In this document: piece by piece, positions 1 to 58,456 of the stretch | Layout of the letters: every line of letters begins with the position of its first letter | Position numbering within the stretch: position 1 is the first letter of the stretch | Assembly: GCA_017608345.1 (NCBI GenBank) | Contig: JAFCGA010000006.1 | Location: 1 to 58,456 of the forward strand | From: Candidatus Pacearchaeota archaeon | GTDB taxonomy: Archaea > Nanobdellota > Nanobdellia > UBA10117 > JAFCGA01 | Length of the DNA: 58,456 bases | Direction of reading: 5' to 3' | Notes under the pieces: generated by a model | Database searches by the model: none | Seen by the model: the letters and a program-made list of their open reading frames with translations, nothing else | What the model was told of the DNA's origin: nothing | Program-made: the position numbers and the translations under genes

Positions 1-1575
1 ATCTGCTTCTAATCTCCCTATTTTCTGTAGATCTGCTATAAACACAGACTTGTCAACTAAATTACCGAAATATTTCGATCGAAGTTCAGCTCTGAGATCT
101 TCGATCGTAGCAACAGTACTCTCCCGACTCTTCTGGTCATCATGACCATGTAAATCGGAAGAGGTGTATATCTTAGCAAATGATTCGGAGAAGCTCCATA
201 AGCCAAATGAAGTATCTAAACTTGCATGATATTGCGTATCTCTATTTAGGATTTCCAATCGCCACAAACTTTCAAGTAAGCGTAGTAGCGTTGTTCTAGG
301 AATCCTTAAAGCATTGGTCAATGCCTGAGCAGTAATCGCGCCCGCTTTTTCAAGATACTCAATAAGAATTCTGCGATCTGGGGGCATAGTATCTTTGACA
401 ACGCGAGTTAAGGCAGCGAATATCTCTGAGTCTAGTGTAGTTTTGCTCTTAATTGAGCATAGACCAATTGCTAGTTTCTTCAGCTGCTTATAGATTCTCG
501 CAGGCTTTTCTGGCTGAGGTTTAAAGTCTAAGACTAATTCATTGCCCTTATAGCTCGCAGATACAGGTGTTCTAACTAATGCTAAAACTTTTGCTAGATT
601 CTTGATCTTAGAAATATCTTCTTCACTGAAGGTAATTGATTGAACCTCAACGTTCGTTATAAAGCCCATAACTGCTTCGGAGAGTTCTTTGCGCATTTGT
701 TGTTCTTTCCCTTCGTTCTTCTCAGTAAATTCAAGAAGTTTATCTACGTCATAGTCCAAACGCAGTTTCAGAAAGCGCTCTCCAAGTTTGCCTAACACAG
801 AATAGAACTTATCAATGACGGGTGTAACGCCAGCAACAAAACCGAAGGAAGATTTAACGCTGATTTTCTTATCTAGTGTCCCGAATTTTCGGCTCATGTA
901 GCCGTCATATAAATCCCTAAGCTGACCAAAAATCTCATTTCTAGCCTCTTTATGCATTGATAGAATATTTGTAAAATCTTTAATTAAGAGTACCTTACCG
1001 TCGAGCTGGCTTGCCAGTCCTTTGACTACTTCACCATTTGATTTAATGTAGCCAGAGATAAAGCTATTTGAGGTTAAAGAAGAGAGTTCATAAAACTGCT
1101 CTCCATCAGCAAACATTCTGATTAGTTCCGTCTTCGTGTTGCTTGGTGGTGCAATAAGGAATAGCCAGATAGCCTCACCGCCAATAACTCTGTCTAATGC
1201 ACACGCTAGAATTATATCTATATCAACCGTTTCCGGAATGAATAGCCATTTTTTAAGTGTCAAGATGACTTGCTCGTAAGTCGCAGATTTATATTTCTTT
1301 ATTTGCGGCGTGTTCTTATTATCTGACTCTTTGAATCGCTTATCAAACTCTTTAAGATCTGGCAGCTCGAATCCCGTTTCAATCTCCGCCTTGCCTTTAA
1401 ATGATAGATACTTATTCCGATCATCGATTCCATTTGCATGAAGGATCAACATACGCAGTGTTTTGAACTTAGCTTTCTCTGCACCTTCAAACTGTTCCGA
1501 TTCTTCTGGATACTTTTCCTTGAGCCATTTAGCCACCCATTTTTGAATTCTCTTGGCTTTAGCGTTATCTATCAT
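1..1575 (-). CDS. P-loop ATPase/helicase-like protein of mobile element (partial)
   Basis: A reading frame of 525 codons is open from an ATG at 1575 to the window edge; the C-terminus is missing. Near residue 140 there is a hydrophobic strand followed by APPSNTKTE, a degenerate Walker A in which both glycines of GxxxxGKT are replaced. About 55 residues later comes VLLIKDF, a Walker B-like strand. The C-terminal part (around residues 415-450) reads like a winged helix (ILIEYLEKAGAITAQALTNA). Such ATPases are common replication or packaging proteins of integrated elements. The start overlaps the stop of the 41-aa gene upstream (ATGA), which suggests translational coupling. The exact family is not recognised. 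Confidence 0.75.
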   Translation of the reverse strand, partial: MIDNAKAKRIQKWVAKWLKEKYPEESEQFEGAEKAKFKTLRMLILHANGIDDRNKYLSFKGKAEIETGFELPDLKEFDKRFKESDNKNTPQIKKYKSATYEQVILTLKKWLFIPETVDIDIILACALDRVIGGEAIWLFLIAPPSNTKTELIRMFADGEQFYELSSLTSNSFISGYIKSNGEVVKGLASQLDGKVLLIKDFTNILSMHKEARNEIFGQLRDLYDGYMSRKFGTLDKKISVKSSFGFVAGVTPVIDKFYSVLGKLGERFLKLRLDYDVDKLLEFTEKNEGKEQQMRKELSEAVMGFITNVEVQSITFSEEDISKIKNLAKVLALVRTPVSASYKGNELVLDFKPQPEKPARIYKQLKKLAIGLCSIKSKTTLDSEIFAALTRVVKDTMPPDRRILIEYLEKAGAITAQALTNALRIPRTTLLRLLESLWRLEILNRDTQYHASLDTSFGLWSFSESFAKIYTSSDLHGHDDQKSRESTVATIEDLRAELRSKYFGNLVDKSVFIADLQKIGRLEAD

Positions 1576-1697
1576 TTCTTCTCGATAGCTATCCCAAGAT
1601 AACCTTCTTTTAGTTCACCTAACCATTTAGATTGTGCATTCTGCTGCTTTAACCAAGCTAGGCATTTCTTCTTCGTATTGAACTTCTTTATCGCCAT
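1572..1697 (-). CDS. 41-aa basic protein of mobile element
   Basis: A short frame with an ATG at 1697 begins inside the end of the 98-aa gene and stops in the ATGA shared with the downstream ATPase. The product starts MAIKKFNTKKKCLAWL and is rich in Lys, Gln and aromatic residues. It has no recognisable motif. The tight overlaps on both sides are the main argument that it is real; they place it in a four-gene operon with the ATPase. Confidence 0.55.
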   Translation of the reverse strand: MAIKKFNTKKKCLAWLKQQNAQSKWLGELKEGYLGIAIEKK

Positions 1698-1984
1698 AAT
1701 GTAACCTCTATCTTCAAGCCGTTTCTATCGAATTTTACGAATTCTAATTCTCGAGATAAGTAAGAGAGAAACTTTCTTGCTTGAGCCTTATTCAAACTGA
1801 AGAGGCAGCCAAGTGTCTGATACAGTTCTTTTCTAGGAATTCTTAATATTCCTGCAGCAGCATATTTTCTGATTATGCAAGATAAAAATTTTGAATAGAA
1901 CAAACTCTGCAAAGACTGCTCTTTATAACTTCGTAGCGTAGGTTCTAATTGACAGTTTCGGGTCTCCGGCCCGGCCTGATTCAT
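1688..1984 (-). CDS. 98-aa protein of mobile element, winged-helix-like
   Basis: This gene starts in an ATGA overlap with the 70-aa gene upstream and runs into the 41-aa gene. The C-terminal half (IPRKELYQTLGCLFSLNKAQARKF and following) has the look of a small helix-turn-helix domain with a closing beta hairpin, but no family is recognised. It is probably a DNA-binding or accessory protein of the element, expressed with its operon partners. Confidence 0.6.
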   Translation of the reverse strand: MNQAGPETRNCQLEPTLRSYKEQSLQSLFYSKFLSCIIRKYAAAGILRIPRKELYQTLGCLFSLNKAQARKFLSYLSRELEFVKFDRNGLKIEVTLWR

Positions 1985-2193
1985 TTTTCGATTTTGCCTC
2001 CTTTTTTGAATCCAGAGAATATAACAATTTTAGCAACTCCTTTGTTCTTTACGGTTAATCGATTGGCTTCTACTAGTCTCTTGACTACTTCAGAGGCTAC
2101 CTCATGCCGTACTTTTAATTTTCGGGCAACGTCACTAATAAAGCATGGTCCATTGCTCCTAACGTAATCTTCGGCTTCCCTTTCAATTGTCAT
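1981..2193 (-). CDS. 70-aa winged-helix DNA-binding protein
   Basis: The product is one small winged helix: helix 1 (IEREAEDYVRSNG), a second helix (ISDVARKLKV), a recognition-like helix (HEVASEVVKRLVEANRL) and a wing (TVKNKGVAKIVIFSG), then a basic tail. It is the first gene of the element's minus-strand operon. The TATA-like CTTAAATAAAG lies at 2209-2219, about 25 bases upstream, so the mRNA is probably leaderless. A likely role is regulating the divergent promoters between it and the 339-aa gene. Confidence 0.65.
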   Translation of the reverse strand: MTIEREAEDYVRSNGPCFISDVARKLKVRHEVASEVVKRLVEANRLTVKNKGVAKIVIFSGFKKGGKIEK

Positions 2194-2232
2194 GAGAAGC
2201 TTATCGAAAGCTTTATTTAAGAAAAGGTATTA

Positions 2233-2249
2233 ATTAACAAAAAGTTAAT
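2233..2249. promoter_or_regulatory. Inverted repeat in divergent promoter, operator candidate
   Basis: ATTAAC, five A residues, then GTTAAT form a perfect inverted repeat ending four bases before the ATG of the 339-aa gene. It lies in the 59-bp region between two divergent element genes, one of which encodes a small winged-helix protein. This is a typical place for an autoregulatory operator. Binding is inference. Confidence 0.4.
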
Positions 2250-2252
2250 ACA

Positions 2253-3272
2253 ATGAGAAAAAACGCTGTCACCAAATCATATTTTACTAAGAAGACAAAA
2301 CATACAAATAAAATACTATCTTGCTTCAGACAGGATGAGGAAATAGCTCATGTAGTCCTAAGGAAAAAGTTAATTAAGAAAGCACCGCCTCACTTTCGAG
2401 AGGATAATAGATTTGATGCTTCGCTATTTATTGGGCATGAGTCTCAGCTAGATAAAGAATTGAAAAAATTATGCGCGCAGAAAGTACTAATTAAACGAAA
2501 AGAAGGCAAGCAACGTTATGCTAAGTCTTATTACAGAATAAATCCTAATCGGTTGAAAGAAGTATTAAGGTACGCTAACAAAGCTACTGATTTGTACCAG
2601 TTAGAGCAATATTCTTCTAAGGAACTTATCTCTCCGCCCGGAGTATCAATTTATGGTTTGAAACCAGAAGTCTTTGATACTCATGAAGATAGAACATCTA
2701 TCTCTACTAAAGGTTATCGGGATTTACATCGTAAAGGTGTTATGCTAACAAAATATAAACAATCTATTCGAATTAGTCCTATTGAAGCTATAAAGCAAAT
2801 CGTTGAGCAACTTATAGAACTAAAGAAAAAGCACCGCTTAACGGAACTTGAGAAAATATATTCCAAAGAACTATCGAAAGTGAAATCAAACGAGTTTAAG
2901 ATTCTGCTGAATAAACATAAAGAACTATTCTTAGCATTTTTGAATAGCACTGATCAGGATGAACAAAGCATATCCGAAGTTATAGATATGCCGGCACGTT
3001 TGTTCTCTGGTTTTAGGAGACTTGAAGATGGAAGTACGATTACTACAGCATACGGCGAGGATATTTCTAAAGCTCACGTAAGGGATATACTCACTCTAAA
3101 TAGGCAAATAAGATTGAGACTAGGCAAATTTCTTTTTAGAGTTATACGTCCCTTATGGTCAGAAGGATGGTATCCAACGGCAGTGTCAATAGTTGGGCAT
3201 AGCAGTAGTGCGGTTTTTTTAGATGATTTGCAGCAAGAAATCGATAAAATTAAGCACGCGCCAACTTCTTAA
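2253..3272 (+). CDS. 339-aa element protein with predicted N-terminal winged helix
   Basis: This is the only plus-strand gene of the element. Residues about 25-105 contain a basic helix-rich region ending in a wing-like strand (KVLIKRKEGKQRYAKSYYRI), suggesting DNA binding. Residues 175-245 are strongly helical and charged. No catalytic motif or family is recognised. Its 3' end overlaps the integrase gene on the opposite strand by 23 bases, so the two transcripts are antisense at their ends. Confidence 0.55.
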   Translation: MRKNAVTKSYFTKKTKHTNKILSCFRQDEEIAHVVLRKKLIKKAPPHFREDNRFDASLFIGHESQLDKELKKLCAQKVLIKRKEGKQRYAKSYYRINPNRLKEVLRYANKATDLYQLEQYSSKELISPPGVSIYGLKPEVFDTHEDRTSISTKGYRDLHRKGVMLTKYKQSIRISPIEAIKQIVEQLIELKKKHRLTELEKIYSKELSKVKSNEFKILLNKHKELFLAFLNSTDQDEQSISEVIDMPARLFSGFRRLEDGSTITTAYGEDISKAHVRDILTLNRQIRLRLGKFLFRVIRPLWSEGWYPTAVSIVGHSSSAVFLDDLQQEIDKIKHAPTS

Positions 3273-4440
3273 TATCAAATCCTAAACTATTCAGTATATC
3301 TAACATCGTTGTCCTAATGAACTCTTCTTGTCTTAAAACATGCCTTTGAGCTTCTCGTAAGTCAACTACAGCACCGCATTCACAATATTTATTCTCAGCA
3401 GGATTCTGCTTATTGCACATCGGGCAACACTTTGGAGTCAGTTCGTGCTCAGTTTTGTTGCTCTCCTTTTTATCTTTAAGTCCTGCATTGACAAGCACTT
3501 TATTACATACATCTTGACCACTTAAGTGCACGTAGACTTTGACCATGCTACTATCACCAACCCAGCCAGCATAGACTTTAAGCTCTTGCTCGGTTAGTTC
3601 CTTGCCTAACTCAGTTAAGCGACTATGCCTAAGTAAATGAGGATATACTTTCTTCTGAATCAGAGCTCGCTTAGCGTATTTCTTGAGAATATCAGTTAAT
3701 GCTGTCGTAGATAGCGCATTGTCCTTACTTCGGTGCTGGTTTAGAAATAAAGGCGCGTTAGGATTATCTGCTATCGGATGCTGATTAATCCAGTCCTTAA
3801 CGTGAGGTAAAGAGTAGATAAGAGGTAATTTCCGACTCACTGTCTTGCCTTTAGGTAAGGTTACAAAACCATAGAGAATGTTCTCATCTTTGTGGATTTC
3901 TATATGCTTTATTCTTAACTGTAGGAATTCACCAGCTCTTGCAGCAGTCTCGTATAACAAGGCCACAACCGCCTTATCTCGTGCGTTCTCAGCGACCCTA
4001 ATCATTTTCTTGATCTCTTTAGGTGAGAGAAGTTCTTCAGGCAGCTTAATTGTATGATTTCGTTTCACTTTAATGTTAGATATTAATGCAATATCTTCTT
4101 TCTTCTTATTAAAATACCACTTAAGAAATTGGATCAAAAACATGCGTTTGTCGCTGGCAGTTCTGGGCTTATACTTCTTATCTATAAAATCGAGATATTT
4201 ATCTATATCCTGCTCAGTAAGCTGCTCTAGATCTCTATCTAGAGTCAGTAAAAGCAGTTTAGCATGCGATAAATTAGTCCTTTTGGTTTGTATGGTTACA
4301 TTTTGGCGCCGCAGGTAGCCATTATATCTAGCGAGAATCTCCAGCTGTTTCTTAGTACAATCTGAGCACGCTAATACAGAATTAATATAGCTGTTACAGC
4401 GCTCTGTAACTTGCTCTTCGTAGGACTTGATCGAACCCAT
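3250..4440 (-). CDS. Tyrosine recombinase/integrase with C-terminal zinc ribbon
   Basis: This is a 396-aa XerD-type integrase with an N-terminal SAM-like core-binding domain (about residues 10-120) and a catalytic domain. Catalytic signatures are the Arg in YETAARAGEFLQL, a Lys in LPKGKTVSRKL, HLLRHSRLTEL (HxxR), GWVGDSSMVKVYVHL with the second His-position residue replaced by Trp, and a Tyr in VYVHL. The C-terminal CCPMC...CEC is a zinc ribbon common in archaeal integrases. The ATG at 4440 is preferred over an in-frame GTG at 4476, because the latter lies upstream of the TATA-like box (4461-4471), which is about 25 bases before the ATG. It sits against the 3' end of 5S rRNA. Confidence 0.9.
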   Translation of the reverse strand: MGSIKSYEEQVTERCNSYINSVLACSDCTKKQLEILARYNGYLRRQNVTIQTKRTNLSHAKLLLLTLDRDLEQLTEQDIDKYLDFIDKKYKPRTASDKRMFLIQFLKWYFNKKKEDIALISNIKVKRNHTIKLPEELLSPKEIKKMIRVAENARDKAVVALLYETAARAGEFLQLRIKHIEIHKDENILYGFVTLPKGKTVSRKLPLIYSLPHVKDWINQHPIADNPNAPLFLNQHRSKDNALSTTALTDILKKYAKRALIQKKVYPHLLRHSRLTELGKELTEQELKVYAGWVGDSSMVKVYVHLSGQDVCNKVLVNAGLKDKKESNKTEHELTPKCCPMCNKQNPAENKYCECGAVVDLREAQRHVLRQEEFIRTTMLDILNSLGFDIKKLARA

Positions 4441-4460
4441 ACCCCTGCTCACTTTTTGCC

Positions 4461-4471
4461 GATATTTATAG
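4461..4471 (-). promoter_or_regulatory. TATA box of integrase gene
   Basis: On the minus strand CTATAAATATC lies about 25 bases before the ATG at 4440. That spacing places the transcript start at or next to the start codon (leaderless) and rules against the upstream GTG start. Confidence 0.55.
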
Positions 4472-4501
4472 AGCACTTAACTTTACTGGGTTCGAGTATT
4501 A

Positions 4502-4620
4502 GGGTCAGCAGCTTTCCTGGGTTCCCACGCCAAACGCAGTACAACCAAAAACGTACAAGGGCTTAACTTCTGAGTTCGAGAAGGGATCAGGTGTTACCCC
4601 TTGGCTTTGACCGCTGACGT
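4502..4620 (-). rRNA. rrf: 5S ribosomal RNA
   Basis: The minus strand shows the archaeal 5S pattern: a 5' GTCAGCGGTC, the loop region GGGGTAACACCTGATCCC, TCTCGAACTCAGAAGTTAAGC, a GGCGTGGGAACCCAGG loop and the 3' strand GCTGCTGACCC. GTCAGC at the 5' end pairs with GCTGAC at the 3' end as helix I. The length is about 118 nt. It stands alone, without 16S or 23S nearby. A TATA-like CTTTTTAAATAC at 4638-4649 gives it its own promoter just after the radical SAM gene. Its 3' end adjoins the integrase gene. End positions are good to a few bases. Confidence 0.9.
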
Positions 4621-4637
4621 TGATTAATTAGAAGTTG

Positions 4638-4649
4638 TATTTAAAAAGA
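4638..4649 (-). promoter_or_regulatory. TATA box of 5S rRNA gene
   Basis: CTTTTTAAATAC on the minus strand lies about 25 bases upstream of the 5S 5' end, within 22 bases of the radical SAM stop codon. Confidence 0.5.
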
Positions 4650-4659
4650 TTATGATTTG

Positions 4660-5622
4660 CTAGAATTGCCGTCTCAATCGCTCTCGCAGATATTTATATG
4701 CTGATTTCGTAGATAGATAAGAATACTTGCTGAATATTTGAAGGTATAATGAGCTTCGCATATAGCAGTAGATTGTGCAGTTCTTGCAAAACTTAAATCT
4801 TCCTTCCAGCTTCCTCATTTTCGTAACTTCTTTTGAATTATATATTTTAAATAAATTATTACTGATCTTTATCTTCTTGAGGTAATGATGATAGCAAGGC
4901 AAGAGCAAGTAATTATCTGGTGAGATTACGATCGTTGAGCTTATTGCTTTGCAAAGTGGATTATTAACGTCGTTTCCTCCATTCTGTATTAATTCTAGCT
5001 GAGCAAGATCGAATATAATATATGGCTGATTAAACTGTTTTTTGAGCGCTAGTGCAGATTTCTTTGAAAGTCCGCTATTCCCAAAATATTCGAAGCAAGG
5101 ATTTAATACAAGCGTACAGCGGTTCTCTTGCGCAAATTTCACTATTCTTGGTACAGCTTTAATATTTCCATTTGTTACTGTATGTAGCAGATATACTTTT
5201 TGTTTGATCTTCTTTGCGATTTCTATGCTTCTAATAACTTTATGATGAGAATTTACTCCCCGAATTTTATTATGCTTGTCCGCGTCTACGGATTCAAAAG
5301 AAAATTGTAAAATATCAACCAGGCCCCGCAATTTAGAAGCATATTTAGGATAGAGTAAGCAGTTCGTAGTGATAGAGGTATAAAATTTCATTTTTTTAGC
5401 TAGTTTTAGTACATCAATAAGTGGCGAGTACAGTAGCGGCTCCCCACCAGTAAAATCAATGAGCTTCACACCTAGCTTTTTCAAAGCTCTCAGATTATTT
5501 TCAACTTCGTCGAGCGTTTGCTCCCTTATCTTAGAATTCTCTTTATTTCTCCAGATGTTACAGAAGCTACACTTTGAGTTGCATCTTAGCGTTACATAAT
5601 AATTGCATATACGCGGTCTCAT
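4660..5622 (-). CDS. Radical SAM protein
   Basis: This 320-aa protein opens with NYYVTLRCNSKCSFCNIW, the CxxxCxxC motif that binds the 4Fe-4S cluster cleaving S-adenosylmethionine. DFTGGEPLL at about residue 57-65 is the GGE motif for the SAM amino group. The C-terminal third has further cysteines (CYHHYL; FCKNCTIYC), as in MoaA/SPASM-type proteins that hold an extra cluster. The substrate cannot be told from sequence. It is transcribed toward the 5S rRNA gene and has no clear operon partner. Confidence 0.85.
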   Translation of the reverse strand: MRPRICNYYVTLRCNSKCSFCNIWRNKENSKIREQTLDEVENNLRALKKLGVKLIDFTGGEPLLYSPLIDVLKLAKKMKFYTSITTNCLLYPKYASKLRGLVDILQFSFESVDADKHNKIRGVNSHHKVIRSIEIAKKIKQKVYLLHTVTNGNIKAVPRIVKFAQENRCTLVLNPCFEYFGNSGLSKKSALALKKQFNQPYIIFDLAQLELIQNGGNDVNNPLCKAISSTIVISPDNYLLLPCYHHYLKKIKISNNLFKIYNSKEVTKMRKLEGRFKFCKNCTIYCYMRSSLYLQIFSKYSYLSTKSAYKYLRERLRRQF

Positions 5623-5703
5623 AGACTTTTTTGTAAGTTAGCCTTTAAAAGCCATTCTTGATTATAGGATAACTTTTAAGAAGAACTAATTCTTTTGTAA
5701 TTT

Positions 5704-6294
5704 ATGCCAAAGCAAGAAATAAGAGTTCTCGGAATTGACGATTCTCCTTTCCAGCGGGGGCGAGGAAAAGCGCTAGTCATCGGCACAGTTTTCCGCGGCG
5801 GGCAATACATGGACGGGCTTTTATCAACCTATGTTAAAGTTGATGGATTAAACGCAACAAGAGTTCTGACAAAAATGATCAACGAGAGCAGGAATAAAGA
5901 TCAATTATCTGTTATTTTGCTAGATGGAATCGCAGTAGGCGGCTTCAATATAATCGATATTCACGATCTTCACGGTCAGACTAGCTTGCCCGTAGTAGTT
6001 GTGGTTCGGGATATGCCGAACTTTAAGAGTATTTCAAAAGCTCTCGATAATCTGCCAAATAAGCCAAAGCGACTAGCGCTACTTAAAAAAGCCGGCCAGA
6101 TGCATGAATATTGGGTTAATAATGATAGCCGATCAAAGAATAAAATCTATTTTCAGTTCGCAGGAACCTCTGAGAGCTATGTTCGCAAGGTTTTAAAGCT
6201 TACAATAAAGCATGGTCTCATACCTGAGCCAATAAGGATTGCTCATATTATTGGGCAAGGATTGGTTTTTGGTGAGTCAAAAGGTCGAGCATGA
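5704..6294 (+). CDS. DUF99 family protein (endonuclease V-like fold)
   Basis: The 196-aa product matches the archaeal DUF99 family: VLGIDDSPF at the N-terminus, GTVFRGG, VILLDGIAVGGFNIID in the middle and the conserved C-terminal RIAHIIG. DUF99 proteins resemble endonuclease V in fold, and the early DD and the later D could bind metal, but no activity is established. It is the first gene of the eight-gene operon to 11205, with a TATA-like TTTTAAG about 30 bases upstream. Its stop overlaps the next start (ATGA). Confidence 0.85.
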   Translation: MPKQEIRVLGIDDSPFQRGRGKALVIGTVFRGGQYMDGLLSTYVKVDGLNATRVLTKMINESRNKDQLSVILLDGIAVGGFNIIDIHDLHGQTSLPVVVVVRDMPNFKSISKALDNLPNKPKRLALLKKAGQMHEYWVNNDSRSKNKIYFQFAGTSESYVRKVLKLTIKHGLIPEPIRIAHIIGQGLVFGESKGRA

Positions 6295-6911
6295 GAATAT
6301 TAGTTTTTGGAGATAGTATTGCGGCGGGCGTAATTGATTATGAAAAGGGCGGTTGGGTACAGCGATTGAAATCTTTTTTCTTAAAAGAAAGCGACGGCGA
6401 AGTTTCGTTTTATAATTGTGCTATAAGTGGGGATACAACTGAAGAAGTATTAGCTCGATTTAAAACAGAGGCTAAAGCACGAATTGGTGACGATGAAGTT
6501 ATTATCTTCGCAATTGGAATAAATGATAGTTTGTATGATGACGGACAAAACGAGTATTGGGTTGCTCCGAAGCAGTTTGAAGTAAACCTTGTCAAATTGA
6601 TTGAACTAGCGAAGAAATTTACAAATAAGATAGTATTTACTAGCTTACTGCCCGTTGATTCTCGAGTAAATCCGACACCGTGGGATTTACAATTACATTA
6701 TACTTTAGAAAATACCAAGAAATATAGTAATATCATAAGAGCAGTTTGTAATAAGGATAAGCTTCAGTATATCGATTTAATGTCGGATTGGCTAAAAAGA
6801 GATTACAGCAAATTATTGGAGGATGGCCTTCATCCTAATTCAAAAGGCCACAAGCTGATTTTCGAACAAGTTAAAGACTTTTTAATAAAGAATAAATTGA
6901 TGGAATTATGA
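6291..6911 (+). CDS. SGNH/GDSL hydrolase
   Basis: The 206-aa protein shows the SGNH blocks: block I FGDSIAAG with the nucleophile Ser, block II Gly (SGDTTEE), block III GIND, and block V DGLHPNSKGH with catalytic Asp and His. It should hydrolyse an ester, such as a lipid, acyl or acetyl ester. There is no signal peptide, so it is probably cytoplasmic. It overlaps both neighbours by ATGA and is therefore co-translated with DUF99 and the alpha/beta hydrolase. Confidence 0.88.
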   Translation: MRILVFGDSIAAGVIDYEKGGWVQRLKSFFLKESDGEVSFYNCAISGDTTEEVLARFKTEAKARIGDDEVIIFAIGINDSLYDDGQNEYWVAPKQFEVNLVKLIELAKKFTNKIVFTSLLPVDSRVNPTPWDLQLHYTLENTKKYSNIIRAVCNKDKLQYIDLMSDWLKRDYSKLLEDGLHPNSKGHKLIFEQVKDFLIKNKLMEL

Positions 6912-7663
6912 AACAAGAGAAAGTTTTCTTTAGAAACAAACGGGGAGAGAAGCTGACCGGGTTACTAGATTTCCCAGATAATAAAAATCCACCAATTGTA
7001 ATTTGCTTGCACGGCATGAAGGCGCATAAAAATTATCATAGTTTTACAAAGCCGCTAGTCGAGTCTTTAGTTCGGAAAGGTATCGCGGTTCTGCAATTTG
7101 ATTTTCATGCTCACGGCGAATCCGAAGGAGATACAATGGAGTTCACTAGGATTAGCTGCGCTGATGATGTAGCTGCAGCGATTGATTTCTTAGAAGGGCA
7201 GCCAGTTGATATGAATCAATTATGTGTTTTTGGAACTAGCATGGGTGCTGTTGCTGCAGTTATTCATGGCTGCAGAGAAGCTAAAGCTTTAGTTTTTTAC
7301 GAGCTATTCATACACCCAGAACTTTGGAGCGATTGGTTCTCTAAATTTGCTGATGAGATAAATGAGAGCGGGTACATGACACAGAGGTCTAGTAAAGAAC
7401 CAGATAGAATTTTTAAATTTAGTAAGGTATTGTACGATGAATCTGTGCATACTGATCTGCGGGTGTATATAAAAAATGTTAAGTCTCCAACGCTGTTAAT
7501 ATATGGTACTACGTTTGGTGAAGAGATAATTAAGGATACAACATCTCGTTTTGATTGTAATTGTCAAGAAGTAAGAATAGATGCCCCACATGTTAAATTA
7601 ACTAAAAAGCAATCAGAAAAGATTGCTCACCTAGCTGTAGAGTGGTTCAAAAAGTACCTATAA
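6908..7663 (+). CDS. Alpha/beta hydrolase
   Basis: This is a 251-aa serine hydrolase. CLHGMKAHKN is the oxyanion region, FDFHAHGESEG follows, the nucleophile elbow is GTSMGA, and DAPHVK near the C-terminus supplies the catalytic His. It resembles acyl esterases or dienelactone-hydrolase-type enzymes; the substrate is unknown. A second hydrolase directly after the SGNH enzyme suggests a linked esterase step. The stop shares bases with the start of the DUF6485 gene (TAATG). Confidence 0.87.
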   Translation: MKQEKVFFRNKRGEKLTGLLDFPDNKNPPIVICLHGMKAHKNYHSFTKPLVESLVRKGIAVLQFDFHAHGESEGDTMEFTRISCADDVAAAIDFLEGQPVDMNQLCVFGTSMGAVAAVIHGCREAKALVFYELFIHPELWSDWFSKFADEINESGYMTQRSSKEPDRIFKFSKVLYDESVHTDLRVYIKNVKSPTLLIYGTTFGEEIIKDTTSRFDCNCQEVRIDAPHVKLTKKQSEKIAHLAVEWFKKYL

Positions 7664-7857
7664 TGGAATGTAACATCCAACAAAACATCAAAGACTGCCC
7701 CTGCACTTATCCTGGCTGCCCTAGAAAGGGAAAGTGTTGCGAATGTCTAAAATATCACTTAGAAAACGATGAGCTTCCAGCTTGCTGCTTCCCAAAGGAC
7801 ATAGAAAAGACTTTTAACAGATCAATACAGAAATTCATAGAAATTAACAATGGCTAA
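7663..7857 (+). CDS. DUF6485 Cys-rich small protein
   Basis: This 64-aa protein starts MECNIQQN. It carries CPCTYPGCPRKGKCCECLKYH and a later ACCF, a pattern of seven to nine cysteines typical of DUF6485 and probably binding zinc or an Fe-S cluster. The ATG at 7663 is chosen over an in-frame GTG at 7642 because it overlaps the hydrolase stop as TAATG, the linkage used throughout this operon. Function unknown. Confidence 0.75.
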   Translation: MECNIQQNIKDCPCTYPGCPRKGKCCECLKYHLENDELPACCFPKDIEKTFNRSIQKFIEINNG

Positions 7858-8425
7858 AAAGAAATGTACCTACAAAGACCACCCGACAAAGCTAGGCAAA
7901 GTATGGCATTTCTTAGCCCACGAAGATTCTTGGAGATCTTTCATAGTTGATGCTATCTTAATCATTCTCATAGGCAAATTTCTCATCTATCCAGCTATCG
8001 GATTAGCTTTAGGAACTAATTATCCCGTTGTAGCGGTTGTATCCTCGTCAATGGATCACAAAAGCCAAGAATTCGGTCAATGGTGGAATGTTCACAGCGC
8101 AGAGTATACACAATACAACATAACCCCGGAGCAATTCGAAGATTTTTATCTTAAGAACGGCTTCAAAAAAGGAGATGTAATAATAATAAAATCTGCAAAG
8201 GAATATCGGCCCGGGGATATTATTGTATATCAAGTCGCTACTCGAACAGACCCATTAATCCATAGAATTATTTCAATAGGTCCAATTCAAACCAAGGGTG
8301 ATGCAAATCAAGGACAATTAAATTTTGAAAAATCAATACCGGATAATTCAATCGAGGGAAAAGCTATATTTATTATACCTAAGATTGGCTGGGTAAAAGT
8401 GGGGCTACTCGAACTAATTCGATGA
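7850..8425 (+). CDS. Signal peptidase I, archaeal S26B type
   Basis: This 191-aa membrane protease has one transmembrane helix near residues 31-55 and then VVSSSMDH with the nucleophile Ser. DPLIHRII carries the catalytic His that replaces the bacterial Lys in S26B enzymes, and TKGDANQG gives the conserved Asp. It removes signal peptides from exported proteins, such as the large secreted protein at 40176-44858. It overlaps the DUF6485 gene by eight bases and the glycosyltransferase by ATGA. Confidence 0.9.
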   Translation: MAKKKCTYKDHPTKLGKVWHFLAHEDSWRSFIVDAILIILIGKFLIYPAIGLALGTNYPVVAVVSSSMDHKSQEFGQWWNVHSAEYTQYNITPEQFEDFYLKNGFKKGDVIIIKSAKEYRPGDIIVYQVATRTDPLIHRIISIGPIQTKGDANQGQLNFEKSIPDNSIEGKAIFIIPKIGWVKVGLLELIR

Positions 8426-9759
8426 AATTTCGAAAGAATATACCTGAACTCGCACCTACAAAAAAGAAGAAACCTAAGAAAAAGCGCAAGCTCAAGATAG
8501 CGATATTTACTGATACCTTTTTACCTCAACATAATGGCGTTGTTCAATCTATTCTTAATAATATAGAATATTTTTATAAGCGAGGACATAAAGTATGGGT
8601 TTTCGCACCAGGAAAGCGGTATAAGATAGAAACTAGGCGAGAGTTCAAGCTATTCAGGTCTTTTTCCATGCCATTTATCGGTCATAGCGAATATCGATTA
8701 GCAGCAATATCCGTAGATAAGTTTAAGGAAGTCTTCAAAAGAGAAAAATTCGATGTTATCCATTGCCATACACAGTTTTATATGGGTATTAATGGTCTAA
8801 TTTTATCGAGAGAGTACAAAATTCCAGCTATTTCAACATACCACACGCTCTTTGAAAGCTATGAACATTACTTAGATCCTTTTCCGCTACCAAAATCTCT
8901 GTCGGATCTACGAACAGGATCTCTATACTATTATCTCCGTAAATTCCACAAATCCTTCTATAAAACAATCGTACCAACAAAGACTCTATCCACTTATCTA
9001 AAAAATAAAAGAAAAATCAATACAACTGTACTTACTAATTCCATCCGCTTTGATAAACAAAAACATGTAAATATAAAGAGGAAATATAAGATACCTCGAA
9101 GCTCTAAATTGATTCTCTTTGTTGGCAGAATTGGAAAAGAGAAGAATCTAGATTTGCTGTTGGATGCATACAAATCTATACAAGCTAAAAAGGTCTACTT
9201 ATTAATCGCGGGCTATGGCCCTTATCTTCCGCACTTGCAAACCCGAATCAAATCAGAGCAAATAAAAAATGTAATTTTTACCGGCAAGTTTCCAAGTAAC
9301 ATAAAGAAATCGCTTTACTCTGCTTGTACTTTCTTTGTTTCAGCTTCAGAATCAGAAACTCAAGGCATGACGTTTATAGAAGCTATGCTCCGCAAGAAAC
9401 CGGTCATAGGAGTCAGAGCGCAAGGAGCAATAGATGTGATCAAAGACAATGCTAATGGCTATCTAGTAAAACCTGGAGACTCTACAGCACTGGCAGAAAA
9501 GATGAAACAATTGCTAGATCATCCTCGCTTGATTAAGAAGTTTGGGAAGGCTTCTAAGAAATTAGCTAAAGAATATTCAATAGATAAGGTCGGTGAGCAA
9601 ATGATTAAGCTCTATCGCCGAGCAATCGCTAATCATAAAATTGATCCGGGTACGCGCTCTACATTTCTAAGATTTTTAATAACAAAAGATCCACAGACCT
9701 TAAAGCAAGCCTTTAAAAAATTGCAGGAACGATTGGGAACTACCATCCGGATTATATGA
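8422..9759 (+). CDS. Glycosyltransferase family 4
   Basis: This 445-aa GT-B enzyme begins with a Lys-rich segment, then KIAIFTDTFLPQHNGVVQSI, the N-terminal glycine loop of GT4. The nucleotide-sugar site is SESETQGMTFIEAM (the E-x7-E motif), and ILFVGRIGKEKNLDLLL begins the second Rossmann domain. It resembles enzymes that add sugars to diacylglycerol or polyprenyl lipids, so a glycolipid or surface-glycan role is likely. It is linked to signal peptidase and two GT2 genes. Confidence 0.9.
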   Translation: MKFRKNIPELAPTKKKKPKKKRKLKIAIFTDTFLPQHNGVVQSILNNIEYFYKRGHKVWVFAPGKRYKIETRREFKLFRSFSMPFIGHSEYRLAAISVDKFKEVFKREKFDVIHCHTQFYMGINGLILSREYKIPAISTYHTLFESYEHYLDPFPLPKSLSDLRTGSLYYYLRKFHKSFYKTIVPTKTLSTYLKNKRKINTTVLTNSIRFDKQKHVNIKRKYKIPRSSKLILFVGRIGKEKNLDLLLDAYKSIQAKKVYLLIAGYGPYLPHLQTRIKSEQIKNVIFTGKFPSNIKKSLYSACTFFVSASESETQGMTFIEAMLRKKPVIGVRAQGAIDVIKDNANGYLVKPGDSTALAEKMKQLLDHPRLIKKFGKASKKLAKEYSIDKVGEQMIKLYRRAIANHKIDPGTRSTFLRFLITKDPQTLKQAFKKLQERLGTTIRII

Positions 9760-10487
9760 AATCAGAACATAAGCTATCTATAGTGATTCCCACGCTAAAT
9801 GAGGAAGAGTACTTACCTAAATTACTTTACGCGTTAGTCAGACAGTCCTTTAAGGATTTCGAAGTAATTGTTGTTGATGCGAAGTCAAAAGATAAGACAG
9901 AAGATCGAGCGAAATATTTTAGTAGTCATTTAAACTTGAAATTCCTTTCTTCAGATAGAGCTTCTCCAGCAATACAAAGAAACCTCGGAGCTAAAGCAGC
10001 GAAGGGAGATTATCTTCTCTTCTTAGATGCGGATGTTATTGTAACTATTAATTTTCTAAGAGATATTGTTCACGAATTCGATGAGAGATATATTGAATGC
10101 GCGACATGTCTATTAATTCCAATAAGTGATAAATTAATTGATAAGATGATGCATGGAGCGGTGAATTTTATGGTTAGAACAGCACAATATACAGATCCAT
10201 ATGCTCCTGGCGCGTGTATTCTATGTACTAAGAGATTATTTAATCGGATTTTAGGATTCGATGAGTCTTTAACGCTATGTGAAGACCATGATTTGGTTGG
10301 TAGAGCAAAAGAGCTAAGCAAATTTAGAGTTCTGCGTAGTCAGCGTATCTATCTTTCGGTAAGACGCCTAAAAAAAGAAGGACGATTGAAGTTGATAAGT
10401 AAGTATATGTATGTCGAACTGTGCCGCAAATTATTGGGCAGCTCTCCAAATGGAGTTGAATATTCATATGGTGATTACAAAACCTGA
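9756..10487 (+). CDS. Glycosyltransferase family 2
   Basis: This 243-aa GT-A enzyme shows SIVIPTLNEEEYLPKLL, VVDAKSKDKT, and the DAD metal-binding motif in LFLDADV; CEDHDLVGRA is the acceptor-side ED. It has no membrane segments after the catalytic domain. It is a paralogue of the next gene, with the same motifs in the same order. It probably adds one sugar in a surface-glycan pathway. Confidence 0.9.
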   Translation: MKSEHKLSIVIPTLNEEEYLPKLLYALVRQSFKDFEVIVVDAKSKDKTEDRAKYFSSHLNLKFLSSDRASPAIQRNLGAKAAKGDYLLFLDADVIVTINFLRDIVHEFDERYIECATCLLIPISDKLIDKMMHGAVNFMVRTAQYTDPYAPGACILCTKRLFNRILGFDESLTLCEDHDLVGRAKELSKFRVLRSQRIYLSVRRLKKEGRLKLISKYMYVELCRKLLGSSPNGVEYSYGDYKT

Positions 10488-11205
10488 ACTAACTATCGTG
10501 ATTCCAACGCTAAATGAGGAAAAATATCTCCCTAAGCTGTTGGCTGCATTAGTAAATCAGACATATCAGGATTTTGAAGTTATTATTGTTGATGGAAACT
10601 CAAAAGACAATACCGTTGAAATTGCAAATAGTTTCAAAAAGATCCTTAAACTCCGAGTAATTATCGAAAAAGAACGCAGCATAGGCCTTGCTAGAAATCG
10701 CGGGGGAGGGGTCGCAAAAGGTAAGTATATTTATTTTTTAGACGCAGATGTGCTTCCCGCTAGGAATTTTCTAGAGAAGACCATGCTAGAAGCCAAATAC
10801 CGCGAATTAGATATTGCGACAGCCCGCCTTAGGCCGATTAGTAAGCGGAGAAGAGATTATCTACTGCGAATTTTAGCTAATTCTACAATGCTATTTTCTC
10901 AATATTTCTTCCCAACAGCATTTGGATTTTGCATTTTATGCACCCGAGAAGTTTTCGATAAGACCAAAGGATTTGACCCCACAATTAAGTTAGGAGAAGA
11001 TAATAATTTTGTTCGACGAGCAGCAAATAAAGGTTTTAAATTCAGAGTTATGAAAAAACCAAAGATACCCGTATCTGTTCGCAGATTAGATTATGAAGGA
11101 CGATTAAAGATGCTACTTAAATATTACACTTGTGCCATACATTGGTTCATTCTCGGACAAGAAGCTAGAGACAATCGGTTTAATTACGAATTCGGTAATT
11201 ATTAA
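10468..11205 (+). CDS. Glycosyltransferase family 2, tandem paralogue
   Basis: This is a 245-aa GT-A enzyme with TIVIPTLNEEKYLPKLL, IVDGNSKDNT, FLDADVLP and LGEDNNFVRRA. The ATG at 10468 is preferred because the catalytic domain begins seven residues later and the overlap with the upstream gene is then only 20 bases; in-frame starts at 10411 and 10450 lie deeper in that gene. It closes the operon and is followed by the tRNA-Gly gene on the other strand, three bases after its stop codon. Confidence 0.88.
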   Translation: MVITKPELTIVIPTLNEEKYLPKLLAALVNQTYQDFEVIIVDGNSKDNTVEIANSFKKILKLRVIIEKERSIGLARNRGGGVAKGKYIYFLDADVLPARNFLEKTMLEAKYRELDIATARLRPISKRRRDYLLRILANSTMLFSQYFFPTAFGFCILCTREVFDKTKGFDPTIKLGEDNNFVRRAANKGFKFRVMKKPKIPVSVRRLDYEGRLKMLLKYYTCAIHWFILGQEARDNRFNYEFGNY

Positions 11206-11207
11206 TA

Positions 11208-11545
11208 TGCGCCGTCCGGGATTTTCCGTGCCTCCGGAGTTAAAGTTCTTTCTTCCAGACCGGAACTAGTTCCGGTTGGCCACGCGGAATTTTATTCCGC
11301 TTGGTCCCCAGGGTTTCTTTCTTTCAAGAAAGAAAGGCTGTTTGAACCCGGGCCATCAGCTTGGAAGGCTGAGGTCCTACCATTTTCCACAACCTTTTCG
11401 TATTTTCGGAGCGAGCAAAGCTCGCGTAGTAAGATGCCTTTCTTTTGGCACCTTACCTTTCCTTGCTCAACGAGTAAGGCACGAGGAAGCTATGCTTCTG
11501 ACGTGTCTCTTCGCGAAAGAAAAGGCAGTTCTAGACCAACGGCGC
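11208..11545 (-). tRNA. tRNA-Gly(UCC) with D-loop and T-loop introns
   Basis: Exons join to a normal tRNA of 70 nt plus discriminator A. The acceptor is GCGCCGT/ACGGCGC, the D-stem GTCT/GGAC, and the anticodon arm TCAGC-CTTCCAA-GCTGA (anticodon UCC at 11365-11363). The T-arm is CCGGG-TTCAAAT-CCCGG. Intron 1 (about 11530-11383, 148 nt) interrupts the D-loop after TAG, and intron 2 (about 11340-11222, 119 nt) interrupts the T-loop after TTCAAA. Both contain strong hairpins, for example CCTTTTC/GAAAAGG in intron 1 and a palindrome ACCGGAACTAGTTCCGGT in intron 2. The anticodon loop is intact. Splice positions may shift by one or two bases. A TATA-like TTTATAAAC lies near 11569-11577. Confidence 0.88.
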
Positions 11546-11568
11546 ATATAGAATTAATAAAAAATCTG

Positions 11569-11577
11569 TTTATAAAC
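11569..11577 (-). promoter_or_regulatory. TATA box of tRNA-Gly gene
   Basis: GTTTATAAA on the minus strand lies about 25-30 bases before the tRNA 5' end. It supports transcription of the whole 338-bp interrupted gene as one unit. Confidence 0.5.
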
Positions 11578-11620
11578 GTAACGATTATCAGAGCTGGGCT
11601 TTGTTTAAAAATTACCTCGC

Positions 11621-11917
11621 TTAACAAGCTTTATATTTGCTTAATAGTCTGTCGCATAATTGCCTTGCTGATACGCCGTCTAATACTTTTAATGCCTGCG
11701 GCTTTTCAGAGTAGTCGTTTTCTTTCCAATCCGAGCAAGCATTAAAGAAAGTCTTTGCATCTTCACCGACGCATTCTGTACCTGAGATTGATGTAGTTGG
11801 AGCAGCAGTTGTTGCGCCAGTCACAGGAGCTTCATTACCGCTAAAAGCAAAATATAGTCCTCCTACAACTATAACTACGACAATTATACTTAACATTAGC
11901 TTCGCTACTTTCTTCAT
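11621..11917 (-). CDS. Small secreted or membrane-anchored protein
   Basis: This 98-aa product starts MKKVAK and has one hydrophobic segment (LMLSIIVVVIVVGGLYFAF). A short Thr/Ala/Pro linker follows, then a small domain with four cysteines (TECVG, NACSD, RQLCD and a C-terminal Cys). It is probably anchored outside the membrane with two disulfides. The ATG at 11917 is chosen over one at 11935 because the TATA-like ATATTTAAAG at 11938-11947 is about 25 bases upstream of it. No family recognised. Confidence 0.65.
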   Translation of the reverse strand: MKKVAKLMLSIIVVVIVVGGLYFAFSGNEAPVTGATTAAPTTSISGTECVGEDAKTFFNACSDWKENDYSEKPQALKVLDGVSARQLCDRLLSKYKAC

Positions 11918-12121
11918 ATTTAAGTTACCGCACAAGGATATTTAAAGTTTTTCTATGCTGTGTAAAATAACCAAAAACCATACTGGAAAAGAACCACCCG
12001 CTAGACTTTCCGTTCTGATTTTTGGAATTGCATTCGAATTAAAATATATATTTTTAGACCCTCGTGCGACTGCAATAAGAAAATAATAACGTTTATTAGT
12101 GTAATTCGCGTTATTTAACAA

Positions 12122-12754
12122 ATGATGTATGTTTTCTCAGCGTACCCAAATATCGCAATAAATTGCTGTGGCGGAACAATCGCAAAGTACTCTGCGGAAG
12201 GAGAAAGTATAACTCCCGTAATCTTTTCTTTCGGCGAGAATACAAATCCATTGCTAGATCCATCGCATATAACTGCGCAGCTAATTAAGGAATCCCGGGC
12301 AGCATTTAAACTCTTAAGGTGCAAGCCAATCTTTCTCGGACTTCCAGATAAGCGATTGAGAAAACGCATAACTGATAGCAAGATAGAAACGCAGATTAAA
12401 CAACTTTTGCGGAAGAGCCGACCAGAAATAATATTTACGCATGATATTTATGATGCAAATCCCACCTATCGAAAGATAGCCAAATTTATAGAAAAAACAG
12501 TAGCTGAATTGAAACTTAAGACGCGGATTTACGCATTTCGAGCAGAATTTCCAATTAAACTAATAAAACGGGAAGTTCCCAAGCTGTATGTGGATATTAC
12601 AGACCGTTATGCGGCTAAGCAAGAAGCAATAAATCAATTTAAGTCGCACGAGCTGTTTAATAATTATCATTTAGCTATTTCACATTTAAACGATCGTGTC
12701 TATGGCTTGCGCATCGGTGTCAAGTATGCAGAAGTGTTTTATCGAAGTCAGTGA
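12122..12754 (+). CDS. PIG-L deacetylase-like protein lacking zinc ligands
   Basis: The 210-aa protein follows the PIG-L/LmbE fold: a first strand, then GGTIAKYSAEGESITPVIFSFGE as in GlcNAc deacetylases, and IIFTHDIYDANPTYR near residues 100-114. The zinc and catalytic motif HPDDE of the first loop is replaced by YPNIA, and the HxxH-type ligand later is NPTYR. So the known chemistry (removing acetyl from GlcNAc-type substrates) seems lost. It may bind a sugar or act as a regulatory pseudoenzyme. It stops one base before the convergent TrmB gene. Confidence 0.75.
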   Translation: MMYVFSAYPNIAINCCGGTIAKYSAEGESITPVIFSFGENTNPLLDPSHITAQLIKESRAAFKLLRCKPIFLGLPDKRLRKRITDSKIETQIKQLLRKSRPEIIFTHDIYDANPTYRKIAKFIEKTVAELKLKTRIYAFRAEFPIKLIKREVPKLYVDITDRYAAKQEAINQFKSHELFNNYHLAISHLNDRVYGLRIGVKYAEVFYRSQ

Positions 12755-13471
12755 TTATGTGGCTTCGGACCATATCTGCTTAAAGAACGCGTTGAATTGG
12801 CTTGCTAAGGCTTTACTTTGTATTTTTATTGCTGTTTTGTTAGGTATCCAGCTAAGCAAGACTATCATATCCTGAAAAATAGTTATGCCTTCGGGAAAAT
12901 CAAAGTTAGTATATTTTATCTGCAATTTGCTGTGTCTCTTTTCGCGAGAAGGTTTATTTTTTGTATTTCGTAATAATTTAACTTTAATCCCGCGATTTTT
13001 TCTTCTTGTACTTAAATGCTTAAAGAAGAGATCAGCAGCGTCATCCTTTTCTTCATTAATTGAAAATATTAAATATTCTTCTTTCGGCTTAGAATTACTT
13101 ATTAAATTATTAAACATGGCGAATATCGCTTTTCGGCCGTCATAGATTTCTACGGATTGCTTTCGGTTAGCAAAGGTTTTCTGCGCTTCAAGTAGAGGCA
13201 AGAGTTTTGAAAGTTTTTTTTGCTTTTCTTCCAGCGAATTTAGGATAGTTTTGGGCTCAGCGGCTTGATAATTCCGACTACTGCTAATGATGACATAAGA
13301 TACTAACCCTTTTGTTTGTAGGCGATTTAGAACCTCATATATCTTTGAGCTCGGGATATTAGTTTTCTTAATTATTTCTCCGACAGTTGTTGATCCTATC
13401 TGAAGTAGAGCTAAATAAACTTTAATCTCACGTTTTGAGAGCCCAATCTCTTCAAGTATGCTTGTGTCCAT
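12755..13471 (-). CDS. TrmB-family transcriptional regulator
   Basis: This 238-aa protein has an N-terminal winged helix of the TrmB type: LEEIGLSKREIKVYLALLQIGSTTVGEI, then KIYEVLNRLQTKGLVSYV, a coiled segment (SLEEKQKKLSKLLPLLEAQ) and a C-terminal effector domain with VEIYDGRKAIFAMFNNL. TrmB proteins often sense sugars, so it may control nearby glycan or purine genes. It is divergent from the IMP cyclohydrolase fusion gene across a 92-bp promoter region and may regulate it. Confidence 0.85.
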   Translation of the reverse strand: MDTSILEEIGLSKREIKVYLALLQIGSTTVGEIIKKTNIPSSKIYEVLNRLQTKGLVSYVIISSSRNYQAAEPKTILNSLEEKQKKLSKLLPLLEAQKTFANRKQSVEIYDGRKAIFAMFNNLISNSKPKEEYLIFSINEEKDDAADLFFKHLSTRRKNRGIKVKLLRNTKNKPSREKRHSKLQIKYTNFDFPEGITIFQDMIVLLSWIPNKTAIKIQSKALASQFNAFFKQIWSEAT

Positions 13472-13563
13472 TTTATTTTATTATCGAGCAGGTTTTTAAA
13501 TATTACTACTCCCATTAGGGGTAGATTATTCTTATAATTCTCATTTTCAAGTAAGAGATTAAG

Positions 13564-15153
13564 ATGAAAAATAAGAAATACGCTTTAATTACTGTTTCAG
13601 ATCGGAGAGGATTGCTACCTTTTGCAGCAGCATTAAAAACGCTAGACTTCGAGATTATAACTTCTAAAAGGACAACCCAGTTTCTGAGAAAACATGGCCT
13701 CGAAGTAACAGAAGTACCGGAGATTACTGGATATCAACCTATAATCGGCAAGCAGGGAATAAAGTTGATTCACCCGAAAATCTTCGGAGCTATCCTGGCG
13801 GACGAGAATAAACGAGAGCATCAGGAAGATTTGAAGAAATATAATATTAACCCCTTCAAACTTGTTGTTTGTAATTTTTATCCTTTTGAGAAAACGATTT
13901 CGAAGAAGGACTTTCAACATGAAACAGCAATGTACAATTTGGATATCGGTGGACCGGCAATGGTTCGCTGCGCTGCAAAGAACTACAATAATGTAACAGT
14001 TATAACTGCCCCCGAAGATTATGAGATGGTTTTGGGGGAGCTAAAATCAAAAGGAGACGTGCCGCTAGAAATTAGGAAATCTTTATCCTTAAAGGCGTTT
14101 AGATATGTGCATAACTATGATGAACTAATCATTACCTATCTCTCCTCAGCGTTCGAAGTTAAGGCATGTAAGAATTGTTTAAACACGACAAAGAATCCGA
14201 CGATGACAATCAATGAAGAAGGGTTATGTCGAATCTGCGAGTTGTATAAGAATAATTTCGACAAAAAGATACTCGATAAAGAGTTGAAGTTTCTTAAGTC
14301 CTTTATTGGTAGCAGTAAAAGCAAGTATGACCTAATGGTTGGTATATCTGGTGGCAAAGATAGTACTGCTATGTTACATACAATTAAACAAATGGGATTT
14401 AATCCGCTAGCATTTAATTTTGATATTGGTTATTATCCTAAACATATTTTTTCAAGATCAACGCAGGTAGCTAAAAAGCTCTCCATCGACCATGAAATAA
14501 TAGATATTCGAAAGTATATTCGCGAAAATGATCGAAAGTCATATCAGATGACTGCGGAGTTATATGATCGAGGTAATCTGCAGGAATTCCAAGAGCGCTA
14601 TTTGATCGGTCGGAAGCATTACTCTGTAAAGTGTAAGCATTCTGTTGCATTTGTACGAACTTGTCAACTATGTCGTCATACAGTTATCCCAGCGTATTAC
14701 GCAGAAGCTTTGAAGCGTGGCGTGAAAGTTGTTGTGCTCGGTATAAATGAATGGGCAGGATTAAGCCAGAAAAGAGATTCAGAGAAGTACACTATTTCAG
14801 CTATTCGTAAATTGCAACCTTTTCCCGATAAGCCTGCAATATATATTGTTCATCTTCCTTTTCTGCTACAAAGAACCAGCAAAGATACCTTGAATATTCT
14901 TAAAAAGCTCGGCTGGAAAATCCCTTGCAGAGAAGACTTTATCGAATCAAATTCCAATTCCTGCTTATTTGCTAGAGCTGCAGAAAATAAGGCGCGAGAG
15001 CTGCTGGGGTTTCACCCAGATTCTACTCGATTATCTAGAGAAGTTACTGTTGGATTTATTACAAGAGAACAAGCTAGAAAGGCTCTGAGCAAAAATCATC
15101 TATATAAATACTCTGTTCGAGAAGTTTTGCAGAGAGCTAAGATTATAAACTAA
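13564..15153 (+). CDS. IMP cyclohydrolase domain fused to PP-loop ATPase
   Basis: Residues 1 to about 190 match the N-terminal half of PurH: ALITVSDRRGLLPFA, ITGYQPIIGKQG, LIHPKIFGAILAD, VVCNFYPFEKT and NLDIGGPAMVRCAAKN. PurH's transformylase half is absent. Instead residues 200-529 hold a Cys pair (CKNC), a second pair (CRIC), a PP-loop VGISGGKDS near residue 260 that splits ATP to AMP and PPi, and further cysteines (VKCKH, TCQLC). The second half resembles N-acetyl-sugar amidotransferase or tRNA-thiolation PP-loop enzymes. The reaction is unknown. It has its own promoter region, divergent from TrmB. Confidence 0.8.
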   Translation: MKNKKYALITVSDRRGLLPFAAALKTLDFEIITSKRTTQFLRKHGLEVTEVPEITGYQPIIGKQGIKLIHPKIFGAILADENKREHQEDLKKYNINPFKLVVCNFYPFEKTISKKDFQHETAMYNLDIGGPAMVRCAAKNYNNVTVITAPEDYEMVLGELKSKGDVPLEIRKSLSLKAFRYVHNYDELIITYLSSAFEVKACKNCLNTTKNPTMTINEEGLCRICELYKNNFDKKILDKELKFLKSFIGSSKSKYDLMVGISGGKDSTAMLHTIKQMGFNPLAFNFDIGYYPKHIFSRSTQVAKKLSIDHEIIDIRKYIRENDRKSYQMTAELYDRGNLQEFQERYLIGRKHYSVKCKHSVAFVRTCQLCRHTVIPAYYAEALKRGVKVVVLGINEWAGLSQKRDSEKYTISAIRKLQPFPDKPAIYIVHLPFLLQRTSKDTLNILKKLGWKIPCREDFIESNSNSCLFARAAENKARELLGFHPDSTRLSREVTVGFITREQARKALSKNHLYKYSVREVLQRAKIIN

Positions 15154-15157
15154 TTGC

Positions 15158-15317
15158 GGGTCTGGTGAGATTCGAACTCACGACCCTTCGCTATCTCCAC
15201 TATCTTTTTTCCGCCAGCGCTTTTCTAAGGGGCGGTTAGGAGGCGAATGCTCTATCCAGGTTACTCGTCTATTCCTTCTTTTCCAAAGCGAAAGAAAAGG
15301 CTCTGAGCTACAGACCC
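15158..15317 (-). tRNA. tRNA-Arg(CCU) with D-loop and anticodon-loop introns
   Basis: Exons join to a 74-nt tRNA. The acceptor is GGGTCTG/CAGACCC, the D-arm GCTC...GAGC and the anticodon arm TTCGC-CTCCTAA-GCGAA (CCU at 15240-15238). The T-arm is GTGAG-TTCGAAT-CTCAC. Intron 1 (15302-15261, 42 nt) interrupts the D-loop between CAG and CCTGG. Intron 2 (15236-15193, 44 nt) is at the canonical 37/38 site and contains a GCCC/GGC-type hairpin. No CCA is encoded. The 3' end is four bases from the stop of the upstream convergent gene. Exon arithmetic (74+42+44) equals the gene length exactly. Confidence 0.92.
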
Positions 15318-15361
15318 AATATAAAAAGCCGTATTCTGGTTTAAAAGATTTGTTATGGAAA

Positions 15362-15372
15362 GCCTTTTAAAT
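15362..15372 (+). promoter_or_regulatory. TATA box of the 256-aa gene
   Basis: CCTTTTAAATC lies about 25 bases before the ATG at 15393. The tRNA-Arg promoter (CTTTTAAACC on the minus strand, near 15340-15349) lies in the same 75-bp divergent region. Confidence 0.45.
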
Positions 15373-15392
15373 CGATACCATTCTGGAGTAGT

Positions 15393-16163
15393 ATGGAAAA
15401 AGAAGAATTTAAAATACCTCAGAATGGAACTGTTCATCCTTATTCTGAATACTTATCTAATAATTCTGCTGAAAAGTTATTTGAATTATTATATCATCAA
15501 GTTAATGTTATTTACGATGCTGCAACTCTTCCGAGATGGATGCGCGCGCCAAATGCTCGTAGGAGATCTCTAGATTCTATTGAAGCAGATATACAAGCAT
15601 TAGATGCTCCTGAAGAACCGCCTAAAAAGAAGGGACTAATTGCTAGCGCATATGATTTAGTTGCTAATACATATAACAACTTAACTAATCCAGAACAACT
15701 CTTACAGAAATTAGCTTACCCAGCACCTTTTCCTCAAAGTCCGGTACCTAATCCACCGAATAAGGGTATGCTCCAAGAGGAGTATGCAATAAACCGAATC
15801 TGGAATTTCGGGGAAACTATTTCCGAACTCGGAGCAGTTCTTTTATCCTCAGAATATAATTCTAATGTTGATGAGCTATTGAACTTGATTGTCCCAAATC
15901 CAACTACTGAGGATAAGGACAGATTTCGGTTGGGTCTCGATAATCTTATAGCAAGATGGACTTTCGGAGAACCAATACAGACAAATGGTTCAATGCACGG
16001 GTTTTCTAACTTTAAGCATAAATACCCTTCAGGAATCTTACTGCTTACTCTAGGACCAAAGGATTACTCAGCGATTACAAATGCAAGAGATAGATTGAAT
16101 AAAGCAGTAGATGACCAGAGACGTAAAGCAATAACTAACGGAAGCAGTATGGAGTTTGCTTAA
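15393..16163 (+). CDS. Hypothetical protein, 256 aa
   Basis: No family recognised. The protein is soluble, with no signal peptide. It has a helical N-terminus, a Pro-rich linker (DAPEEPPKKKG; PAPFPQSPVPNPPNKG) near residues 70-125 and a helical C-terminal half. The ATG at 15393 is chosen for its TATA-like box 25 bases upstream; an overlapping frame at 15355 is spurious. It ends exactly where the convergent PINc-PilT gene ends. Confidence 0.6.
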   Translation: MEKEEFKIPQNGTVHPYSEYLSNNSAEKLFELLYHQVNVIYDAATLPRWMRAPNARRRSLDSIEADIQALDAPEEPPKKKGLIASAYDLVANTYNNLTNPEQLLQKLAYPAPFPQSPVPNPPNKGMLQEEYAINRIWNFGETISELGAVLLSSEYNSNVDELLNLIVPNPTTEDKDRFRLGLDNLIARWTFGEPIQTNGSMHGFSNFKHKYPSGILLLTLGPKDYSAITNARDRLNKAVDDQRRKAITNGSSMEFA

Positions 16164-17756
16164 TCACTCGAACCTAAGCTCTCCTCTTCTCCGCAAAGTA
16201 TCTAAAATCAACTTACCTAGTCGACTTTTTTTATAGATTCTTAGCTCACGACCTTTTAGTAAGGGTATGCTAGCCTCTAAAACCCCTTCGATAATTACGT
16301 CAGCTTTTCTAGCAGGAGTTAAAAATATGAATTCAAAAGCTTTCTTTGTTTCAACCAACCGGAATCGTAGCTCTCGCTTTTGTTTTACTGCACGAATTTC
16401 ATCTTCTACTGGCATGACGACGGTATTATCTCCAAAAGTGTAGATTTCATATTCGAGTGCACCTGTATCATAATCATAAATATCCACAACAGGTCTAGCT
16501 AGATCAGCATCCCGCATTCCGCTGGGAACTTTGACTTCCATTTTAATCCCATAAACTTTCTTTACGTAACCTTCTTTTATGAATATTATCGTATCTATAA
16601 TTGAAGAGATCATTCCCAGCTCAATTCTACCGATAAATCGCTGTACTGCATCAATCGGATCCTTAGCGTGAATTACTCCTACCATTCCAACTCCGGCTAA
16701 TCGTAAATCCGAGTATAATTTGAAATCAGACGTATTTCTCATTTCATCATAGATCGTATAATCTGGTCTAGTTAGCAATAAAATATCGCGAATTTCAGCT
16801 GGCGAGGCTTTTGAAATAGAAAATTGCGTGATGGATGACGGTAAGTTCATATCTCTTGGAGCTTCTAGCGCTTTTACGACTTTATTCTGTTTGTCATATT
16901 CCTTAGCTAGCGCCTGAGCAAAAGTAGTTTTTCCGTGGCCGGGAGAGCCAGCAATTAGAATTCCTTCTGCTGATTCCTTTAATCTATTCTTTAATTTTGC
17001 ACTTAGATTATATTCTTCTAGCTTAAGTGATTTAACTGGACGCACAATCGTTATCTCCCACGCATCTGAAAAGGGTGGCCGGGTTATAACAATCCTATAC
17101 TCCTTAATCTGAGCGATTATGCTTCCACGCCGCTCGATTTCTAAAAAACAGTTTGCTAGCGTTCTGGCAGCATCAGTTACTTGTTCAGTTATTTTTTCCA
17201 AATCCTTTGCTTTTAATTTAGATTTGCTAATTTCTACGAATTCCCAATCTCCTGGCTCGCCAGATTTGGCTTTTGCTAATTCGCCTTCTTTTAAGTGTAC
17301 AGACATGTAACTTTTCTTAAAGTACTCTGTAAATGTTAATTCAGTTTCCTGAATCGCAAAAGGAAAGTGCATAACTTCGATGCCTTGAGTTTTAGCAACC
17401 TCTGCTTGAATTAAATCCGAGGTGATTAGAACCGCATCCTCATCTGCTGCTAGCTGTCTTATTATTGCATCAATTGAGCCGCCCCGCTTAGCAAACTTTA
17501 TTTCTTCCACCGTCGGCCGCTTGCCCTTGAAAATTAGTTTTATCTTGAGTTTCTTGAGCGTATTTAATTCTTCTAATCCAGTAAAACCAATATCTTTGCC
17601 ATGGTTTGCCTGATTCTCTAATTCAGATAGAAGTGCTTGATGAATGATAAGTTCTTTTACAGCTAGCTTTTTCTTCTTAATCTCTTTAGAAATGATTTCA
17701 TTAATTATTGCTGACGTGTCCGGTACAACACGAATTAATTGTTTTTTATTTGTCAT
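16164..17756 (-). CDS. PIN domain-PilT/VirB11-type ATPase
   Basis: This 530-aa archaeal PINc-ATPase has an N-terminal PIN nuclease domain (residues 1-125) with VPDTSAII and later DAIIRQLAADEDAVLITSD acids. A secretion-type ATPase domain follows with Walker A GSPGHGKTT and Walker B DYTIYDEM, and a C-terminal KH-like region (KADVIIEGVLEASIPLLKGRELRIY). It may bind and cut RNA in an ATP-driven way. The ATG at 17756 is chosen because the PIN domain begins 10 residues later; upstream in-frame codons add an unrelated tail. Two helical genes lie just upstream on the same strand. Confidence 0.85.
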   Translation of the reverse strand: MTNKKQLIRVVPDTSAIINEIISKEIKKKKLAVKELIIHQALLSELENQANHGKDIGFTGLEELNTLKKLKIKLIFKGKRPTVEEIKFAKRGGSIDAIIRQLAADEDAVLITSDLIQAEVAKTQGIEVMHFPFAIQETELTFTEYFKKSYMSVHLKEGELAKAKSGEPGDWEFVEISKSKLKAKDLEKITEQVTDAARTLANCFLEIERRGSIIAQIKEYRIVITRPPFSDAWEITIVRPVKSLKLEEYNLSAKLKNRLKESAEGILIAGSPGHGKTTFAQALAKEYDKQNKVVKALEAPRDMNLPSSITQFSISKASPAEIRDILLLTRPDYTIYDEMRNTSDFKLYSDLRLAGVGMVGVIHAKDPIDAVQRFIGRIELGMISSIIDTIIFIKEGYVKKVYGIKMEVKVPSGMRDADLARPVVDIYDYDTGALEYEIYTFGDNTVVMPVEDEIRAVKQKRELRFRLVETKKAFEFIFLTPARKADVIIEGVLEASIPLLKGRELRIYKKSRLGKLILDTLRRRGELRFE

Positions 17757-17819
17757 TATCTTAATCGAGTTATGCGAGTTTAAGAGAAATCGGAAATGCA
17801 CCAATTTTACTTTTCCGAT

Positions 17820-18167
17820 TTATTTCTGAGTCTTCACCCAAGAAACAAAAGCTTTTACTGTATTTAAACTATTTGCCACATCTGTGGGATTGGGAGCACC
17901 TCCGACGCTCTTCCAAAGATTTATATAGAAATTAGCAAATTCTAGAGCTTCTTTTTCCTCGAACTTTTCCAGCGCGTGTATTGTTAGTTGCGGGCTAGAA
18001 ATTCGATTATCATCTATACTAGTTAGATATTGTATAGCTATATTTGCGGCAGTAAGAATGTGCTTGACAGCTGCAGGTAAATAGGGCAAATTATCTTGAC
18101 GGTTGACTAAATATGCTGCTAGAAGGATCTTCTTATCAGCTTCTTTAATATCAATCTCTGATGACAT
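17820..18167 (-). CDS. Hypothetical helical protein, 115 aa
   Basis: The small all-helical protein starts MSSEIDIKEADKKILLAAYLV and ends in LNTVKAFVSWVKTQK. It looks like a HEPN-like or four-helix bundle. Its start overlaps the end of the 153-aa gene by 17 bases, so the two are probably translated together and may form a complex. No family name can be given. Confidence 0.6.
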   Translation of the reverse strand: MSSEIDIKEADKKILLAAYLVNRQDNLPYLPAAVKHILTAANIAIQYLTSIDDNRISSPQLTIHALEKFEEKEALEFANFYINLWKSVGGAPNPTDVANSLNTVKAFVSWVKTQK

Positions 18168-18612
18168 TTTCAGTTGTATTTATAAATTTCTTAGTAGCTT
18201 CACACATCCTCTTAACTCTTTCAAGATCAAGGATCTTCATTTCATATTGGCGCGTTGTTAATATATATTTGTCCTTTCGCCTAAATTTCATCACGCTTTC
18301 CTTGTTATGCTGTTTAAATTCCGCTAGCCGACGGAGCAAGTGAGTATGTTCTGGATTGAAATTGTACATAATTTGTAGCTCAGCCTGAAATACGTCGACT
18401 CGAGCAGCGAAATTAGTCGCGTACGGTTCGATTCGTTTGTATAATCTCGCGTGTTTAAGAACAGCTTCTAACGCTAGCTCCGAAGATTTTATCACATGCT
18501 CAGCAATAGAGAGCAGGAATTTAGTTTCTCGAATTAGCGGGAACGTTACATATATCAAATGATCTGCTAGATGGATCTCTTTTTTAGCTCTCGCTATGAG
18601 CTCTTTAGGCAT
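18151..18612 (-). CDS. Hypothetical helical protein, 153 aa
   Basis: A helical protein with ARAKKEIHLADHLIYVTFPLI at the N-terminus, a basic middle (EFKQHNKESVMKFRRKDKYI) and a final helix (MCEATKKFINTTENVI). It is translationally coupled to the 115-aa helical gene downstream. The pair precedes the PINc-PilT ATPase on the same strand, suggesting, but not proving, a link to RNA metabolism. No enzymatic motif seen. Confidence 0.6.
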   Translation of the reverse strand: MPKELIARAKKEIHLADHLIYVTFPLIRETKFLLSIAEHVIKSSELALEAVLKHARLYKRIEPYATNFAARVDVFQAELQIMYNFNPEHTHLLRRLAEFKQHNKESVMKFRRKDKYILTTRQYEMKILDLERVKRMCEATKKFINTTENVIRD

Positions 18613-18737
18613 ATGTTAAGAAGTGCTTTGAGATATATAGGGTTTCTTAGGGTCGAGGATACTATTAAATAATAGAATTAAGTTGATTATTTTGTAACTA
18701 CAAAGGCTTTTTAAGATTAATTGCCCTTCTTGATTAT

Positions 18738-19094
18738 ATGGTTAAGAATGATTCTCCCTTGGAGATTATTTGTAGATTAGCAGAAATGCTAGGTGTAGAT
18801 ATTAATCAGCCCGAGTATTCAATAACTACACCCGAAAACGTAGGTAAGATTAAAATGCACGACGGATCGTTAGAAATATCTCTATTTCCAGAGGGTGAAG
18901 TAGAGATAGAAAATGCAGCAAAATTAGGAATACTAGTAACTGATCTTACTAAAAAACGAGATATATCTGCTCCTGCTGGAGCAATATATATGATTCAATC
19001 TTATATATCTGAAGAAAGAGCGAGGAATATGACCTCTGGAGTTATATATCTTGGCCGAGATGGAAGAGTTCTTACAGAGTCCTGCCCAATGTAA
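18738..19094 (+). CDS. Hypothetical protein, 118 aa
   Basis: Unrecognised small soluble protein, acidic, mixed alpha/beta, starting MVKNDSPLEII. A TATA-like CTTTTTAAG at about 18708-18716 lies about 25 bases before the ATG, so it has its own promoter and a leaderless mRNA. It faces the MGMT-like gene tail to tail with a 13-base gap. Confidence 0.6.
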   Translation: MVKNDSPLEIICRLAEMLGVDINQPEYSITTPENVGKIKMHDGSLEISLFPEGEVEIENAAKLGILVTDLTKKRDISAPAGAIYMIQSYISEERARNMTSGVIYLGRDGRVLTESCPM

Positions 19095-19107
19095 TTGAAT
19101 ATTTGAT

Positions 19108-19353
19108 TCAATTATCTGCATCAAGTAATTCTAGCTTCTTCTCAACACCTAGCTTATATCCTCCGATTTTCCCATCCGATTTGATAACTCTAAAGCAAGG
19201 AATTCCTTCTAAGTCTTCATTAGAGTTCAAAATCCGACCAACAGCTCGAGCAGCTCGCGGATTGCCAGCTTTCTCAGCGACTTCTTTATAGCTCATAGTC
19301 TTGCCTTTTGGTATTTGCTTGACTATTTCAAATACTTTCTCGCGAAAAGACAT
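19108..19353 (-). CDS. MGMT/ATL-family alkylguanine DNA-binding protein (PCFR variant)
   Basis: This 81-aa protein starts MSFREKVFEIVKQIPKGKTMSY. It is the DNA-binding half of O6-methylguanine methyltransferases: GKTMSYKEVAEKAGNPRAARAVGRIL is the winged helix with the Arg finger, and IPCFRVIKSDGKIGGY is the active-site strand. The acceptor Cys is kept, but the catalytic His of PCHR is Phe, so methyl transfer may be weak or absent. A longer in-frame reading from 19491 is rejected because it runs through the tRNA-Thr gene. It is divergent from tRNA-Thr across 35 bp. Confidence 0.82.
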   Translation of the reverse strand: MSFREKVFEIVKQIPKGKTMSYKEVAEKAGNPRAARAVGRILNSNEDLEGIPCFRVIKSDGKIGGYKLGVEKKLELLDADN

Positions 19354-19388
19354 ATATTTAAAAAGTACGCTAGAACTTAAAAGTTTAA

Positions 19389-19498
19389 GCCTCCGTAGCT
19401 CAGTCTGGTAGAGCGACAACCTCGTATCGTAGAACAAGTTCCGCGGAACAGACTGCGTCAGTAAGTTGTAGGCCGTGGGTTCGAATCCCATCGGGGGC
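19389..19498 (+). tRNA. tRNA-Thr(CGU) with intron
   Basis: Exons give a 73-nt tRNA: GCCTCCG/CGGGGGC acceptor, GCTC...GAGC D-arm, ACAAC-CTCGTAA-GTTGT anticodon arm (CGU at 19423-19425), and GTGGG-TTCGAAT-CCCAT T-arm. A 37-nt intron (19427-19463) sits at the canonical 37/38 site and contains a GTTCC-GCG-GGAAC hairpin. A TATA-like TATATTTAAAAAG at 19354-19366 is 25 bases upstream and lies right beside the divergent MGMT-like gene. The 3' end abuts the stop codon of the convergent PAC2 gene. Confidence 0.92.
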
Positions 19499-20212
19499 TT
19501 ATCCCAAATAACTAATCTCTTTTTTCTCTTTCTCTTTAACCGCAGCAGCTCCTTTTTGCATAAGATCTTTTAACTTATTCTCGAAATTAACAGCTTGCTT
19601 CAACAATGGAGCATATGGTACTTTCAGACCTAAATAAGCATCCAAAGTTTTTATTATTCCGGCAGCTGCGGTGCTATCAGGCAATTTTGAATGAGCTTCA
19701 GCAAAGATGAAAGAAGTCTTTATATTCTTCGGAGCGTTTAGCATCAACGCACCGCTAATTCCCATAATAATACCTTCCTTGAGAGGTTTTAACTTAATTT
19801 TAGAAAATTTATTCATAGCAGCGGAGTTATTAGTCTTAAAATAAATACTTGAAGTAGTATTCATAACTGGAGAACCGACACCTTCTAGAGAAATGATCTC
19901 TTTTACTTTCAAACCGCGAGCGATTTTCAATAGCGCATCAGCAATATCCCATTCAAAGCCTTTTACGCTAGAAATTGCGTGAAATATTATTAAATTGTGC
20001 TTTTTTACGTAGAAGATTTCTAATGCTCGGCGTGTTCGACCTTCGTGGACTGCTGCCATTGGCGGTGCCTGTTTATTATGCAAATATCCGATTGGTTTAG
20101 CATCCAAATGATTAATTAAAAATTCAGTAGCAATTGTACCAACAAAACCGAAACCTGGAAAACCTTCGACAATTGTAGTATTCAAAGGTTTTTCTTTCAG
20201 AACTATTTCCAT
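19499..20212 (-). CDS. PAC2 family protein (proteasome assembly chaperone-like)
   Basis: This 237-aa protein has the PAC2 signature: EGFPGFGFVGTIATEFLI at the N-terminus, QAPPMAAVHEGR, SVKGFEWDIADALL and GISGALML. Archaeal PAC2 members such as PbaA/PbaB bind proteasome-like assemblies, and the GFPG loop is the family mark. The C-terminal tail is Lys/Glu rich. It is monocistronic, with a TATA-like TTATATAA near 20232. Confidence 0.87.
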   Translation of the reverse strand: MEIVLKEKPLNTTIVEGFPGFGFVGTIATEFLINHLDAKPIGYLHNKQAPPMAAVHEGRTRRALEIFYVKKHNLIIFHAISSVKGFEWDIADALLKIARGLKVKEIISLEGVGSPVMNTTSSIYFKTNNSAAMNKFSKIKLKPLKEGIIMGISGALMLNAPKNIKTSFIFAEAHSKLPDSTAAAGIIKTLDAYLGLKVPYAPLLKQAVNFENKLKDLMQKGAAAVKEKEKKEISYLG

Positions 20213-20309
20213 GCTAGTATCTCGCTAGAGTTTTATATAAGTGTTTCGCGAACTACAAGGCCGCTATCTGCAAAAGTTTTAATAATAAGAAGTATCTAAT
20301 ACAATTAAT

Positions 20310-20744
20310 ATGGCTAAACGAAAATTAAAGCACAGTAGAAATAGTCTCGTGCTTGCAATAGTTGTAACTGTGATTGTCACTAGCGCCATAGTTCTTGGTA
20401 TCCAGCCAGCGATAACTGGGATGTCTATATCCCGTTTAGAGACGACAAAAATTGCGGGAACCCCAGTAATTTTCTGCGACGTCCCATCTACTTCAAAAGA
20501 GCTCTACAAAGTAGATGTCATAACTACTGATCAGCTCAGATCTCTTGCTGAGAAGAAGGATGTTACGTGTTATGTAAAGACAAGTACCGGACCAAAACCA
20601 ATGAGCGGACCAGATGGCGTAGTCGGAGCAATAGATAGCAGTGTTATAAAAACTTCTTCAGATTTCTGTAGACTAGTTAAGGATCCAGCACTGTGTGCGA
20701 AGGGCTGCGACTTTGATCAGAAATATTGCGACTGGGACTTCTAA
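20310..20744 (+). CDS. Secreted or membrane-anchored Cys-containing protein
   Basis: This 144-aa protein has a basic start (MAKRKLKHSRN) and a hydrophobic helix at residues 12-34 with no obvious cleavage site. The outside domain has cysteines in IFCDVP, DVTCYV and a C-terminal FCRLV...LCAKGCDFDQKYCDWDF cluster. Its layout is like that of the 98-aa protein at 11621-11917. Function unknown. Its last bases overlap the convergent NTPase gene. Confidence 0.65.
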   Translation: MAKRKLKHSRNSLVLAIVVTVIVTSAIVLGIQPAITGMSISRLETTKIAGTPVIFCDVPSTSKELYKVDVITTDQLRSLAEKKDVTCYVKTSTGPKPMSGPDGVVGAIDSSVIKTSSDFCRLVKDPALCAKGCDFDQKYCDWDF

Positions 20745-23461
20745 ATATTTTTTTGTATTTTTATTTTTTCTAATGCATCCGCTAGAATCGGCTCCAATCT
20801 AAGAATATCTTCCTTGCTCTGGATTTTTGCTCCTTCGCTAGCTTCATTGAATAATTCTGCAGCTCGAGATAAATCGCGATTTAATAGAACTGTGCGGCAG
20901 GTAGCGATCTCGTTATTAGCGTATAATCTCATGTCCGTGTGATCAATAATATCTGCTAACTTGAGGGATTCCCGCGCATATTGTTCTGCAAGTTCTAAAT
21001 CTTCCCTGTCCTCCTCATCCAAGTTTTCTTCTGCTAAGAACTTCGATCTTTTGCACCAAGCAATATTACATAAATATATACTCAGATGCAAGAAATTATT
21101 CCAATACTTGCGCTGCAAATCGACGGCTTTCTCGAGCTGTGCGCTAGCATTACTATAATCTTCAGCAGCCAGACTGTATTTTTTTTTTTTTTTATTTTCA
21201 TCGCCGATTGCTTGGAAAAGAGATCCGAAATTATTATATTGTTTAGCTAGCTCGCCCAGAATCTCTATTCTACTCCTACTTTCTAAATGCGCATGCTCTA
21301 GCAGCGCTATGACTTCAGGGTAAATTTGTGCAGATTCATCACACTGCTTTGATTTAAATAAACAGAAAGCTGTATTCCCAAGATACTTAGCAATCGAGAA
21401 CGGTTCTAAGTTATTTTCTTTTGATAATATCAACGCAGATTCTGAGTTTACAAGCGCTTGTTCAAGAAATTCCTCGCGAGGATCAGAGTCCTTAGTCATT
21501 AATCCCATTATCAATTGAGAAATAGACACTTGAAAATAAGCTTCAGCAAGACCTTTCTGATAGTTATGCTCTCTTGCGAGTTTAAGCGCGCGTTCTGCAA
21601 TCTCTACTTTCGGATTAAAGAGCTTAGTATGCGAATTTGCTTGTAAACACAATGCAGTAACAGTTTTCTCTAAGTCGTGTTCACTGAGATTTAATATCTC
21701 ATCACAGATCTCAATACAGGATTCATATTTTTCCGAGTTAAATAAGATTCTGCTTTGCTCTTCTCTTAGTTCGATAGCGCAAGCAACTGGGTCAGGCATA
21801 TTTATACTGAGTTTTTCAACAGCTTCAGAGAACAGAGCATTCACGGTTTGGATATCATAATTACCGATTTGTTTTGCTGCTCGATGAATATAATCTATTG
21901 CTTTGCTATTCAATTCTAAGTCATCAGGATTTGTTTCCGCGGCAATTGCAAATGTTCTCGCAAGTTCTCGAAGATGGGAATCATCTCCAAAATATCGCTG
22001 CTCTTTAGCAAATGCAAGCGCCTTGCTAGCTGGACCAAACTCCTCACTGAATTTTTCTAGACAAGTTTTATGTAAGTTAGAGTAAGTAAAGAAATAAGAG
22101 TCCTCATTTCGAGTAAGAATATTCTTATTCAATAATTCTTCTAGCTCTGACTCGCTAATGTTTAATAACGTTAAATCAGAGCTAGAGAGAATCGGACCGG
22201 TCTCGGTAATTGACAGGAGTGCCGTATCAGTTTCTATATTTGCTAGTTTGTCGCTTAAAAGTTTCTGTAAAGCAGAACTTCCTTCTAACGTGTCATAATA
22301 TTTCTTGAATAGCTCCCAATTAAATTGAAATTCATTGAGACAGCTTAATATTTCAGAAATAGCAAGTAAATTCCCTTCAGTCATATATGCGAGTTCTATG
22401 CTTAATCTCTTTGATTCAGCAGGATTGATTAAGGGATTAAACTGCTCAATCAATTTGCATATCTGAGCAGGATTTATTTCGGATAATGAAATTTGTGTTT
22501 GATTTGATTCCGAAGCACTAAATTCCATTTCAGTTATGCTCTCAGTACTGCAAATTACATGGACATTTTCGAGATGTTCAGTAAGATAGTCCAGCGCGAA
22601 CTTTGTTGAGTTATCAGCTGCGGAACTATTTCTTATCCCAATTAATATTTTTTCGTTGTTATAGTGCTCTTTTATCTTACTGACTAAAGTAGGTAAGAGG
22701 TTTAATCTATACCCTTCAGGGTTGATGTTTAGCGTAGGTTTTATACCCCTATACTTGAAAAATAAATTCTTTAATTCAGGAATATCAATATTCTCAAAGT
22801 CTGATTGGGATCCGCCCCAAGCCTCAAGATCTTCGTATTTATTAGCAAATGCGTCTATAGCTCCTTGTAACTCAGTTTCAAAGTCTTCATTATCTAGTCC
22901 GTCATATGTCGCAGCTAGCCGAACACATCCATTCTGTTTGGCGATTATCTTAAATTCTCCAGCTATAATATTGGATGGCGCCGCGGATTTATTAAAAGAT
23001 TCTTCAATAAATCCTTCAATTGCAGTAAGCATACTTATTACTAGATCCGGATCGTCAATGTCTTTACCTAAGTGCCTAAATAGGAGACCACTTCCTTCTT
23101 GAATTAAGGATATGCTCATAAGATTAGGATATTCTCCATCTAAAGCGTGTACTAGTCGCTTATCTTCGTTTAATGCATATCTGAGTGTATCAAATTCGCA
23201 GCTCTGCGGAAGAGCTAGCGCATTTATGTAAAATACTTTATATCCTCTGCTCGCTGCATATTCAATTACTTTTGTTAGACAATATTCTTTCCCAGAACCT
23301 TCCTCACCCGTTATTGCAATGAAATTATTTTTATCTAATTTAGCACACAGCTCAGTTAATTCTAACTCTCGAACCGTTGCGAGAGAACGATCAAGATCAA
23401 CAGCGTCCGCGCTAATGCTGAAAGGATCTCGATACAGTAATTTTTCCAAGGTAGAAGCCAT
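20741..23461 (-). CDS. STAND-like NTPase with TPR repeats, 906 aa
   Basis: Residues 40-60 hold a P-loop, FIAITGEEGSGKEYC, in which the usual Thr/Ser after Lys is Glu. A second nucleotide-domain strand (KILIGIRNSS) and a winged-helix-like segment around residues 410-450 follow. The rest, from about residue 480, is helical TPR-type repeats (SEAVEKL, SCIEICDEIL, EQALVNSESALILS, SAQIYPEVIALLE). This is the layout of STAND signalling ATPases such as MalT or antiviral Avs proteins, but no effector domain is visible at either end. A homopolymeric Lys-codon run lies near 21179-21195. Confidence 0.7.
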   Translation of the reverse strand: MASTLEKLLYRDPFSISADAVDLDRSLATVRELELTELCAKLDKNNFIAITGEEGSGKEYCLTKVIEYAASRGYKVFYINALALPQSCEFDTLRYALNEDKRLVHALDGEYPNLMSISLIQEGSGLLFRHLGKDIDDPDLVISMLTAIEGFIEESFNKSAAPSNIIAGEFKIIAKQNGCVRLAATYDGLDNEDFETELQGAIDAFANKYEDLEAWGGSQSDFENIDIPELKNLFFKYRGIKPTLNINPEGYRLNLLPTLVSKIKEHYNNEKILIGIRNSSAADNSTKFALDYLTEHLENVHVICSTESITEMEFSASESNQTQISLSEINPAQICKLIEQFNPLINPAESKRLSIELAYMTEGNLLAISEILSCLNEFQFNWELFKKYYDTLEGSSALQKLLSDKLANIETDTALLSITETGPILSSSDLTLLNISESELEELLNKNILTRNEDSYFFTYSNLHKTCLEKFSEEFGPASKALAFAKEQRYFGDDSHLRELARTFAIAAETNPDDLELNSKAIDYIHRAAKQIGNYDIQTVNALFSEAVEKLSINMPDPVACAIELREEQSRILFNSEKYESCIEICDEILNLSEHDLEKTVTALCLQANSHTKLFNPKVEIAERALKLAREHNYQKGLAEAYFQVSISQLIMGLMTKDSDPREEFLEQALVNSESALILSKENNLEPFSIAKYLGNTAFCLFKSKQCDESAQIYPEVIALLEHAHLESRSRIEILGELAKQYNNFGSLFQAIGDENKKKKKYSLAAEDYSNASAQLEKAVDLQRKYWNNFLHLSIYLCNIAWCKRSKFLAEENLDEEDREDLELAEQYARESLKLADIIDHTDMRLYANNEIATCRTVLLNRDLSRAAELFNEASEGAKIQSKEDILRLEPILADALEKIKIQKNI

Positions 23462-23544
23462 GTCCTGCTTGATTATTAACGCTATTAAAGAATTTATATC
23501 ATCGAATTGAATAAATTTATAATCCTAACTTTCTTAAGATTAAT

Positions 23545-24195
23545 ATGACGCAACTTTCAGAAGCAGAAATTCAAGAGCGGCTTAAGAATCTAACTCCCGA
23601 GCAGATGCAGGAATTGATTAAACAGCAATGCGTATTCTGCAAGATAGTTGCCGGCGAGATCCCAACGCATAAAGTATATGAAGATAATAATTTCTTAGCT
23701 TTTTTAGACGTTAATCCTGCGAATGTAGGACACACGCTTGTAATTCCTAAAGTACATATATCTGTCCTGCCGCAGCTGCCAGATGAGCTAGCAGCAACAT
23801 TAGCAGTTCTAGTTAAGCAATTATCTGGCAAGATCTTCGAAGCGACTGGTGCAGAGGGAGTTAATATTTTGCAGAACAATGGGCAAGCTGCCGGACAGGT
23901 TGTTCCGCATGTTCATTTTCATATTATCCCTCGTTTTCCAGAGGACAAGATTTCTTTTGCTTGGGAGCCAAAGAAATTGATTGAAGACCAGTTTAAAGAA
24001 GCTCAGAAAAAAATAGTAAATGCAATTGGCGGGAAAGCAGAGAATTCACCAGCAATTCAACAGATAGAAAAGCCTTCAGCACCATCTCAAAAGTCAGCTG
24101 AAGACACGTCGGAGCAAACTCCTCGTGCTTCTAGCAAAGCTGAAGGAAAACCAAAAAAAGAAAAGTCACCGAAGATTAAATCTCGGTTACCTTAG
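23545..24195 (+). CDS. HIT family hydrolase with Lys/Ser-rich tail
   Basis: This 216-aa protein of the PKCI/HINT type has CVFCKIVAGEIPTHKVYED (zinc CxxC and HINT start), LAFLDVNPANVGHTLVIPK and the HVHFHIIPR triad that binds the nucleotide phosphate. It should hydrolyse nucleoside phosphoramidates or Ap4A-type compounds. After residue 160 comes a disordered tail rich in Pro, Ser, Lys and Glu, which is not part of the family core. TATA-like AAATTTATAA lies 25-30 bases upstream. It overlaps the convergent 96-aa gene by four bases. Confidence 0.88.
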   Translation: MTQLSEAEIQERLKNLTPEQMQELIKQQCVFCKIVAGEIPTHKVYEDNNFLAFLDVNPANVGHTLVIPKVHISVLPQLPDELAATLAVLVKQLSGKIFEATGAEGVNILQNNGQAAGQVVPHVHFHIIPRFPEDKISFAWEPKKLIEDQFKEAQKKIVNAIGGKAENSPAIQQIEKPSAPSQKSAEDTSEQTPRASSKAEGKPKKEKSPKIKSRLP

Positions 24196-24482
24196 TAATT
24201 TCTAAAAAAGAAGTATACGTCGTGGTATGATTTTGCTGCGTTAAGTGCATTACCTACTTCACTGCGGTCTAAGTGCCTGCGTATTTTATCTCTGTTGTGA
24301 TGTGGCATGTCACCTAAATATCGGTAGGTCTGGTCGATTTCTGAAGTAATCTTCTCGATGTAATGTTCTTTCTCGCTATATAATCCGGGATCTCTTGTTG
24401 ATACTACTCCCAGACTTAATAATGCCCAGAATGTAGCGAAGACTCCAATTAAAATTAACAAGACATATGTTGCGTGTATCAT
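24192..24482 (-). CDS. Small membrane protein, 96 aa
   Basis: One N-terminal transmembrane helix (TYVLLILIGVFATFWALLSLGV) is followed by a charged, helical cytoplasmic or external part (EKITSEIDQTYRYLG, RDKIRRHLDRSEVGNALNAA) ending in aromatic residues. No family recognised. It begins 18 bases from the first copy of the 143-bp repeat, which lies in its upstream region. Confidence 0.6.
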   Translation of the reverse strand: MIHATYVLLILIGVFATFWALLSLGVVSTRDPGLYSEKEHYIEKITSEIDQTYRYLGDMPHHNRDKIRRHLDRSEVGNALNAAKSYHDVYFFFRNY

Positions 24483-24500
24483 CTTACTTTCTCCAAGTAG

Positions 24501-24643
24501 TTTATTACTTTTCTGTATTCAAAATCACGCGCTTGCTGCGGTTTTTTTGGAAAAGTAATTACCGAAATTCCATCTCGAAGATTCGCGTAAGACCCCACAA
24601 TTTGCTGTGATTGGGATAGCTAATCTTAGGAATTTCTGTTTAT
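24501..24643. repeat. 143-bp double-hairpin repeat, copy 1
   Basis: This element is about 80% identical to the one at 35145-35287 and of the same length. It has two hairpins in tandem. The first is ATTACTTTTC...GGAAAAGTAAT enclosing a GC-rich inner stem; the second is GAAATTCC...GGAATTTC with AAGATTCGC/GCTAATCTT and an inner CACA...TGTG stem. In this copy the inner stems have drifted, while the outer stems are kept apart from one mismatch. It lies between the 5' end of the 96-aa membrane protein gene and the 3' end of the prepilin peptidase gene. Confidence 0.75.
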
Positions 24644-24674
24644 ACTTATACGTTGTCGAGGAAGTATTTATACT

Positions 24675-25562
24675 TTACGGAATTACAGCAGTAAATATTG
24701 CAAAAAGTATATCCCCAAAAAGGATGCTAGTAATTAATCCGACTAAAAACGCAGGAATCATTGGCAGACCTTCTTTTATTTTGACAAATCTTATTCCTGA
24801 ATTTATTAATTTTCGGATGTTGTTTAGCGTTACTCCAGTTCGTTCAGGTCTATAAAGGACTTTGTTATTTGAAATAACCTTTTCAACGATCCAATCCCCT
24901 TCAGTTAGCTGCTGCGGGCTAATTAACTTGTACATTGAAATATTCTCGACAGATTTTGTAAAAATAAATGTGTAAAAAAATACTGAACAAACTATCCAAA
25001 TAAGTCCAACTAATACATAAATTTCTAATTTTAGAAAGAATAGTGCTATTGGAATTGCAGCCATAGCAGTTATTAGATGAATATACCACTTATAGTTATG
25101 TATGATTTGTTTTATTTCTCTAGAAAACCGCCTCCAATTCTTGGCGAGAACGTATATGCCATACCCAATCCCCATAATTGCTCCGAAGATAAGCACATTA
25201 ATCCACATTGTGAACATGAATGGCCAGATAGCTAGTCTCGGATTTAGCCAACTCTGAAGCGCTAAAGGATACACCGGTAATAGCGCACCGAGTCCAATTA
25301 GCAATTTAGTATCACCACCACCCCACGCACCAGTGTAGAACATTATACTAGCGATTCCAAAAAATACTCCCGCTCCAATTAAACTATTTAGTAGCGGCCA
25401 GAATCCTCTAGAGAGTATTGAAAGAAGCAGGTGACCAGTCAGTCCGAATATTATCATCAAATAAGATATCCAATTAGGAACAATTCGTTCTTTTAAATCA
25501 GTAATTGATCCTACTAGCGTCCCGAATATAGCAATACTTACGAACAGCAAGTCTGAGATCAT
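24675..25562 (-). CDS. Prepilin peptidase, A24 family
   Basis: This 295-aa polytopic membrane protease has two catalytic aspartates, in GSITDLKERIVPNW (first) and WGGGDTKLL (the GxGD motif). About seven to eight hydrophobic segments are visible. A24 enzymes cut the class III signal peptides of type IV pilins or archaellins, so the organism probably makes such filaments, although no pilin gene is seen here. The N-terminus, MISDLLFVSIAIFG, starts directly in the first membrane helix. Confidence 0.88.
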   Translation of the reverse strand: MISDLLFVSIAIFGTLVGSITDLKERIVPNWISYLMIIFGLTGHLLLSILSRGFWPLLNSLIGAGVFFGIASIMFYTGAWGGGDTKLLIGLGALLPVYPLALQSWLNPRLAIWPFMFTMWINVLIFGAIMGIGYGIYVLAKNWRRFSREIKQIIHNYKWYIHLITAMAAIPIALFFLKLEIYVLVGLIWIVCSVFFYTFIFTKSVENISMYKLISPQQLTEGDWIVEKVISNNKVLYRPERTGVTLNNIRKLINSGIRFVKIKEGLPMIPAFLVGLITSILFGDILFAIFTAVIP

Positions 25563-25614
25563 ATATTCTCAGAGATAGAAAATCTTATTAAATCTTTAGC
25601 TAGCAAAGTAGGTT

Positions 25615-25971
25615 ATGTTAGCTGATAGAATTAAGGCGGGAGTTGATGAGTATTATATTAAGTGTTGTGATGATATAGTTTATCGCGATTTGACGAATAA
25701 TATATCGCTGGCTCTCCAAGAGTTAAGCTTTGTGACAGATATATCCGTATACCGCTCCCAAGATATAGAGTTTCCTTCTTGGAATAAAACATATTTTTTA
25801 GTCGAGTTAGTCGCCACAGAATTTAATACTCAAATGGATTTATGGGATACGGTAACAGATGCTACGCAAGTAGCTATATCTGAATACGCGTCTTTTCATC
25901 CAGAATACGCGCACTGTATTGAAGAACTGCGAGGAGATTTATATACTACTATTGGCGAGCTTAAATCTTAA
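25615..25971 (+). CDS. Hypothetical protein, 118 aa
   Basis: Small acidic soluble protein starting MLADRIKAGVDEYYIKCCDD. Its C-terminal stretch SEYASFHPEYAHCIEELRGDL resembles [19 protein letters not shown] in the 131-aa protein between RPA and RadA, so the two may be distant paralogues. A TATA-like ATTAAATC lies about 25 bases upstream. No known domain. Confidence 0.6.
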   Translation: MLADRIKAGVDEYYIKCCDDIVYRDLTNNISLALQELSFVTDISVYRSQDIEFPSWNKTYFLVELVATEFNTQMDLWDTVTDATQVAISEYASFHPEYAHCIEELRGDLYTTIGELKS

Positions 25972-26022
25972 TTAGCAGAATTCCTTTACCACAATCGCGT
26001 AAGCGATGTGAGGATGCGAATT

Positions 26023-26703
26023 TCAAGTACTGCTGCAAAATTCGCGAATCTCGTTTACTACTTCTAGCATGAAAGGAATTGATTCAATCACGTGATCTTT
26101 TTGTACTCGTTTCCAATGGTACAGCAGAACCGAAAGCTGTTTAGCTGCCTGAGAACCATTCTCGTAAATTTCTCTCCGGTTTCTTAGGAAATTACCATTT
26201 CTCAAAAAGTAATAAATCGAGTAACTAAATAAAATATGCTTAGCAAGCTTATATGCTTCTTTCTTAATCTTAGGCTCTGACCAGAAGCTAAAATTAGCAG
26301 ACCGATTGAATAATCTGTTTTCATGTATCTTAATGTAAGTTAGCAATCTCGATTTTGATTCGTCTGTTGATGGGAGATTAACATGCGAGACCAAGTCCTT
26401 ACCGAATACGCACTTTGTTCTAAACTTATCACTAAACGCCCAGAGCCCTCGGTTGTCTCTTGCTTGATCTTCAGTTATCACATTTATCTGGAAATCATCT
26501 GTTAAGCTAAGTGACTTCCCCAGTGCAGATATCGCTTCTTTAACGCTTTTTGACTTGTCTTTAACTACGAGTGCTATATCATAATCGCTTATACCTTCTA
26601 CAAAATCTTCAGGGATTGCAGCAGTTCCAGTAACTAAAATAGAAGTTAAGTTAGTTCCTAAGGCGCTCTTAGCTTCTTCAACTATATTATCGATCTTTAT
26701 CAT
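26023..26703 (-). CDS. Nucleotidyltransferase-domain protein
   Basis: This 226-aa protein has a Pol-beta-type core: ILVTGTAAIPEDFVEGISDYDIALVV, with G and DxD carboxylates for metal. A helical C-terminal region follows. Such proteins add nucleotides to aminoglycosides, RNA or proteins; the MNT half of MNT/HEPN systems is similar in size. It is the last gene of the RPA-RadA operon, its ATG overlapping the radA stop (TAATG). Confidence 0.72.
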   Translation of the reverse strand: MIKIDNIVEEAKSALGTNLTSILVTGTAAIPEDFVEGISDYDIALVVKDKSKSVKEAISALGKSLSLTDDFQINVITEDQARDNRGLWAFSDKFRTKCVFGKDLVSHVNLPSTDESKSRLLTYIKIHENRLFNRSANFSFWSEPKIKKEAYKLAKHILFSYSIYYFLRNGNFLRNRREIYENGSQAAKQLSVLLYHWKRVQKDHVIESIPFMLEVVNEIREFCSST

Positions 26704-27854
26704 TATGCCTCCTCTATTCCGTCCGCAGAGATTTTGAAAACAGCTTCACCTTCTGGAAGATATGGTGAATCAATTAACCTAGCAATTCTCTTGCCAGCTT
26801 TCCCTTTTCTTAAATAAACCCTGAACTGGGAATTATGTGCAAGTATATGTCCGCCAATGGCTGCAGTTGGATTTCCAAAAAAGATCCCCGGGCGAGCCAT
26901 AACTTGATTTGTTAAATAAACAGATAAATTATGAACATCTGCTAGCTTTTGTAATGTGTGTAAGTGTCGGTTTAATTTTTGCTGCCGACCTGCTAACGTT
27001 CCTCTGCCAGCATACTCTGCTCTGAATAAACCCATCGTTGAATCTACGATGATTAGCTTAACTGGCAATTTCTTAGTTCTAATAAGTTCATCAATCTTTT
27101 CAGCTAAGAGCATTTGATGATCCGAGGTGTAAGCTCTAGCAACCATTATGTTTTTGAGTGCTTTTTCTGGATCCAAACCCGCCGCAGTAGCAATTTGTTT
27201 TATCCGCTCTGGTCGAAAAGTGTTTTCAGTGTCTAGGTAAACCGCCATACCATTTAGCCCGCCTTGTTCTACTGGAAGTTGTACATTTATTGCTAGCTGA
27301 TGGCCTAACTGCGTTTTTCCGGATCCAAATTCACCAAAAGCTTCGAACAAACACTGCGTTTCAATTCCGCCACCAATTAATTCATCAAAAGTCTTGCAGC
27401 CTGTTGAGATCTTACCAATCAGTTCTCGTTTCTTTAGAATCTCATCACCAGTTATAAATCCCATGCCCATTGCTTTCCTCGCCGCGGCAATTGCTTTGTT
27501 TGCTGCTGATGCTGCAAGTCCGGAACAGTCAGCAAGCTCTCCGGCATGAGCTACAGCAATAGACATTAAATCCTCATAGCCAGCTTCTCTTAATTTGTCT
27601 GCAGTTGTTGGTCCGACTCCAGGCAGGTCTTCTAGTTTTGTTGCTTTAGGTTCCCCTTCATCTTGGGAAGCTTCGTTTTTAGAGATAGATGAATCCTTTG
27701 GTTTCGGAGTAGCTTTTCTGGAGGTACTAGGAAGCTTTGCTTCCGACGTGTCTTTTTCTTTTTTCTTAGAAGCAGCTTTTTCCTCTACGTGTTCTTCTTT
27801 TGATTCCTGAGTTTCCTCTTGAATTTCTTCGGTTTTAGTTTTCTTTTTAGGCAT
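26703..27854 (-). CDS. radA: DNA repair and recombination protein RadA
   Basis: This 383-aa RecA/Rad51 recombinase has HhH motifs ([20 protein letters not shown]) near residue 77-100, Walker [10 protein letters not shown] and Walker B LIIVDS, and the QVMARPG region of the L2 loop. It forms filaments on ssDNA for strand exchange. Residues 1-75 are a Lys/Glu/Ser-rich extension longer than in most archaea ([19 protein letters not shown]). No intein is present. It is in an operon with RPA and an unknown 131-aa protein, one base after that gene's stop. Confidence 0.95.
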
Positions 27855-27855
27855 T

Positions 27856-28251
27856 TTATTCTCCAGTAACTGATAATCTCTCCGGAAGACTTTTTATTTG
27901 CTCAATATTACCAACAGGATATAACATGGCATCCAGAGATTCTCCAGCTTGTTCTACGCAAGCTGCATATTCAGGGTAAACGTTATTATACTTGCTACAG
28001 ATTTCTTCTATTAATGGAGCAGCGTCTATCCCTTCTATCAGCGTTTGTTTTAATAGAGTATAAGCCTTATGATAATTTTTTAATGTGGCCACTCTGACTT
28101 TTAACGCGCTGACTAATTTATCGAACCGTTTTGTTACGTGTTTTGGTACAGGATCCATATCATTGTATCTATCTCCTTTCGCAATCGATTCTTGAACTTC
28201 ATATAGTGATTTTAGACTTTCCCATAGCGGACTTCCAATTGCGAGTTTCAT
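27856..28251 (-). CDS. 131-aa protein between RPA and RadA
   Basis: Unrecognised helical protein starting [19 protein letters not shown]. It overlaps the RPA stop by ATGA and ends one base from the radA start, so it should be made in fixed ratio with both. The motif [13 protein letters not shown] has a weak match in the 118-aa protein at 25615-25971. The location suggests a recombination mediator or RPA/RadA accessory protein, but nothing in the sequence proves it. Confidence 0.65.
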
Positions 28252-29234
28252 TTGTTCACCAACCTCTGCGCAATCATCTTGGCACTCGGATTTACATTGA
28301 CATTATTGATCATTAATTCGATTCTATCAAATGCTTTGTTCTCTCTAATATTACCTTCTATTTGAATGTTCTTTCCAGCTAACTTAGTTTCTATTCTCTC
28401 CAGAGCTTTTTCTTCTCCGAATTCCTTTGCCTCAGCAGCACTCATCCCTACTAAGTTCTCAGCTCGGTTCTGAAATGCTGTGCATCTGATTGATTCTGTT
28501 CCGTCATCAATAACTAAGCTAAAAACCATAGCAAACTTTGGCTCGACAACACCATGCTTATTGCACCGTGTTCCTTCATCTGCTTCAGTTACTTTCTTAC
28601 TGCACTCTGGACAGACTTTGTAGAAATGTGGTGGGAAAACTCTTACAACTGTTCCGATTAGTCTGGCTTGCTGGTCTGGCCCAATGTCTCTTATTTTTAC
28701 TTCAGCGACTCCCCCAGATCCAATTTTTATTTCAGTCTCAGTATCGAATATCAATTGACTCCGAGCACTCAGATGAACTTCTTTTCCACCAATGTTGCTT
28801 GCTTTAACATAACCATTCTTTACTCGTATAACTATGCCTTCAGCTAGCTTACCTTCTTTTATCCAATTTACTCGCTCATCCCAGATGACAACTCTACTTC
28901 TACCGGTCTCATCTTCAATTACTAGTGAGCCAACTTCATTGGTCTTGCCTTCTCTCTGAAAGCTTCGCACATCAAAAACTCTGGTAACTTTTCCAACAAT
29001 TTCTACCGAACGCATGCCGGCTACTAAATCTTTTAATTTTAATGGTCCTGAAGTAGGATCTTCGAATAATTTAACTCCCAGCTCATTTGCTACTATGTAT
29101 GCGGCACCTTCTTCTGATACTAATCCGTCTAGTGCTTTTAGCTTCTTTTTGATTTGCTCGTTAATCTCTGCTTCAGAGAGACCGCTGGATGTTTCTATCT
29201 TCTTGATAACTTCTGAGATAGGTATTTGTAGCAT
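28248..29234 (-). CDS. Replication factor A-type ssDNA-binding protein
   Basis: This 328-aa archaeal RPA has an OB fold around residues 65-160 (VEIVGKVTRVFDVRSF, SLVIEDETGRSRVVIWDE) and a second one with a zinc motif (VCPECSKKVTEADEGTRCNKHG, C-x2-C...C-x2-H). A further strand-rich part (KNIQIEGNIRENKAFDRIEL) follows. It coats ssDNA in replication and repair. It opens the recombination operon, with a TATA-like box near 29260. Confidence 0.9.
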   Translation of the reverse strand: MLQIPISEVIKKIETSSGLSEAEINEQIKKKLKALDGLVSEEGAAYIVANELGVKLFEDPTSGPLKLKDLVAGMRSVEIVGKVTRVFDVRSFQREGKTNEVGSLVIEDETGRSRVVIWDERVNWIKEGKLAEGIVIRVKNGYVKASNIGGKEVHLSARSQLIFDTETEIKIGSGGVAEVKIRDIGPDQQARLIGTVVRVFPPHFYKVCPECSKKVTEADEGTRCNKHGVVEPKFAMVFSLVIDDGTESIRCTAFQNRAENLVGMSAAEAKEFGEEKALERIETKLAGKNIQIEGNIRENKAFDRIELMINNVNVNPSAKMIAQRLVNK

Positions 29235-29286
29235 GCAAGTTTCTGCTAAAAGGATTTATTAAAGATTTGTTGCTTTAAGGGGATAA

Positions 29287-30627
29287 TCAAACAAGTAATT
29301 CTTTAGTTGTTTGGTTCTCGGTTAGAATTTCATCAATTTTCTCCCTAATTGCCGTAGGGTCCTCACCACCATGCCAGCTGAACCGTGGTCGAACTCGAAG
29401 AGGATAAATCTTCTCATTAGCATCATCTAAAACAATTGCAGCACCCTTAACTCTTGGCAAGCCGTCAATGTATCTCTGAATATCCATAGCAAGATAGCTC
29501 TGCATTATTGCATTAAGCGCTTCTACGTCTAGCTTTGCTGTGAGTCGATGCGAGAGAACAATATCTGATTGAGTCAGAACATCCGTATGAATCTTTCCTG
29601 GCTGCTGAGTTGCTAGAACTAGAGATATTCCTGGCTGCCGACCTTCTCTTAATAGCTGAACTAGCGGGTATGTCGCTAAAGTCTTGCCTTCTTTTGGCAG
29701 GAATTCATGAGCTTCGTCAATAAGAATCCATAGCATTGGAGCCTTCGGCGTATTAATTTTAGTTTTTGTGTCGAATCCCCCGTCGTGTATTATCTTAACC
29801 TCTTCAGCTTTCCTTGCCATTAATCTAGATTGCAATGATTTCTTTGCAATAAATCCGATTACAAGAGCTTTGATCCGTTCCCCTCCATCTTTTAATGCAT
29901 ACGCGCTTAAGTCGAGTACAATAGTTTTTCCTCCGACTAAGAGATTATCTAGCGGCTCAGCGTCATCGCTAAATATTCCCCACCGCTGAGCAGCTCTTAT
30001 TCGGTTAGCAAGTATTTTTACTTCAGTAGGGTCTGATTTAACTCTTAATTTGAGTTCGTCTAAGATATCTTTGATGCGCATACTTTCTTTCCAGACTGTT
30101 TCCAGCACAGAATCGAACAGTAATCCTTCTGAACTTAGCAGATCTATTTGGAATATTTCGCACCATTCTTCAATATCTACGTCGTAAGGTCTTATTGCAA
30201 ACGGCTTGTCTACAGGTATTCCTTTCTTTTGATACTCATCGAAGAGTCCAATTGGCACATAAATAATTGGATCTAGCGAGGCTGGTTTTAGCTTCCAGTC
30301 CTGAAGTAATTTATCATCGCGGTAGTTCGGATACTTCATAGTCCAGTAGATGCCCATTGTGTCGAAGATGAAACAAGTTAGATTCTTTGAGATTTGCTTG
30401 GGGAGATTAGCAATTCCTTCTGCTATAACTCCTAGCGAATAGCTTTTTCCGGATCCGCGCTTGCCGCTTACGAGAATTACATGCGGTTTATTTACATCTA
30501 AATGAATCGGGTTTGCAAGCGCTTTAGTCTGCTCCATAGTTACGTAATGCTTTCCCAGAAAGATTGTTCCAGTGAGTCCTAGCTTTTTTCTATCTGATTG
30601 GTTCCTGCCGAGGATTATTTCATACAT
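29287..30627 (-). CDS. HerA-like ATPase (DUF87)
   Basis: This 446-aa hexameric HerA/FtsK-type ATPase has Walker A ILVSGKRGSGKSYS and Walker B LWILIDEAHEFLP; the N-terminal beta-barrel (HAS) region is short. HerA with NurA resects DNA ends in archaea, but no nurA is seen nearby. An arginine-finger region lies near REGRQPGISLVLATQQPG. It is divergent from tRNA-Ser, sharing a 41-bp promoter region, and lies upstream of the RPA operon on the same strand. Confidence 0.88.
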   Translation of the reverse strand: MYEIILGRNQSDRKKLGLTGTIFLGKHYVTMEQTKALANPIHLDVNKPHVILVSGKRGSGKSYSLGVIAEGIANLPKQISKNLTCFIFDTMGIYWTMKYPNYRDDKLLQDWKLKPASLDPIIYVPIGLFDEYQKKGIPVDKPFAIRPYDVDIEEWCEIFQIDLLSSEGLLFDSVLETVWKESMRIKDILDELKLRVKSDPTEVKILANRIRAAQRWGIFSDDAEPLDNLLVGGKTIVLDLSAYALKDGGERIKALVIGFIAKKSLQSRLMARKAEEVKIIHDGGFDTKTKINTPKAPMLWILIDEAHEFLPKEGKTLATYPLVQLLREGRQPGISLVLATQQPGKIHTDVLTQSDIVLSHRLTAKLDVEALNAIMQSYLAMDIQRYIDGLPRVKGAAIVLDDANEKIYPLRVRPRFSWHGGEDPTAIREKIDEILTENQTTKELLV

Positions 30628-30668
30628 AAAGATATATTTAAAAGGCTAGTATTAAATCTTTTGTACAT
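30628..30668. promoter_or_regulatory. Bidirectional promoter: HerA and tRNA-Ser
   Basis: The 41 bp between the two divergent genes holds ATATTTAAAAGG (30634-30645) about 25 bases before the tRNA. It also holds AGTATTAAATC (30647-30657), whose reverse strand is about 25 bases before the HerA ATG. The two TATA-like boxes are nearly back to back. Confidence 0.5.
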
Positions 30669-30752
30669 GCCGAGGTCGCATAACCTGGTATTGCGCCGGC
30701 CTCGAAAGCCGGTTTCCGAAAGGATATGTAGGTTCGAATCCTGCCCTCGGCG
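30669..30752 (+). tRNA. tRNA-Ser(CGA)
   Basis: An intronless class II tRNA of 84 nt including discriminator G. The acceptor is GCCGAGG/CCTCGGC, the D-stem GCA/TGC and the anticodon arm CCGGC-CTCGAAA-GCCGG (anticodon CGA). The long variable arm is TCC-GAAA-GGA, and the T-arm GTAGG-TTCGAAT-CCTGC. No CCA is encoded. It is followed at once by the Dph2 C-terminal remnant on the other strand. Confidence 0.93.
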
Positions 30753-30753
30753 C

Positions 30754-30837
30754 TTATACTTCATCCCAAGTAACAACCAACTTCCCCAAATCGTCATCCA
30801 CAATTCTTGGACAAGCAGTATTCATCCAGACACTCGC
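30754..30837 (-). pseudogene. Remnant of a second dph2 3' end
   Basis: Reading leftward, the last 27 codons before a stop at 30754 give ASVWMNTACPRIVDDDLG then KLVVTWDEV. This parallels the end of the functional Dph2 C-part (DCWVNTACPRIVDDQES...KLIVNYDEI), including the Fe-S cysteine in TACPR. Upstream of 30837 the similarity ends, and there is no room for the rest of the gene. It is a diverged copy of the 3' end, left beside tRNA-Ser by duplication or rearrangement. Between it and dph2 a CTCGG-CAAAA-CCGAG hairpin lies near 30861-30875. Confidence 0.75.
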
Positions 30838-30883
30838 TTTTCCCTCGCACCTTAGCGGGCTCGGCAAAACCGAGGCCAAAAAC

Positions 30884-31549
30884 CTAGATTTCATCATAAT
30901 TCACAATTAACTTATCGTAACTTTCTTGATCGTCTACAATTCTAGGGCAAGCAGTATTAACCCAGCAATCTATCTGAGGAAAGTTCAGCAACTCTAATGG
31001 AGAGATTAAATCTCCTAAGAAAATATAAGCTTCCTTGCCTTGTTTCTCTAACTTAGTCTTAACTTTCTCAGCTTCTTTTATTCTATTCTGCCCAGGTTTT
31101 GTAGATACAAAGAGTCCAAAAACAGAGCAGTCCTTGGCCTTTGCCATCCGCGCAGCTTTCTTGGCTAAATATTTCCGCTTCTCAGCTTCGGAAATTACCT
31201 TTACGTAGTTGCAGGAAGGATTAGCAACTATAACTTTTTTGTCTGTCTCTAAGGCAACACCGAGAGGGTGGAACTCGCCGGTTCCGATGTAGAGAAAACA
31301 ATCAACTTTTGATTCAATTTTTGTAGCTGCTTTTACATTGCAACCTAAGACTTGGCCTTCGTAAGTTGTTCCTTTGCCCATGAAAACTTGCTTTCCTTTC
31401 GATTCTAAGAGCTTTTTGACTTTTGCTAGCTCTCCAATATGCTGGACGGTTGTTACTAGACCTATTTTTTTATCTAGCTGCGGAAGAGCTTTCTTTACAG
31501 CTGGCAAGACATTGATGTCGGAGCGCGCTTCGATGTTTAATATTCTCAT
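30884..31549 (-). CDS. dph2: Diphthamide synthase Dph2, domains 2-3 only
   Basis: This 221-aa protein starts MRILNIEARSDI and matches archaeal Dph2 from its second domain onward: TTVQHIGELAKVKKLLES, TTYEGQVLGCNVKA (second Fe-S Cys, residue 70), GEFHPLGVAL, LFVSTKPGQ and NTACPRIVDD (third Fe-S Cys, residue 201). The whole first domain with the first Fe-S Cys is missing here and is encoded at 35291-35530. Dph2 uses SAM and a 4Fe-4S cluster to add 3-amino-3-carboxypropyl to a histidine of elongation factor 2. It is in an operon with the S51 peptidase and Nudix genes (ATGA overlaps). Confidence 0.85.
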   Translation of the reverse strand: MRILNIEARSDINVLPAVKKALPQLDKKIGLVTTVQHIGELAKVKKLLESKGKQVFMGKGTTYEGQVLGCNVKAATKIESKVDCFLYIGTGEFHPLGVALETDKKVIVANPSCNYVKVISEAEKRKYLAKKAARMAKAKDCSVFGLFVSTKPGQNRIKEAEKVKTKLEKQGKEAYIFLGDLISPLELLNFPQIDCWVNTACPRIVDDQESYDKLIVNYDEI

Positions 31550-32148
31550 TCTATAATTCTCTCCTGTCCATCCAGAATTAAAATCGCTTGATTATCTGTT
31601 AGCGTTTTTACTTCATATCTTGAATTAGCAGTAGCGTCAGCTATTATTTTTTCATATTTTGGTTCATAATGAGCAGTTACTAAAAACGGCACAAGGTTCA
31701 GAGCAGTTAGATCTTCCAGCCCAGCTCGATCTCTATCTTTATGTTTCCATGTAGCCATTTCGATAGTTGGACAAGCAATATAACTTCCAGCACTCTCACC
31801 TACGTAAACCTTCCCAGCAGAGATAAATCTCTTAATTATCTTATCAAATCCAGTCTCGTATATGCGTTTCAGAAGATAATAAGTATTGCCGCCACAAATG
31901 TATATTACATCATAGTCTTTAATTTCGCTCCAGCTGACTTCTTTAATATCAAACTCCGTAATTTCTGTAACTCCTACTGCAATCAACTTCTTTTTAGACC
32001 ATCTTAGCCAGTAAGGATTCTTATCGAGGTTTGCAGCAGTTATTATATAAAGTACTGTAATCTCTCTTGCTGGTTTTCCAATTATCTCTAAGAACTTCTT
32101 CATAATTTTCTGATTCTCAAATCCAGCGGATGTTAAGAGTAATTTCAT
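31546..32148 (-). CDS. Peptidase S51/type 1 glutamine amidotransferase-like
   Basis: This 200-aa protein has CGGNTYYLL and the nucleophile elbow GESAGSY, as in aspartyl dipeptidase E and cyanophycinase relatives; AHYEPKYEK may supply the His. It would hydrolyse a small peptide. It is the middle gene of Nudix-S51-Dph2, overlapping both by four bases. Confidence 0.83.
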   Translation of the reverse strand: MKLLLTSAGFENQKIMKKFLEIIGKPAREITVLYIITAANLDKNPYWLRWSKKKLIAVGVTEITEFDIKEVSWSEIKDYDVIYICGGNTYYLLKRIYETGFDKIIKRFISAGKVYVGESAGSYIACPTIEMATWKHKDRDRAGLEDLTALNLVPFLVTAHYEPKYEKIIADATANSRYEVKTLTDNQAILILDGQERIIE

Positions 32149-32561
32149 TTCTTAAAATAATTAACAACAGGTTCTATATTCGGAGCACAGTTTTTCGGTA
32201 ATCTATTGATATCGAACCAGTTAAGCTCATCGATATCTTTTCCCTTCGCCAGTGTACCCTTAATTATTTTTGCAGGAAAATGAAATAATATCACGAACTC
32301 CTTTTCTCGAGGGAATTCGATTACGTATGGATCTCCCGAGATCGATATATCAATATTAGCTTCTTCTTTAGCTTCTTTTATTGCATTTTCTTCTAGAGTT
32401 AGGTCTGTTAATTGCGATCCGCCCGGAAACTTCCAAAAAGAATCGCTATGTTTAACTAGTAGAACTTTTCTATTCTTTATAATTACTGGACCTGAAGCGA
32501 TAGTTAATTTTAGGTTCTTTCCATCGGGACTTTTCGCAGGATAGTTCTTAAGTTCGGCCAT
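32145..32561 (-). CDS. Nudix hydrolase
   Basis: This 138-aa protein carries the Nudix box as GGSQLTDLTLEENAIKEAKEE: G-x5-E-x7-xE-x2-EE, with Lys in place of the usual Arg before EE. KFPGGS precedes it. It should cleave a nucleoside diphosphate linked to another group. It is the first gene of the operon with S51 peptidase and Dph2 C-part. TATA-like CTTTTTAAAG lies about 25 bases upstream (near 32583-32592). Confidence 0.85.
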   Translation of the reverse strand: MAELKNYPAKSPDGKNLKLTIASGPVIIKNRKVLLVKHSDSFWKFPGGSQLTDLTLEENAIKEAKEEANIDISISGDPYVIEFPREKEFVILFHFPAKIIKGTLAKGKDIDELNWFDINRLPKNCAPNIEPVVNYFKK

Positions 32562-32596
32562 AAGAAAATAAGTTCTGCGAGCTTTAAAAAGTTAGT

Positions 32597-32752
32597 TTAT
32601 TTCTGAGTATAGATGTCTGGGAAGAGCTTTTCAATTGGAATTAGCTTATCTGGATTTGCAAGAGCATCAGCTAGTAGCTTATCAATAAGCTTAATTTCTT
32701 CTCTTGTGAATGTATCATCATAATCAGCTTTTCTTAACCTCTTATCTTTCAC
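32597..32752 (-). CDS. 51-aa protein, GTG start
   Basis: A small frame reads VKDKRLRKADYDDTFTREEI, then a Leu/Asp-rich helix and PIEKLFPDIYTQK. It starts at GTG; an ATG six bases upstream is out of frame and short. A good TATA-like CTTATAAAAC at 32772-32781 stands about 25 bases before the GTG, which is the main support. The sequence looks like a small dimeric helical protein, possibly an antitoxin, but no toxin is adjacent. Confidence 0.5.
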   Translation of the reverse strand: MKDKRLRKADYDDTFTREEIKLIDKLLADALANPDKLIPIEKLFPDIYTQK

Positions 32753-32791
32753 GATTCATTTAGAAAAAATTGTTTTATAAGAACATTATGG

Positions 32792-33727
32792 TTAATAAGG
32801 CATCAATTTCCCAAACCATTCAATTGGCTCTTCTTTGTGCTTCCAGTTGAGATCCATGAACAAGTAATGCATTGCATATCCGCGCCATCCAGCGAATTTT
32901 TTCTTTACTATTTCTAATATTTTCTTTGGATCTACTGTATTTACATTAAGTAATTTAGAATAAATCTTAGCTTCCCATGGCGGAACAGTATCTAAAGCAT
33001 TTTTCCTATGAAAAACATCGCGAGCAATATAATCAACGCTAGCAGGTCCAACTCCGTAAATACTCAGTAGCTTCTTTCTAAGCTCTTCATCAGAAATATT
33101 TCTCATTTCAAATTCATCTAATTTCAAATAATCCTGACTTGCTCGCAAGAAAGACTTAGCTCTGTAACCTACTTTTAGTGCGCGTAATTCTTCCTCAGGA
33201 ACTTTCAAAATCCTCTCCGGTGACCAAAAGCAGTAAAACTCCTTTCCATCAAATTCTAGCAAATCCCCGTAGTTTTTTAGCATTCCTTGAGCCATCTTCA
33301 CTGTTCTTTTAACATGTGTATTCTGGAGCAAAATAGTAATCATAAGATACTCATACAAATCATCGATACAAAACATTCGCATACCTTTGAACTTCTTGAC
33401 AATTTCTGGAAAGTCTTTCAGCACTTTGTAAAGCTCGCTAAGGTCTTCGTTCCATTCGAGTCGGTAAATTAGCTCATCGATTAGCTCCGCGTAATTCAAT
33501 TTATTCTTAGAATATATTGAGACTTCAACAGCTGGCTTATCAACTGAACCTTTATTGACAAGTTTTACTCCAATTGGCTCTTCCTGCCAGCGCATTGTGA
33601 ACCAGATTTTATTTTCTTCTTCGTCGCCTGTTGGAGTTGGAAAGTGCGAGGGATTTCTAGTGCTATACTTGAAGTTGTAAGGTGCTTTTGGGTGAACTAA
33701 TTCTATATAAACTGCTTTAAGTTTCAT
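32792..33727 (-). CDS. HhH-GPD DNA glycosylase, AlkA/OGG-like
   Basis: This 311-aa protein has an N-terminal mixed domain (VYIELVHPKAPYNFKY; WFTMRWQEEPIGVKLVN) like AlkA or OGG, and a helical core. The hairpin is LLSIYGVGPASVDYIARD, and the catalytic Asp is in NALDTVPPWEAKIY. The Lys of bifunctional glycosylases is absent from the hairpin helix, so it is probably monofunctional, removing alkylated or oxidised bases. Together with AlkD-like and Nth genes about 4 kb away it adds to a base-excision set. Confidence 0.83.
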   Translation of the reverse strand: MKLKAVYIELVHPKAPYNFKYSTRNPSHFPTPTGDEEENKIWFTMRWQEEPIGVKLVNKGSVDKPAVEVSIYSKNKLNYAELIDELIYRLEWNEDLSELYKVLKDFPEIVKKFKGMRMFCIDDLYEYLMITILLQNTHVKRTVKMAQGMLKNYGDLLEFDGKEFYCFWSPERILKVPEEELRALKVGYRAKSFLRASQDYLKLDEFEMRNISDEELRKKLLSIYGVGPASVDYIARDVFHRKNALDTVPPWEAKIYSKLLNVNTVDPKKILEIVKKKFAGWRGYAMHYLFMDLNWKHKEEPIEWFGKLMPY

Positions 33728-33757
33728 AAGAAAATAAGTTTTGAGAGCTTTAAAAAA

Positions 33758-34168
33758 CTAATTAAGCGAAGAAACCTTGTTGAATTCAGTTATCTGTCTT
33801 TCTAGTTGCTCCGGTGATAGCTCTGTTAAATTATCTATCGTTACTACGTATGGTGGCTCGCCAGTATTTGCAATAACATGGCAATGATAATGTTCATCGC
33901 TTCTATGAGGTCCATCATTTTCCCAATAAGCAATATCTGTAAGCGCGGGATGAAGTATTTGTAATTTCTTTTTAGCTAGCAATTTAAGCTCGCGTATTGC
34001 TAGAACTTCTGCAGAAGTAATTTCCTCTAAGCTTTTCCTATGCGCTTTTGGAAGAATCACAATATGGCCTGGACCAAAATTCGGATTAGAAAACCTAGCA
34101 TACGCTAGCTCATTCTCTAAGATAATCGGTGTTTTTGGTTCATCGCATATGCATTTGTAGTCTGTCAT
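33758..34168 (-). CDS. HIT family protein
   Basis: This 136-aa protein starts MTDYKCICDEPKTPIILEN. It has FGPGHIVILPKAHRKS and a histidine triad in HYHCHVIAN, one residue apart from the usual HxHxH pattern with Cys inside. It probably hydrolyses a nucleotide phosphoramidate or dinucleoside polyphosphate. The ATG at 34168 is chosen because a TATA-like CTTATAAATAC lies about 25 bases upstream; in-frame codons up to 34228 run through that promoter. Confidence 0.82.
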   Translation of the reverse strand: MTDYKCICDEPKTPIILENELAYARFSNPNFGPGHIVILPKAHRKSLEEITSAEVLAIRELKLLAKKKLQILHPALTDIAYWENDGPHRSDEHYHCHVIANTGEPPYVVTIDNLTELSPEQLERQITEFNKVSSLN

Positions 34169-34259
34169 ACTAAACCGCCGTTTAATGTATTTATAAGGCT
34201 TTCGATTAAGAATAGTGGTACTTAGCAAAATAAAAAATAAAAAAGCTAATCTCCTCTAA

Positions 34260-34553
34260 TTATTTAATTTTAGAGAAGATTTGTATAGCCATAGTTATGG
34301 CTGCAATTAGCACTAATATAAACGCTATAACGATGAAAATCAAGATTAGATAATCAACAGCTACTGCAATGGTTGGAAGTACGCCGGATACTGTGGTTAC
34401 AACTGAACCAAGTAAAAGGAATACTGCACCAGCTGCAAGGTAACCTAGCTCCTTCTTGATCAAATCTGCGTAACCGCTGTACTTCAATAGTGCTAACCCA
34501 ACTAGAAGTCCAATACCGACTCCTAAGGTTCCTTCAAATCCTAGTAATGCCAT
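34260..34553 (-). CDS. Three-helix membrane protein, 97 aa
   Basis: Three hydrophobic segments (TLGVGIGLLVGLALL, ELGYLAAGAVFLLLGSVVT, YLILIFIVIAFILVLIAAI) with a charged KKEL turn between the first two. There are no other motifs. It is monocistronic, with an A/T-rich box (TATATAAAAC) near 34590. Function unknown. Confidence 0.65.
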   Translation of the reverse strand: MALLGFEGTLGVGIGLLVGLALLKYSGYADLIKKELGYLAAGAVFLLLGSVVTTVSGVLPTIAVAVDYLILIFIVIAFILVLIAAITMAIQIFSKIK

Positions 34554-34683
34554 TTTGTCACCTGTTTAGGTATGAGGATAATAACGCCTTGTTTTATATA
34601 AACTTTTCTTTTCCTCCCACGTTTTTTTGCTACTTTATCATAGTTCTATAGCATTATAATCGTCCAATAGTTTAGGTCAAATT

Positions 34684-35133
34684 ATGGAATTGCGGAGACG
34701 AATTGAGCTAACAACTGCGATAAGTCCAAAAGAGATTATCAAATCATTTATTCTTCTTGAACTAGAGGAAAAGATAATTCGCAAGTACTTCACCAAAAAT
34801 AATCTCCGCGTTTCTCCTCAGATCAAGTCTCTTGAAATTTCGATAGATTACTATATTCAAGAAGCACTGGAGCAGGAGCAAGAATTGATCAGATTGATGC
34901 GCAAAGCTCGGAAAACAAATGATCCGGAAGATATGTGGCTAGTTCAGAAAGCATTTAACAAATTGTTTGGTAAAGCAAATTCTCCATACAGAACAGTTAG
35001 TAGATTAAATAATGAGCTAGAAAAAGGGCTAGTAAAGATTAAGAGGAATACGGTAGCACATGTTCTTAAGCGCATCGAGAACCGGCTTAATAAGTTGTCC
35101 CAAAAAATAATCTCTAAGGGCGTTAAAGCGTGA
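34684..35133 (+). CDS. Hypothetical coiled-coil-like protein, 149 aa
   Basis: A mostly helical basic protein: EIIKSFILLELEEKIIRKYF, EALEQEQELIRLMRKARK, RLNNELEKGLVKIKRN, RIENRLNKLSQKI. It looks like a nucleic-acid-binding or structural helical protein, but no family is recognised. Its 3' end is followed 12 bases later by the second 143-bp repeat, which may serve as its terminator. Confidence 0.6.
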   Translation: MELRRRIELTTAISPKEIIKSFILLELEEKIIRKYFTKNNLRVSPQIKSLEISIDYYIQEALEQEQELIRLMRKARKTNDPEDMWLVQKAFNKLFGKANSPYRTVSRLNNELEKGLVKIKRNTVAHVLKRIENRLNKLSQKIISKGVKA

Positions 35134-35144
35134 AATAGTCTTAA

Positions 35145-35287
35145 TTTATTACTTTTCTGGGTTCAAAACCCCACAGCTTGCTGTGGTCTTTTGGGAAAGT
35201 AATTACCGAAATTCCGTCTCGAAGATTCGCGTAAAACCCCACAGCTTGCTGTGGTTGGGATAGCGAATCTTAGGAATTTCTGTTTAT
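35145..35287. repeat. 143-bp double-hairpin repeat, copy 2
   Basis: This is the more regular copy. Hairpin 1 is ATTACTTT...AAAGTAAT with an inner CCACAG-CTTG-CTGTGG. Hairpin 2 is GAAATTCC...GGAATTTC with AAGATTCGC/GCGAATCTT and the same inner CCACAG-CTTG-CTGTGG. It fills the gap between two convergent genes, a 149-aa protein and the Dph2 N-domain, whose stop codon is three bases away. It could be a structured RNA, a bidirectional terminator or a MITE-like mobile repeat. Confidence 0.78.
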
Positions 35288-35290
35288 TAT

Positions 35291-35530
35291 TTACCTGAAT
35301 TCTGAGTGCCCGAAATTAACAACTAAATCAACCTTTGCAGTAGGAACATCACAAGCGCCAAAGTTCGAACCCATCCAAATATGAATCTTCGCAGAGGTCT
35401 TTTCTTCTAGCTCTTTAGCTACTCGTGTAGCTTTAGGTTTTAACCCATCTGGGAACTGTAAGAGAACTGTCTTGGCTTTGCTAGCTTTGATTTCTTTGAT
35501 TATTCTTGGCAGTTCGAGGTTGTAAGCCAT
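35291..35530 (-). CDS. dph2: Diphthamide synthase Dph2, N-terminal domain only
   Basis: This 79-aa protein starts MAYNLELPRIIKEIKASKAK. TVLLQFPDGLKPKA is the first Dph2 Rossmann-like strand and loop, and GSNFGACDVPTAKVDLVVNFGHSEF holds the first Fe-S Cys (residue 60) and the GHS that ends domain 1. It then stops; in ordinary Dph2 the chain continues into the sequence found at 31549-30884. The ATG at 35530 is chosen from the family start and a TATA-like CTTAAAAATC 25 bases upstream. Stop TAA is three bases from the 143-bp repeat. Confidence 0.85.
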   Translation of the reverse strand: MAYNLELPRIIKEIKASKAKTVLLQFPDGLKPKATRVAKELEEKTSAKIHIWMGSNFGACDVPTAKVDLVVNFGHSEFR

Positions 35531-35564
35531 AATTGTTTTAAGCTTTGAATGATTTTTAAGAGTT
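35531..35564. promoter_or_regulatory. 34-bp bidirectional promoter: dph2-N and DUF357
   Basis: TGTTTTAAGC (35535-35544) lies about 25 bases before the GTG of DUF357. GATTTTTAAG (35551-35560) read on the other strand lies about 25 bases before the Dph2-N ATG. Each box sits next to the other gene's start, so the two leaderless transcripts should compete for the same 34 bp. Confidence 0.5.
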
Positions 35565-35852
35565 GTGAAAACAATCACAAAACAAAAGCTAGACAAATAT
35601 TTCTCTCTAACTAGCCGAGCTCTCAAAAAAGTCAAAATCAAATCAAAACTCACAAAGAAACAAAGAGCTCAGGCAGAAGATTTCTTAGAAATGACTAAGA
35701 ACTACTTTTCAGATGCTAAATATTTCAGAGAAAAAGGCGATTGGGTAACTGCATTTGCAGCAGTTACTTATGCGCATGCTTTCTTAGATGCGGGTGCTAG
35801 ATCCGGAGTTTTTGACACGCAAGGTGATACTACTTTGTTTGCTGCGGATTAA
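35565..35852 (+). CDS. DUF357 family protein
   Basis: This 95-aa helical protein has the DUF357 pattern: FLEMTKNYFSDAKYFREKGDWVTAFAAVTYAHAFLDAGARSG. It starts at GTG, supported by the TATA-like box 25 bases upstream and by the family length. DUF357 is archaeal and of unknown function, probably a small helical hairpin dimer. Confidence 0.82.
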   Translation: MKTITKQKLDKYFSLTSRALKKVKIKSKLTKKQRAQAEDFLEMTKNYFSDAKYFREKGDWVTAFAAVTYAHAFLDAGARSGVFDTQGDTTLFAAD

Positions 35853-35886
35853 TAATTCTTTTAAGCTTTAGTTTGTAAGAGTAATT

Positions 35887-37083
35887 ATGGGAATTATGAT
35901 GCAGATTGATTTAACTACTCCTGAACCTGCGCCCGGAGAGTCTCGTTCTCCTGGAGAGTCTATTCAGAAATATATTCAACCAGAATTAACAGAGTTTTTA
36001 ACTCAATTATATACTGCAACAGATACAGATAAGTTATATCTTCATGGCGGAATTAATGAATCCAATAGTGTTGGTTCGTTAGAAGATGTTTTTGATGCAC
36101 TCTCAATTTTAGAGCCGAGAGGCAAGCAAGTTATTCAATCACTTAATTTAATGAAAACTCTTCCAAAAGAGAGCGTACATCAACAAATACAGATTTCTCA
36201 CGTCATTAAATTTCCCAAGCAAGTAATTAAACTAGCTGAGCACGCCGAACGAATATATTCCCTTATGACTGCGATAGATGAACGAAATCCGAAGGCTTAT
36301 CACATGTTTGGAGGAGTAGGCAATATAACTCTAAGCACTCTTGATAAGATTGTTGAAGCCGCAGACCATCAGGAAGAACTTATATCTATCCTCGATGAAT
36401 ATATAACACGAAATATAGTTATTCATGCAAGAGCAACGTATTTTAGCGAAAATAATAGTTGTGGTTTCTTAAGCAAACCAGAGCATTTCATCGAAATAGC
36501 AAAGAATCAAGAGCAATATTTTAAGGGAGTAGACTTCTTAATCAATAAGCTCGATTGGTATAAATTGAATACGGAGAATTTCGGAAGAGGAAGTAGCGCA
36601 ATAGCTCTCTGGGAGGAAGTGTTTACTAAAAATAAACAGATCTGTGAGCTTGCTGGAAAAGAAGATGTTCAGAAGCTTATCGTTGAGTTAAATGATAGGA
36701 ATTTACTGAGCGACTCCAATTTGATGTATATTTTAAGTCATTTTAGGGAGTATGAAGCTATTGCACCTCACGCCGATAAAATTATTCAATTCGTAGATAG
36801 ATATAATTCAATGATATGCGCATGGAAAGAAAGCAATAAAGATAGTAATGATTACTGGATAAGTGGTAATAGAATTACTGGAGATACAGTGCGTTCTCTA
36901 GCTAGAGATCCAGACGAATTTATTCTTGCGGTTGATACTGCTAATGATGAGACCTTTGCTAAGATGCAAGCATATCTCGATGAGACACCTTGGTCTGTGT
37001 GCAATACTGCTAGAGATCACTTCATTAAAATACTAAATAACGAAATCGAACCATTTAAGAAATCACAAGATCAAGAAAAGTAA
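35887..37083 (+). CDS. Hypothetical protein, 398 aa
   Basis: A large soluble helical protein without a recognised domain, starting MGIMMQIDLTTPEPAPGES, with repeated helical segments (HVIKFPKQVIKLAEHAERIYSL, KIVEAADHQEELISILDEYI) that could form a solenoid. A TATA-like CTTTTAAGC lies about 25 bases upstream. It has no enzymatic motif and may be lineage-specific. Confidence 0.6.
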   Translation: MGIMMQIDLTTPEPAPGESRSPGESIQKYIQPELTEFLTQLYTATDTDKLYLHGGINESNSVGSLEDVFDALSILEPRGKQVIQSLNLMKTLPKESVHQQIQISHVIKFPKQVIKLAEHAERIYSLMTAIDERNPKAYHMFGGVGNITLSTLDKIVEAADHQEELISILDEYITRNIVIHARATYFSENNSCGFLSKPEHFIEIAKNQEQYFKGVDFLINKLDWYKLNTENFGRGSSAIALWEEVFTKNKQICELAGKEDVQKLIVELNDRNLLSDSNLMYILSHFREYEAIAPHADKIIQFVDRYNSMICAWKESNKDSNDYWISGNRITGDTVRSLARDPDEFILAVDTANDETFAKMQAYLDETPWSVCNTARDHFIKILNNEIEPFKKSQDQEK

Positions 37084-37191
37084 ATGGATATCACCCTTCT
37101 CCAGAACTTCCTAAAACAGCGCTACAGAGACCACAGCGATGCTATATTTGCCGATTCACAAAAGAGTGTCTTTATAAAAATAAGCGTCTAG
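37084..37191 (+). CDS. 35-aa small ORF
   Basis: An ATG directly follows the stop of the 398-aa gene and opens 35 codons (MDITLLQNFLKQRYRDHSDA and onward). The next gene's TATA-like TCTTTATAAA (37170-37179) lies inside it. It may be translated by coupling, or it may be a remnant of a longer gene. Evidence is only position and start codon. Confidence 0.3.
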   Translation: MDITLLQNFLKQRYRDHSDAIFADSQKSVFIKISV

Positions 37192-37201
37192 GGAAGAAGT
37201 A

Positions 37202-37897
37202 ATGAAGTTAGAAGATGTCCGAGAAGAACTTAGGAAGCATGCGGATGAGAGTCGCAAAAAGCGAGCTGAAATCACGAACCCTACTGCTAAGAATCGCCAT
37301 GGTGTGCGCTTACCAATCGTAGCGGCGCTAGCTAAAAAGCTCTACAACGCTGATCCAGAGCATGCGCTGCGGCTTTGCGAAGAGGCAATAAATTCTGATT
37401 ATAGTGAAGAGCAAATGTTTTGCGCTAAGACTCTTTTGTTTGCATGCAAGAAGAATCCCGAACGCGTTTTTAACATGACTATGAATATGCTTAATCGCAT
37501 TCACACGTGGGGAATTTGTGATACTCTAGCAACTCAGTCAATAGCACATTATTCAATAAAGAATCAAGAGAAGGTTCTAGATTTAGCTTTTGAAGGTGTT
37601 GAAAATGAAAACTTTTGGATTCGGCGATTCTGGATAGCAGCGTTAGCTCCTCTGGGATTAAAAAAGAACAAGGACGAAGCTGATGTATCTAAGATTTTGA
37701 GTATATTAGATAAAGTAATGCTAGATAAGGAAAAATATGTACAAAAAGCAATTCACTGGGTCCTTAGAGAAGTAAGCTGGCGAGATCAGCAAGCAGTTTT
37801 TAATTTTATCAAGAAATGGCTTGGAAAAGCTCCACGATCAACGCTCTGGCAAGGTTCCGAGAAACTCTCTCCTGAGTTGAGAAATCAGCTGACATGA
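37202..37897 (+). CDS. AlkD-like DNA alkylation repair protein
   Basis: This 231-aa HEAT-repeat protein of the DNA alkylation repair family has LPIVAALAKKLYNAD, CDTLATQSIAHY, NFWIRRFWIAALAPLG and KYVQKAIHWVLREVSWRD, which matches the AlkD W/D/R region that flips alkylated bases. It removes bulky or cationic adducts from DNA. It is co-transcribed with endonuclease III, which it overlaps by ATGA. Confidence 0.87.
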   Translation: MKLEDVREELRKHADESRKKRAEITNPTAKNRHGVRLPIVAALAKKLYNADPEHALRLCEEAINSDYSEEQMFCAKTLLFACKKNPERVFNMTMNMLNRIHTWGICDTLATQSIAHYSIKNQEKVLDLAFEGVENENFWIRRFWIAALAPLGLKKNKDEADVSKILSILDKVMLDKEKYVQKAIHWVLREVSWRDQQAVFNFIKKWLGKAPRSTLWQGSEKLSPELRNQLT

Positions 37898-38541
37898 CTA
37901 TTTCTGAAGTAATGGATGTATTAATTAGCAAGTATGTAATGCAGCGCCAGCCAACGATTAGAAGAACTTCCACCGAGGCAAAAGATCCCTTTAAGATTCT
38001 AGTCGCTTGTTTGCTCTCGCTAAGAACCCAAGATAAAAATACAGAAATATCCTCTAGTAGATTATTTGAAGTTGCAACTACACCACAAGAAATAATCGAC
38101 TTACCGATTGAGCAGCTAGAACAGTTAATCTATTCTTCGGGTCACTACAAAAAGAAAGCGAGAACCTTGCAATCTGTTTCAAATGAATTAATCGAGAGAT
38201 TTAATTCTGAAGTTCCAGACAAAAAGGAAGATTTGCTTTCGATAAAAGGAATCGGACCAAAGACGGCGAATATCGTTCTAGCTTTTGCTTATGATCAATT
38301 AGTTCTCCCGATAGATACGCACTGTCATCGGATACCTAATCGATTGGGATGGGTGAAAACAAAAACTCCGGAAAAAACTGAGAAGGAATTAGAAAAAATA
38401 CTTCCAAAGGAATATTGGAAAGAGTTCAATACTGTAATAATCCTGTTCGGGCAATCTATTTGCGTTCCGATTTCGCCATGGTGTTCGAAATGTCCAGTCA
38501 GTCAGTATTGCGAAAAAAACATGGTTGAACGAAGTCGTTAG
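37894..38541 (+). CDS. nth: Endonuclease III
   Basis: This is a 215-aa bifunctional glycosylase/AP lyase. The hairpin IKGIGPKTANIVLAFAYD carries the catalytic Lys, and LPIDTHCHRIPNRLG carries the catalytic Asp. The C-terminal CVPISPWCSKCPVSQYC is the C-x6-C-x2-C-x5-C cluster site for 4Fe-4S. It removes oxidised pyrimidines and nicks the site. It is paired with the AlkD-like gene as a repair operon. The last bases overlap the convergent PEP-synthase-like gene. Confidence 0.93.
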   Translation: MTISEVMDVLISKYVMQRQPTIRRTSTEAKDPFKILVACLLSLRTQDKNTEISSSRLFEVATTPQEIIDLPIEQLEQLIYSSGHYKKKARTLQSVSNELIERFNSEVPDKKEDLLSIKGIGPKTANIVLAFAYDQLVLPIDTHCHRIPNRLGWVKTKTPEKTEKELEKILPKEYWKEFNTVIILFGQSICVPISPWCSKCPVSQYCEKNMVERSR

Positions 38542-40124
38542 CTTTCTTTCTTTTCCAAAAAGTGTTGAAGTTTTTTTCTAATGTCGCGAATGTCCCATTC
38601 AATGTCTGACAGCAATTCAGAATAAGCTCGATCGTCTATATCGCCATGCCTTCGACGTTCAGCGTCTTGGTAAACTAGCTCAGTTATTTGCTGTTCAATC
38701 TCAACTGTTTCTTGCATAATATCTCCCAGATCTGGCGCCGCTCGTGTAGTAGCTTCTGGCTCGCAGGGACTCGTATTTCCAAGCGTGCTAAGATCTGGAA
38801 TTGTGATCGGTTGTTCTTGAGGTTGGGGTTCTCGATAAATAAATCCATGCTCATCAAATGATATTTTGTCGCCGTTCTGCAGTATTCGAGTAGCGTTCTC
38901 AGCTCCGATTATGCAGGGCTTATCAAGTTCCTTGCAGATCTGGGTAGCATGACTAGCAAATCCACCGCCAGAAGTGATAATTGCTTTTGCTTTGTCAGCC
39001 ACGAAAAATAAATATGGATTAGTCATGTCTGTGATTAATATATTATCTTCTTGGAAGGCATCTGCAGATTCTTTTGAGTTTACAATGCTAACTGTTCCGC
39101 TGCCCTGAGAGCGAAATACTGGAAGGCCGCGCGAAACCATATTTTCTGACGGAATTCCTTCGGACATCAGGGGTTCGATCAGATCTTGATCGTGTGATTG
39201 TAATAAGAATAATTTTCTGCTTTCCGCAGACCATTCTATTACTTGTGGCTGTCCAAAGTATTCCTCAACTTTTTTTGCCATATTAACTAGCGATTTGGCG
39301 TCATCTTCCGGAAGAGGGTTTATGCTCGTTGTGTTCATCGGCATTGGCTGTCGAGTTATTTTACCGCCACCGTCTCTTGAATAATAGAAATTCTGAGACC
39401 GCAAAGTATTACTAATTAGCATATTACTTTCTTTATCAAATACATACTTTGAAGGGTTTGACTTCTTACTAAATCCGTATTCGGCTTCTAATAATATTTT
39501 ATTTGAATCTGCACTCTCGGGGTCAGTTGTAAAAATTGTTCCTGAGCGGGTCGAGTTCACCATCTTTTGGATTATTACGGCGATTTCTGGCTCAGGCAAG
39601 TTATTCTTTTTTCGATATACGATCGCTCTTGGAGTGAATAGCGATGCCCAGCAATGTTTTATAGCAGTTAGTAGATCGCTTATTCCTTTCAGACCAAGAT
39701 AGCTGGACTGCTGATTGGGAACATGATGTGTTGATGAAGATCTTACGGTTATGAAAAGAGGATCTCTGCCCGCGTTTATGAACTCAAAATGTTTAGGAAT
39801 ATCTTCGAAGGAGAGATCTAATTTCTTGTAAGAGTCAGATATGTCTAATTTAAGTCCTTCTGGGAAGTTGAGACTAAGAAATAATTGTTTTATTCGGGCT
39901 GCAGCAGATTTTAGGCTAGCTTCATCTACAATTGTATTTAGCTGAGCTTGTACCTTTGCTTTTATTTCAGAGTAAGAAGTTTGGTATAGCTGTGTTGTAA
40001 TAACAAACGCTCTAGGTACTGGAATTTTTAAGTTGTAGAGTTCTGCTAGATTCGCAGCTTTTTCTCCGACTAGATCCTTGTCTTCGTGAGATATGTCTTC
40101 TAGCCATAGCATGTCTTCGTCCAT
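38538..40124 (-). CDS. PEP synthase-like protein without C-terminal barrel
   Basis: This 528-aa protein has an N-terminal ATP-grasp domain like PEP synthase (LVGEKAANLAELYNLKIPVPRAFVIT, TVRSSSTHH, EIAVIIQKMVNSTRSGTIFTTDP). A swivelling phospho-His domain follows (ITSGGGFASHATQICKELDKPCIIG; the His near residue 390 is conserved). The PEP/pyruvate-binding TIM barrel of PpsA is missing and replaced by a short charged helical tail. It could transfer ATP phosphate via His to an unknown acceptor, as rifampin phosphotransferases do. It is monocistronic. Confidence 0.82.
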   Translation of the reverse strand: MDEDMLWLEDISHEDKDLVGEKAANLAELYNLKIPVPRAFVITTQLYQTSYSEIKAKVQAQLNTIVDEASLKSAAARIKQLFLSLNFPEGLKLDISDSYKKLDLSFEDIPKHFEFINAGRDPLFITVRSSSTHHVPNQQSSYLGLKGISDLLTAIKHCWASLFTPRAIVYRKKNNLPEPEIAVIIQKMVNSTRSGTIFTTDPESADSNKILLEAEYGFSKKSNPSKYVFDKESNMLISNTLRSQNFYYSRDGGGKITRQPMPMNTTSINPLPEDDAKSLVNMAKKVEEYFGQPQVIEWSAESRKLFLLQSHDQDLIEPLMSEGIPSENMVSRGLPVFRSQGSGTVSIVNSKESADAFQEDNILITDMTNPYLFFVADKAKAIITSGGGFASHATQICKELDKPCIIGAENATRILQNGDKISFDEHGFIYREPQPQEQPITIPDLSTLGNTSPCEPEATTRAAPDLGDIMQETVEIEQQITELVYQDAERRRHGDIDDRAYSELLSDIEWDIRDIRKKLQHFLEKKES

Positions 40125-40175
40125 ACAATCAAATAAGGGGAGTTGAATAAAAAGATTTGTATGTCCTAAAGGAAA

Positions 40176-43100
40176 TTATCTCTTTCCGAACATTTGCTTT
40201 GATAATATTTTGGATTTCTCAGCTTTAACTGGTGTTATTGGTTGAGTTTGCTCCTTATCTCCAGTTAGCATAGCGATTGCGGGAGTTGTTGTGGGTTGCG
40301 GCGCGGGTATGGCTGTGGGTTGAGTTATCGGTATTCCTGATCCTCCTTGCGTATAAGTTCCGATATGTGTATGTCCGTTTGCGTCTATTTCTAAAGGAAT
40401 ATCAGTTTTGCCACAAGAATCATGAATTACTATTTTATCTTCAGAGTGTCCTTTTGACTTCGAGAATAAGCGTACTTCCGCTCCGTTAGCTGTAAGGATC
40501 GGAACATTTGTTTCTGAAATTCCTAGTCCGTTCATGTTCATATCTACTCGGATAAATATATCCTCTGGGGAATCATATTCTACTGCATCGTCATTAACGT
40601 CATCATTTATTGTAATATCAACAGTTAAGGAACCGATTGTAAAGTTTCCATCTGGTTCTAAGCTATCGTCGTTGTCATCTGTGTAATTAATCATATAAGA
40701 GTCTGATCTTCGAGTATCCTTAACCGTAAGTTGATTATCGCCCACATCTAATTCCTGAAATTGCATAATGTAAGATTCCTGCTTAGCATGATCAGACACT
40801 ACGAAATATGGCTTTTGGTTATGGATATTAATTAATCCTTGATTATCATCATTAATTAGAGGTCTAAAGGAGTTCCTGCCGAGCAGATATTCTCCATTGT
40901 TTAGATAGATCCAGGCACTAGTCATTCCTGCCTTTGTTGGAGTAAAGACGATTATCTGATCCCCGTCTGTTTCACTAATTTGCAACTTCTCTCCTCCACA
41001 AGGCGTGTCTACGAATCTTACTTCCAAGCAAGCACCATCATAACAACCATATGGGCAATCAAAGAAAGAATCGTGATAAGTGTTTGTGCACCAGCCTTCT
41101 CGTACCTTACAACCCCGTCCTCCTTGGCATTGTTCTACCTCACTTAACTGGTTATTTTCGTCGGGGATGTAACATACATCTGTATATTCCTCTTGCTCAC
41201 CTTCAAACGGCCAGGTTACTGTTCCTTTCACAAGGATGTTTTTTCCGTCGGTGAATTCTTCATTTTTGTCCGAGTCTACGCACGTTAATCCACTGCAATC
41301 CTGAGCCAACTGAGTCAAATCATAATCAAAATAAGTACTACCTGCATAATCAATATACAGTTCTCCATTATCAACGTGATAATCTGGTACGCAGATTTGC
41401 TTTTGCTGCCCTTCAAATTCAATATCCATTATTCCCTGAACCAGAGAATCTTGACCGATCTTTAGCTTGAGCGGCTTGAAATCAGAGAAACCAACGCCGT
41501 CTTGCCAGCCAGCAGATTGAGAATAGCTAGCTAAGGTATATTTATCAGAAATTCTTAGTTCGTCTTCAGATGTCACCCCAAAGTCAGCCATTATAGAATA
41601 TCCGCCAGTCGTTCCGTCTTCTGAATAAGTTGGTGCATAGTTTGTTGGTAAGCTAGTTACATCTGTAGCTCTTAGGCGTGCTTTGCTAGCAAGACACGCA
41701 CCCGCAACACAGCCATTTGGACAAGTATAATCAACTAATCCCTTGTCCTGCGGTCCAGTTGTGTCCATTGCATAGCAGTTTGTCTCCCGCAAAATTTGCC
41801 CGTTAAAGCACTGATCTTCCTGCTGGTTTATTCCATCATGCCAATACAAAGTACCTTTTTGATAGGGATCCCATCCAGCATCGCTTTCAGTACAGAATAT
41901 TTCATCGCAGCTCTGTGCTAGCTGAGTCAAATCATAATCATAGTAAGTATCACCGTTCGCAGCGATGTACAGGAATTGATGGTTGCTATCTCTCGCTACT
42001 GGAACACATACATTCATCTTTGGCACGCCATCAAAGCCAATATCAATTGCTCCGCGCGTCATAATGTCAGCAACTTTTATTACAATTATTTCCGCTTGAG
42101 GAAGAGCATTTTTATCTACCCACCCGCTAGATTGAGAATAGCTAACTAGCGTCTCGCTATTCATTGTTGCTCTTAATTTTGCGAATGTTAATCCGCCGGA
42201 GAATCCATCGCCTGAATAAGTTGGGTTATAGTTTGAAGGTAAGTCTGTTACGTCTCTTGCTCTCAGGTGATTGGTTATGCAGGCGCCTTCTGCGCAGCCG
42301 TTTGGACAATCATGTCCTAACCGCGCCAGCTTAATAGTACCACTATTATCTCCGCAATAATATTCGATTAGCATATCGGCAGATCCAGTACTACAAAAAT
42401 CTTCACCGATTTCATATTGATCCGTAATTTCACTCCTTCCACTAGTTGTTCCTCTTATATTGTAATTCAGTCCATATGCGTTTGGCAGACCTGAAGTAGT
42501 GAATTCTTGGTTTGGATCATCTGTATCTGTACAAGTTTGAATAATATTTAAACAGAATTCTACAACGTCCCGCGGATCTTCCCCGCCTACAGTTCCTTCT
42601 ATTATATCTTTTATACATACATCAACATTTCCTGCTGCTCCAGTTTCTCCCTCTTCAAGTTCTTCAGTAAGAATACCATTAACTCTTAGTTTAGTGGTAG
42701 AAGAACCGATATAAGTAGCTTCTACGTGATAATCTACTCCCTCGAAAGTATATGTTGCTTCATCTCCTTCATACACAACCTCGTTAATATTGCAAGGAGC
42801 ACAAGGATCCTCACCGACTCTAAATTCTTTGCAGTCCAATTCACCAGCCTCAGTGTCATCACCATTATTGTTCAGATCGACGTACGCGCAGATATCCCAG
42901 TATCCTTCAGTTATATCTTCAGTATCGCTGAATCCAGTCCCGTCTGCTCCAATGGTTCCTGAGCCGCCAGTCGGTGCGTCTAAGGGCGAGTCCCGTGCAT
43001 ATAGTCTAAACTCCCTGCCTTGGCAATTAGATAATCCGTGTATTGTCCAGGCCCAAGCATATGGTTCGTCTGAATTCCCAGTTTCAAATACTTCCACATC

Positions 43101-44858
43101 GAACTGAACGGGTCCTGCGCAGCTAGATTCTTCTACGCAAGCACCTTCATCACAAATATAGCCTTCTGGACAAAAGTAATGCTCATACTGCGGTGGCCAA
43201 GGATTCGTATTATCACAGTACCACTCCATCAACGCTCCATCAGGTCCGCAGCCATCCCAGCCAGAATCATCCCCACCATATTCAAAATGTCCCATTTGGT
43301 AAATATTATATCCATATGAATTATCATTACCCGGATAAGGAAATTCTCTATCTAGATCATCACTATCTATACACGTTGGCTCAAGTAAGCAGGCTCCATT
43401 AGCGCAACCATTCTCACAATCAATATAATGCCCACCTCTTCCGCCAGAATAGCAGAAATGTTCCTCAACTCGGCAGTTGCTGTCTGTAGCAGGACAGCCA
43501 GATACGAAGGTATTTCCGCTTACGCAAGTATCGGGAGCATCGGGATATCCGGTCCAAGTAGTAGTTACTGGTGTATATTGATCTGGACCGCCAGTCCAAT
43601 TCCCTGGCGCATAAGTGCTATAATCCTCGCTGTTGTCTGGGTCAGTGCAAGATGGAGTGCATAAATTTACTGCTCTAAACCATCCATTTCTTGTGTAGGC
43701 GCTAGCAGTATTAAAGAATATTTTTACTTCTTCACCGTTTATAATCGCGTTCTCCACAGCATTACTGTTAAAGAAACCCGAGAGCTGAATCTTATTATCG
43801 TTAAGTAATTTCAGCTCAGCCCCATGCACAGAATGGATGGAAATTCCAGATGCAGTAACTATATCTGTAGCCCGAAATGATTCTCCATTGTGGCCATTTT
43901 CTAAATAATAGAATAAATTATCGCTTTGCTCACCTGTAGATCTCGTATAATTGAATATTCCCGCAACTAAAACTGCTCCGGGAGATGATTCAAAAACTGG
44001 CTCACAAATAATGCACGCAGCGTTATCACAGCCATTAGGACAAGTATGATGGTTTGTAGTAATCCCTCCATTACAGAATTGCTCTTCAAGAATATTTATT
44101 AGTGCAGGGTTACTAAGATAGTCTTTCTGACAAATATCTTCCCACGTAGTTGGAGGATTGTTGTAGTTCAGAGTAACTTGACCGGGAGTATAGAAGTCTT
44201 TTCCATAATCGCTATCAACGCAAGGTTGCCAGTTATTCTGCACAGTAAAATTTCCAGAATAAACAGAGCTCCAAGCACCGTCATTATCTAAGGCACTAAT
44301 ATAAATTCTATAAATTCCATTAGGAATTGTTGTTGTGTCCCAGCTGGCGTACCAAATATCGTTAGTATCTGTATTAGTGCTAGTAAGAAATGTTACTTGA
44401 CCTGAGCTGTTTACATAACGAAGGTGTACGTTGTTCAATGTTCCATCAAGATCGTAAATCTCAGCTTCGACAGTTATTGTTCCTGAAACTGTCTCCCCGC
44501 CAGTTGGAAATATAATATTGATCACTGGTTCTTGGTTGCTATCACTAGTTCTTTCTCGAGGTGTAACAATCTCTTTAGGCTGCTCAGTTTGTTTTGGAGT
44601 AATACAAGCACCATCCTTACAACCATAATCACATTTGTACTGATTAGCAGTTGCCTTATCCCCTGAACAATAAAACTCAGTTAGAACATTCTTTTCGCAG
44701 TAATCTGTCTTCTCGCTATGGAATATCCACCAGTTAGCATATAAAGTTCCTTTTACATTCGGGACATCGCCACCATCCGTCTCTCTACAAGCAGCATACG
44801 CAAGCCCAGAAGACAAAATTAAACTTAGAACTAAAATTACACCCAAATATTTCTTCAT
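40176..44858 (-). CDS. Large secreted Cys-rich surface protein, 1560 aa
   Basis: A signal peptide (MKKYLGVILVLSLILSSGLAYA) is followed by at least six modules ending in CxxGCxxGAC (residues about 80, 277, 484, 568, 855, 1050). There is an Ig-like domain (116-207) and a tandem duplicated module (about 866-986 and 1061-1187) with SYSQSxGW and YYDYDLTQLAQ-type blocks. The C-terminus is Thr/Pro-rich (PTAIPAPQPTTTP). Many Cys pairs suggest disulfide stabilisation outside the cell. It may be a major envelope or attachment protein. No membrane anchor is visible at the C-terminus. Confidence 0.85.
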   Translation of the reverse strand: MKKYLGVILVLSLILSSGLAYAACRETDGGDVPNVKGTLYANWWIFHSEKTDYCEKNVLTEFYCSGDKATANQYKCDYGCKDGACITPKQTEQPKEIVTPRERTSDSNQEPVINIIFPTGGETVSGTITVEAEIYDLDGTLNNVHLRYVNSSGQVTFLTSTNTDTNDIWYASWDTTTIPNGIYRIYISALDNDGAWSSVYSGNFTVQNNWQPCVDSDYGKDFYTPGQVTLNYNNPPTTWEDICQKDYLSNPALINILEEQFCNGGITTNHHTCPNGCDNAACIICEPVFESSPGAVLVAGIFNYTRSTGEQSDNLFYYLENGHNGESFRATDIVTASGISIHSVHGAELKLLNDNKIQLSGFFNSNAVENAIINGEEVKIFFNTASAYTRNGWFRAVNLCTPSCTDPDNSEDYSTYAPGNWTGGPDQYTPVTTTWTGYPDAPDTCVSGNTFVSGCPATDSNCRVEEHFCYSGGRGGHYIDCENGCANGACLLEPTCIDSDDLDREFPYPGNDNSYGYNIYQMGHFEYGGDDSGWDGCGPDGALMEWYCDNTNPWPPQYEHYFCPEGYICDEGACVEESSCAGPVQFDVEVFETGNSDEPYAWAWTIHGLSNCQGREFRLYARDSPLDAPTGGSGTIGADGTGFSDTEDITEGYWDICAYVDLNNNGDDTEAGELDCKEFRVGEDPCAPCNINEVVYEGDEATYTFEGVDYHVEATYIGSSTTKLRVNGILTEELEEGETGAAGNVDVCIKDIIEGTVGGEDPRDVVEFCLNIIQTCTDTDDPNQEFTTSGLPNAYGLNYNIRGTTSGRSEITDQYEIGEDFCSTGSADMLIEYYCGDNSGTIKLARLGHDCPNGCAEGACITNHLRARDVTDLPSNYNPTYSGDGFSGGLTFAKLRATMNSETLVSYSQSSGWVDKNALPQAEIIVIKVADIMTRGAIDIGFDGVPKMNVCVPVARDSNHQFLYIAANGDTYYDYDLTQLAQSCDEIFCTESDAGWDPYQKGTLYWHDGINQQEDQCFNGQILRETNCYAMDTTGPQDKGLVDYTCPNGCVAGACLASKARLRATDVTSLPTNYAPTYSEDGTTGGYSIMADFGVTSEDELRISDKYTLASYSQSAGWQDGVGFSDFKPLKLKIGQDSLVQGIMDIEFEGQQKQICVPDYHVDNGELYIDYAGSTYFDYDLTQLAQDCSGLTCVDSDKNEEFTDGKNILVKGTVTWPFEGEQEEYTDVCYIPDENNQLSEVEQCQGGRGCKVREGWCTNTYHDSFFDCPYGCYDGACLEVRFVDTPCGGEKLQISETDGDQIIVFTPTKAGMTSAWIYLNNGEYLLGRNSFRPLINDDNQGLINIHNQKPYFVVSDHAKQESYIMQFQELDVGDNQLTVKDTRRSDSYMINYTDDNDDSLEPDGNFTIGSLTVDITINDDVNDDAVEYDSPEDIFIRVDMNMNGLGISETNVPILTANGAEVRLFSKSKGHSEDKIVIHDSCGKTDIPLEIDANGHTHIGTYTQGGSGIPITQPTAIPAPQPTTTPAIAMLTGDKEQTQPITPVKAEKSKILSKQMFGKR

Positions 44859-44892
44859 ATAATTAAGAAACTGCGGAGATATATATCACTTA

Positions 44893-45810
44893 CTATTTTA
44901 CATATACGAAAGAGTAATTCTTTCCGAGGGTTTTAACTAAGAACTTTATAATATTCATATATTGTTTTTCATTAGCATCTCGCACACAGTCCATGTAGTC
45001 CGGTCGATCTCTAAAGTAAATATTGATCTCCGGATACTTGTTTTTCTTCAGCAGGAAGTTCATTATAAGTCGGGAAACTCTTCCATTGCCATCAACGAAG
45101 GGGTGAATTGTCACGAACTTCATCGATATAATTGCAGCAAGCTCTAATGGATGGAGTTTCTTTTTGTTTTCTTTATACCATTTTATTAGCTCGCGCATTA
45201 GCCGAGGAACTATCGATGGTGGCGGCAGCACAACATCTGAGCCGCGGATAAATACTTGAATCGGTCTATATTTTCTAGCGTTCTCGTTGTCAATGTCTTT
45301 CAATATGAAAGAGTGAATTTTCAATATCATTTGCTCGTTTAGATCTCCGCGGTAATCCTCTAAGAAATCAATTGCAGCTTTGTGGTTTTTGACTTCGTAT
45401 ACTTCTCGAAGCGAGGCTTTCTTTGGAATTAGCCCTTCTGTTATAATAAGTGAAGTATCTCTCAGACTGAGAGTATTCCCTTCTATAGCATTTGAATTAT
45501 ATGTGAGTTCTGTGAAAAACCATTCTCTGAACTTCTCTAAGCCCGACTTGCCCGCTTTTTTTAAATATTCATCAAACTTATATTTTATTTCTTCGGTCTT
45601 TTCTGCGTCTTTTTTAGATAAATATTTGTATGTCTTGGCTAGCTTTAATTCTGTAGAGAATTTTGCTATTTCTTCTGCCACTAACTTTTTAGATAAGTTT
45701 CCCTTGCCAATATATTTAGATATCTTTTTCCATTTTTTACCACTACGAGAATTATGAACTAAATAATTTTGTACAGCATCGCCAGGTTTCCTTATTTCAT
45801 GATAAACCAT
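44893..45810 (-). CDS. Fic domain protein with inhibitory motif
   Basis: This 305-aa protein has the Fic core HPFVDGNGRVSRL, complete for AMP transfer, and an N-terminal SNAIEGN that fits the inhibitory (S/T)xxxE(G/N) helix of class II Fic enzymes. It should put AMP or another nucleotide on a target protein hydroxyl, with self-inhibition. The ATG at 45810 is chosen from the TATA-like ACTTAAGAAG about 26 bases upstream, over an in-frame GTG at 45828. Confidence 0.87.
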   Translation of the reverse strand: MVYHEIRKPGDAVQNYLVHNSRSGKKWKKISKYIGKGNLSKKLVAEEIAKFSTELKLAKTYKYLSKKDAEKTEEIKYKFDEYLKKAGKSGLEKFREWFFTELTYNSNAIEGNTLSLRDTSLIITEGLIPKKASLREVYEVKNHKAAIDFLEDYRGDLNEQMILKIHSFILKDIDNENARKYRPIQVFIRGSDVVLPPPSIVPRLMRELIKWYKENKKKLHPLELAAIISMKFVTIHPFVDGNGRVSRLIMNFLLKKNKYPEINIYFRDRPDYMDCVRDANEKQYMNIIKFLVKTLGKNYSFVYVK

Positions 45811-45860
45811 ATAGAATAATGTGGGCACATCTTCTTAAGTGTTTCTATTTGTGCCCATAT

Positions 45861-46388
45861 TTACGCAGCAATCTTATTAATTTCTACTTTACAAGCAATC
45901 GGATATTTAGAAGCAGCTTTCCTAAGAGCTTCCTTAGCTGCGGGAATTCCTTTTTCCTCAACGTAAGCAGACATTAGGATCTTGCCGAGCTTAACTTGGC
46001 ACGCAGCTCCAATTGGCTTTCCGAAGGAGTGTCTCATCCCCTGCTGCATACGGTCTGCTCCAGCGCCAGTTGCTAGAGGATTCTCTCTCATAATGTGATG
46101 CGGAAAAGCTCTTAATTTGAGATGATAGCCTAATTTACCTAGAACTTTTGTCATATATTTTGTAGCTGCAATTCTGCTAGCTTCAATTGCATTGTGTCTT
46201 AGATTTACAGCCCGCTTAGCGACTAAGTTTACTTCGTAGGGATATGCGCCGCTTTTATTACCCATGTGATACATGATAATTTTATTTCCCGGTACTCCGC
46301 GGATATAGGACTTACTTCGATACTTAGATCTACGAGTATAAGCTCTCGTTATTCTTCGATATGCTTTAGCCTCTCTAAGTTTTGCCAT
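45861..46388 (-). CDS. rpl10e: Ribosomal protein L10e
   Basis: This 175-aa large-subunit protein, the archaeal/eukaryotic counterpart of L16, starts MAKLREAKAYRRI. It has VPGNKIIMYHMGN, RAFPHHIMRENPLATGAGADRMQQGMRHSFGKPIG and a basic N-terminus; length and motifs are as expected. It binds near the A-site tRNA elbow. It is monocistronic, with A/T-rich sequence upstream. Confidence 0.95.
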   Translation of the reverse strand: MAKLREAKAYRRITRAYTRRSKYRSKSYIRGVPGNKIIMYHMGNKSGAYPYEVNLVAKRAVNLRHNAIEASRIAATKYMTKVLGKLGYHLKLRAFPHHIMRENPLATGAGADRMQQGMRHSFGKPIGAACQVKLGKILMSAYVEEKGIPAAKEALRKAASKYPIACKVEINKIAA

Positions 46389-46449
46389 GCTAGAAATAAC
46401 AACTGAAGTGGCCTTTTAAAAGTTTCCGAAACCAGAATATTTATAAACT

Positions 46450-46473
46450 TATATGCATATGAGTATATATGCA
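46450..46473. promoter_or_regulatory. Repeat/palindrome at toxin-antitoxin promoter
   Basis: ATATGCATAT is a perfect palindrome at 46451-46460. TATATGCA occurs twice as a direct repeat (46450-46457 and 46466-46473), 16 bases apart, between the TATA-like ATATTTATAAA (46437-46447) and the start codon. This is where an autoregulatory operator for a toxin-antitoxin pair would lie. Confidence 0.4.
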
Positions 46474-46744
46474 AATGGAAATAAAAACTGTCCATCATTG
46501 GCCGACTCTCAAGACGATGCTGAGGGTAGAAGATGTTCTCCGTGGAGCAGATGAAGCGATTTCAGTAGCAGAGCTTAAGCGGAGACTGCAAACACAAATA
46601 ATGGACCAAACTCTTCGACTTATTCTTTTCTATTTAGAAAACAAAGGTGATATCCTAATTAGCGATAGAAAGATAGTATGGATTCGAAACGATAGCCCAG
46701 AATTCTTAAAGATGATTAAGAATAGCCAGGGAATTGAGCTATGA
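46469..46744 (+). CDS. Winged-helix antitoxin-like protein
   Basis: This 91-aa winged-helix protein (VEDVLRGADEAISVAELKRRL; QTLRLILFYLENKGDILISDRKIVW) is followed by a short tail and overlaps the RelE-like gene by ATGA. In type II modules the first gene is the DNA-binding antitoxin, and the layout fits. An alternative start at 46475 would remove two residues. Confidence 0.72.
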   Translation: MQMEIKTVHHWPTLKTMLRVEDVLRGADEAISVAELKRRLQTQIMDQTLRLILFYLENKGDILISDRKIVWIRNDSPEFLKMIKNSQGIEL

Positions 46745-47097
46745 AATTAGTCAGAGTAAGATTGATTGGCAATGCAGAAAGAGAATTTGAAGAATTAAAT
46801 AAGCGAGTTGGAGAAGAGAAAGCAAGGGGTGTTGAAAATTCAGAGAATCAGCAGTTACTTCGTTCAATTAAACGAGCTACAGAGCTTGTGAAGGAAAATC
46901 CGTTTTATGGTGCGCAGATAAAGAAGAAGCTAATTCCGAAGACGTTGCCAGTTGATAATCTCTGGAAAGTTAATTTAACTGGATATTGGCGAATGCTTTA
47001 TACAATAAAGGGTGAAGCATTAGAAATTATCTGTTTTGTTCTAGAAATCTGCGATCATAGCGAGTATAACAAATTATTTGGATTTAAGAAAAAATAG
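46741..47097 (+). CDS. RelE/ParE-like toxin
   Basis: This 118-aa protein has the RelE-fold pattern of archaeal toxins: ELVKENPFYGAQIKKKLIPK, LWKVNLTGYWRMLYTIKGEALEIICFVLEICDHSEYNKLFGFKKK. RelE toxins cut ribosome-bound mRNA. It is preceded and overlapped by the winged-helix gene. It stands alone in the window, between L10e and ThrRS. Confidence 0.83.
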   Translation: MKLVRVRLIGNAEREFEELNKRVGEEKARGVENSENQQLLRSIKRATELVKENPFYGAQIKKKLIPKTLPVDNLWKVNLTGYWRMLYTIKGEALEIICFVLEICDHSEYNKLFGFKKK

Positions 47098-47188
47098 AGT
47101 TAACGTGCTATTTTACTTTCGCCCCCGGTTTAATATACTGTTTAAAGAATTTGAAGTAGTATTTCTCAATACCTCTCTGAGCACCCCG

Positions 47189-49009
47189 CTAGCTAAAAAT
47201 CGGCCTTTTAGATAGCATATTCGGTAAAGGTAGCGGTCTGAATGGCTTTCCAGAGCACTCTTTCTTGACCCATTTTGCTATCTCAGCTAAGGACATATCT
47301 TTTATCTTACCAGATTCTCTGAATCTTAAGGGTAGTTTCTTAGCTTTCTTCTCTTTTTCTCCAATAACAATCACTGCAGGAATCCATTCTTTCTGAGCAC
47401 CGCTAATCTTCTTGCCAATTGATTCAACGCGGTCATCGATATCGACTCTTATCCGCTCCTTTTCTAACTGATTCGAAATCTTCTCAGCATCTTTTATGAA
47501 TTTATCTGACACTGGACAGATTCTTACTTGCGTTGGAGATAACCATAATGGGAAGACGGGGTTCTTTTTATCTACTGTATTTTCTAGTATTCCCGCTAAG
47601 ACTCTTTCAATTCCTCCTGGAGACATATGTAATATCACTGGGGTTTTCTGTTTACCCGTTTTATCGATATACTCTATCCCATATCGCTGAGCATTTTGAA
47701 CATCTATTTGCACGGTTTGAGTTTCTATTGGACGACCCAAATTATCCATATATACATAATTGTTCTTTACAATCCAATATTGATCACTGTAATCTAATAT
47801 TTCCAATAGCATTGGTTTTTTCCAAATTTTGACCATTTTTTTGAGCCAATCTTTGCTGTTTTGAAAGAATTCATTGGTCATCCGGTAGACTAGTGAATAT
47901 TCTACGCCGTAACCTTTTGCAACATCCATCTCAAATTCATGTTGTTTAATGAACTCTTCCTTAGCGTGTTTAAGGTCTTTGCAAACTGTATGCATATCGG
48001 GCATAGTAAATGCACACGCACGTTTTAGCCCAACTGCTTCGCCTCGCTGTTCTCTTCTAAATGCATATTTAGATAATTCATACATTTTTAATGGGAGATT
48101 CTTGTAAGATAGCGGCATATCTTTTTTGATCATAAACTGACCAAAACAAGCAGCGTAACGCAAGAATAATTTTTTCTTGCCAGATAAAACTTTGAATTGC
48201 CGCTCTGAGAATGCTTCTAGAAACTTGCTAATTATCGGGTCATCTAGCGAGTACATTATAGGAGTCTCTACTTCTAACCCTCCGAAAGCATGTACTTTCT
48301 GAGAAATATAGTTTTCGAGCTGTCGCTTAATGAAGGTGCCAGCAGGATACCATCGTAGGTTACCGAATTCAGATGCAGGCTCGTTGTCACATAGGTCATG
48401 CATATGCATTATCTTTAAATGCGGCGGAGCAAGGTCTTTTGTTTTTCTATTTCCAGTTTCATAGTTATAAAAGGATTCCAGCAGCGGATGTTTTGAGAAT
48501 TTGAACTTCTTTGCGTCGGTTATTTTTCCAGATGCAGCCATTACTTTGTAGACTGCAGGCGGTCTCTTCCTTTCTACTTTTTCTACTTTTGATTCTCCGC
48601 CAAACTCCCGACTCAATTCCGATAGCGGATGACCTTTACACTTAAGATTAAAAGCCTTGTACCAGCCAAAAGGAGCTGAAGTAACTTTATAATTCTTTTT
48701 CAAATCTTTAGCTGCTAGATCAAGGATTTCCTTAGCTGATTTTGGATTGCTAGGATCACTTACTAAATGAACATATGGGTAAAGCACGACGTTTTTTGTT
48801 CCGACTTTCTCTGAAATATCTTTGATTTCGTTTACTAATCGCTTAGCAACTGCTTTTTCCTTGCCTTCATCTGCTTTCTGAGATGCTGAAAGGACAACTA
48901 AACAGTCTTTTACAATTATTTTCTCTTTTTTGATATCTTCAGCTTGCTTTATAGCCTTCTTTTTCGGCTCGATCTCAATAAAGTCAGAATGCAATGCTAG
49001 TATCTTCAT
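47189..49009 (-). CDS. thrS: Threonyl-tRNA synthetase, archaeal type
   Basis: This 606-aa class II aaRS has the archaeal N-terminal editing domain (MKILALHSDFIEIE...VLYPYVHL...APFGWYKAF, residues 1-140), which is related to D-aminoacyl-tRNA deacylases and removes misattached Ser. Catalytic signs are YAACFGQF, DMHTVCKD and HMSPGGIERVL (motif 3). The anticodon-binding part is LSPTQVRICPVSD. It charges tRNA-Thr, one isoacceptor of which (CGU) is encoded at 19389-19498. No intein seen. Confidence 0.95.
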   Translation of the reverse strand: MKILALHSDFIEIEPKKKAIKQAEDIKKEKIIVKDCLVVLSASQKADEGKEKAVAKRLVNEIKDISEKVGTKNVVLYPYVHLVSDPSNPKSAKEILDLAAKDLKKNYKVTSAPFGWYKAFNLKCKGHPLSELSREFGGESKVEKVERKRPPAVYKVMAASGKITDAKKFKFSKHPLLESFYNYETGNRKTKDLAPPHLKIMHMHDLCDNEPASEFGNLRWYPAGTFIKRQLENYISQKVHAFGGLEVETPIMYSLDDPIISKFLEAFSERQFKVLSGKKKLFLRYAACFGQFMIKKDMPLSYKNLPLKMYELSKYAFRREQRGEAVGLKRACAFTMPDMHTVCKDLKHAKEEFIKQHEFEMDVAKGYGVEYSLVYRMTNEFFQNSKDWLKKMVKIWKKPMLLEILDYSDQYWIVKNNYVYMDNLGRPIETQTVQIDVQNAQRYGIEYIDKTGKQKTPVILHMSPGGIERVLAGILENTVDKKNPVFPLWLSPTQVRICPVSDKFIKDAEKISNQLEKERIRVDIDDRVESIGKKISGAQKEWIPAVIVIGEKEKKAKKLPLRFRESGKIKDMSLAEIAKWVKKECSGKPFRPLPLPNMLSKRPIFS

Positions 49010-49124
49010 AGTTTATCACCTACTTTACTACAATAAAAGCTTTTAGAAATCTGGCTAGATGAATTATTCAGAACTTGTCCGATACTCACCCATATATTGC
49101 ATAGTAGAAAGTAAGAACGATAAT

Positions 49125-50075
49125 TTATAAAGCTTCTTGAAATGGTACCGTCCATTCTTCATGAAAATCAATGGCGGAAGTAGGATATTGCTGAGTATTA
49201 TCGCCAACATCCCCTTTCTCAAGCATACCATGTACTTTGAGTAAATGGATGAGTAGGCTATTCAATCGGAGTTTGGGACAGATAGTATCGGTGTATCCAA
49301 TATCAGTATCAACAGGAATTGCACGATTCGTATCTGCTATGTCTGCATCGCCAACGTAGTCCACTTTCCCGCAGCCCGGAAAGGGACAGAGTCTATCCTC
49401 AGCTCTTCGCATTTTTAGTTGAAGTCCTTTTAGATCCGGCGCAGATCTGGCATTACCTACGTTCTTAATCATATCGGTCATTCGATCGACAAGATCTTGC
49501 CGACTAATCCCTTTTTCTTCGAGAATTGCTAATTCTTCAGCATCTTGTTCAACGAAGTGATTAACAACCTCGGGCGGTAGATGGGTCCAATCTTTGTACT
49601 GTTCAGTATTGATTATTTTCCGTTCGCCATCCCCGACAGAATTTCTGAAGAAATTATTAAGATCAATTTGATATTTTTCACAAATCTGTTGAGCAAGTTG
49701 ATAACTTGATCTATTTGGATTGTAGGCATTACGAATTAATGTAACTAATGGCATCAATCCTCGTTCGAGACCGGTGTCCATAAAGTACCCAACGGCTCGC
49801 GCATTTCTTTCAGTTTCTAGATTTAGTCGCTCAATGAGAGTTGAACCTAGTTTCTCCAACCGTGCAGCATATCGTTTTTTTACGGGAATGTTTTCATTAG
49901 GCTGAATTGATTGTACAAGTTCTTTCGCTACAGAACCAATTAGTTGTGGATCAGCGTCTTTTAGTTCTAAATCACTAATTAAATAATCTCCAATAGTCGC
50001 AAATCGTAATTCATCAACTTCTTCTGAAGTAACTCCTAGATTTGGGGCAAAAGGATCATAAGCATCTATTACCAT
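49125..50075 (-). CDS. Hypothetical protein with zinc-finger-like C-terminus, 316 aa
   Basis: No family recognised. The N-terminal two-thirds are helical. The C-terminal part has RLCPFPGCGKV and, about 35 residues on, ICPKLRLNSLLIHLLKVHG. This gives Cys pairs and an HxxxxH that could bind zinc. It may be a nucleic-acid-binding protein. It has a TATA-like TTTTAAAA upstream (near 50100). Confidence 0.6.
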   Translation of the reverse strand: MVIDAYDPFAPNLGVTSEEVDELRFATIGDYLISDLELKDADPQLIGSVAKELVQSIQPNENIPVKKRYAARLEKLGSTLIERLNLETERNARAVGYFMDTGLERGLMPLVTLIRNAYNPNRSSYQLAQQICEKYQIDLNNFFRNSVGDGERKIINTEQYKDWTHLPPEVVNHFVEQDAEELAILEEKGISRQDLVDRMTDMIKNVGNARSAPDLKGLQLKMRRAEDRLCPFPGCGKVDYVGDADIADTNRAIPVDTDIGYTDTICPKLRLNSLLIHLLKVHGMLEKGDVGDNTQQYPTSAIDFHEEWTVPFQEAL

Positions 50076-50166
50076 TATATAGTGATATAAGCTATCTTAT
50101 TTTAAAAAGCTTTCTAATTTAGACTTCTTTCACAACTCTTAAAAACTTCTCCACGCTAGTATACAC

Positions 50167-51012
50167 ATGCTAAACAATCTAAAAACAGTCTTACTCTTAG
50201 GCGCCCTCACTGGATTATTAATAGCAATCGGCTCTTTTTGGGGAGCTAGTGGAATGTACATAGCTTTTGGGTTAGCAATTGTTATGAATTTCGGCTCATA
50301 CTGGTTCTCAGACAAGATTGTTTTAATGATGTACCGCGCTAAAGAAGCTGACCGATCAAAGTATTCAAAACTCTATTCGACAGTCTCGGACATTGCTCAG
50401 AGAGCAGATCTGCCAGAACCAAAAGTTTACATTATCCCTACGCCGGGCGCGAATGCTTTTGCTACCGGAAGAAACCCCAAACACGCCGCAGTCGCAGTCA
50501 CAGCTGGAATAATGGATATTTTATCTGAAAAAGAGCTTAAGGGAGTGCTAGCTCATGAAATGGCTCACGTTAAGAATAGAGATATATTAATTTCTTCGAT
50601 AGCAGCTACTATTGCCGGTGCAATTGGTATGATTGCATTCATGGCTCGCTGGGGAGCTATTTTTGGCGGCTTTAGCGGCGGTCAGAGAAGTGGCCGAGGT
50701 ATTTTAGAGCTGTTAGCTATAGCGATTCTAACACCTTTGCTAGCTACGATTATTCGACTAGCTATCTCTCGCTCGCGAGAGTACGTAGCAGATAAAGAAG
50801 GCGCTAAAATATTAGGCGATTCGAGTGGATTAGCTTCTGCGTTAAAGAAGTTAGAATCAAATGCTAAAAGAAATCCGCTAAGATTCGGCTCAGAAACTAC
50901 TGCTCATATGTTTATTGTAAATCCATTCCGAGCTTCGTTTTTGATGAAAGTCTTCTCTACACATCCTACAACTGCTGATCGTGTAAAACGATTAACTGCA
51001 ATGAAGTTCTAA
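50167..51012 (+). CDS. htpX: HtpX family membrane metalloprotease
   Basis: This 281-aa M48 protease has two N-terminal membrane segments, zinc motif LAHEMAHVKNRD, the third ligand in SREYVADKEGA and two more hydrophobic stretches. C-terminal TAHMFIVNP...FSTHPTTADRVKRL is the family ending. It degrades misfolded membrane proteins from the cytoplasmic side. TATA-like CTTAAAAAC lies near 50136-50144. Confidence 0.93.
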   Translation: MLNNLKTVLLLGALTGLLIAIGSFWGASGMYIAFGLAIVMNFGSYWFSDKIVLMMYRAKEADRSKYSKLYSTVSDIAQRADLPEPKVYIIPTPGANAFATGRNPKHAAVAVTAGIMDILSEKELKGVLAHEMAHVKNRDILISSIAATIAGAIGMIAFMARWGAIFGGFSGGQRSGRGILELLAIAILTPLLATIIRLAISRSREYVADKEGAKILGDSSGLASALKKLESNAKRNPLRFGSETTAHMFIVNPFRASFLMKVFSTHPTTADRVKRLTAMKF

Positions 51013-51049
51013 TCGGAATCTTTTTAAATTAAGTATAATTTGAATTGTT

Positions 51050-51409
51050 ATGAACGCAGTAGATCTAGAAACAATAATGAGTAAGTCACAAATAGAGCAA
51101 ATCATACCCTTTTTAGATGAGACTCCATTAATTTTGACCAAGCATTTTAGAGACAGAATGATAGAACGAAAAGTAACTTTAAATGAAATTTATGTTTCTG
51201 TTAATGAAGCTCAAATATTCCGCGCAAACAACCGTCGTTACGCCTTTGTCGATTTTGATTATCGCCGAATGATTTTATTTAATATTTCAAATAAAGGATT
51301 AATTTTAGCGACAGTATTAACCTCTAAAGAATTTAAAAGTGAAGTTCTTACACGGATTGGTGTTGTTTCTCCTTTCCGAAGATCTTATTTATCGGGGTAT
51401 CTAACATGA
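51050..51409 (+). CDS. DUF4258-like small protein, 119 aa
   Basis: The centre, TKHFRDRMIERKVTLNEIYVSV, with later RRYAFVDFDYRRMILFNI, resembles small BrnT/DUF4258 toxin-like proteins (H..RM.ER pattern). It overlaps the phosphoesterase gene downstream by ATGA, so the two are co-translated. No antitoxin is seen beside it. Function uncertain. Confidence 0.5.
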   Translation: MNAVDLETIMSKSQIEQIIPFLDETPLILTKHFRDRMIERKVTLNEIYVSVNEAQIFRANNRRYAFVDFDYRRMILFNISNKGLILATVLTSKEFKSEVLTRIGVVSPFRRSYLSGYLT

Positions 51410-52011
51410 AAATACTAGCAGCAGGAGACATCCACGGAGACCTAGACGCTGTTAAGCGTCTAGCAGATAAGGCAGAAAAAGAGAACGTAGACTTAGTTGT
51501 ACTCTCCGGAGATTTAACAATGGGTGAGTCTAGCACAAAAGGTTTGCTCGGACCTTTCATTAAAAAGAATCAAAAAGTTGTTCTAATTCCTGGCAACCAC
51601 GAGTCAATTGCTACAACTGCTGCCTTGGCTGAGATCTATAAAGCAACCAATCTCCACGGATATTCTATATATTTGGGAGACGTAGGTTTATTCGGCTGCG
51701 GCTCAGCGAATATCGGTATTTTCCAGCTAGAAGAGAAAGAAATATCAGATCTCCTCAAGAAAGGCTTTGATAAGGTTAAAGATAAGCGGAAAAAGATTAT
51801 GGTCACGCATGTTCATCCAGATAAGACTCTGATGGCGAAATTGGGTCATATTAATATACCTGGCTCTTCAGCAGTTAGAGAATTTATTGAAAAACATCAG
51901 CCAGATATAGCGATTTGCTCCCACGTGCACGAAGCTGAAGGCATGGAAGAAATGATCAAAAGCACAAAAGTGATTAACGTAGGCAAAGCTGGAAAGATTA
52001 TTGAGATTTAG
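51406..52011 (+). CDS. Calcineurin-like metallophosphoesterase
   Basis: This 201-aa protein has GDIHGDLDAV, LSGDLTMG, IPGNHES, VTHVHPD and CSHVHEAEG, which are the five metal-binding blocks. It probably cleaves a phosphodiester or nucleotide. It is co-transcribed with the small DUF4258-like gene, whose stop it overlaps. Confidence 0.9.
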   Translation: MKILAAGDIHGDLDAVKRLADKAEKENVDLVVLSGDLTMGESSTKGLLGPFIKKNQKVVLIPGNHESIATTAALAEIYKATNLHGYSIYLGDVGLFGCGSANIGIFQLEEKEISDLLKKGFDKVKDKRKKIMVTHVHPDKTLMAKLGHINIPGSSAVREFIEKHQPDIAICSHVHEAEGMEEMIKSTKVINVGKAGKIIEI

Positions 52012-52064
52012 CTGCTACTCTTCAGAAGCAAAAGGTTTTTAAGCCCCTTTTATAAGGACTACTT

Positions 52065-52706
52065 ATGAAAGGTGACTATAATTTATTCGATGCGCCAGTT
52101 CGCACTGCAATAAATCTACTTGACGAAAGTCTACCTGCGGATAGGTATTTCATTACTGGCGGGATAAACATTCAGATGTTAATTGCTGATCGTTTGTCCA
52201 GTCGCCTAAATGTTGGTTTAGAGCGGATACGTAAGTTAGATGGATCAAATCTCTTTCGAAAAACTGGCGATATTGATGTTGTATTTCTCGGAGAGATTAG
52301 CGAGTTGACAGACTTATTATTTGCTACCTCTAATTTCAATTATCGCGGTATTCCAAATTCTAATCAAGTTGTTTATACTCAAGAAGGCGATAAGGGTACG
52401 CTACATATTAATACGTATGCTAAAGTTACAGACGATCAAATTAAGCGCTTTGAGATTCCTTATCGTAAGCGAAAGATTAGTGCAAATGGCGTAACTTTGC
52501 TAGATACGATCGGATTTAAACTCAGCGTCGGTCGGGAGAAAGACATAGGAGATGTAGAGCGGTTAATTATGGTATGTGGTGAAGAGATCAATCAGACGCT
52601 ACTTGCTGAACGCGTATCGGCTCGCTTTGATGAGTTTAGGGCAAAAGCAATCATGGAGAAATACTCTACAATCCGTTCTAGATATACGAAGAATGAGACA
52701 CCCTAG
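52065..52706 (+). CDS. Nucleotidyltransferase-like protein, 213 aa
   Basis: The N-terminal YFITGGINIQMLIADRL and KTGDIDVVFLGEI resemble the GG...DIDV core of Pol-beta-type nucleotidyltransferases of the AbiEii type. The C-terminal LLDTIGFKLSVGREKDIGDVERLI fits that group, which often has toxin-like activity. TATA-like GTTTTTAAG lies 25-30 bases upstream. No clear partner antitoxin gene. Confidence 0.68.
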   Translation: MKGDYNLFDAPVRTAINLLDESLPADRYFITGGINIQMLIADRLSSRLNVGLERIRKLDGSNLFRKTGDIDVVFLGEISELTDLLFATSNFNYRGIPNSNQVVYTQEGDKGTLHINTYAKVTDDQIKRFEIPYRKRKISANGVTLLDTIGFKLSVGREKDIGDVERLIMVCGEEINQTLLAERVSARFDEFRAKAIMEKYSTIRSRYTKNETP

Positions 52707-52737
52707 TCGTCTTGTCTAATATTTTTAAGAATAGAAA

Positions 52738-52760
52738 AAAAGCGAGAAATATCTCGCTTA
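52738..52760. terminator. Hairpin terminator candidate between convergent genes
   Basis: AGCGAGA-AATA-TCTCGCT forms a seven-bp stem, with A residues before and TTATTTT after. It lies between the stop of the nucleotidyltransferase-like gene and the stop of the 381-aa gene on the other strand, so it could end both transcripts. Archaeal termination relies mainly on T-runs, so the role is tentative. Confidence 0.45.
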
Positions 52761-53903
52761 TTTTGCACTCATTAAGAGCGCATACAAAGAATTCTCAGAT
52801 CCAGGATCCACTCGCTCGGTCTTCTCGAAAGTTCTAAACCTAATCGAATAGCCCTCGCCGAAGTCCATTTTATTCCATTCTGTTCTGGCTCGAGGAGTAA
52901 GCTTAACACCTCTTTCGATCTCGGGATGGTTCCAGCCAGGATTCTTTTCTCCATCTTCTCCTCCGTTAAGGAACGCTAGTTCAACAGCTCGTGCATTAAA
53001 GCGAAGGCGTGGAATGGTGCTATATGTTAATGTATTCGCTCGATCTTTAGCCATTTCATAGCCCGCTTTGTTAAATGGAACTGGCGTATATTCTCCAGTT
53101 AAAGGTACATCCATCTCTGCCTTAAGTCCTTCAACTACTATTGGAATGCTCTTGCCTCGCGTTGTTTTAGGACCTTTTTTATGTACAATTGGCGAGACGT
53201 ATCCTTTTTCGCTTTGTATATGTAGCGCGTCCTTAAGCTGTTTTGTTGCAGTTCTGTAATAGCCAGCTTCGTCTTCTAATCTAGCAATCAGGGATTTTAA
53301 TTTCACATACTTTCCGCTGAAAAAGCTAGACCAAAGCTGTGGAGTAACGAAATTCTTAACTGGAATGCTATTTCCTAGCGCTATTCCGCTTTTATCAAAG
53401 AAATCCTTCTCTTCCTCAGTTCCTCTAAACTCAATCGTGGACCATCCTTTATACATCTGCCCTTCGAGGTCAGTTACTAAGAAATTCCTGTAAGCTCCAG
53501 TCTCGTTCGTATCTGTATTAACTACGTTCTGATCATAGATCCTTACTGAGAACGAAAAAACATCCTTGTTAGATACGAGTCCAATTAGCTTTCCGTGTCG
53601 GTTTTTGTCTGAAACAACCCATTCGTCTTCCCTAGTTGTTTTTGCTCTCCTGCGATCATACTCCGGAATGTTTATTATAGCATTTCTATCATCTAGCGCA
53701 GATAATACACTCACTAGATCAATATCTGACGCATGAGTTAGTCCATTTTCAACGTACGCTGGTGCTGGCTTTCTCTCGAGCATATCATAAGCCCATTCAG
53801 CTTTGACTTCGTCCACCAGACCATTTACTGGCTGGCTTCGATCAGTTATAGTCTCCATTTCTGGAGATCCAATTAAATTTTCTATTGTTTGACTTATTCC
53901 CAT
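52758..53903 (-). CDS. Hypothetical protein, 381 aa
   Basis: Unrecognised soluble protein, rich in charged residues and beta strands (RHGKLIGLVSNKDVFSFSVRIYDQ; KGWSTIEFRGTEEEKDFF; YSIRFRTFEKTERV). There are no membrane segments and no catalytic motif. It is divergent from the second TrmB gene, and the 99-bp intergenic region contains TATA-like boxes for both. Confidence 0.55.
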   Translation of the reverse strand: MGISQTIENLIGSPEMETITDRSQPVNGLVDEVKAEWAYDMLERKPAPAYVENGLTHASDIDLVSVLSALDDRNAIINIPEYDRRRAKTTREDEWVVSDKNRHGKLIGLVSNKDVFSFSVRIYDQNVVNTDTNETGAYRNFLVTDLEGQMYKGWSTIEFRGTEEEKDFFDKSGIALGNSIPVKNFVTPQLWSSFFSGKYVKLKSLIARLEDEAGYYRTATKQLKDALHIQSEKGYVSPIVHKKGPKTTRGKSIPIVVEGLKAEMDVPLTGEYTPVPFNKAGYEMAKDRANTLTYSTIPRLRFNARAVELAFLNGGEDGEKNPGWNHPEIERGVKLTPRARTEWNKMDFGEGYSIRFRTFEKTERVDPGSENSLYALLMSAK

Positions 53904-54002
53904 TTATTTCACCTAAGAAAATCTAGAAATCAGCGGTTTATTTAGAAATGTGGCTACATTTATCACCATAAACTTTATAAGTCTAAGTAAGTTTGTTTTA
54001 AC

Positions 54003-54710
54003 ATGGAAGAGATGCTAAGAGAACTAGGATTAACGCCAAATGAGAGCAAAGTTTATCTAGCAATGCTTAGATTAAAGGGCGCGCTAGCTGGTCAGATTAC
54101 CGAAGTCTCTGGAATCCATCGACGTAACGTCTATGACGCATTAGACCGATTAGTTCAGAAAGGTTTGGTTAGCTATGTTTATGGGCGAAAAAGAAAATAC
54201 TTCAAGGCAGAGCCGCCAGAAAGACTTCTAGAACTTCTTAAAGTTAAGACAAAAGTAGTAGCGGAAGCGCTTCCTAAGCTGAATGAGATCTTTCAAGAAT
54301 TCAAACCCGAAGTAAATGTTCGAGTGTATAGTGGAAAAGAGGGCGTTAAGCGTCTTCTGGAGGATCATATAAATAGCAAGACAGAAGTCTTAATCTCAGG
54401 AATATACATGGGAAGAGAAGAGCATGGGCTGAAATTCTATTTTCCGCAGCACCGCAAGCGGAGAGTAAAGCAAAAAGTTAAAATTAGAGCAATTTTTAGA
54501 GAGTCTAGCCGGAAAATCGCTAAAATCCCGCTAGCTAAATTAAAATTCCTACCTGACGAGTTTGTTGGACCAATGTCGATGAGCGTATATGATGGAAAGG
54601 TCGCTAATTTACTGTTCTTAGAAACTCCGATTATAGTTGTTGTGGAAAATAAAGAGTACTACGAAGCTTATAAAAAGTATTTTGAATTGCTTTGGAAGAT
54701 GGCTAAGTAA
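54003..54710 (+). CDS. TrmB-family transcriptional regulator
   Basis: This 235-aa protein has the TrmB winged helix: LRELGLTPNESKVYLAMLRLKGALAGQI, HRRNVYDALDRLVQKGLVSYVYG, and an effector half with VRVYSGKEGVKRLLEDH. It may control the 381-aa gene divergent from it. It stops one base before the convergent 182-aa gene. A TATA-like ACTTTATAAG is near 53967-53976. Confidence 0.87.
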   Translation: MEEMLRELGLTPNESKVYLAMLRLKGALAGQITEVSGIHRRNVYDALDRLVQKGLVSYVYGRKRKYFKAEPPERLLELLKVKTKVVAEALPKLNEIFQEFKPEVNVRVYSGKEGVKRLLEDHINSKTEVLISGIYMGREEHGLKFYFPQHRKRRVKQKVKIRAIFRESSRKIAKIPLAKLKFLPDEFVGPMSMSVYDGKVANLLFLETPIIVVVENKEYYEAYKKYFELLWKMAK

Positions 54711-55259
54711 TTATAGCTGCCAGTGCTTATAACCAGATTCTCTGCAGTATAAGATCGCTTCATGTGTTTCTGGAAGCACTACAATATTCTTTATTTCGGA
54801 AGTATAGAACTCTCCAATCATCGGGATTCCCAGATCCTTACCTGCAGTCTTAACTAAATTGATATGTTCTGGATCGCCACCAAATACAACGAAACCTAGC
54901 TCTGATTCTGGCTCAAGTGCTCGTATCTGATTAACTAATTCCAGTATATACTCTTTTGGTGCCTTGCACTGAGAGTAAATCTCTTGCAAGCTCGATTCAG
55001 CATGCATGAGGCTTTCTAAGACTTCCTCATTTTTCGCATACTTTCTCTTTAGCTCGTCGAATCCATAATCTTCATTAGATGAAAGAACATAATGCGAAAG
55101 CCCACAATAATTGCCTGTGCTAAGAATAATCATACCAGCACAGTCAGTATATCTTCTTGAGAATACTGGTTGATTTGTTACCGTGTGTCCTGGAAATTTG
55201 AGCTGAACAGCCGAGTTCTTCTCAAAGACCGATTCAAACTTTTCTTTTAGTTCGCTCAT
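54711..55259 (-). CDS. Hypothetical protein, 182 aa, CheD-like fold possible
   Basis: The protein has CAGMIILSTGNYCGLSHYVLSS with a Cys and a His spaced as in CheD-type deamidases, and later ELGFVVFGGDPEHINLV. The similarity is weak and the function is open. It overlaps the start region of the RNase J-like gene by ATGA and is translated after it, so the two products may be linked. Confidence 0.5.
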   Translation of the reverse strand: MSELKEKFESVFEKNSAVQLKFPGHTVTNQPVFSRRYTDCAGMIILSTGNYCGLSHYVLSSNEDYGFDELKRKYAKNEEVLESLMHAESSLQEIYSQCKAPKEYILELVNQIRALEPESELGFVVFGGDPEHINLVKTAGKDLGIPMIGEFYTSEIKNIVVLPETHEAILYCRESGYKHWQL

Positions 55260-56713
55260 TTCATAAAACTCCTTAGTATTTCAGGATGCTCTGTATGTAT
55301 TGGAATTAAGATCTCCGGATTGATTGTTCTAATGATTTCTTCTAGCTCTGGACCGCTAGCATGCCCGCTGGCGTGACTTTTATGCGCTTTCTTAATTCCA
55401 GAAACCTTAAGTCGTCGATTTAAGATTTTTCTATTAATTTCACCTTGGTCGGAGAATGGATCACAAGTTGCTTGTTTCCAACTACTGCCTGCCTTCAGAG
55501 TAATCTCATCTATATCATCAAGACCCCACAGACCAATACTTGGGAAAACCAATCCGATCTGTTGTTCTTCGAGTTGGTTAATAAATAATAGTCTTTTATC
55601 TTCGTCTTCATCTTCGAGATAAGATTTCTGCCAACTGAGGTAATCTTGCTTAAGCTGTCCTTCGGGAAAATCTCGTGTAGCACAGCCCCATCCTTGATTT
55701 GGAATAAATATTTTAATGTTCGGGCTTTTGGTAGTTAATGTTTTTATTCCATTTTTTTCAAATAAATCTAATAAATAAGCTTGTTTTAATGTAATAACGA
55801 GATCCCGATCGTGTTCTTTAGCAGCTTCCCAAATTTTCTTAACAAAAGGTATATTTCGATGCGGATAATCGATGATTGCTAATCCCTCGCAGTCATTTAT
55901 CCATCGATTAATCTCTTCGCCAACTTCTTCTTCAGTCTCACGTTTTTCTGTATTTACTCTAGTTCCTTCACACAGCAACCACTTTGGCTTAGCTGCAGCA
56001 GCAAGCTCTACAAATCTGCTCGTTAGATCGCCGGGGCGCAAATCTCCAGTATATACAAGATTTCCCTTATCTGAGTAAATAATATATCCGCAAGCTCCTG
56101 GAACTGAATGATTAACTGGAACCATTTGGATTTCTAAATTATTTATCTCCACGCTTTCTTCTGGCTGCAGCGTATGATAAGGTCGTTCTACAGTATATTC
56201 TTGATCTCTGCTAGTTACGCGGACTAGTTTCTTCCCTTTTTTCGCAGGCCTGAGCTGAAACTGTGGATGGAATTTGATAAATTGATCATAGCCACCAACT
56301 CCGGTGTCCTGAATCGATTTTAAGATCAACTTAGTTTCCAGAGAAGAATAGACCGGAATTTCTTTTCTAAGAAAATGTAAGTATTTAGCGTGATCTAAAT
56401 GCGCGTGAGATAAGAATAGTGCGTCTATACTTGTTGGTTTAGAAGTTAGCCTAGAATGTTTTTCTAAATCTCTGCGATAAACTCCTTCCAGTCTGGGAAG
56501 AAGATCGTATTTGAAGAATACATTAAGACCAGTATGCTTTTTTGGCTCAGAAAAAGGTGGATACAGCTCACTTTGTTTTCCTAGATCTGCCCCAAAATCA
56601 AACATAAGAGAAGTCTTAAAGCTAGATATATCTTTAAACGACGAGTCAACGTAAGTTACGTTAATCTTATTCCCGCCAATCTGATTACTTCCATCTAGTA
56701 CATTTATTTTCAT
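55256..56713 (-). CDS. MBL-fold beta-CASP nuclease, RNase J-like
   Basis: This 485-aa metallo-beta-lactamase protein has LFLSHAHLDHAKYLHFL (HxHxDH), NHSVPGACGYIIY, YTGDLRPGD and the C-terminal KSHASGHASGPELEEIIRTINPEILIPIHTEH of beta-CASP RNases. It is probably an RNA-processing exo/endonuclease. It is the first gene of a two-gene operon with the 182-aa protein. Confidence 0.85.
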   Translation of the reverse strand: MKINVLDGSNQIGGNKINVTYVDSSFKDISSFKTSLMFDFGADLGKQSELYPPFSEPKKHTGLNVFFKYDLLPRLEGVYRRDLEKHSRLTSKPTSIDALFLSHAHLDHAKYLHFLRKEIPVYSSLETKLILKSIQDTGVGGYDQFIKFHPQFQLRPAKKGKKLVRVTSRDQEYTVERPYHTLQPEESVEINNLEIQMVPVNHSVPGACGYIIYSDKGNLVYTGDLRPGDLTSRFVELAAAAKPKWLLCEGTRVNTEKRETEEEVGEEINRWINDCEGLAIIDYPHRNIPFVKKIWEAAKEHDRDLVITLKQAYLLDLFEKNGIKTLTTKSPNIKIFIPNQGWGCATRDFPEGQLKQDYLSWQKSYLEDEDEDKRLLFINQLEEQQIGLVFPSIGLWGLDDIDEITLKAGSSWKQATCDPFSDQGEINRKILNRRLKVSGIKKAHKSHASGHASGPELEEIIRTINPEILIPIHTEHPEILRSFMK

Positions 56714-56824
56714 TAATTACGACTCCTTAATGCTAACTTAAAAGTCTTTTGATAGTAATATATGCTAAGCATAGCGATTTCACATTTCGCCAATCTTTTA
56801 AATACGTGGTTAAAGGTCTCTTTG

Positions 56825-58456
56825 ATGACTCAACTAATAATCTCAGAAAAGCCCTCAGCAGCTAAAAGAATAGCCTCCGCGTTAGCTGATTCTCCCGTCG
56901 AAACCAAAAAAGTAGGAAGAGCATCTTATTATGAAATCCATCATGATGGCAAGCCAATAACCATCGCACCAGCAGTAGGCCATTTATTCGGATTAAAAGC
57001 GAACAAAAGAACAGGCAAGTATCCTTTTTTCGATATCGGCTGGGTTGAAACTGATGCAGGCTATGCAAAGCAATATATCCGAAATTTGCAAAAAGCCGCA
57101 AAGAAAGCTAAAGAATTTATTGTAGCTACAGATTATGATATTGAGGGCGAAGTTATCGGACTCAACATTGTCAGATTCATCTGCAAGCAAAAAGACGCTG
57201 ATCGAATGAAGTTTTCCACTTTAACTGCGCCAGATATAATCAAGGCATATCAATCTCGACAAAAAACACTTGACTGGGGGCAAGCAAGAGCTGGCGAAAC
57301 AAGACATCATCTCGATTGGTTCTACGGAATCAATTTAACAAAAGCAGCTTCGGCAGCTATTCGTGGAGCAGTACAGCGATATGTAACTCTTAGCATCGGA
57401 CGAGTTCAAGGGCCAATGCTAGCTCTTTTAGTGGATAGAGAAAAAGAAATACAAGCTTTCAAGCCAGAACCTTATTGGCAGCTTTTTATTGAGCCGCTAA
57501 TCAAAGATAATCGCTATCAAGCAGTCCATGTTGATGGAAAGTTCTTTGACGAAAAGAAAGCAAAATCAATCTTTGAAAAGATAAAGGACAAGCCAGCTGC
57601 AGTAAAATCTCTCGAAAAGAGGCAGTTTCCAGTGCTTCCGCCAACGCCGTTTGACTTAACAACTCTTCAAATGGAGGCTTTCCGTCACTTAAGAATTTCT
57701 CCTAAGATGACGCTAGCAATTGCTCAGGAGCTCTACACCGCAGCACTAATCTCCTATCCGAGAACATCTTCTCAAAAACTACCGCCGACAATCGGCTATA
57801 AAACAATAATGGGAAAGCTAGCTAGGCAAACTTTTTTTACACAATTAATCGCGAAGCTCCCCCAGCCATTAAAACCTCGCGAGGGAGCTAAATCTGATCC
57901 CGCCCACCCAGCTATTTTCCCAACTGGCGAATTTCCAAAAGCACTAAATCCTCAGCAGCTAAAAGTCTATGGCCTTATTGTCAAGCGTTTCCTTGCTTGT
58001 TTTGGCGAGACCGCTGAAAAAGAAACAACAACCGTAATCTTTGACATAAAAGACGAAAACTTCGTGCTCAAGGGCTCAAGAATCCTAAAACTTGGCTGGA
58101 AAGAACAATATGCGCCTTATTCAAAAGACAAAGAACTAGACCTTCCGGAAATCAAGAAAAGCGAAGTCTATGAAGAAAAATCAAAAATTGAAGAAAAAGA
58201 GACTGAACCGCCTGCCCGATACACGCAAGCTTCTATAATCAAGAAGCTAGAGAAAGAAAACCTCGGTACTAAGGCAACTAGAGCAGCAATTCTAGATAAA
58301 TTATATGAAAGAACTTACATTCGCGGACAGCCAATTGAAGTGACGCAGCTCGGTTTGAAAATAATTGATACTTTTGAGAAATACTCGCCGGAAGTTGTTT
58401 CCAAGCAGCTAACTGTGAAATTAGAAGAAGAACTCCAAAAAATACGCGAAGGTAAA
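56825..58456 (+). CDS. topA: DNA topoisomerase I, type IA (partial)
   Basis: The frame is open from ATG 56825 to the window end, 544 codons; the C-terminus with any zinc domains is cut off. TOPRIM motifs are IISEKPSAAKRIA and ATDYDIEGEVIG; SIGRVQGPMLALL and LISYPRTSSQKL (catalytic Tyr) follow. It cuts and passes one DNA strand to relax negative supercoils. TATA-like TTTTAAATAC is at 56797-56806, about 25 bases upstream. Confidence 0.95.
   Translation, partial: MTQLIISEKPSAAKRIASALADSPVETKKVGRASYYEIHHDGKPITIAPAVGHLFGLKANKRTGKYPFFDIGWVETDAGYAKQYIRNLQKAAKKAKEFIVATDYDIEGEVIGLNIVRFICKQKDADRMKFSTLTAPDIIKAYQSRQKTLDWGQARAGETRHHLDWFYGINLTKAASAAIRGAVQRYVTLSIGRVQGPMLALLVDREKEIQAFKPEPYWQLFIEPLIKDNRYQAVHVDGKFFDEKKAKSIFEKIKDKPAAVKSLEKRQFPVLPPTPFDLTTLQMEAFRHLRISPKMTLAIAQELYTAALISYPRTSSQKLPPTIGYKTIMGKLARQTFFTQLIAKLPQPLKPREGAKSDPAHPAIFPTGEFPKALNPQQLKVYGLIVKRFLACFGETAEKETTTVIFDIKDENFVLKGSRILKLGWKEQYAPYSKDKELDLPEIKKSEVYEEKSKIEEKETEPPARYTQASIIKKLEKENLGTKATRAAILDKLYERTYIRGQPIEVTQLGLKIIDTFEKYSPEVVSKQLTVKLEEELQKIREGK

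Follow-up and report, generated by a model that had tools for sequence, protein, structure and literature searches.

Several archaeal tRNA genes are interrupted at positions other than the usual one; in Thermoproteales, bulge-helix-bulge (BHB) introns at non-canonical sites have been described (Sugahara 2008; Fujishima 2010, as reviewed in PMC4090602; PMC8450103). The published size range of archaeal tRNA introns is 11-129 nt (PMC4090602), and the record intron load is that of P. calidifontis, with 71 introns in 46 genes (PMC8450103). Introns in the 16S rRNA of Thermoproteales are also described (PMC4496867). In other archaea, loops at the specificity-loop site of the splicing enzyme EndA go together with a relaxed recognition of introns (PMC12397907). 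Bacterial genomes carry DNA repeats, BoxC, PIT and TMECO, that are intrastrand triplex motifs; purine-motif triple helices are stated not to form in RNA (PMC4666352).

In this work we analyzed a tRNA-Gly(UCC) gene of Candidatus Pacearchaeota archaeon. The window, i.e. the whole stretch of DNA that was analyzed, comprises the 58,456 nt of contig JAFCGA010000006.1 (contig C7 of the 1.05-Mb, 15-contig assembly GCA_017608345.1, estimated to be 88% complete).

Results

The tRNA-Gly(UCC) gene lies on the minus strand (11208-11545) and, as deduced from the cloverleaf of its spliced form, is composed of three exons and two introns. Read from 11545 towards 11208, exon 1 (11531-11545; tRNA positions 1-15) has the sequence GCGCCGT-TG-GTCT-AG and is followed by a D-loop intron of 148 nt; exon 2 (11341-11382) extends from the D-loop to the T-loop (TGGTA-GGAC-C-TCAGC-CTTCCAA-GCTGA-TGGC-CCGGG-TTCAAA) and includes the anticodon UCC (11363-11365) in the loop CTTCCAA, which lacks an intron; after a T-loop intron of 119 nt, exon 3 (11208-11221) runs from T60 to the discriminator A73 (T-CCCGG-ACGGCGC-A). 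Removal of both introns in silico yields a complete canonical 71-nt cloverleaf with the anticodon UCC. A preliminary description of this locus had given a 71-nt mature tRNA in 338 bp with inserts of 148 and 119 nt, which proved right to the base; the spliced cloverleaf also bears out its view of two introns at non-canonical sites and a free anticodon loop, and places the gene on the minus strand, the description having given none. The gene had been thought to escape ordinary finders, and indeed neither ARAGORN, even with long introns allowed, nor Rfam at its gathering score detects it. With a finder written for interrupted tRNAs, a kind of check that the description had suggested, the gene scores 23.6, the best score in four Markov-shuffled whole genomes being 18.4, with none at 20 or above. 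The description had also suggested looking for another Gly(UCC) gene, and none was found in the genome, estimated to be 88% complete; the remaining Gly genes are those for GCC and CCC. A convergent reading frame (10411-11205) ends 3 bases from the end of the gene and, judged by eye, looks like a glycosyltransferase.

The limits of the D-loop intron may be set in two registers. The 148-nt register (11383-11530, minus strand; GTCT-AG^A...GGAA-AA^T) is that of the homologous introns of Gly-CCC and Val-UAC and includes one mismatched pair; the alternative, of 146 nt (11384-11529, minus strand; TCTA-GA^A-CTGCC...GGTTG-TGGA-AA^A), gives a better BHB with a complete 4-bp central helix. The T-loop intron (11222-11340, minus strand; TTCA-AA^C...GGAA-AA^T) is inserted at site 59/60, with a junction common to 17 other tRNA genes; it has only three central pairs (UUC/GAA), and the next helix is interrupted. 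At the four junctions, where the description had proposed to look for BHB motifs, BHB-like motifs are present, those of the T-loop being relaxed and that of the D-loop carrying the mismatch in the 148-nt register. Both introns begin with (C)AGCC or CTGCC followed by a run of T/C.

A single gene with the EndA domain PF01974 was found in this 88% complete genome, and RtcB is present. Among solved structures, this EndA is closest to the enzymes of Nanoarchaeum equitans (3iey) and M. jannaschii (1a79), from which it differs by a lysine-rich N-terminal extension and a short insertion, HGVKKC, where crenarchaeal enzymes have their specificity loop. We infer that it accepts the Gly(UCC) and T-loop junctions; the Gly(UCC) transcript would be cut at its four BHB-like junctions by this enzyme, the sole EndA found, and sealed by RtcB.

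The whole genome was read in stretches and the splice combinations were solved, which gave 42 tRNA genes, 37 of them interrupted, with about 65 introns. The total is approximate: the automatic splice solver misplaces the introns of Val-UAC, Tyr, Leu-CAA and an Ile(UAU)-like gene and skips the intact Gln(CUG), and these five genes were read by eye. Only Gln(UUG), Gln(CUG), His, Ser(CGA) and Thr(GGU) are intact. T-loop introns are present in 18 genes, each leaving TTCAAA^...^T (T60); many of these genes are interrupted in the D-loop as well, where only a few sites are used, and three introns each are present in Lys(CUU), Ser(GCU) and Ala(GGC). The introns reach 155 nt in the D-loop and 141 nt in the T-loop, and the shortest have about 26 nt. 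The preliminary description had considered two introns of this size exceptional, a judgment that does not hold at the genome level; since 37 of the 42 genes are interrupted and larger introns are present, the Gly(UCC) gene is ordinary for its genome. Two further interrupted genes lie within the window: tRNA-Arg(CCU) (15157-15317, minus strand), with introns of the same population in the D-loop (42 nt) and the anticodon loop (44 nt), and tRNA-Thr(CGU) (19389-19499, plus strand), with a 37-nt anticodon-loop intron.

The spliced cloverleafs score about the same as intronless tRNAs, and the cut sites recur. Many introns show a full BHB, in which the 5' exon forms four pairs with the 3' end of the intron, together with 3-nt bulges and a closing intron helix; for instance, complete D-loop motifs are found in Gly-CCC (GTCT-AG^A-TACC...GGTA-AGAC-AA^T) and Leu-UAA (CCCG-AG^A-TACC...GGTA-CGGG-AA^C). 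The T-loop introns rest on UUC/GAA, i.e. three pairs and occasionally four. Near-identical introns occur in different tRNAs and sites, as in the T-loops of Phe and Ala(UGC) and the D-loops of Val(UAC) and Tyr.

Some other loci in the genome were recorded. tRNA-Asn(GUU) has a second gene, whose body looks bacterial and which carries a 121-nt intron with mirror-image purine strands about 58 nt apart (G000 C1 17668-17861, minus strand). Beside the real Val(UAC) gene, a fragment that resembles the 5' part of this tRNA precedes a unit of the kind described below (G000 C1 ~60654-60812, minus strand); it is possibly a trace of duplication during the spread of the introns. At G000 C12 15664-15760 a tRNA-Leu has the spliced anticodon AAG, which is unusual for archaea, and its intron may be misplaced.

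Many of the introns share a core, the Y-R-R' unit, present at about 50 places in the genome and formed by a pyrimidine strand (Y), a complementary purine strand (R) with which it forms a hairpin, and, 6-15 nt after R, a third strand (R') that is R reversed. Examples of Y, R and R' are TTTTCTTTTCTT, AAGAAAAGAAAA and AAAAGAAAAGAA; TTTTTCTCTTTC, GAAAGAGAAAAA and AAAAAGAGAAAG; and TTCTTTCTCTT, AAGAGAAAGAA and AAGAAAGAGAA. The units consist of A/G and T/C strands with few G-C pairs. A scan of both genome strands that was blind to the mirror gave 104 Y:R hairpins, as compared with 6 in a Markov control, and in 40 of them the mirror is at least 87%. When three relatives were included, units with an asymmetric R were perfect only as mirrors in 44 cases and only as direct repeats in none, while 4 were perfect as both and 8 as neither; in the same set, the mirror is perfect for 26 of the 31 distinct patterns of R (permuted mean 4.8, maximum 11). 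Strand exchange between Y:R and Y:R' was rejected, given that it predicts direct repeats and no case is perfect as a direct repeat only.

Of the 40 units, 21 are in tRNA or 16S introns, all of them in the sense orientation of the gene, and 19 are elsewhere, mostly intergenic and without a constant orientation. In the intergenic form the linker, CTAGGCGTCC, is conserved, and there is a GCC:GGC extension, whose pairing also varies as ACC:GGT and GTC:GAC; its 3' hairpin domain is also found in the introns of Val(UAC), Tyr and Phe. At C1+240246 the linker is C-UUCG-G, which makes R and R' the two arms of one hairpin. In several introns, e.g. those of Thr-UGU, Leu-UAA and Asn-GUU, a GGG after R' faces a CCC in the Y-R loop. 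The 16S rRNA gene (G000 C2 86058-87720, minus strand; L023 6058-7720) has two introns of this family, after GGATTAGATA and after GGAGCGGTAAAA; it measures 1663 nt against a model of 1478 positions and contains two Y-R-R' units. The 23S rRNA gene has no introns.

In the Gly(UCC) T-loop intron, Y is TTTCTTTCTT (11326-11335), its Watson-Crick partner R is AAGAAAGAAA (11314-11323), and the linker CCCTGGGG (11306-11313) separates R from R', all on the minus strand. R' is split by an insert formed by two CCA-hairpin-TGG copies (11255-11304, minus strand): the A at 11305, beyond the insert, together with AAGAAAGAA (11246-11254, minus strand) gives AAAGAAAGAA, the exact mirror of R, and the layout of Y, R and mirror R' (stem of at least 8 nt) appears only when this nested insert is left out. 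The D-loop intron has a degenerate unit, recognized from its sequence and by comparison with the Val-UAC intron; Y (TTTTCTTTC, 11515-11523, minus strand) and an R'-like purine strand (AAAAGAAAGG, 11437-11446, minus strand) remain, and R is disrupted. The preliminary description had noted strong stems in both introns, and the 338-nt strand is in fact 6 SD more stable than its dinucleotide shuffles; what had gone unnoticed is that these stems belong to a common element, dispersed through the genome and built on a mirror repeat. Simple hairpins as the sole account of the stems are ruled out, as R' follows R as its mirror.

The insert is a module of 48-61 nt with two tandem CCA...TGG hairpins that recurs at about 20 places and frequently interrupts Y, R or R'. 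Its removal in silico leaves a perfect mirror core at ten of the places that were scored, including the Gly T-loop intron, one of the ten being the opposite-strand reading of another; a unit with two modules (C2+42806) likewise becomes a perfect mirror. Module locations include 11255-11304 in the window, C2 42806-42927 and C4 54156. The module looks like a second mobile or expandable element.

Among relatives, the same Y-R-R' layout is present in three genomes of one other family of the same order (G002, G007 and G016), with different linkers, e.g. CGCTCCCGGGCATCT; the linker pattern of the present genome does not occur in its exact form in 55 relatives, the stretches read of G005 and G053 have no units, and G004 gave one weak hit. 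T-loop introns also occur in G007 and in G053, which belongs to the same class. In G007, a different family of T-loop introns (TTCAAATCTAAGACCCAAGGGGGCGC...) is common to three tRNA genes (L122, L123 and L124). The tRNAs visible to Rfam are 5-15 in nine genomes (G007, G016, G002, G010, G005, G025, G041, G052 and G053) and 25-36 in others; several of the low-count genomes of the class have good completeness, and several are in the same order. The disruption of tRNA genes seems to have arisen several times in the class.

Discussion

We consider it probable that Gly(UCC) is a functional single-copy tRNA gene, as part of an explanation that takes in its two introns, their family and a three-strand core. 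Both introns would descend from a repeat family that spread, presumably by transposition, through the tRNA genes, the 16S gene and intergenic DNA, and also in at least one other family of the order. In each unit Y would pair with R as a hairpin, and R', after a short linker, would run antiparallel to R with A on A-U/T and G on G-C, which is the layout of an intrastrand purine-motif triplex; selection would have kept the three strands in step while the sequence changed. The relaxed T-loop junction, the D-loop mismatch and the degenerate D-loop unit count against this explanation. A search of the genome gave no gene for a Y1-family transposase or a reverse transcriptase, and transposition by either enzyme was discarded.

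From the sequences, such a triplex may form in RNA or in DNA. A triplex in RNA would conflict with the literature (PMC4666352); the sense bias points to RNA, the chemistry to DNA, and a minor-groove third strand is another option. The tentative idea that, against the accepted rule, spliced introns of an archaeal order have a natural RNA purine-motif triplex among their conserved building blocks is one that we regard as rather unlikely.

It is plausible, if short of probable, that the units are DNA elements whose purine-motif triplex forms in single-stranded DNA, like the BoxC/PIT/TM repeats of bacteria, with folding in replication, in a transcription bubble or in a transposition intermediate, and with BHB junctions that permit their removal from tRNA genes. 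TMECO shares the Y-R-R' layout and, as an oligonucleotide, folds into a stable triplex in vitro; purine-motif triplexes reportedly do not form in RNA (PMC4666352), and about half of the units are outside known RNA genes; nonetheless, a purely DNA-level element does not predict the sense orientation in 21 of 21 cases within tRNA and 16S genes, and no Y1 transposase was found.

The third strand could instead act in RNA by occupying the minor groove of Y:R, much like the A-rich loops of H-type pseudoknots. The topology fits this equally, R' being antiparallel and directly after R, and the sense bias, the A-rich purine third strand and the GGG that faces the CCC of the Y-R loop in Thr-UGU, Leu-UAA and Asn-GUU are in agreement; we find it unlikely, given that A contacts normally need no G opposite G-C, yet the positions of G are followed exactly.

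It is improbable that these are ordinary BHB introns, multiplied as in Thermoproteales, in which the mirror simply results from A/G-rich sequence of low complexity and brings no structure with it. Similar tRNA introns are known to have been transposed on a large scale in Thermoproteales (PMC4090602), and A/G tracts with few Gs are partly symmetric, to the point that permuted pairs already reach an identity of about 0.78. Against this stand 26 perfect mirrors in 31, where permutation gave at most 11, and 44 mirrors to no direct repeats; besides, the layout is conserved in another family with different linkers, and the mirror is perfect once the nested inserts are left out. To our knowledge, no copying process yields mirror repeats.

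The relaxed junctions and the degenerate D-loop unit could suggest a tRNA pseudogene killed by two insertions, which is very improbable for a gene with all stems and conserved positions intact that is the only Gly(UCC) found and shares its condition with 36 other tRNA genes. Self-splicing introns, of group I or similar, are hardly credible: the structure is strong and group I introns occur in archaeal tRNA and rRNA genes, but a search with E values up to 10 gave no match to any intron family of Rfam, group I included, introns down to about 26 nt have the same junctions, and the BHB geometry recurs.

One proliferating population of introns makes nearly all tRNA genes of this archaeon appear absent when standard tools are used, and genes missed in this way bias completeness estimates and codon-decoding studies for the class. 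The mirror rule joins archaeal BHB introns with intrastrand triplexes, fields that are apart in the literature searched; the approximately 50 units are a natural covarying test set for a purine third strand in RNA or single-stranded DNA, and the recurring junctions and nested inserts make archaeal intron movement directly testable.

BHB introns at such sites, intron proliferation and intrastrand triplex repeats are already known singly; in the literature searched, no report was found that combines the three, and Rfam has no family for the Y-R-R' introns. As in Thermoproteales, the introns occupy many tRNA sites including 59/60, with up to three per gene and similar sequences across tRNAs, and the load is also 1.5 introns per gene (71 in 46 genes in P. 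calidifontis, about 65 in 42 here). In contrast, the present introns belong to another archaeal lineage, with a single EndA gene found instead of an alpha2beta2 EndA; they reach 155 nt, and their mirror-repeat core is also intergenic and in the 16S gene. The two 16S introns resemble those of Thermoproteales (PMC4496867) in being archaeal 16S introns and differ in sharing their core with tRNA introns. With BoxC, PIT and TMECO the units share a pyrimidine strand, a complementary purine strand, a second purine strand, short loops and many copies per genome. Unlike those repeats, they are archaeal and A/T-rich rather than G/C-rich, and the G/C-rich TMECO/BoxC motif CCCTCNCCC... is not matched by them; they are also found in spliced tRNA and 16S introns, where they are always in sense, and they carry conserved linkers, a 3' hairpin domain and nested twin-hairpin inserts.

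Follow-up and report, generated by a model that had tools for sequence, protein, structure and literature searches.

A tRNA-Arg(CCU) gene with D-loop and anticodon-loop introns in an archaeal draft genome with one detected α-type splicing endonuclease gene

How can a tRNA gene that is interrupted in both the D-loop and the anticodon loop yield a mature tRNA, and which endonuclease would cut its transcript? These questions are raised by a 160-nt tRNA-Arg(CCU) gene on the minus strand (15317→15158) of the 58,456-nt stretch of DNA analyzed here (the window), which belongs to a 1.05-Mb draft genome, 88% complete, with Candidatus Woesearchaeota as order-level relative. The gene matches RF00005 over the full length of the model, two inserts included, and scores 44.6 bits against a cut-off of 29. 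The minimum free energy fold of the spliced 74-mer is a cloverleaf with all stems intact, called tRNA-Arg(cct) by ARAGORN; the gene itself was missed by plain ARAGORN and by an Rfam scan of the whole window. A sequence-only reading had proposed a tRNA-Arg(CCU) with an intron in each of these loops, and RF00005, ARAGORN and the intronless orthologues all bear it out.

The Arg(CCU) pattern was matched in 32 of the 56 genomes searched, some matches not being tRNAs, and intronless orthologues in related genomes set the intron borders independently of any splice motif. The D-loop of these orthologues is 10 nt long and reads AG[CT][TCA]TGGATA (L080-L082, L085-L086, L091-L094, L097); their anticodon loop is CTCCTAA. 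Deleting 15302-15261 and 15236-15193 leaves the D-loop AGCCTGGATA and the anticodon loop CTCCTAA, that is, a standard tRNA with the loop layout of the intronless orthologues (Table 1). The 42-nt and 44-nt introns (the latter at 37/38) and the 74-nt cloverleaf of the sequence-only reading were exact to the base, and its view of the D-loop site (15/16) as non-canonical holds at the borders fixed in this way. The D-stem/anticodon pattern had a single match in the source genome, so that no alternative Arg(CCU) copy, which would have told against the proposal, is seen in a genome that is ~88% complete and from which a second such gene could be missing.

Table 1. Features of the tRNA-Arg(CCU) locus (positions in the window)
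Feature	Position	Strand	Basis
Pre-tRNA-Arg(CCU), two introns	15158..15317	-	RF00005; ARAGORN; cloverleaf minimum free energy fold of spliced product
Exon 1, positions 1-15, GGGTCTGTAGCTCAG	15303..15317	-	Intronless orthologues
Intron 1, 42 nt, D-loop 15/16, bulges AG^A and AA^C	15261..15302	-	Central helix; absent from intronless orthologues
D-intron central helix, 5' strand GCTC (also D-stem 5' strand)	15305..15308	-	
D-intron central helix, 3' strand GAGT, within intron	15263..15266	-	
Exon 2, positions 16-37, anticodon CCT at 15238-15240	15237..15260	-	Sequence; orthologues
Intron 2, 44 nt, anticodon loop 37/38, bulges TA^A and AT^A, hBH form	15193..15236	-	Helices
Anticodon-intron central helix, 5' strand CTCC	15239..15242	-	
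Anticodon-intron central helix, 3' strand GGAG	15195..15198	-	
34-nt repeat block GCCCCTTAGAAAAGCGCTGGCGGAAAAAAGATAG in intron 2	15200..15233	-	Sequence similarity to other copies
Exon 3, position 38 to acceptor-stem end: T-arm and 3' acceptor strand; CCA not encoded	15158..15192	-	
Putative TATA-like TTTTAAA, ~23-29 nt upstream of mature 5' end	15340..15346	-	Read from sequence

Both introns have the core of the bulge-helix-bulge (BHB) motif, a 4-bp central helix flanked by a 3-nt bulge at each splice site. At the fixed borders all four central pairs are present in each case, GCTC/GAGT in the D intron and CTCC/GGAG in the anticodon intron, for which we estimate chances of ~1/64 and ~1/128, respectively. 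The D intron has an exon helix h of 0 bp and a flush intron helix h' of 1 bp, making its helices weaker than those of most D-loop introns in the same genome. The anticodon intron has an h of 5 bp and a flush h' of 0, and its CCGCC/GGCGG stem is offset by 12 nt. Neither intron has the strict BHB form with both flanking helices, and both are relaxed forms. Four other introns of the source genome also lie at 15/16 and follow the same splice rule.

Interrupted genes are frequent in this genome. The tRNA inventory comes from a heuristic parser applied to targeted stretches, which under-counts tRNAs with T-loop introns; it found ~20 tRNAs, many of them interrupted. Thirteen D-loop introns are listed, at 15/16, 17/18, 19/20, 20/21 and 21/22, and 12 of them have all four central-helix pairs against 0.29 expected on intron shuffling (a 13-nt insert in L003 fits 37/38 poorly and was excluded from the counts). 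Because some cuts had been picked with the motif in view, the test was rerun with free choice of cut and a loose D-loop consensus for nine tRNAs; the result was 9/9 against 2.5 expected, and multiplying the nine null rates, as if independent, gives ~5e-6. Leu(CAA) carries two D-loop introns plus one at 37/38, and in Arg(UCG) (L014, G000:C1 ~15119) the D-loop is interrupted twice, by introns of 21 and 19 nt. The 16S rRNA gene (L012, G000:C2:84301-87361) has three BHB-like inserts of ~92, ~65 and ~45 nt, whose removal by the BHB rule restores conserved 16S sequence. Within the window, tRNA-Thr(CGU) (19389-19499) has a 37-nt intron at 37/38 and is overlapped by a predicted reverse-strand frame.

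The 37/38 intron of Arg(CCU) and the 21/22 D-loop intron of Leu(CAA) are identical at 33 of 34 nt. The 34-nt block GCCCCTTAGAAAAGCGCTGGCGGAAAAAAGATAG recurs in the D-loop introns of Leu(CAA) and Leu(UAG), and its hairpin core occurs at non-tRNA sites as well. A stretch of ~50 nt can likewise be aligned between the D intron of Arg(UCU) and an intron of the 16S gene; the 92-nt 16S insert resembles this D intron. The exact 15-mer AAGCGCTGGCGGAAA is present in 10 of 378 genomes of the class, at 31 places compared with one for the reversed control; in G377 most copies are in tRNA T-loops. Repeat copies outside tRNA genes occur in G009, in G045 and at one place in the source genome (C6:45386). Four non-tRNA copies lie between direct repeats of 24-41 nt (L148, L152 and L158 in G009, L156 in the source genome, G000), and most of the non-tRNA copies examined have no such flanks. 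The recurrence of the 34-nt block, together with the related repeat outside tRNA genes, suggests that the introns spread by copying, which is known in principle from Thermoproteales (PMC4090602). To judge by sequence, this fits a family of related introns copied among tRNA and 16S rRNA genes; the direction and mechanism of the spread we infer.

Several further features of the repeats and introns were recorded. In G377 the hairpin element lies in the apparent T-loops of several different tRNAs (L180, L184, L188, L191, L193, L195), and at L176 (G377:C3:17350) a short run of tandem CGGCTGGCGGAAAA units comes after it. Three tandem copies with 68-nt spacing occur at L163 (G045:C1:799980-800130). 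At L156 the duplicated stretch can be read on the reverse strand as the C-terminus MAKDFMEISI of a frame. The Arg(CCU) 37/38 introns of G037, G027, G047 and G054 (L087-L090) are ~65-75 nt long and resemble C/D-box sRNAs, with GTGATGA, CTGA, TGATGA and CTGA as C/D-like boxes in L087. A tail GATAGCTNAGCGTTGGTTGC shared by Leu and Met D introns was considered as a copied D-arm and rejected, its GGTTGC being the 3' strand of h'. A scan of the window for Y-tract/R-tract/R-tract arrangements gave one match, compared with one to seven on shuffling, and thus no enrichment there.

A profile search of the source genome detected one PF01974 gene (E 1.4e-28), here called EndA, on contig C6 (L016 1057-1785), and an RtcB gene is also present (E 4e-160). 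EndA has 243 aa and one PF01974 domain, and is of the single-unit α type; the predicted monomer comprises ~65 low-confidence, Lys-rich N-terminal residues followed by an α-subunit fold of ~178 aa. It does not have the ε2 architecture of three fused units (~390 aa). The closest solved structure to the model is the α4 enzyme of Methanocaldococcus jannaschii (PDB 1a79; TM 0.88 normalized to the target), the best phmmer match is the Nanoarchaeum equitans α subunit (PDB 3iey_A), and the nearest named record is from Candidatus Woesearchaeota archaeon SI048_bin60. The Tyr-His-Lys triad and a Trp in the C-terminal region are invariant in the alignment, and the acidic loop before this Trp is mostly conserved. 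EndA therefore has the sequence features of α4 enzymes: a single α gene, catalytic Tyr/His/Lys and the acidic loop, which is the tetramer contact in α4 endonucleases (PMC6379350). Substrate contacts are made by Arg/Trp in (αβ)2 and ε2 types and by two Arg in α4 types (PMC6379350); judged on its residues, EndA is mixed in this respect.

Beside the active site, the EndA proteins of the order have two or three extra residues (HG, HGV, HGT etc.) followed by Lys/Arg, at the site of the Crenarchaea-specific loop, and those of G002 and G007 have ~7 extra residues there relative to the class. The alignment place is that of the Crenarchaea and ARMAN loops and a Lys is present, but the insertion adds 2-3 residues rather than 15-18 or 11. 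The short basic insertion in this order is perhaps a minimal analogue of the Crenarchaea-specific loop. It does not appear to be a requirement: G025, G052 and G045 have no loop insertion, the loop in G025 and G052 being as short as that of M. jannaschii, yet Arg(CCU) introns lie in the D-, anticodon- and T-loops in G025 and in the anticodon- and T-loops in G052. On the same grounds we dropped the idea that loop length and intron position are strictly linked: G025 and G052 have D- or T-loop introns without the insertion.

Taken together, we put at about 78% the probability that this is a functional tRNA-Arg(CCU) gene with two protein-spliced BHB introns, most likely cut by an α-only, homo-oligomeric EndA, and belonging to an intron family that spread by copying. 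In such a mechanism, a tetranucleotide in the 3' part of each intron would pair with exon sequence close upstream of the 5' cut (GCTC; CTCC), and the resulting 4-bp helix would have a 3-nt bulge on either side. Within each bulge the endonuclease would cut between the second and third bases, and RtcB would then join the exons. Once intron 1 is removed, GCTC could form the D-stem with GAGC. The enzyme would most likely be a homo-oligomer of the single α-type EndA that acts on relaxed motifs without a β subunit, perhaps helped by the short basic insertion beside its active site. Because α4 enzymes are said to cut canonical BHB motifs only (PMC4033280, PMC6379350), activity of an α-only enzyme on these introns would be at odds with in vitro results from other lineages.

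The introns could be as described and the enzyme nonetheless heterotetrameric, its β subunit being too divergent for PF01974 or encoded in the missing part of the genome. The characterized broad-specificity endonucleases are (αβ)2 or ε2 (PMC6379350), the Trp in the C-terminal region of EndA is the residue reported for these types, and a draft at 88% leaves room for a missing β gene. We regard a heterotetramer as unlikely, however, since no second PF01974 match, and no separate β-subunit gene as in (αβ)2, was found at E≤10 in this 88%-complete draft. Moreover, PF01974 matches occur in 53 of 56 related genomes of the class, nearly all with exactly one, several of these genomes being ≥95% complete. 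The search can detect a second copy where one exists, as shown by two neighbouring EndA-like matches in each of G023 (C1:350522-351216) and G051 (C4:96955-97658), which belong to one family of the class and are possibly an α/β pair. Between the last strands, EndA shares a conserved acidic loop with M. jannaschii α4, which also argues against a heterotetramer. The sequence-only reading had expected an ε2- or heterotetramer-like endonuclease with relaxed BHB substrates; the relaxed motifs are there, but the enzyme form does not follow, given a single-unit α subunit and no β match.

Doubts about the gene itself carry far less weight. Two insertions, a weak D-loop motif and the failure of plain gene finders could mark a decaying, silent gene, tolerated because another tRNA reads AGG codons, but this is very improbable: the stems of the spliced product are all intact, the locus is the sole Arg(CCU) match in the genome, many other tRNAs of the source genome are interrupted likewise, and several Arg(CCU) orthologues also have introns, up to three. 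That the D-loop insert is retained, or removed by another route, gains something from its having a central helix with next to no flanking pairs (0 bp in h, 1 bp in flush h'). Such an outcome seems equally remote, because the motif falls exactly on comparatively fixed borders, the other 15/16 introns obey the same rule, and EndA and RtcB genes are both present.

Beyond the copying that forms part of our preferred reading, the hairpin element may move by itself. More tentatively, and in our judgement doubtfully, a short dispersed hairpin (core CAGCCCTTT-loop-AAAGCGCTGGCGGAAA and its cousins, in which a pyrimidine tract is accompanied by its purine complement and by another copy of the purine tract) would itself be mobile and make BHB introns on landing in tRNA or rRNA genes. 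It would then be the archaeal equivalent of the introner elements of eukaryotes, and the relaxed specificity of an α-only endonuclease would explain why it is tolerated.

Non-canonical tRNA introns of archaea are generally held to have co-evolved with loop-bearing (αβ)2 or ε2 endonucleases (PMC4033280, PMC12397907). In the present small-genome archaeal lineage, a single α-type enzyme appears to coexist with tRNA and rRNA genes that are heavily interrupted. Whether an α-only enzyme suffices is open to direct in vitro test with one small protein, and the graded EndA loop lengths in the order could reveal the origin of broad specificity. Recent intron copies, some outside tRNA genes, might show how introns spread, a mechanism called unknown for Thermoproteales (PMC4090602).

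Thermoproteales such as Pyrobaculum carry as many as three BHB introns in one tRNA, in canonical as well as non-canonical positions (PMC8450103, PMC4090602, PMC4033280). They resemble the present case in having multiple introns per tRNA and similar introns in different tRNAs, which are read there as intron transposition; near-identical introns at different sites of different tRNAs are also what the Arg(CCU)/Leu(CAA) pair (33/34 nt) presents. They differ in belonging to another phylum and in having (αβ)2 enzymes with the Crenarchaea-specific loop rather than one α-type gene, whereas here related sequence extends to 16S introns and, in relatives, to sites other than tRNA genes. ARMAN-2 (Micrarchaeum; PMC12397907) likewise has a small genome, non-canonical introns in its tRNAs and relaxed motifs, but its endonuclease is an ε2 three-unit fusion of ~390 aa rather than a single α unit, and its 11-residue ARMAN-specific loop is absent from EndA. 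M. jannaschii α4 (PDB 1a79) shares the one-gene, one-unit organization, the best-matching fold, the acidic loop and the triad; its reported specificity is narrow, whereas the genome here has many non-canonical introns, and EndA has Trp for Tyr in the C-terminal region and three extra loop residues. The N. equitans α subunit (3iey_A) shares HSKW and the C-terminal WKKP and has a broad reported specificity, but it works as (αβ)2 with NEQ261, a β partner with no counterpart found here. We found no paper on heavy intron disruption with an α-only enzyme in a search that missed most subscription journals. Each element of the locus is of a known kind, be it BHB introns, D-loop sites or multiple introns; what is unusual is heavy disruption together with an apparently α-only enzyme.

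What the first reader, a model, noticed from the sequence alone, without database searches (positions are those of the whole stretch)
30884..35530. Diphthamide synthase Dph2 is split into two genes 3.7 kb apart
A 79-aa gene (35291-35530) matches only domain 1 of Dph2 and ends right after the GHS motif. A 221-aa gene (30884-31549) matches domains 2-3 and begins at the next domain. The first Fe-S cysteine is in the small protein; the second and third are in the large one. Both parts have good start signals and intact motifs, so a working enzyme would have to build its 4Fe-4S site from two polypeptides. I do not know of a described split at this point.
Basis: partly seen in the sequence, partly recalled or inferred. 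Interest (0 to 1): 0.88.

Follow-up and report, generated by a model that had tools for sequence, protein, structure and literature searches.

The report
Ancient split of diphthamide enzyme Dph2
A tiny archaeon makes the first enzyme of diphthamide synthesis from two separate genes; the split is real and probably works, but it is shared by most of its phylum, looks ancient, and similar splits were already noted in relatives in 2013 and 2018.

Summary
The 79-aa N part and the 221-aa C part match positions 1-81 and 91-315 of the Dph1/Dph2 model. They map to residues 8-84 and 92-300 of a solved archaeal Dph2, with only a 7-residue interdomain loop missing. No intact dph2 was found in this 1.05-Mb, 88%-complete genome. 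EF2 with the target histidine, Dph5 and Dph6 are present.

It is neither unique nor new. All 17 genomes of the order with any Dph2 match carry halves, never an intact gene. In a 188-genome sample of the class, 165 are split at this boundary, 19 have an intact gene and 4 have none. The Fe-S cysteines are invariant in every half read. The concatenated tree needs one split event (branch support 82/94). Nearly all intact genes form a separate clade, so they look like a second lineage and not re-fusions.

Podar 2013 listed split DPH2 in nanoarchaeon Nst1. A 2019 review, citing Narrowe 2018, lists split Dph1/2 in Parvarchaeota, Pacearchaeota, Woesearchaeota and Altiarchaeota.

Best reading: an ancient, retained gene fission whose two products assemble into an ordinary Dph2. 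Assembly and catalysis are inferred and untested. The 3.7-kb spacing is local: relatives keep dph2N, a small membrane-protein gene and dph2C together.

The parts
35291..35530 (-). dph2N: Dph2 domain 1 as a separate 79-aa protein; carries Fe-S cysteine 1 (GSNFGACD)
   Evidence: TIGR00322 1-81, E 2.6e-21; 6BXM residues 8-84; cysteine in all 61 N halves of the tree set
30884..31549 (-). dph2C: Dph2 domains 2-3 as a separate 221-aa protein; carries Fe-S cysteines 2 (QVLGC) and 3 (NTACPR)
   Evidence: TIGR00322 91-315, E 3.6e-51; 6BXM residues 92-300; cysteines in all 63 C halves
34260..34553 (-). 97-aa membrane-protein gene, no family; lies between dph2N and dph2C in relatives, so marks the older gene order
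   Evidence: phmmer to ORFs between dph2N and dph2C in G002-G007 and G009; no Pfam family over cut-off
35565..35852 (+). DUF357 protein gene, divergent from dph2N; near dph2N in several relatives
   Evidence: PF04010 E 2.5e-25; phmmer
31546..32148 (-). peptidase S51 gene, overlaps the dph2C start by 4 bases, probably same operon
   Evidence: PF03575 E 3.9e-32; coordinates
32145..32561 (-). NUDIX hydrolase gene, overlaps the S51 gene by 4 bases
   Evidence: PF00293 E 5.5e-11
32792..33727 (-). HhH-GPD repair-type protein gene, one of those lying between the halves in this genome
   Evidence: PF00730 E 1.5e-06
33758..34168 (-). HIT-domain protein gene, lying between the halves in this genome
   Evidence: PF01230 E 8.1e-07
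30754..30834 (-). remnant of the 3' end of a second, diverged dph2C copy (SVWMNTACPRIVDDDLGKLVVTWDEV*), abutting tRNA-Ser
   Evidence: phmmer 3e-06; translation, and 83% identity over 36 bases to dph2C; tRNA at 30669-30753

Best explanation
An ancestral archaeal Dph2 gene was broken once, in the loop between domain 1 and domain 2, early in this phylum (the Nanoarchaeota lineage of DPANN). Both pieces have been kept since. They are made as separate proteins that dock in the same geometry as the single chain. The small subunit supplies the first cysteine and the large subunit the second and third, holding the 4Fe-4S cluster that cleaves S-adenosylmethionine and moves a 3-amino-3-carboxypropyl group to the EF2 histidine. 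Dph5 and Dph6 then finish diphthamide. Shown here: homology, boundary, conserved cysteines, presence of the other pathway genes and target, phylum-wide distribution, likely single origin. Inferred: physical assembly, a shared cluster and catalysis. The 3.7-kb gap is a local rearrangement of an older dph2N - membrane gene - dph2C order.
For: One continuous match across the two proteins. No intact copy in the genome. EF2 with DCKLHEDSIHRGPAQ, Dph5 E 3e-76 and Dph6 E 6e-66 are present. In the class sample 165 genomes are split, 19 intact, 4 without; the N half is found in 154 of the 165. A nearly constant boundary: N ends at model 89-95, C begins about 84-99 where its start is alignable. The three cysteines are invariant in every half read. 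The split forms are one side of a single branch, 82/94, one change of state; each half alone does not reject this (p-AU 0.72 and 0.85, held tree more likely). Co-loss: three of four genomes without Dph2 also lack Dph5 (Fisher p 0.001), and those three have an altered EF2 loop, IHVDxxHRG for LHEDxIHRG. Some relatives keep the halves adjacent, N ending in GAGG-rich codons just before the C start, which suggests translational coupling. G023, split at the same place, is one 605,887-base contig, the published length of the closed Nanopusillus acidilobi genome.
Against: No biochemical or proteomic evidence was available here. Genome completeness is 88%, so an intact gene in the missing part is not excluded. 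Single origin rests on a branch with bootstrap 82; the quick trees of each half alone did not recover it freely. The outgroup is only three sequences, none from sister phyla. Co-loss rests on few genomes, all in one family. Eleven split genomes lack a detectable N half; in nine of them incompleteness or divergence could explain this, but G046 and G067 are 99% complete.
Confidence: 0.85

Rival explanations
1. The halves are decaying remnants; diphthamide synthesis is lost or carried out by an intact copy elsewhere.
For: Genome is 88% complete. A decayed copy of the dph2C end lies just downstream. G204 and several families hold intact genes.
Against: Both halves are intact and motif-conserved across about 50 families. 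Highly complete genomes, including single-contig ones (G023, G053, G079), have only the two halves. Dph5, Dph6 and the EF2 target are kept.
Confidence: 0.05
2. Assembly or sequencing artefact: one gene broken by misassembly.
For: MAG-type multi-contig assembly. A relative, G005, shows a false third piece caused by 100-N scaffold gaps.
Against: No gap in the window stretch; stop, start and overlap signals are normal. The same boundary occurs in 165 sampled genomes, including closed ones.
Confidence: 0.01
3. Recurrent independent fissions at the same weak point, not one ancestral split.
For: The domain 1/2 loop is a natural break point. Trees of single halves are weakly resolved. Altiarchaeota, outside this phylum, are also reported split (PMC6349945).
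Against: Concatenated tree needs one change for 63 split rows. Holding the split rows together raises the likelihood for both halves.
Confidence: 0.12
4. Intact genes in the phylum are re-fused split genes.
For: Families f9, f11, f26, f33, f44 and f51 hold both forms.
Against: Seventeen of eighteen intact rows form one clade, 100/99, outside the split clade; the other, G245, groups with the Pyrococcus sequence. G204 holds an intact gene and a C half.
Confidence: 0.08

Closest known systems
Split DPH2 of nanoarchaeon Nst1 (Nst 222-440; Podar et al. 2013, PMC3655853)
   Same: Dph2 encoded by two distant genes in a nanoarchaeote; Nanopusillus acidilobi, reported as extensively syntenic with Nst1, appears as G023 (same closed length) and is split at this boundary.
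   Different: The break point in Nst1 is not given in the text read. Our genome is from another family of the same class.
[quoted passage not shown] 2018, as cited in PMC6349945)
   Same: Same enzyme, same phenomenon, overlapping lineages.
   Different: The original paper is not held, so its split sites and genome list were not compared.
Archaeal single-chain Dph2 (6BXM, 6Q2D, Pyrococcus horikoshii 3LZC)
   Same: Same domains, three cysteines, continuous alignment.
   Different: One chain, not two; homodimer. Our form would need two chains per active site.
Eukaryotic Dph1-Dph2 heterodimer
   Same: Two different polypeptides form the active enzyme.
   Different: There each subunit is a full three-domain paralogue; here one domain is cut off as its own protein.
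Split genes of Nanoarchaeum equitans (reverse gyrase, DNA polymerase I, alanyl-tRNA synthetase and others)
   Same: Essential proteins encoded in two pieces in reduced symbiotic archaea.
   Different: N. equitans lacks Dph2. No intein or trans-splicing element was noted in the ORF ends read here, but none was searched for systematically.

Membership tests
Dph2 (TIGR00322 / PF01866) | Sequence homology over all three domains | tested here: met
   N part 1-81, C part 91-315 of 320
Dph2 (TIGR00322 / PF01866) | Three Fe-S cysteines, one per domain | tested here: met
   Columns 67, 169, 297 all Cys
Dph2 (TIGR00322 / PF01866) | Single polypeptide | tested here: not met
   Two ORFs 3.7 kb apart, no intact copy found
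Dph2 (TIGR00322 / PF01866) | Pathway partners and EF2 target histidine in the genome | tested here: met
   EF2, Dph5, Dph6
Dph2 (TIGR00322 / PF01866) | 4Fe-4S binding, SAM cleavage and ACP transfer | not testable with these tools
   Needs protein chemistry
Split Dph2 of Nanoarchaeota and other DPANN | Domain 1 and domains 2-3 in separate genes, same boundary as relatives | tested here: met
   N ends at model 89-95, C begins about 84-99 where alignable, across the set
Split Dph2 of Nanoarchaeota and other DPANN | Common descent of the split | tested here: met
   One change, branch 82/94; not rejected by either half
Split Dph2 of Nanoarchaeota and other DPANN | Same break point as published Nst1 genes | tested here: inconclusive
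   Nst1 itself not identified; G023 has the exact length of N. acidilobi and the same boundary

The most novel reading that the evidence does not exclude
[quoted passage not shown] It has been inherited by most families, while an intact foreign Dph2 lineage later replaced it in several of them.
Probability: 0.6. Interest if true: 0.5.

Novelty: new member of a known kind. Interest (0 to 1): 0.33.

Why it matters
If the halves assemble, an Fe-S cluster is built across a subunit border in a radical enzyme, and has been for most of a phylum's history. That tests how far Fe-S enzymes tolerate fission. The near phylum-wide split, with a separate intact lineage, is also a usable marker for DPANN evolution and gene replacement. 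The split itself is not a discovery.

Tried and rejected
Three-piece Dph2 in G005: rejected, both break ends lie at 100-N scaffold gaps. Insertion inside one frame in G003, suggested by a 500-aa open-frame entry: rejected, N and C are separate ORFs. In-frame stop with read-through in G018, G191, G196, G197: not favoured; each has a start codon just after the stop, the stop codon varies, and the other adjacent pairs do not share a frame. EF2 lacking the target in G001 and G011-G013: a regular-expression miss, the histidine is there. Genome-contig search for named relatives gave one locus only, an intact gene. Narrowe 2018 is not held. Structure prediction was not run: relatives' sequences from genome searches are not accepted, two chains cannot be modelled together, and a lone half was judged uninformative. 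TIGR00290 is not in the library; PF01902 was used.

Full report
What is there. The two ORFs exist as described. The 79-aa protein at 35291-35530 (minus) matches Dph1/Dph2 model positions 1-81 and the 221-aa protein at 30884-31549 (minus) matches 91-315. On solved Dph2 6BXM they cover residues 8-84 and 92-300. Only a short interdomain loop is absent. The first Fe-S cysteine is in the small protein, the other two in the large one. No third match exists in the 1,046,156-base, 15-contig, 88%-complete genome.

Is the pathway there? Yes. EF2 carries DCKLHEDSIHRGPAQ. Dph5 (E 3e-76) and Dph6 (E 6e-66) are present. A weak second PF01902 match is under the cut-off.

How widespread is the split? In the order, all 17 genomes with any match carry N and C pieces and none an intact gene; two of them, G014 and G015, show only one half. 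In the class, 184 of 188 genomes match: 19 have a full-length gene and 165 have pieces. A search with the N half alone finds it in 173 genomes, that is the 19 intact plus 154 of the 165 split. The phylum draw contained only this class. The counts are mine, from the tables; some weaker rows were not listed by the tool.

Is the boundary the same? Yes. In the ORFs read, N halves end at model position 89-95 and C halves begin at about 84-99 where their start is alignable; some divergent C halves align only from about 105-129. All three cysteine columns are Cys in all 61 N halves, 63 C halves and 18 intact proteins.

One split or many? A tree of 84 rows, with the boundary columns left out, puts all 63 split rows on one side of one branch (82/94), one change of state. 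Quick trees of single halves did not recover this freely, but the tree with split rows held together was more likely for both halves, p-AU 0.72 and 0.85. Seventeen of 18 intact rows form a separate clade (100/99), spread over families that also hold split genes. G204 has both an intact gene and a C half. So intact genes look like a second lineage that replaced the split one. The direction of replacement is inference.

Why believe it works? The halves persist in highly complete genomes with no other Dph2. Three of four sampled genomes without Dph2 also lack Dph5 (p 0.001). Those three, all of family f11, have a changed EF2 loop, IHVDxxHRG in place of LHEDxIHRG. One further genome without Dph2, G192, keeps the normal loop and may simply be incomplete. 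Eleven genomes were tagged near or adjacent with little or no spacing, and there N ends in a tryptophan codon, in most after a purine-rich GAGG-type stretch, just before the C start. That is consistent with coupled translation.

Why 3.7 kb? In G002-G007 and G009 a relative of the window's 97-aa membrane protein lies between dph2N and dph2C on the same strand. In the window the same gene follows dph2N, after an opposite-strand 149-aa ORF, but HIT, HhH-GPD, NUDIX and S51 genes lie between it and dph2C. This looks like a local expansion.

What is known? Podar 2013 lists DPH2 split in Nst1 and absent in N. equitans. Dombrowski 2019 cites Narrowe 2018 for split Dph1/2 in several DPANN phyla. Wurch 2016 reports a closed 605,887-base N. 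acidilobi genome with extensive synteny to Nst1 and a common core of split genes, and proteomics detecting about a third of its proteins. G023 is one contig of exactly that length, so it is very probably N. acidilobi, and it is split at the same boundary. PhDph2 cysteines 59, 163 and 287 as cluster ligands are from PMC11048331.

Limits. No structure was modelled, no named sister-phylum genomes were available, and assembly of the two proteins is unproven.

Noticed in passing
30754-30834 (-): Decayed 3' end of a second, diverged dph2C copy (26 codons and stop, NTACPRIVDD motif kept) between dph2C and tRNA-Ser(CGA); may record a past gene replacement or duplication.
   Followed up: partly
35134-35290: Two strong nested hairpins sharing the exact 18-mer CCCCACAGCTTGCTGTGG, with different outer arms, just downstream of dph2N (fold z-score -4.7). 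Only one further copy in the genome (C14:62646).
   Followed up: partly
34260-34553 (-): 97-aa membrane protein without a Pfam family over cut-off, found between or next to dph2 halves in most of the order; function unknown.
   Followed up: partly
L161, L162, L163 (G178, G113, G021): EF2 with an altered diphthamide loop in family f11 genomes that lack Dph2 and Dph5.
   Followed up: partly
L051, L052, L053, L057, L077, L083, L084, L088, L129, L130, L131: Closely spaced dph2N-dph2C pairs in which N always ends in Trp just before the stop, in most after a purine-rich SD-like stretch.
   Followed up: partly
L048 and L092 (G204): One genome with both an intact dph2 and a split-type C half.
   Followed up: no
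L128 and L019 (G005): Scaffold gaps of exactly 100 N cut dph2C into two distant parts: a scaffolding error.
   Followed up: yes
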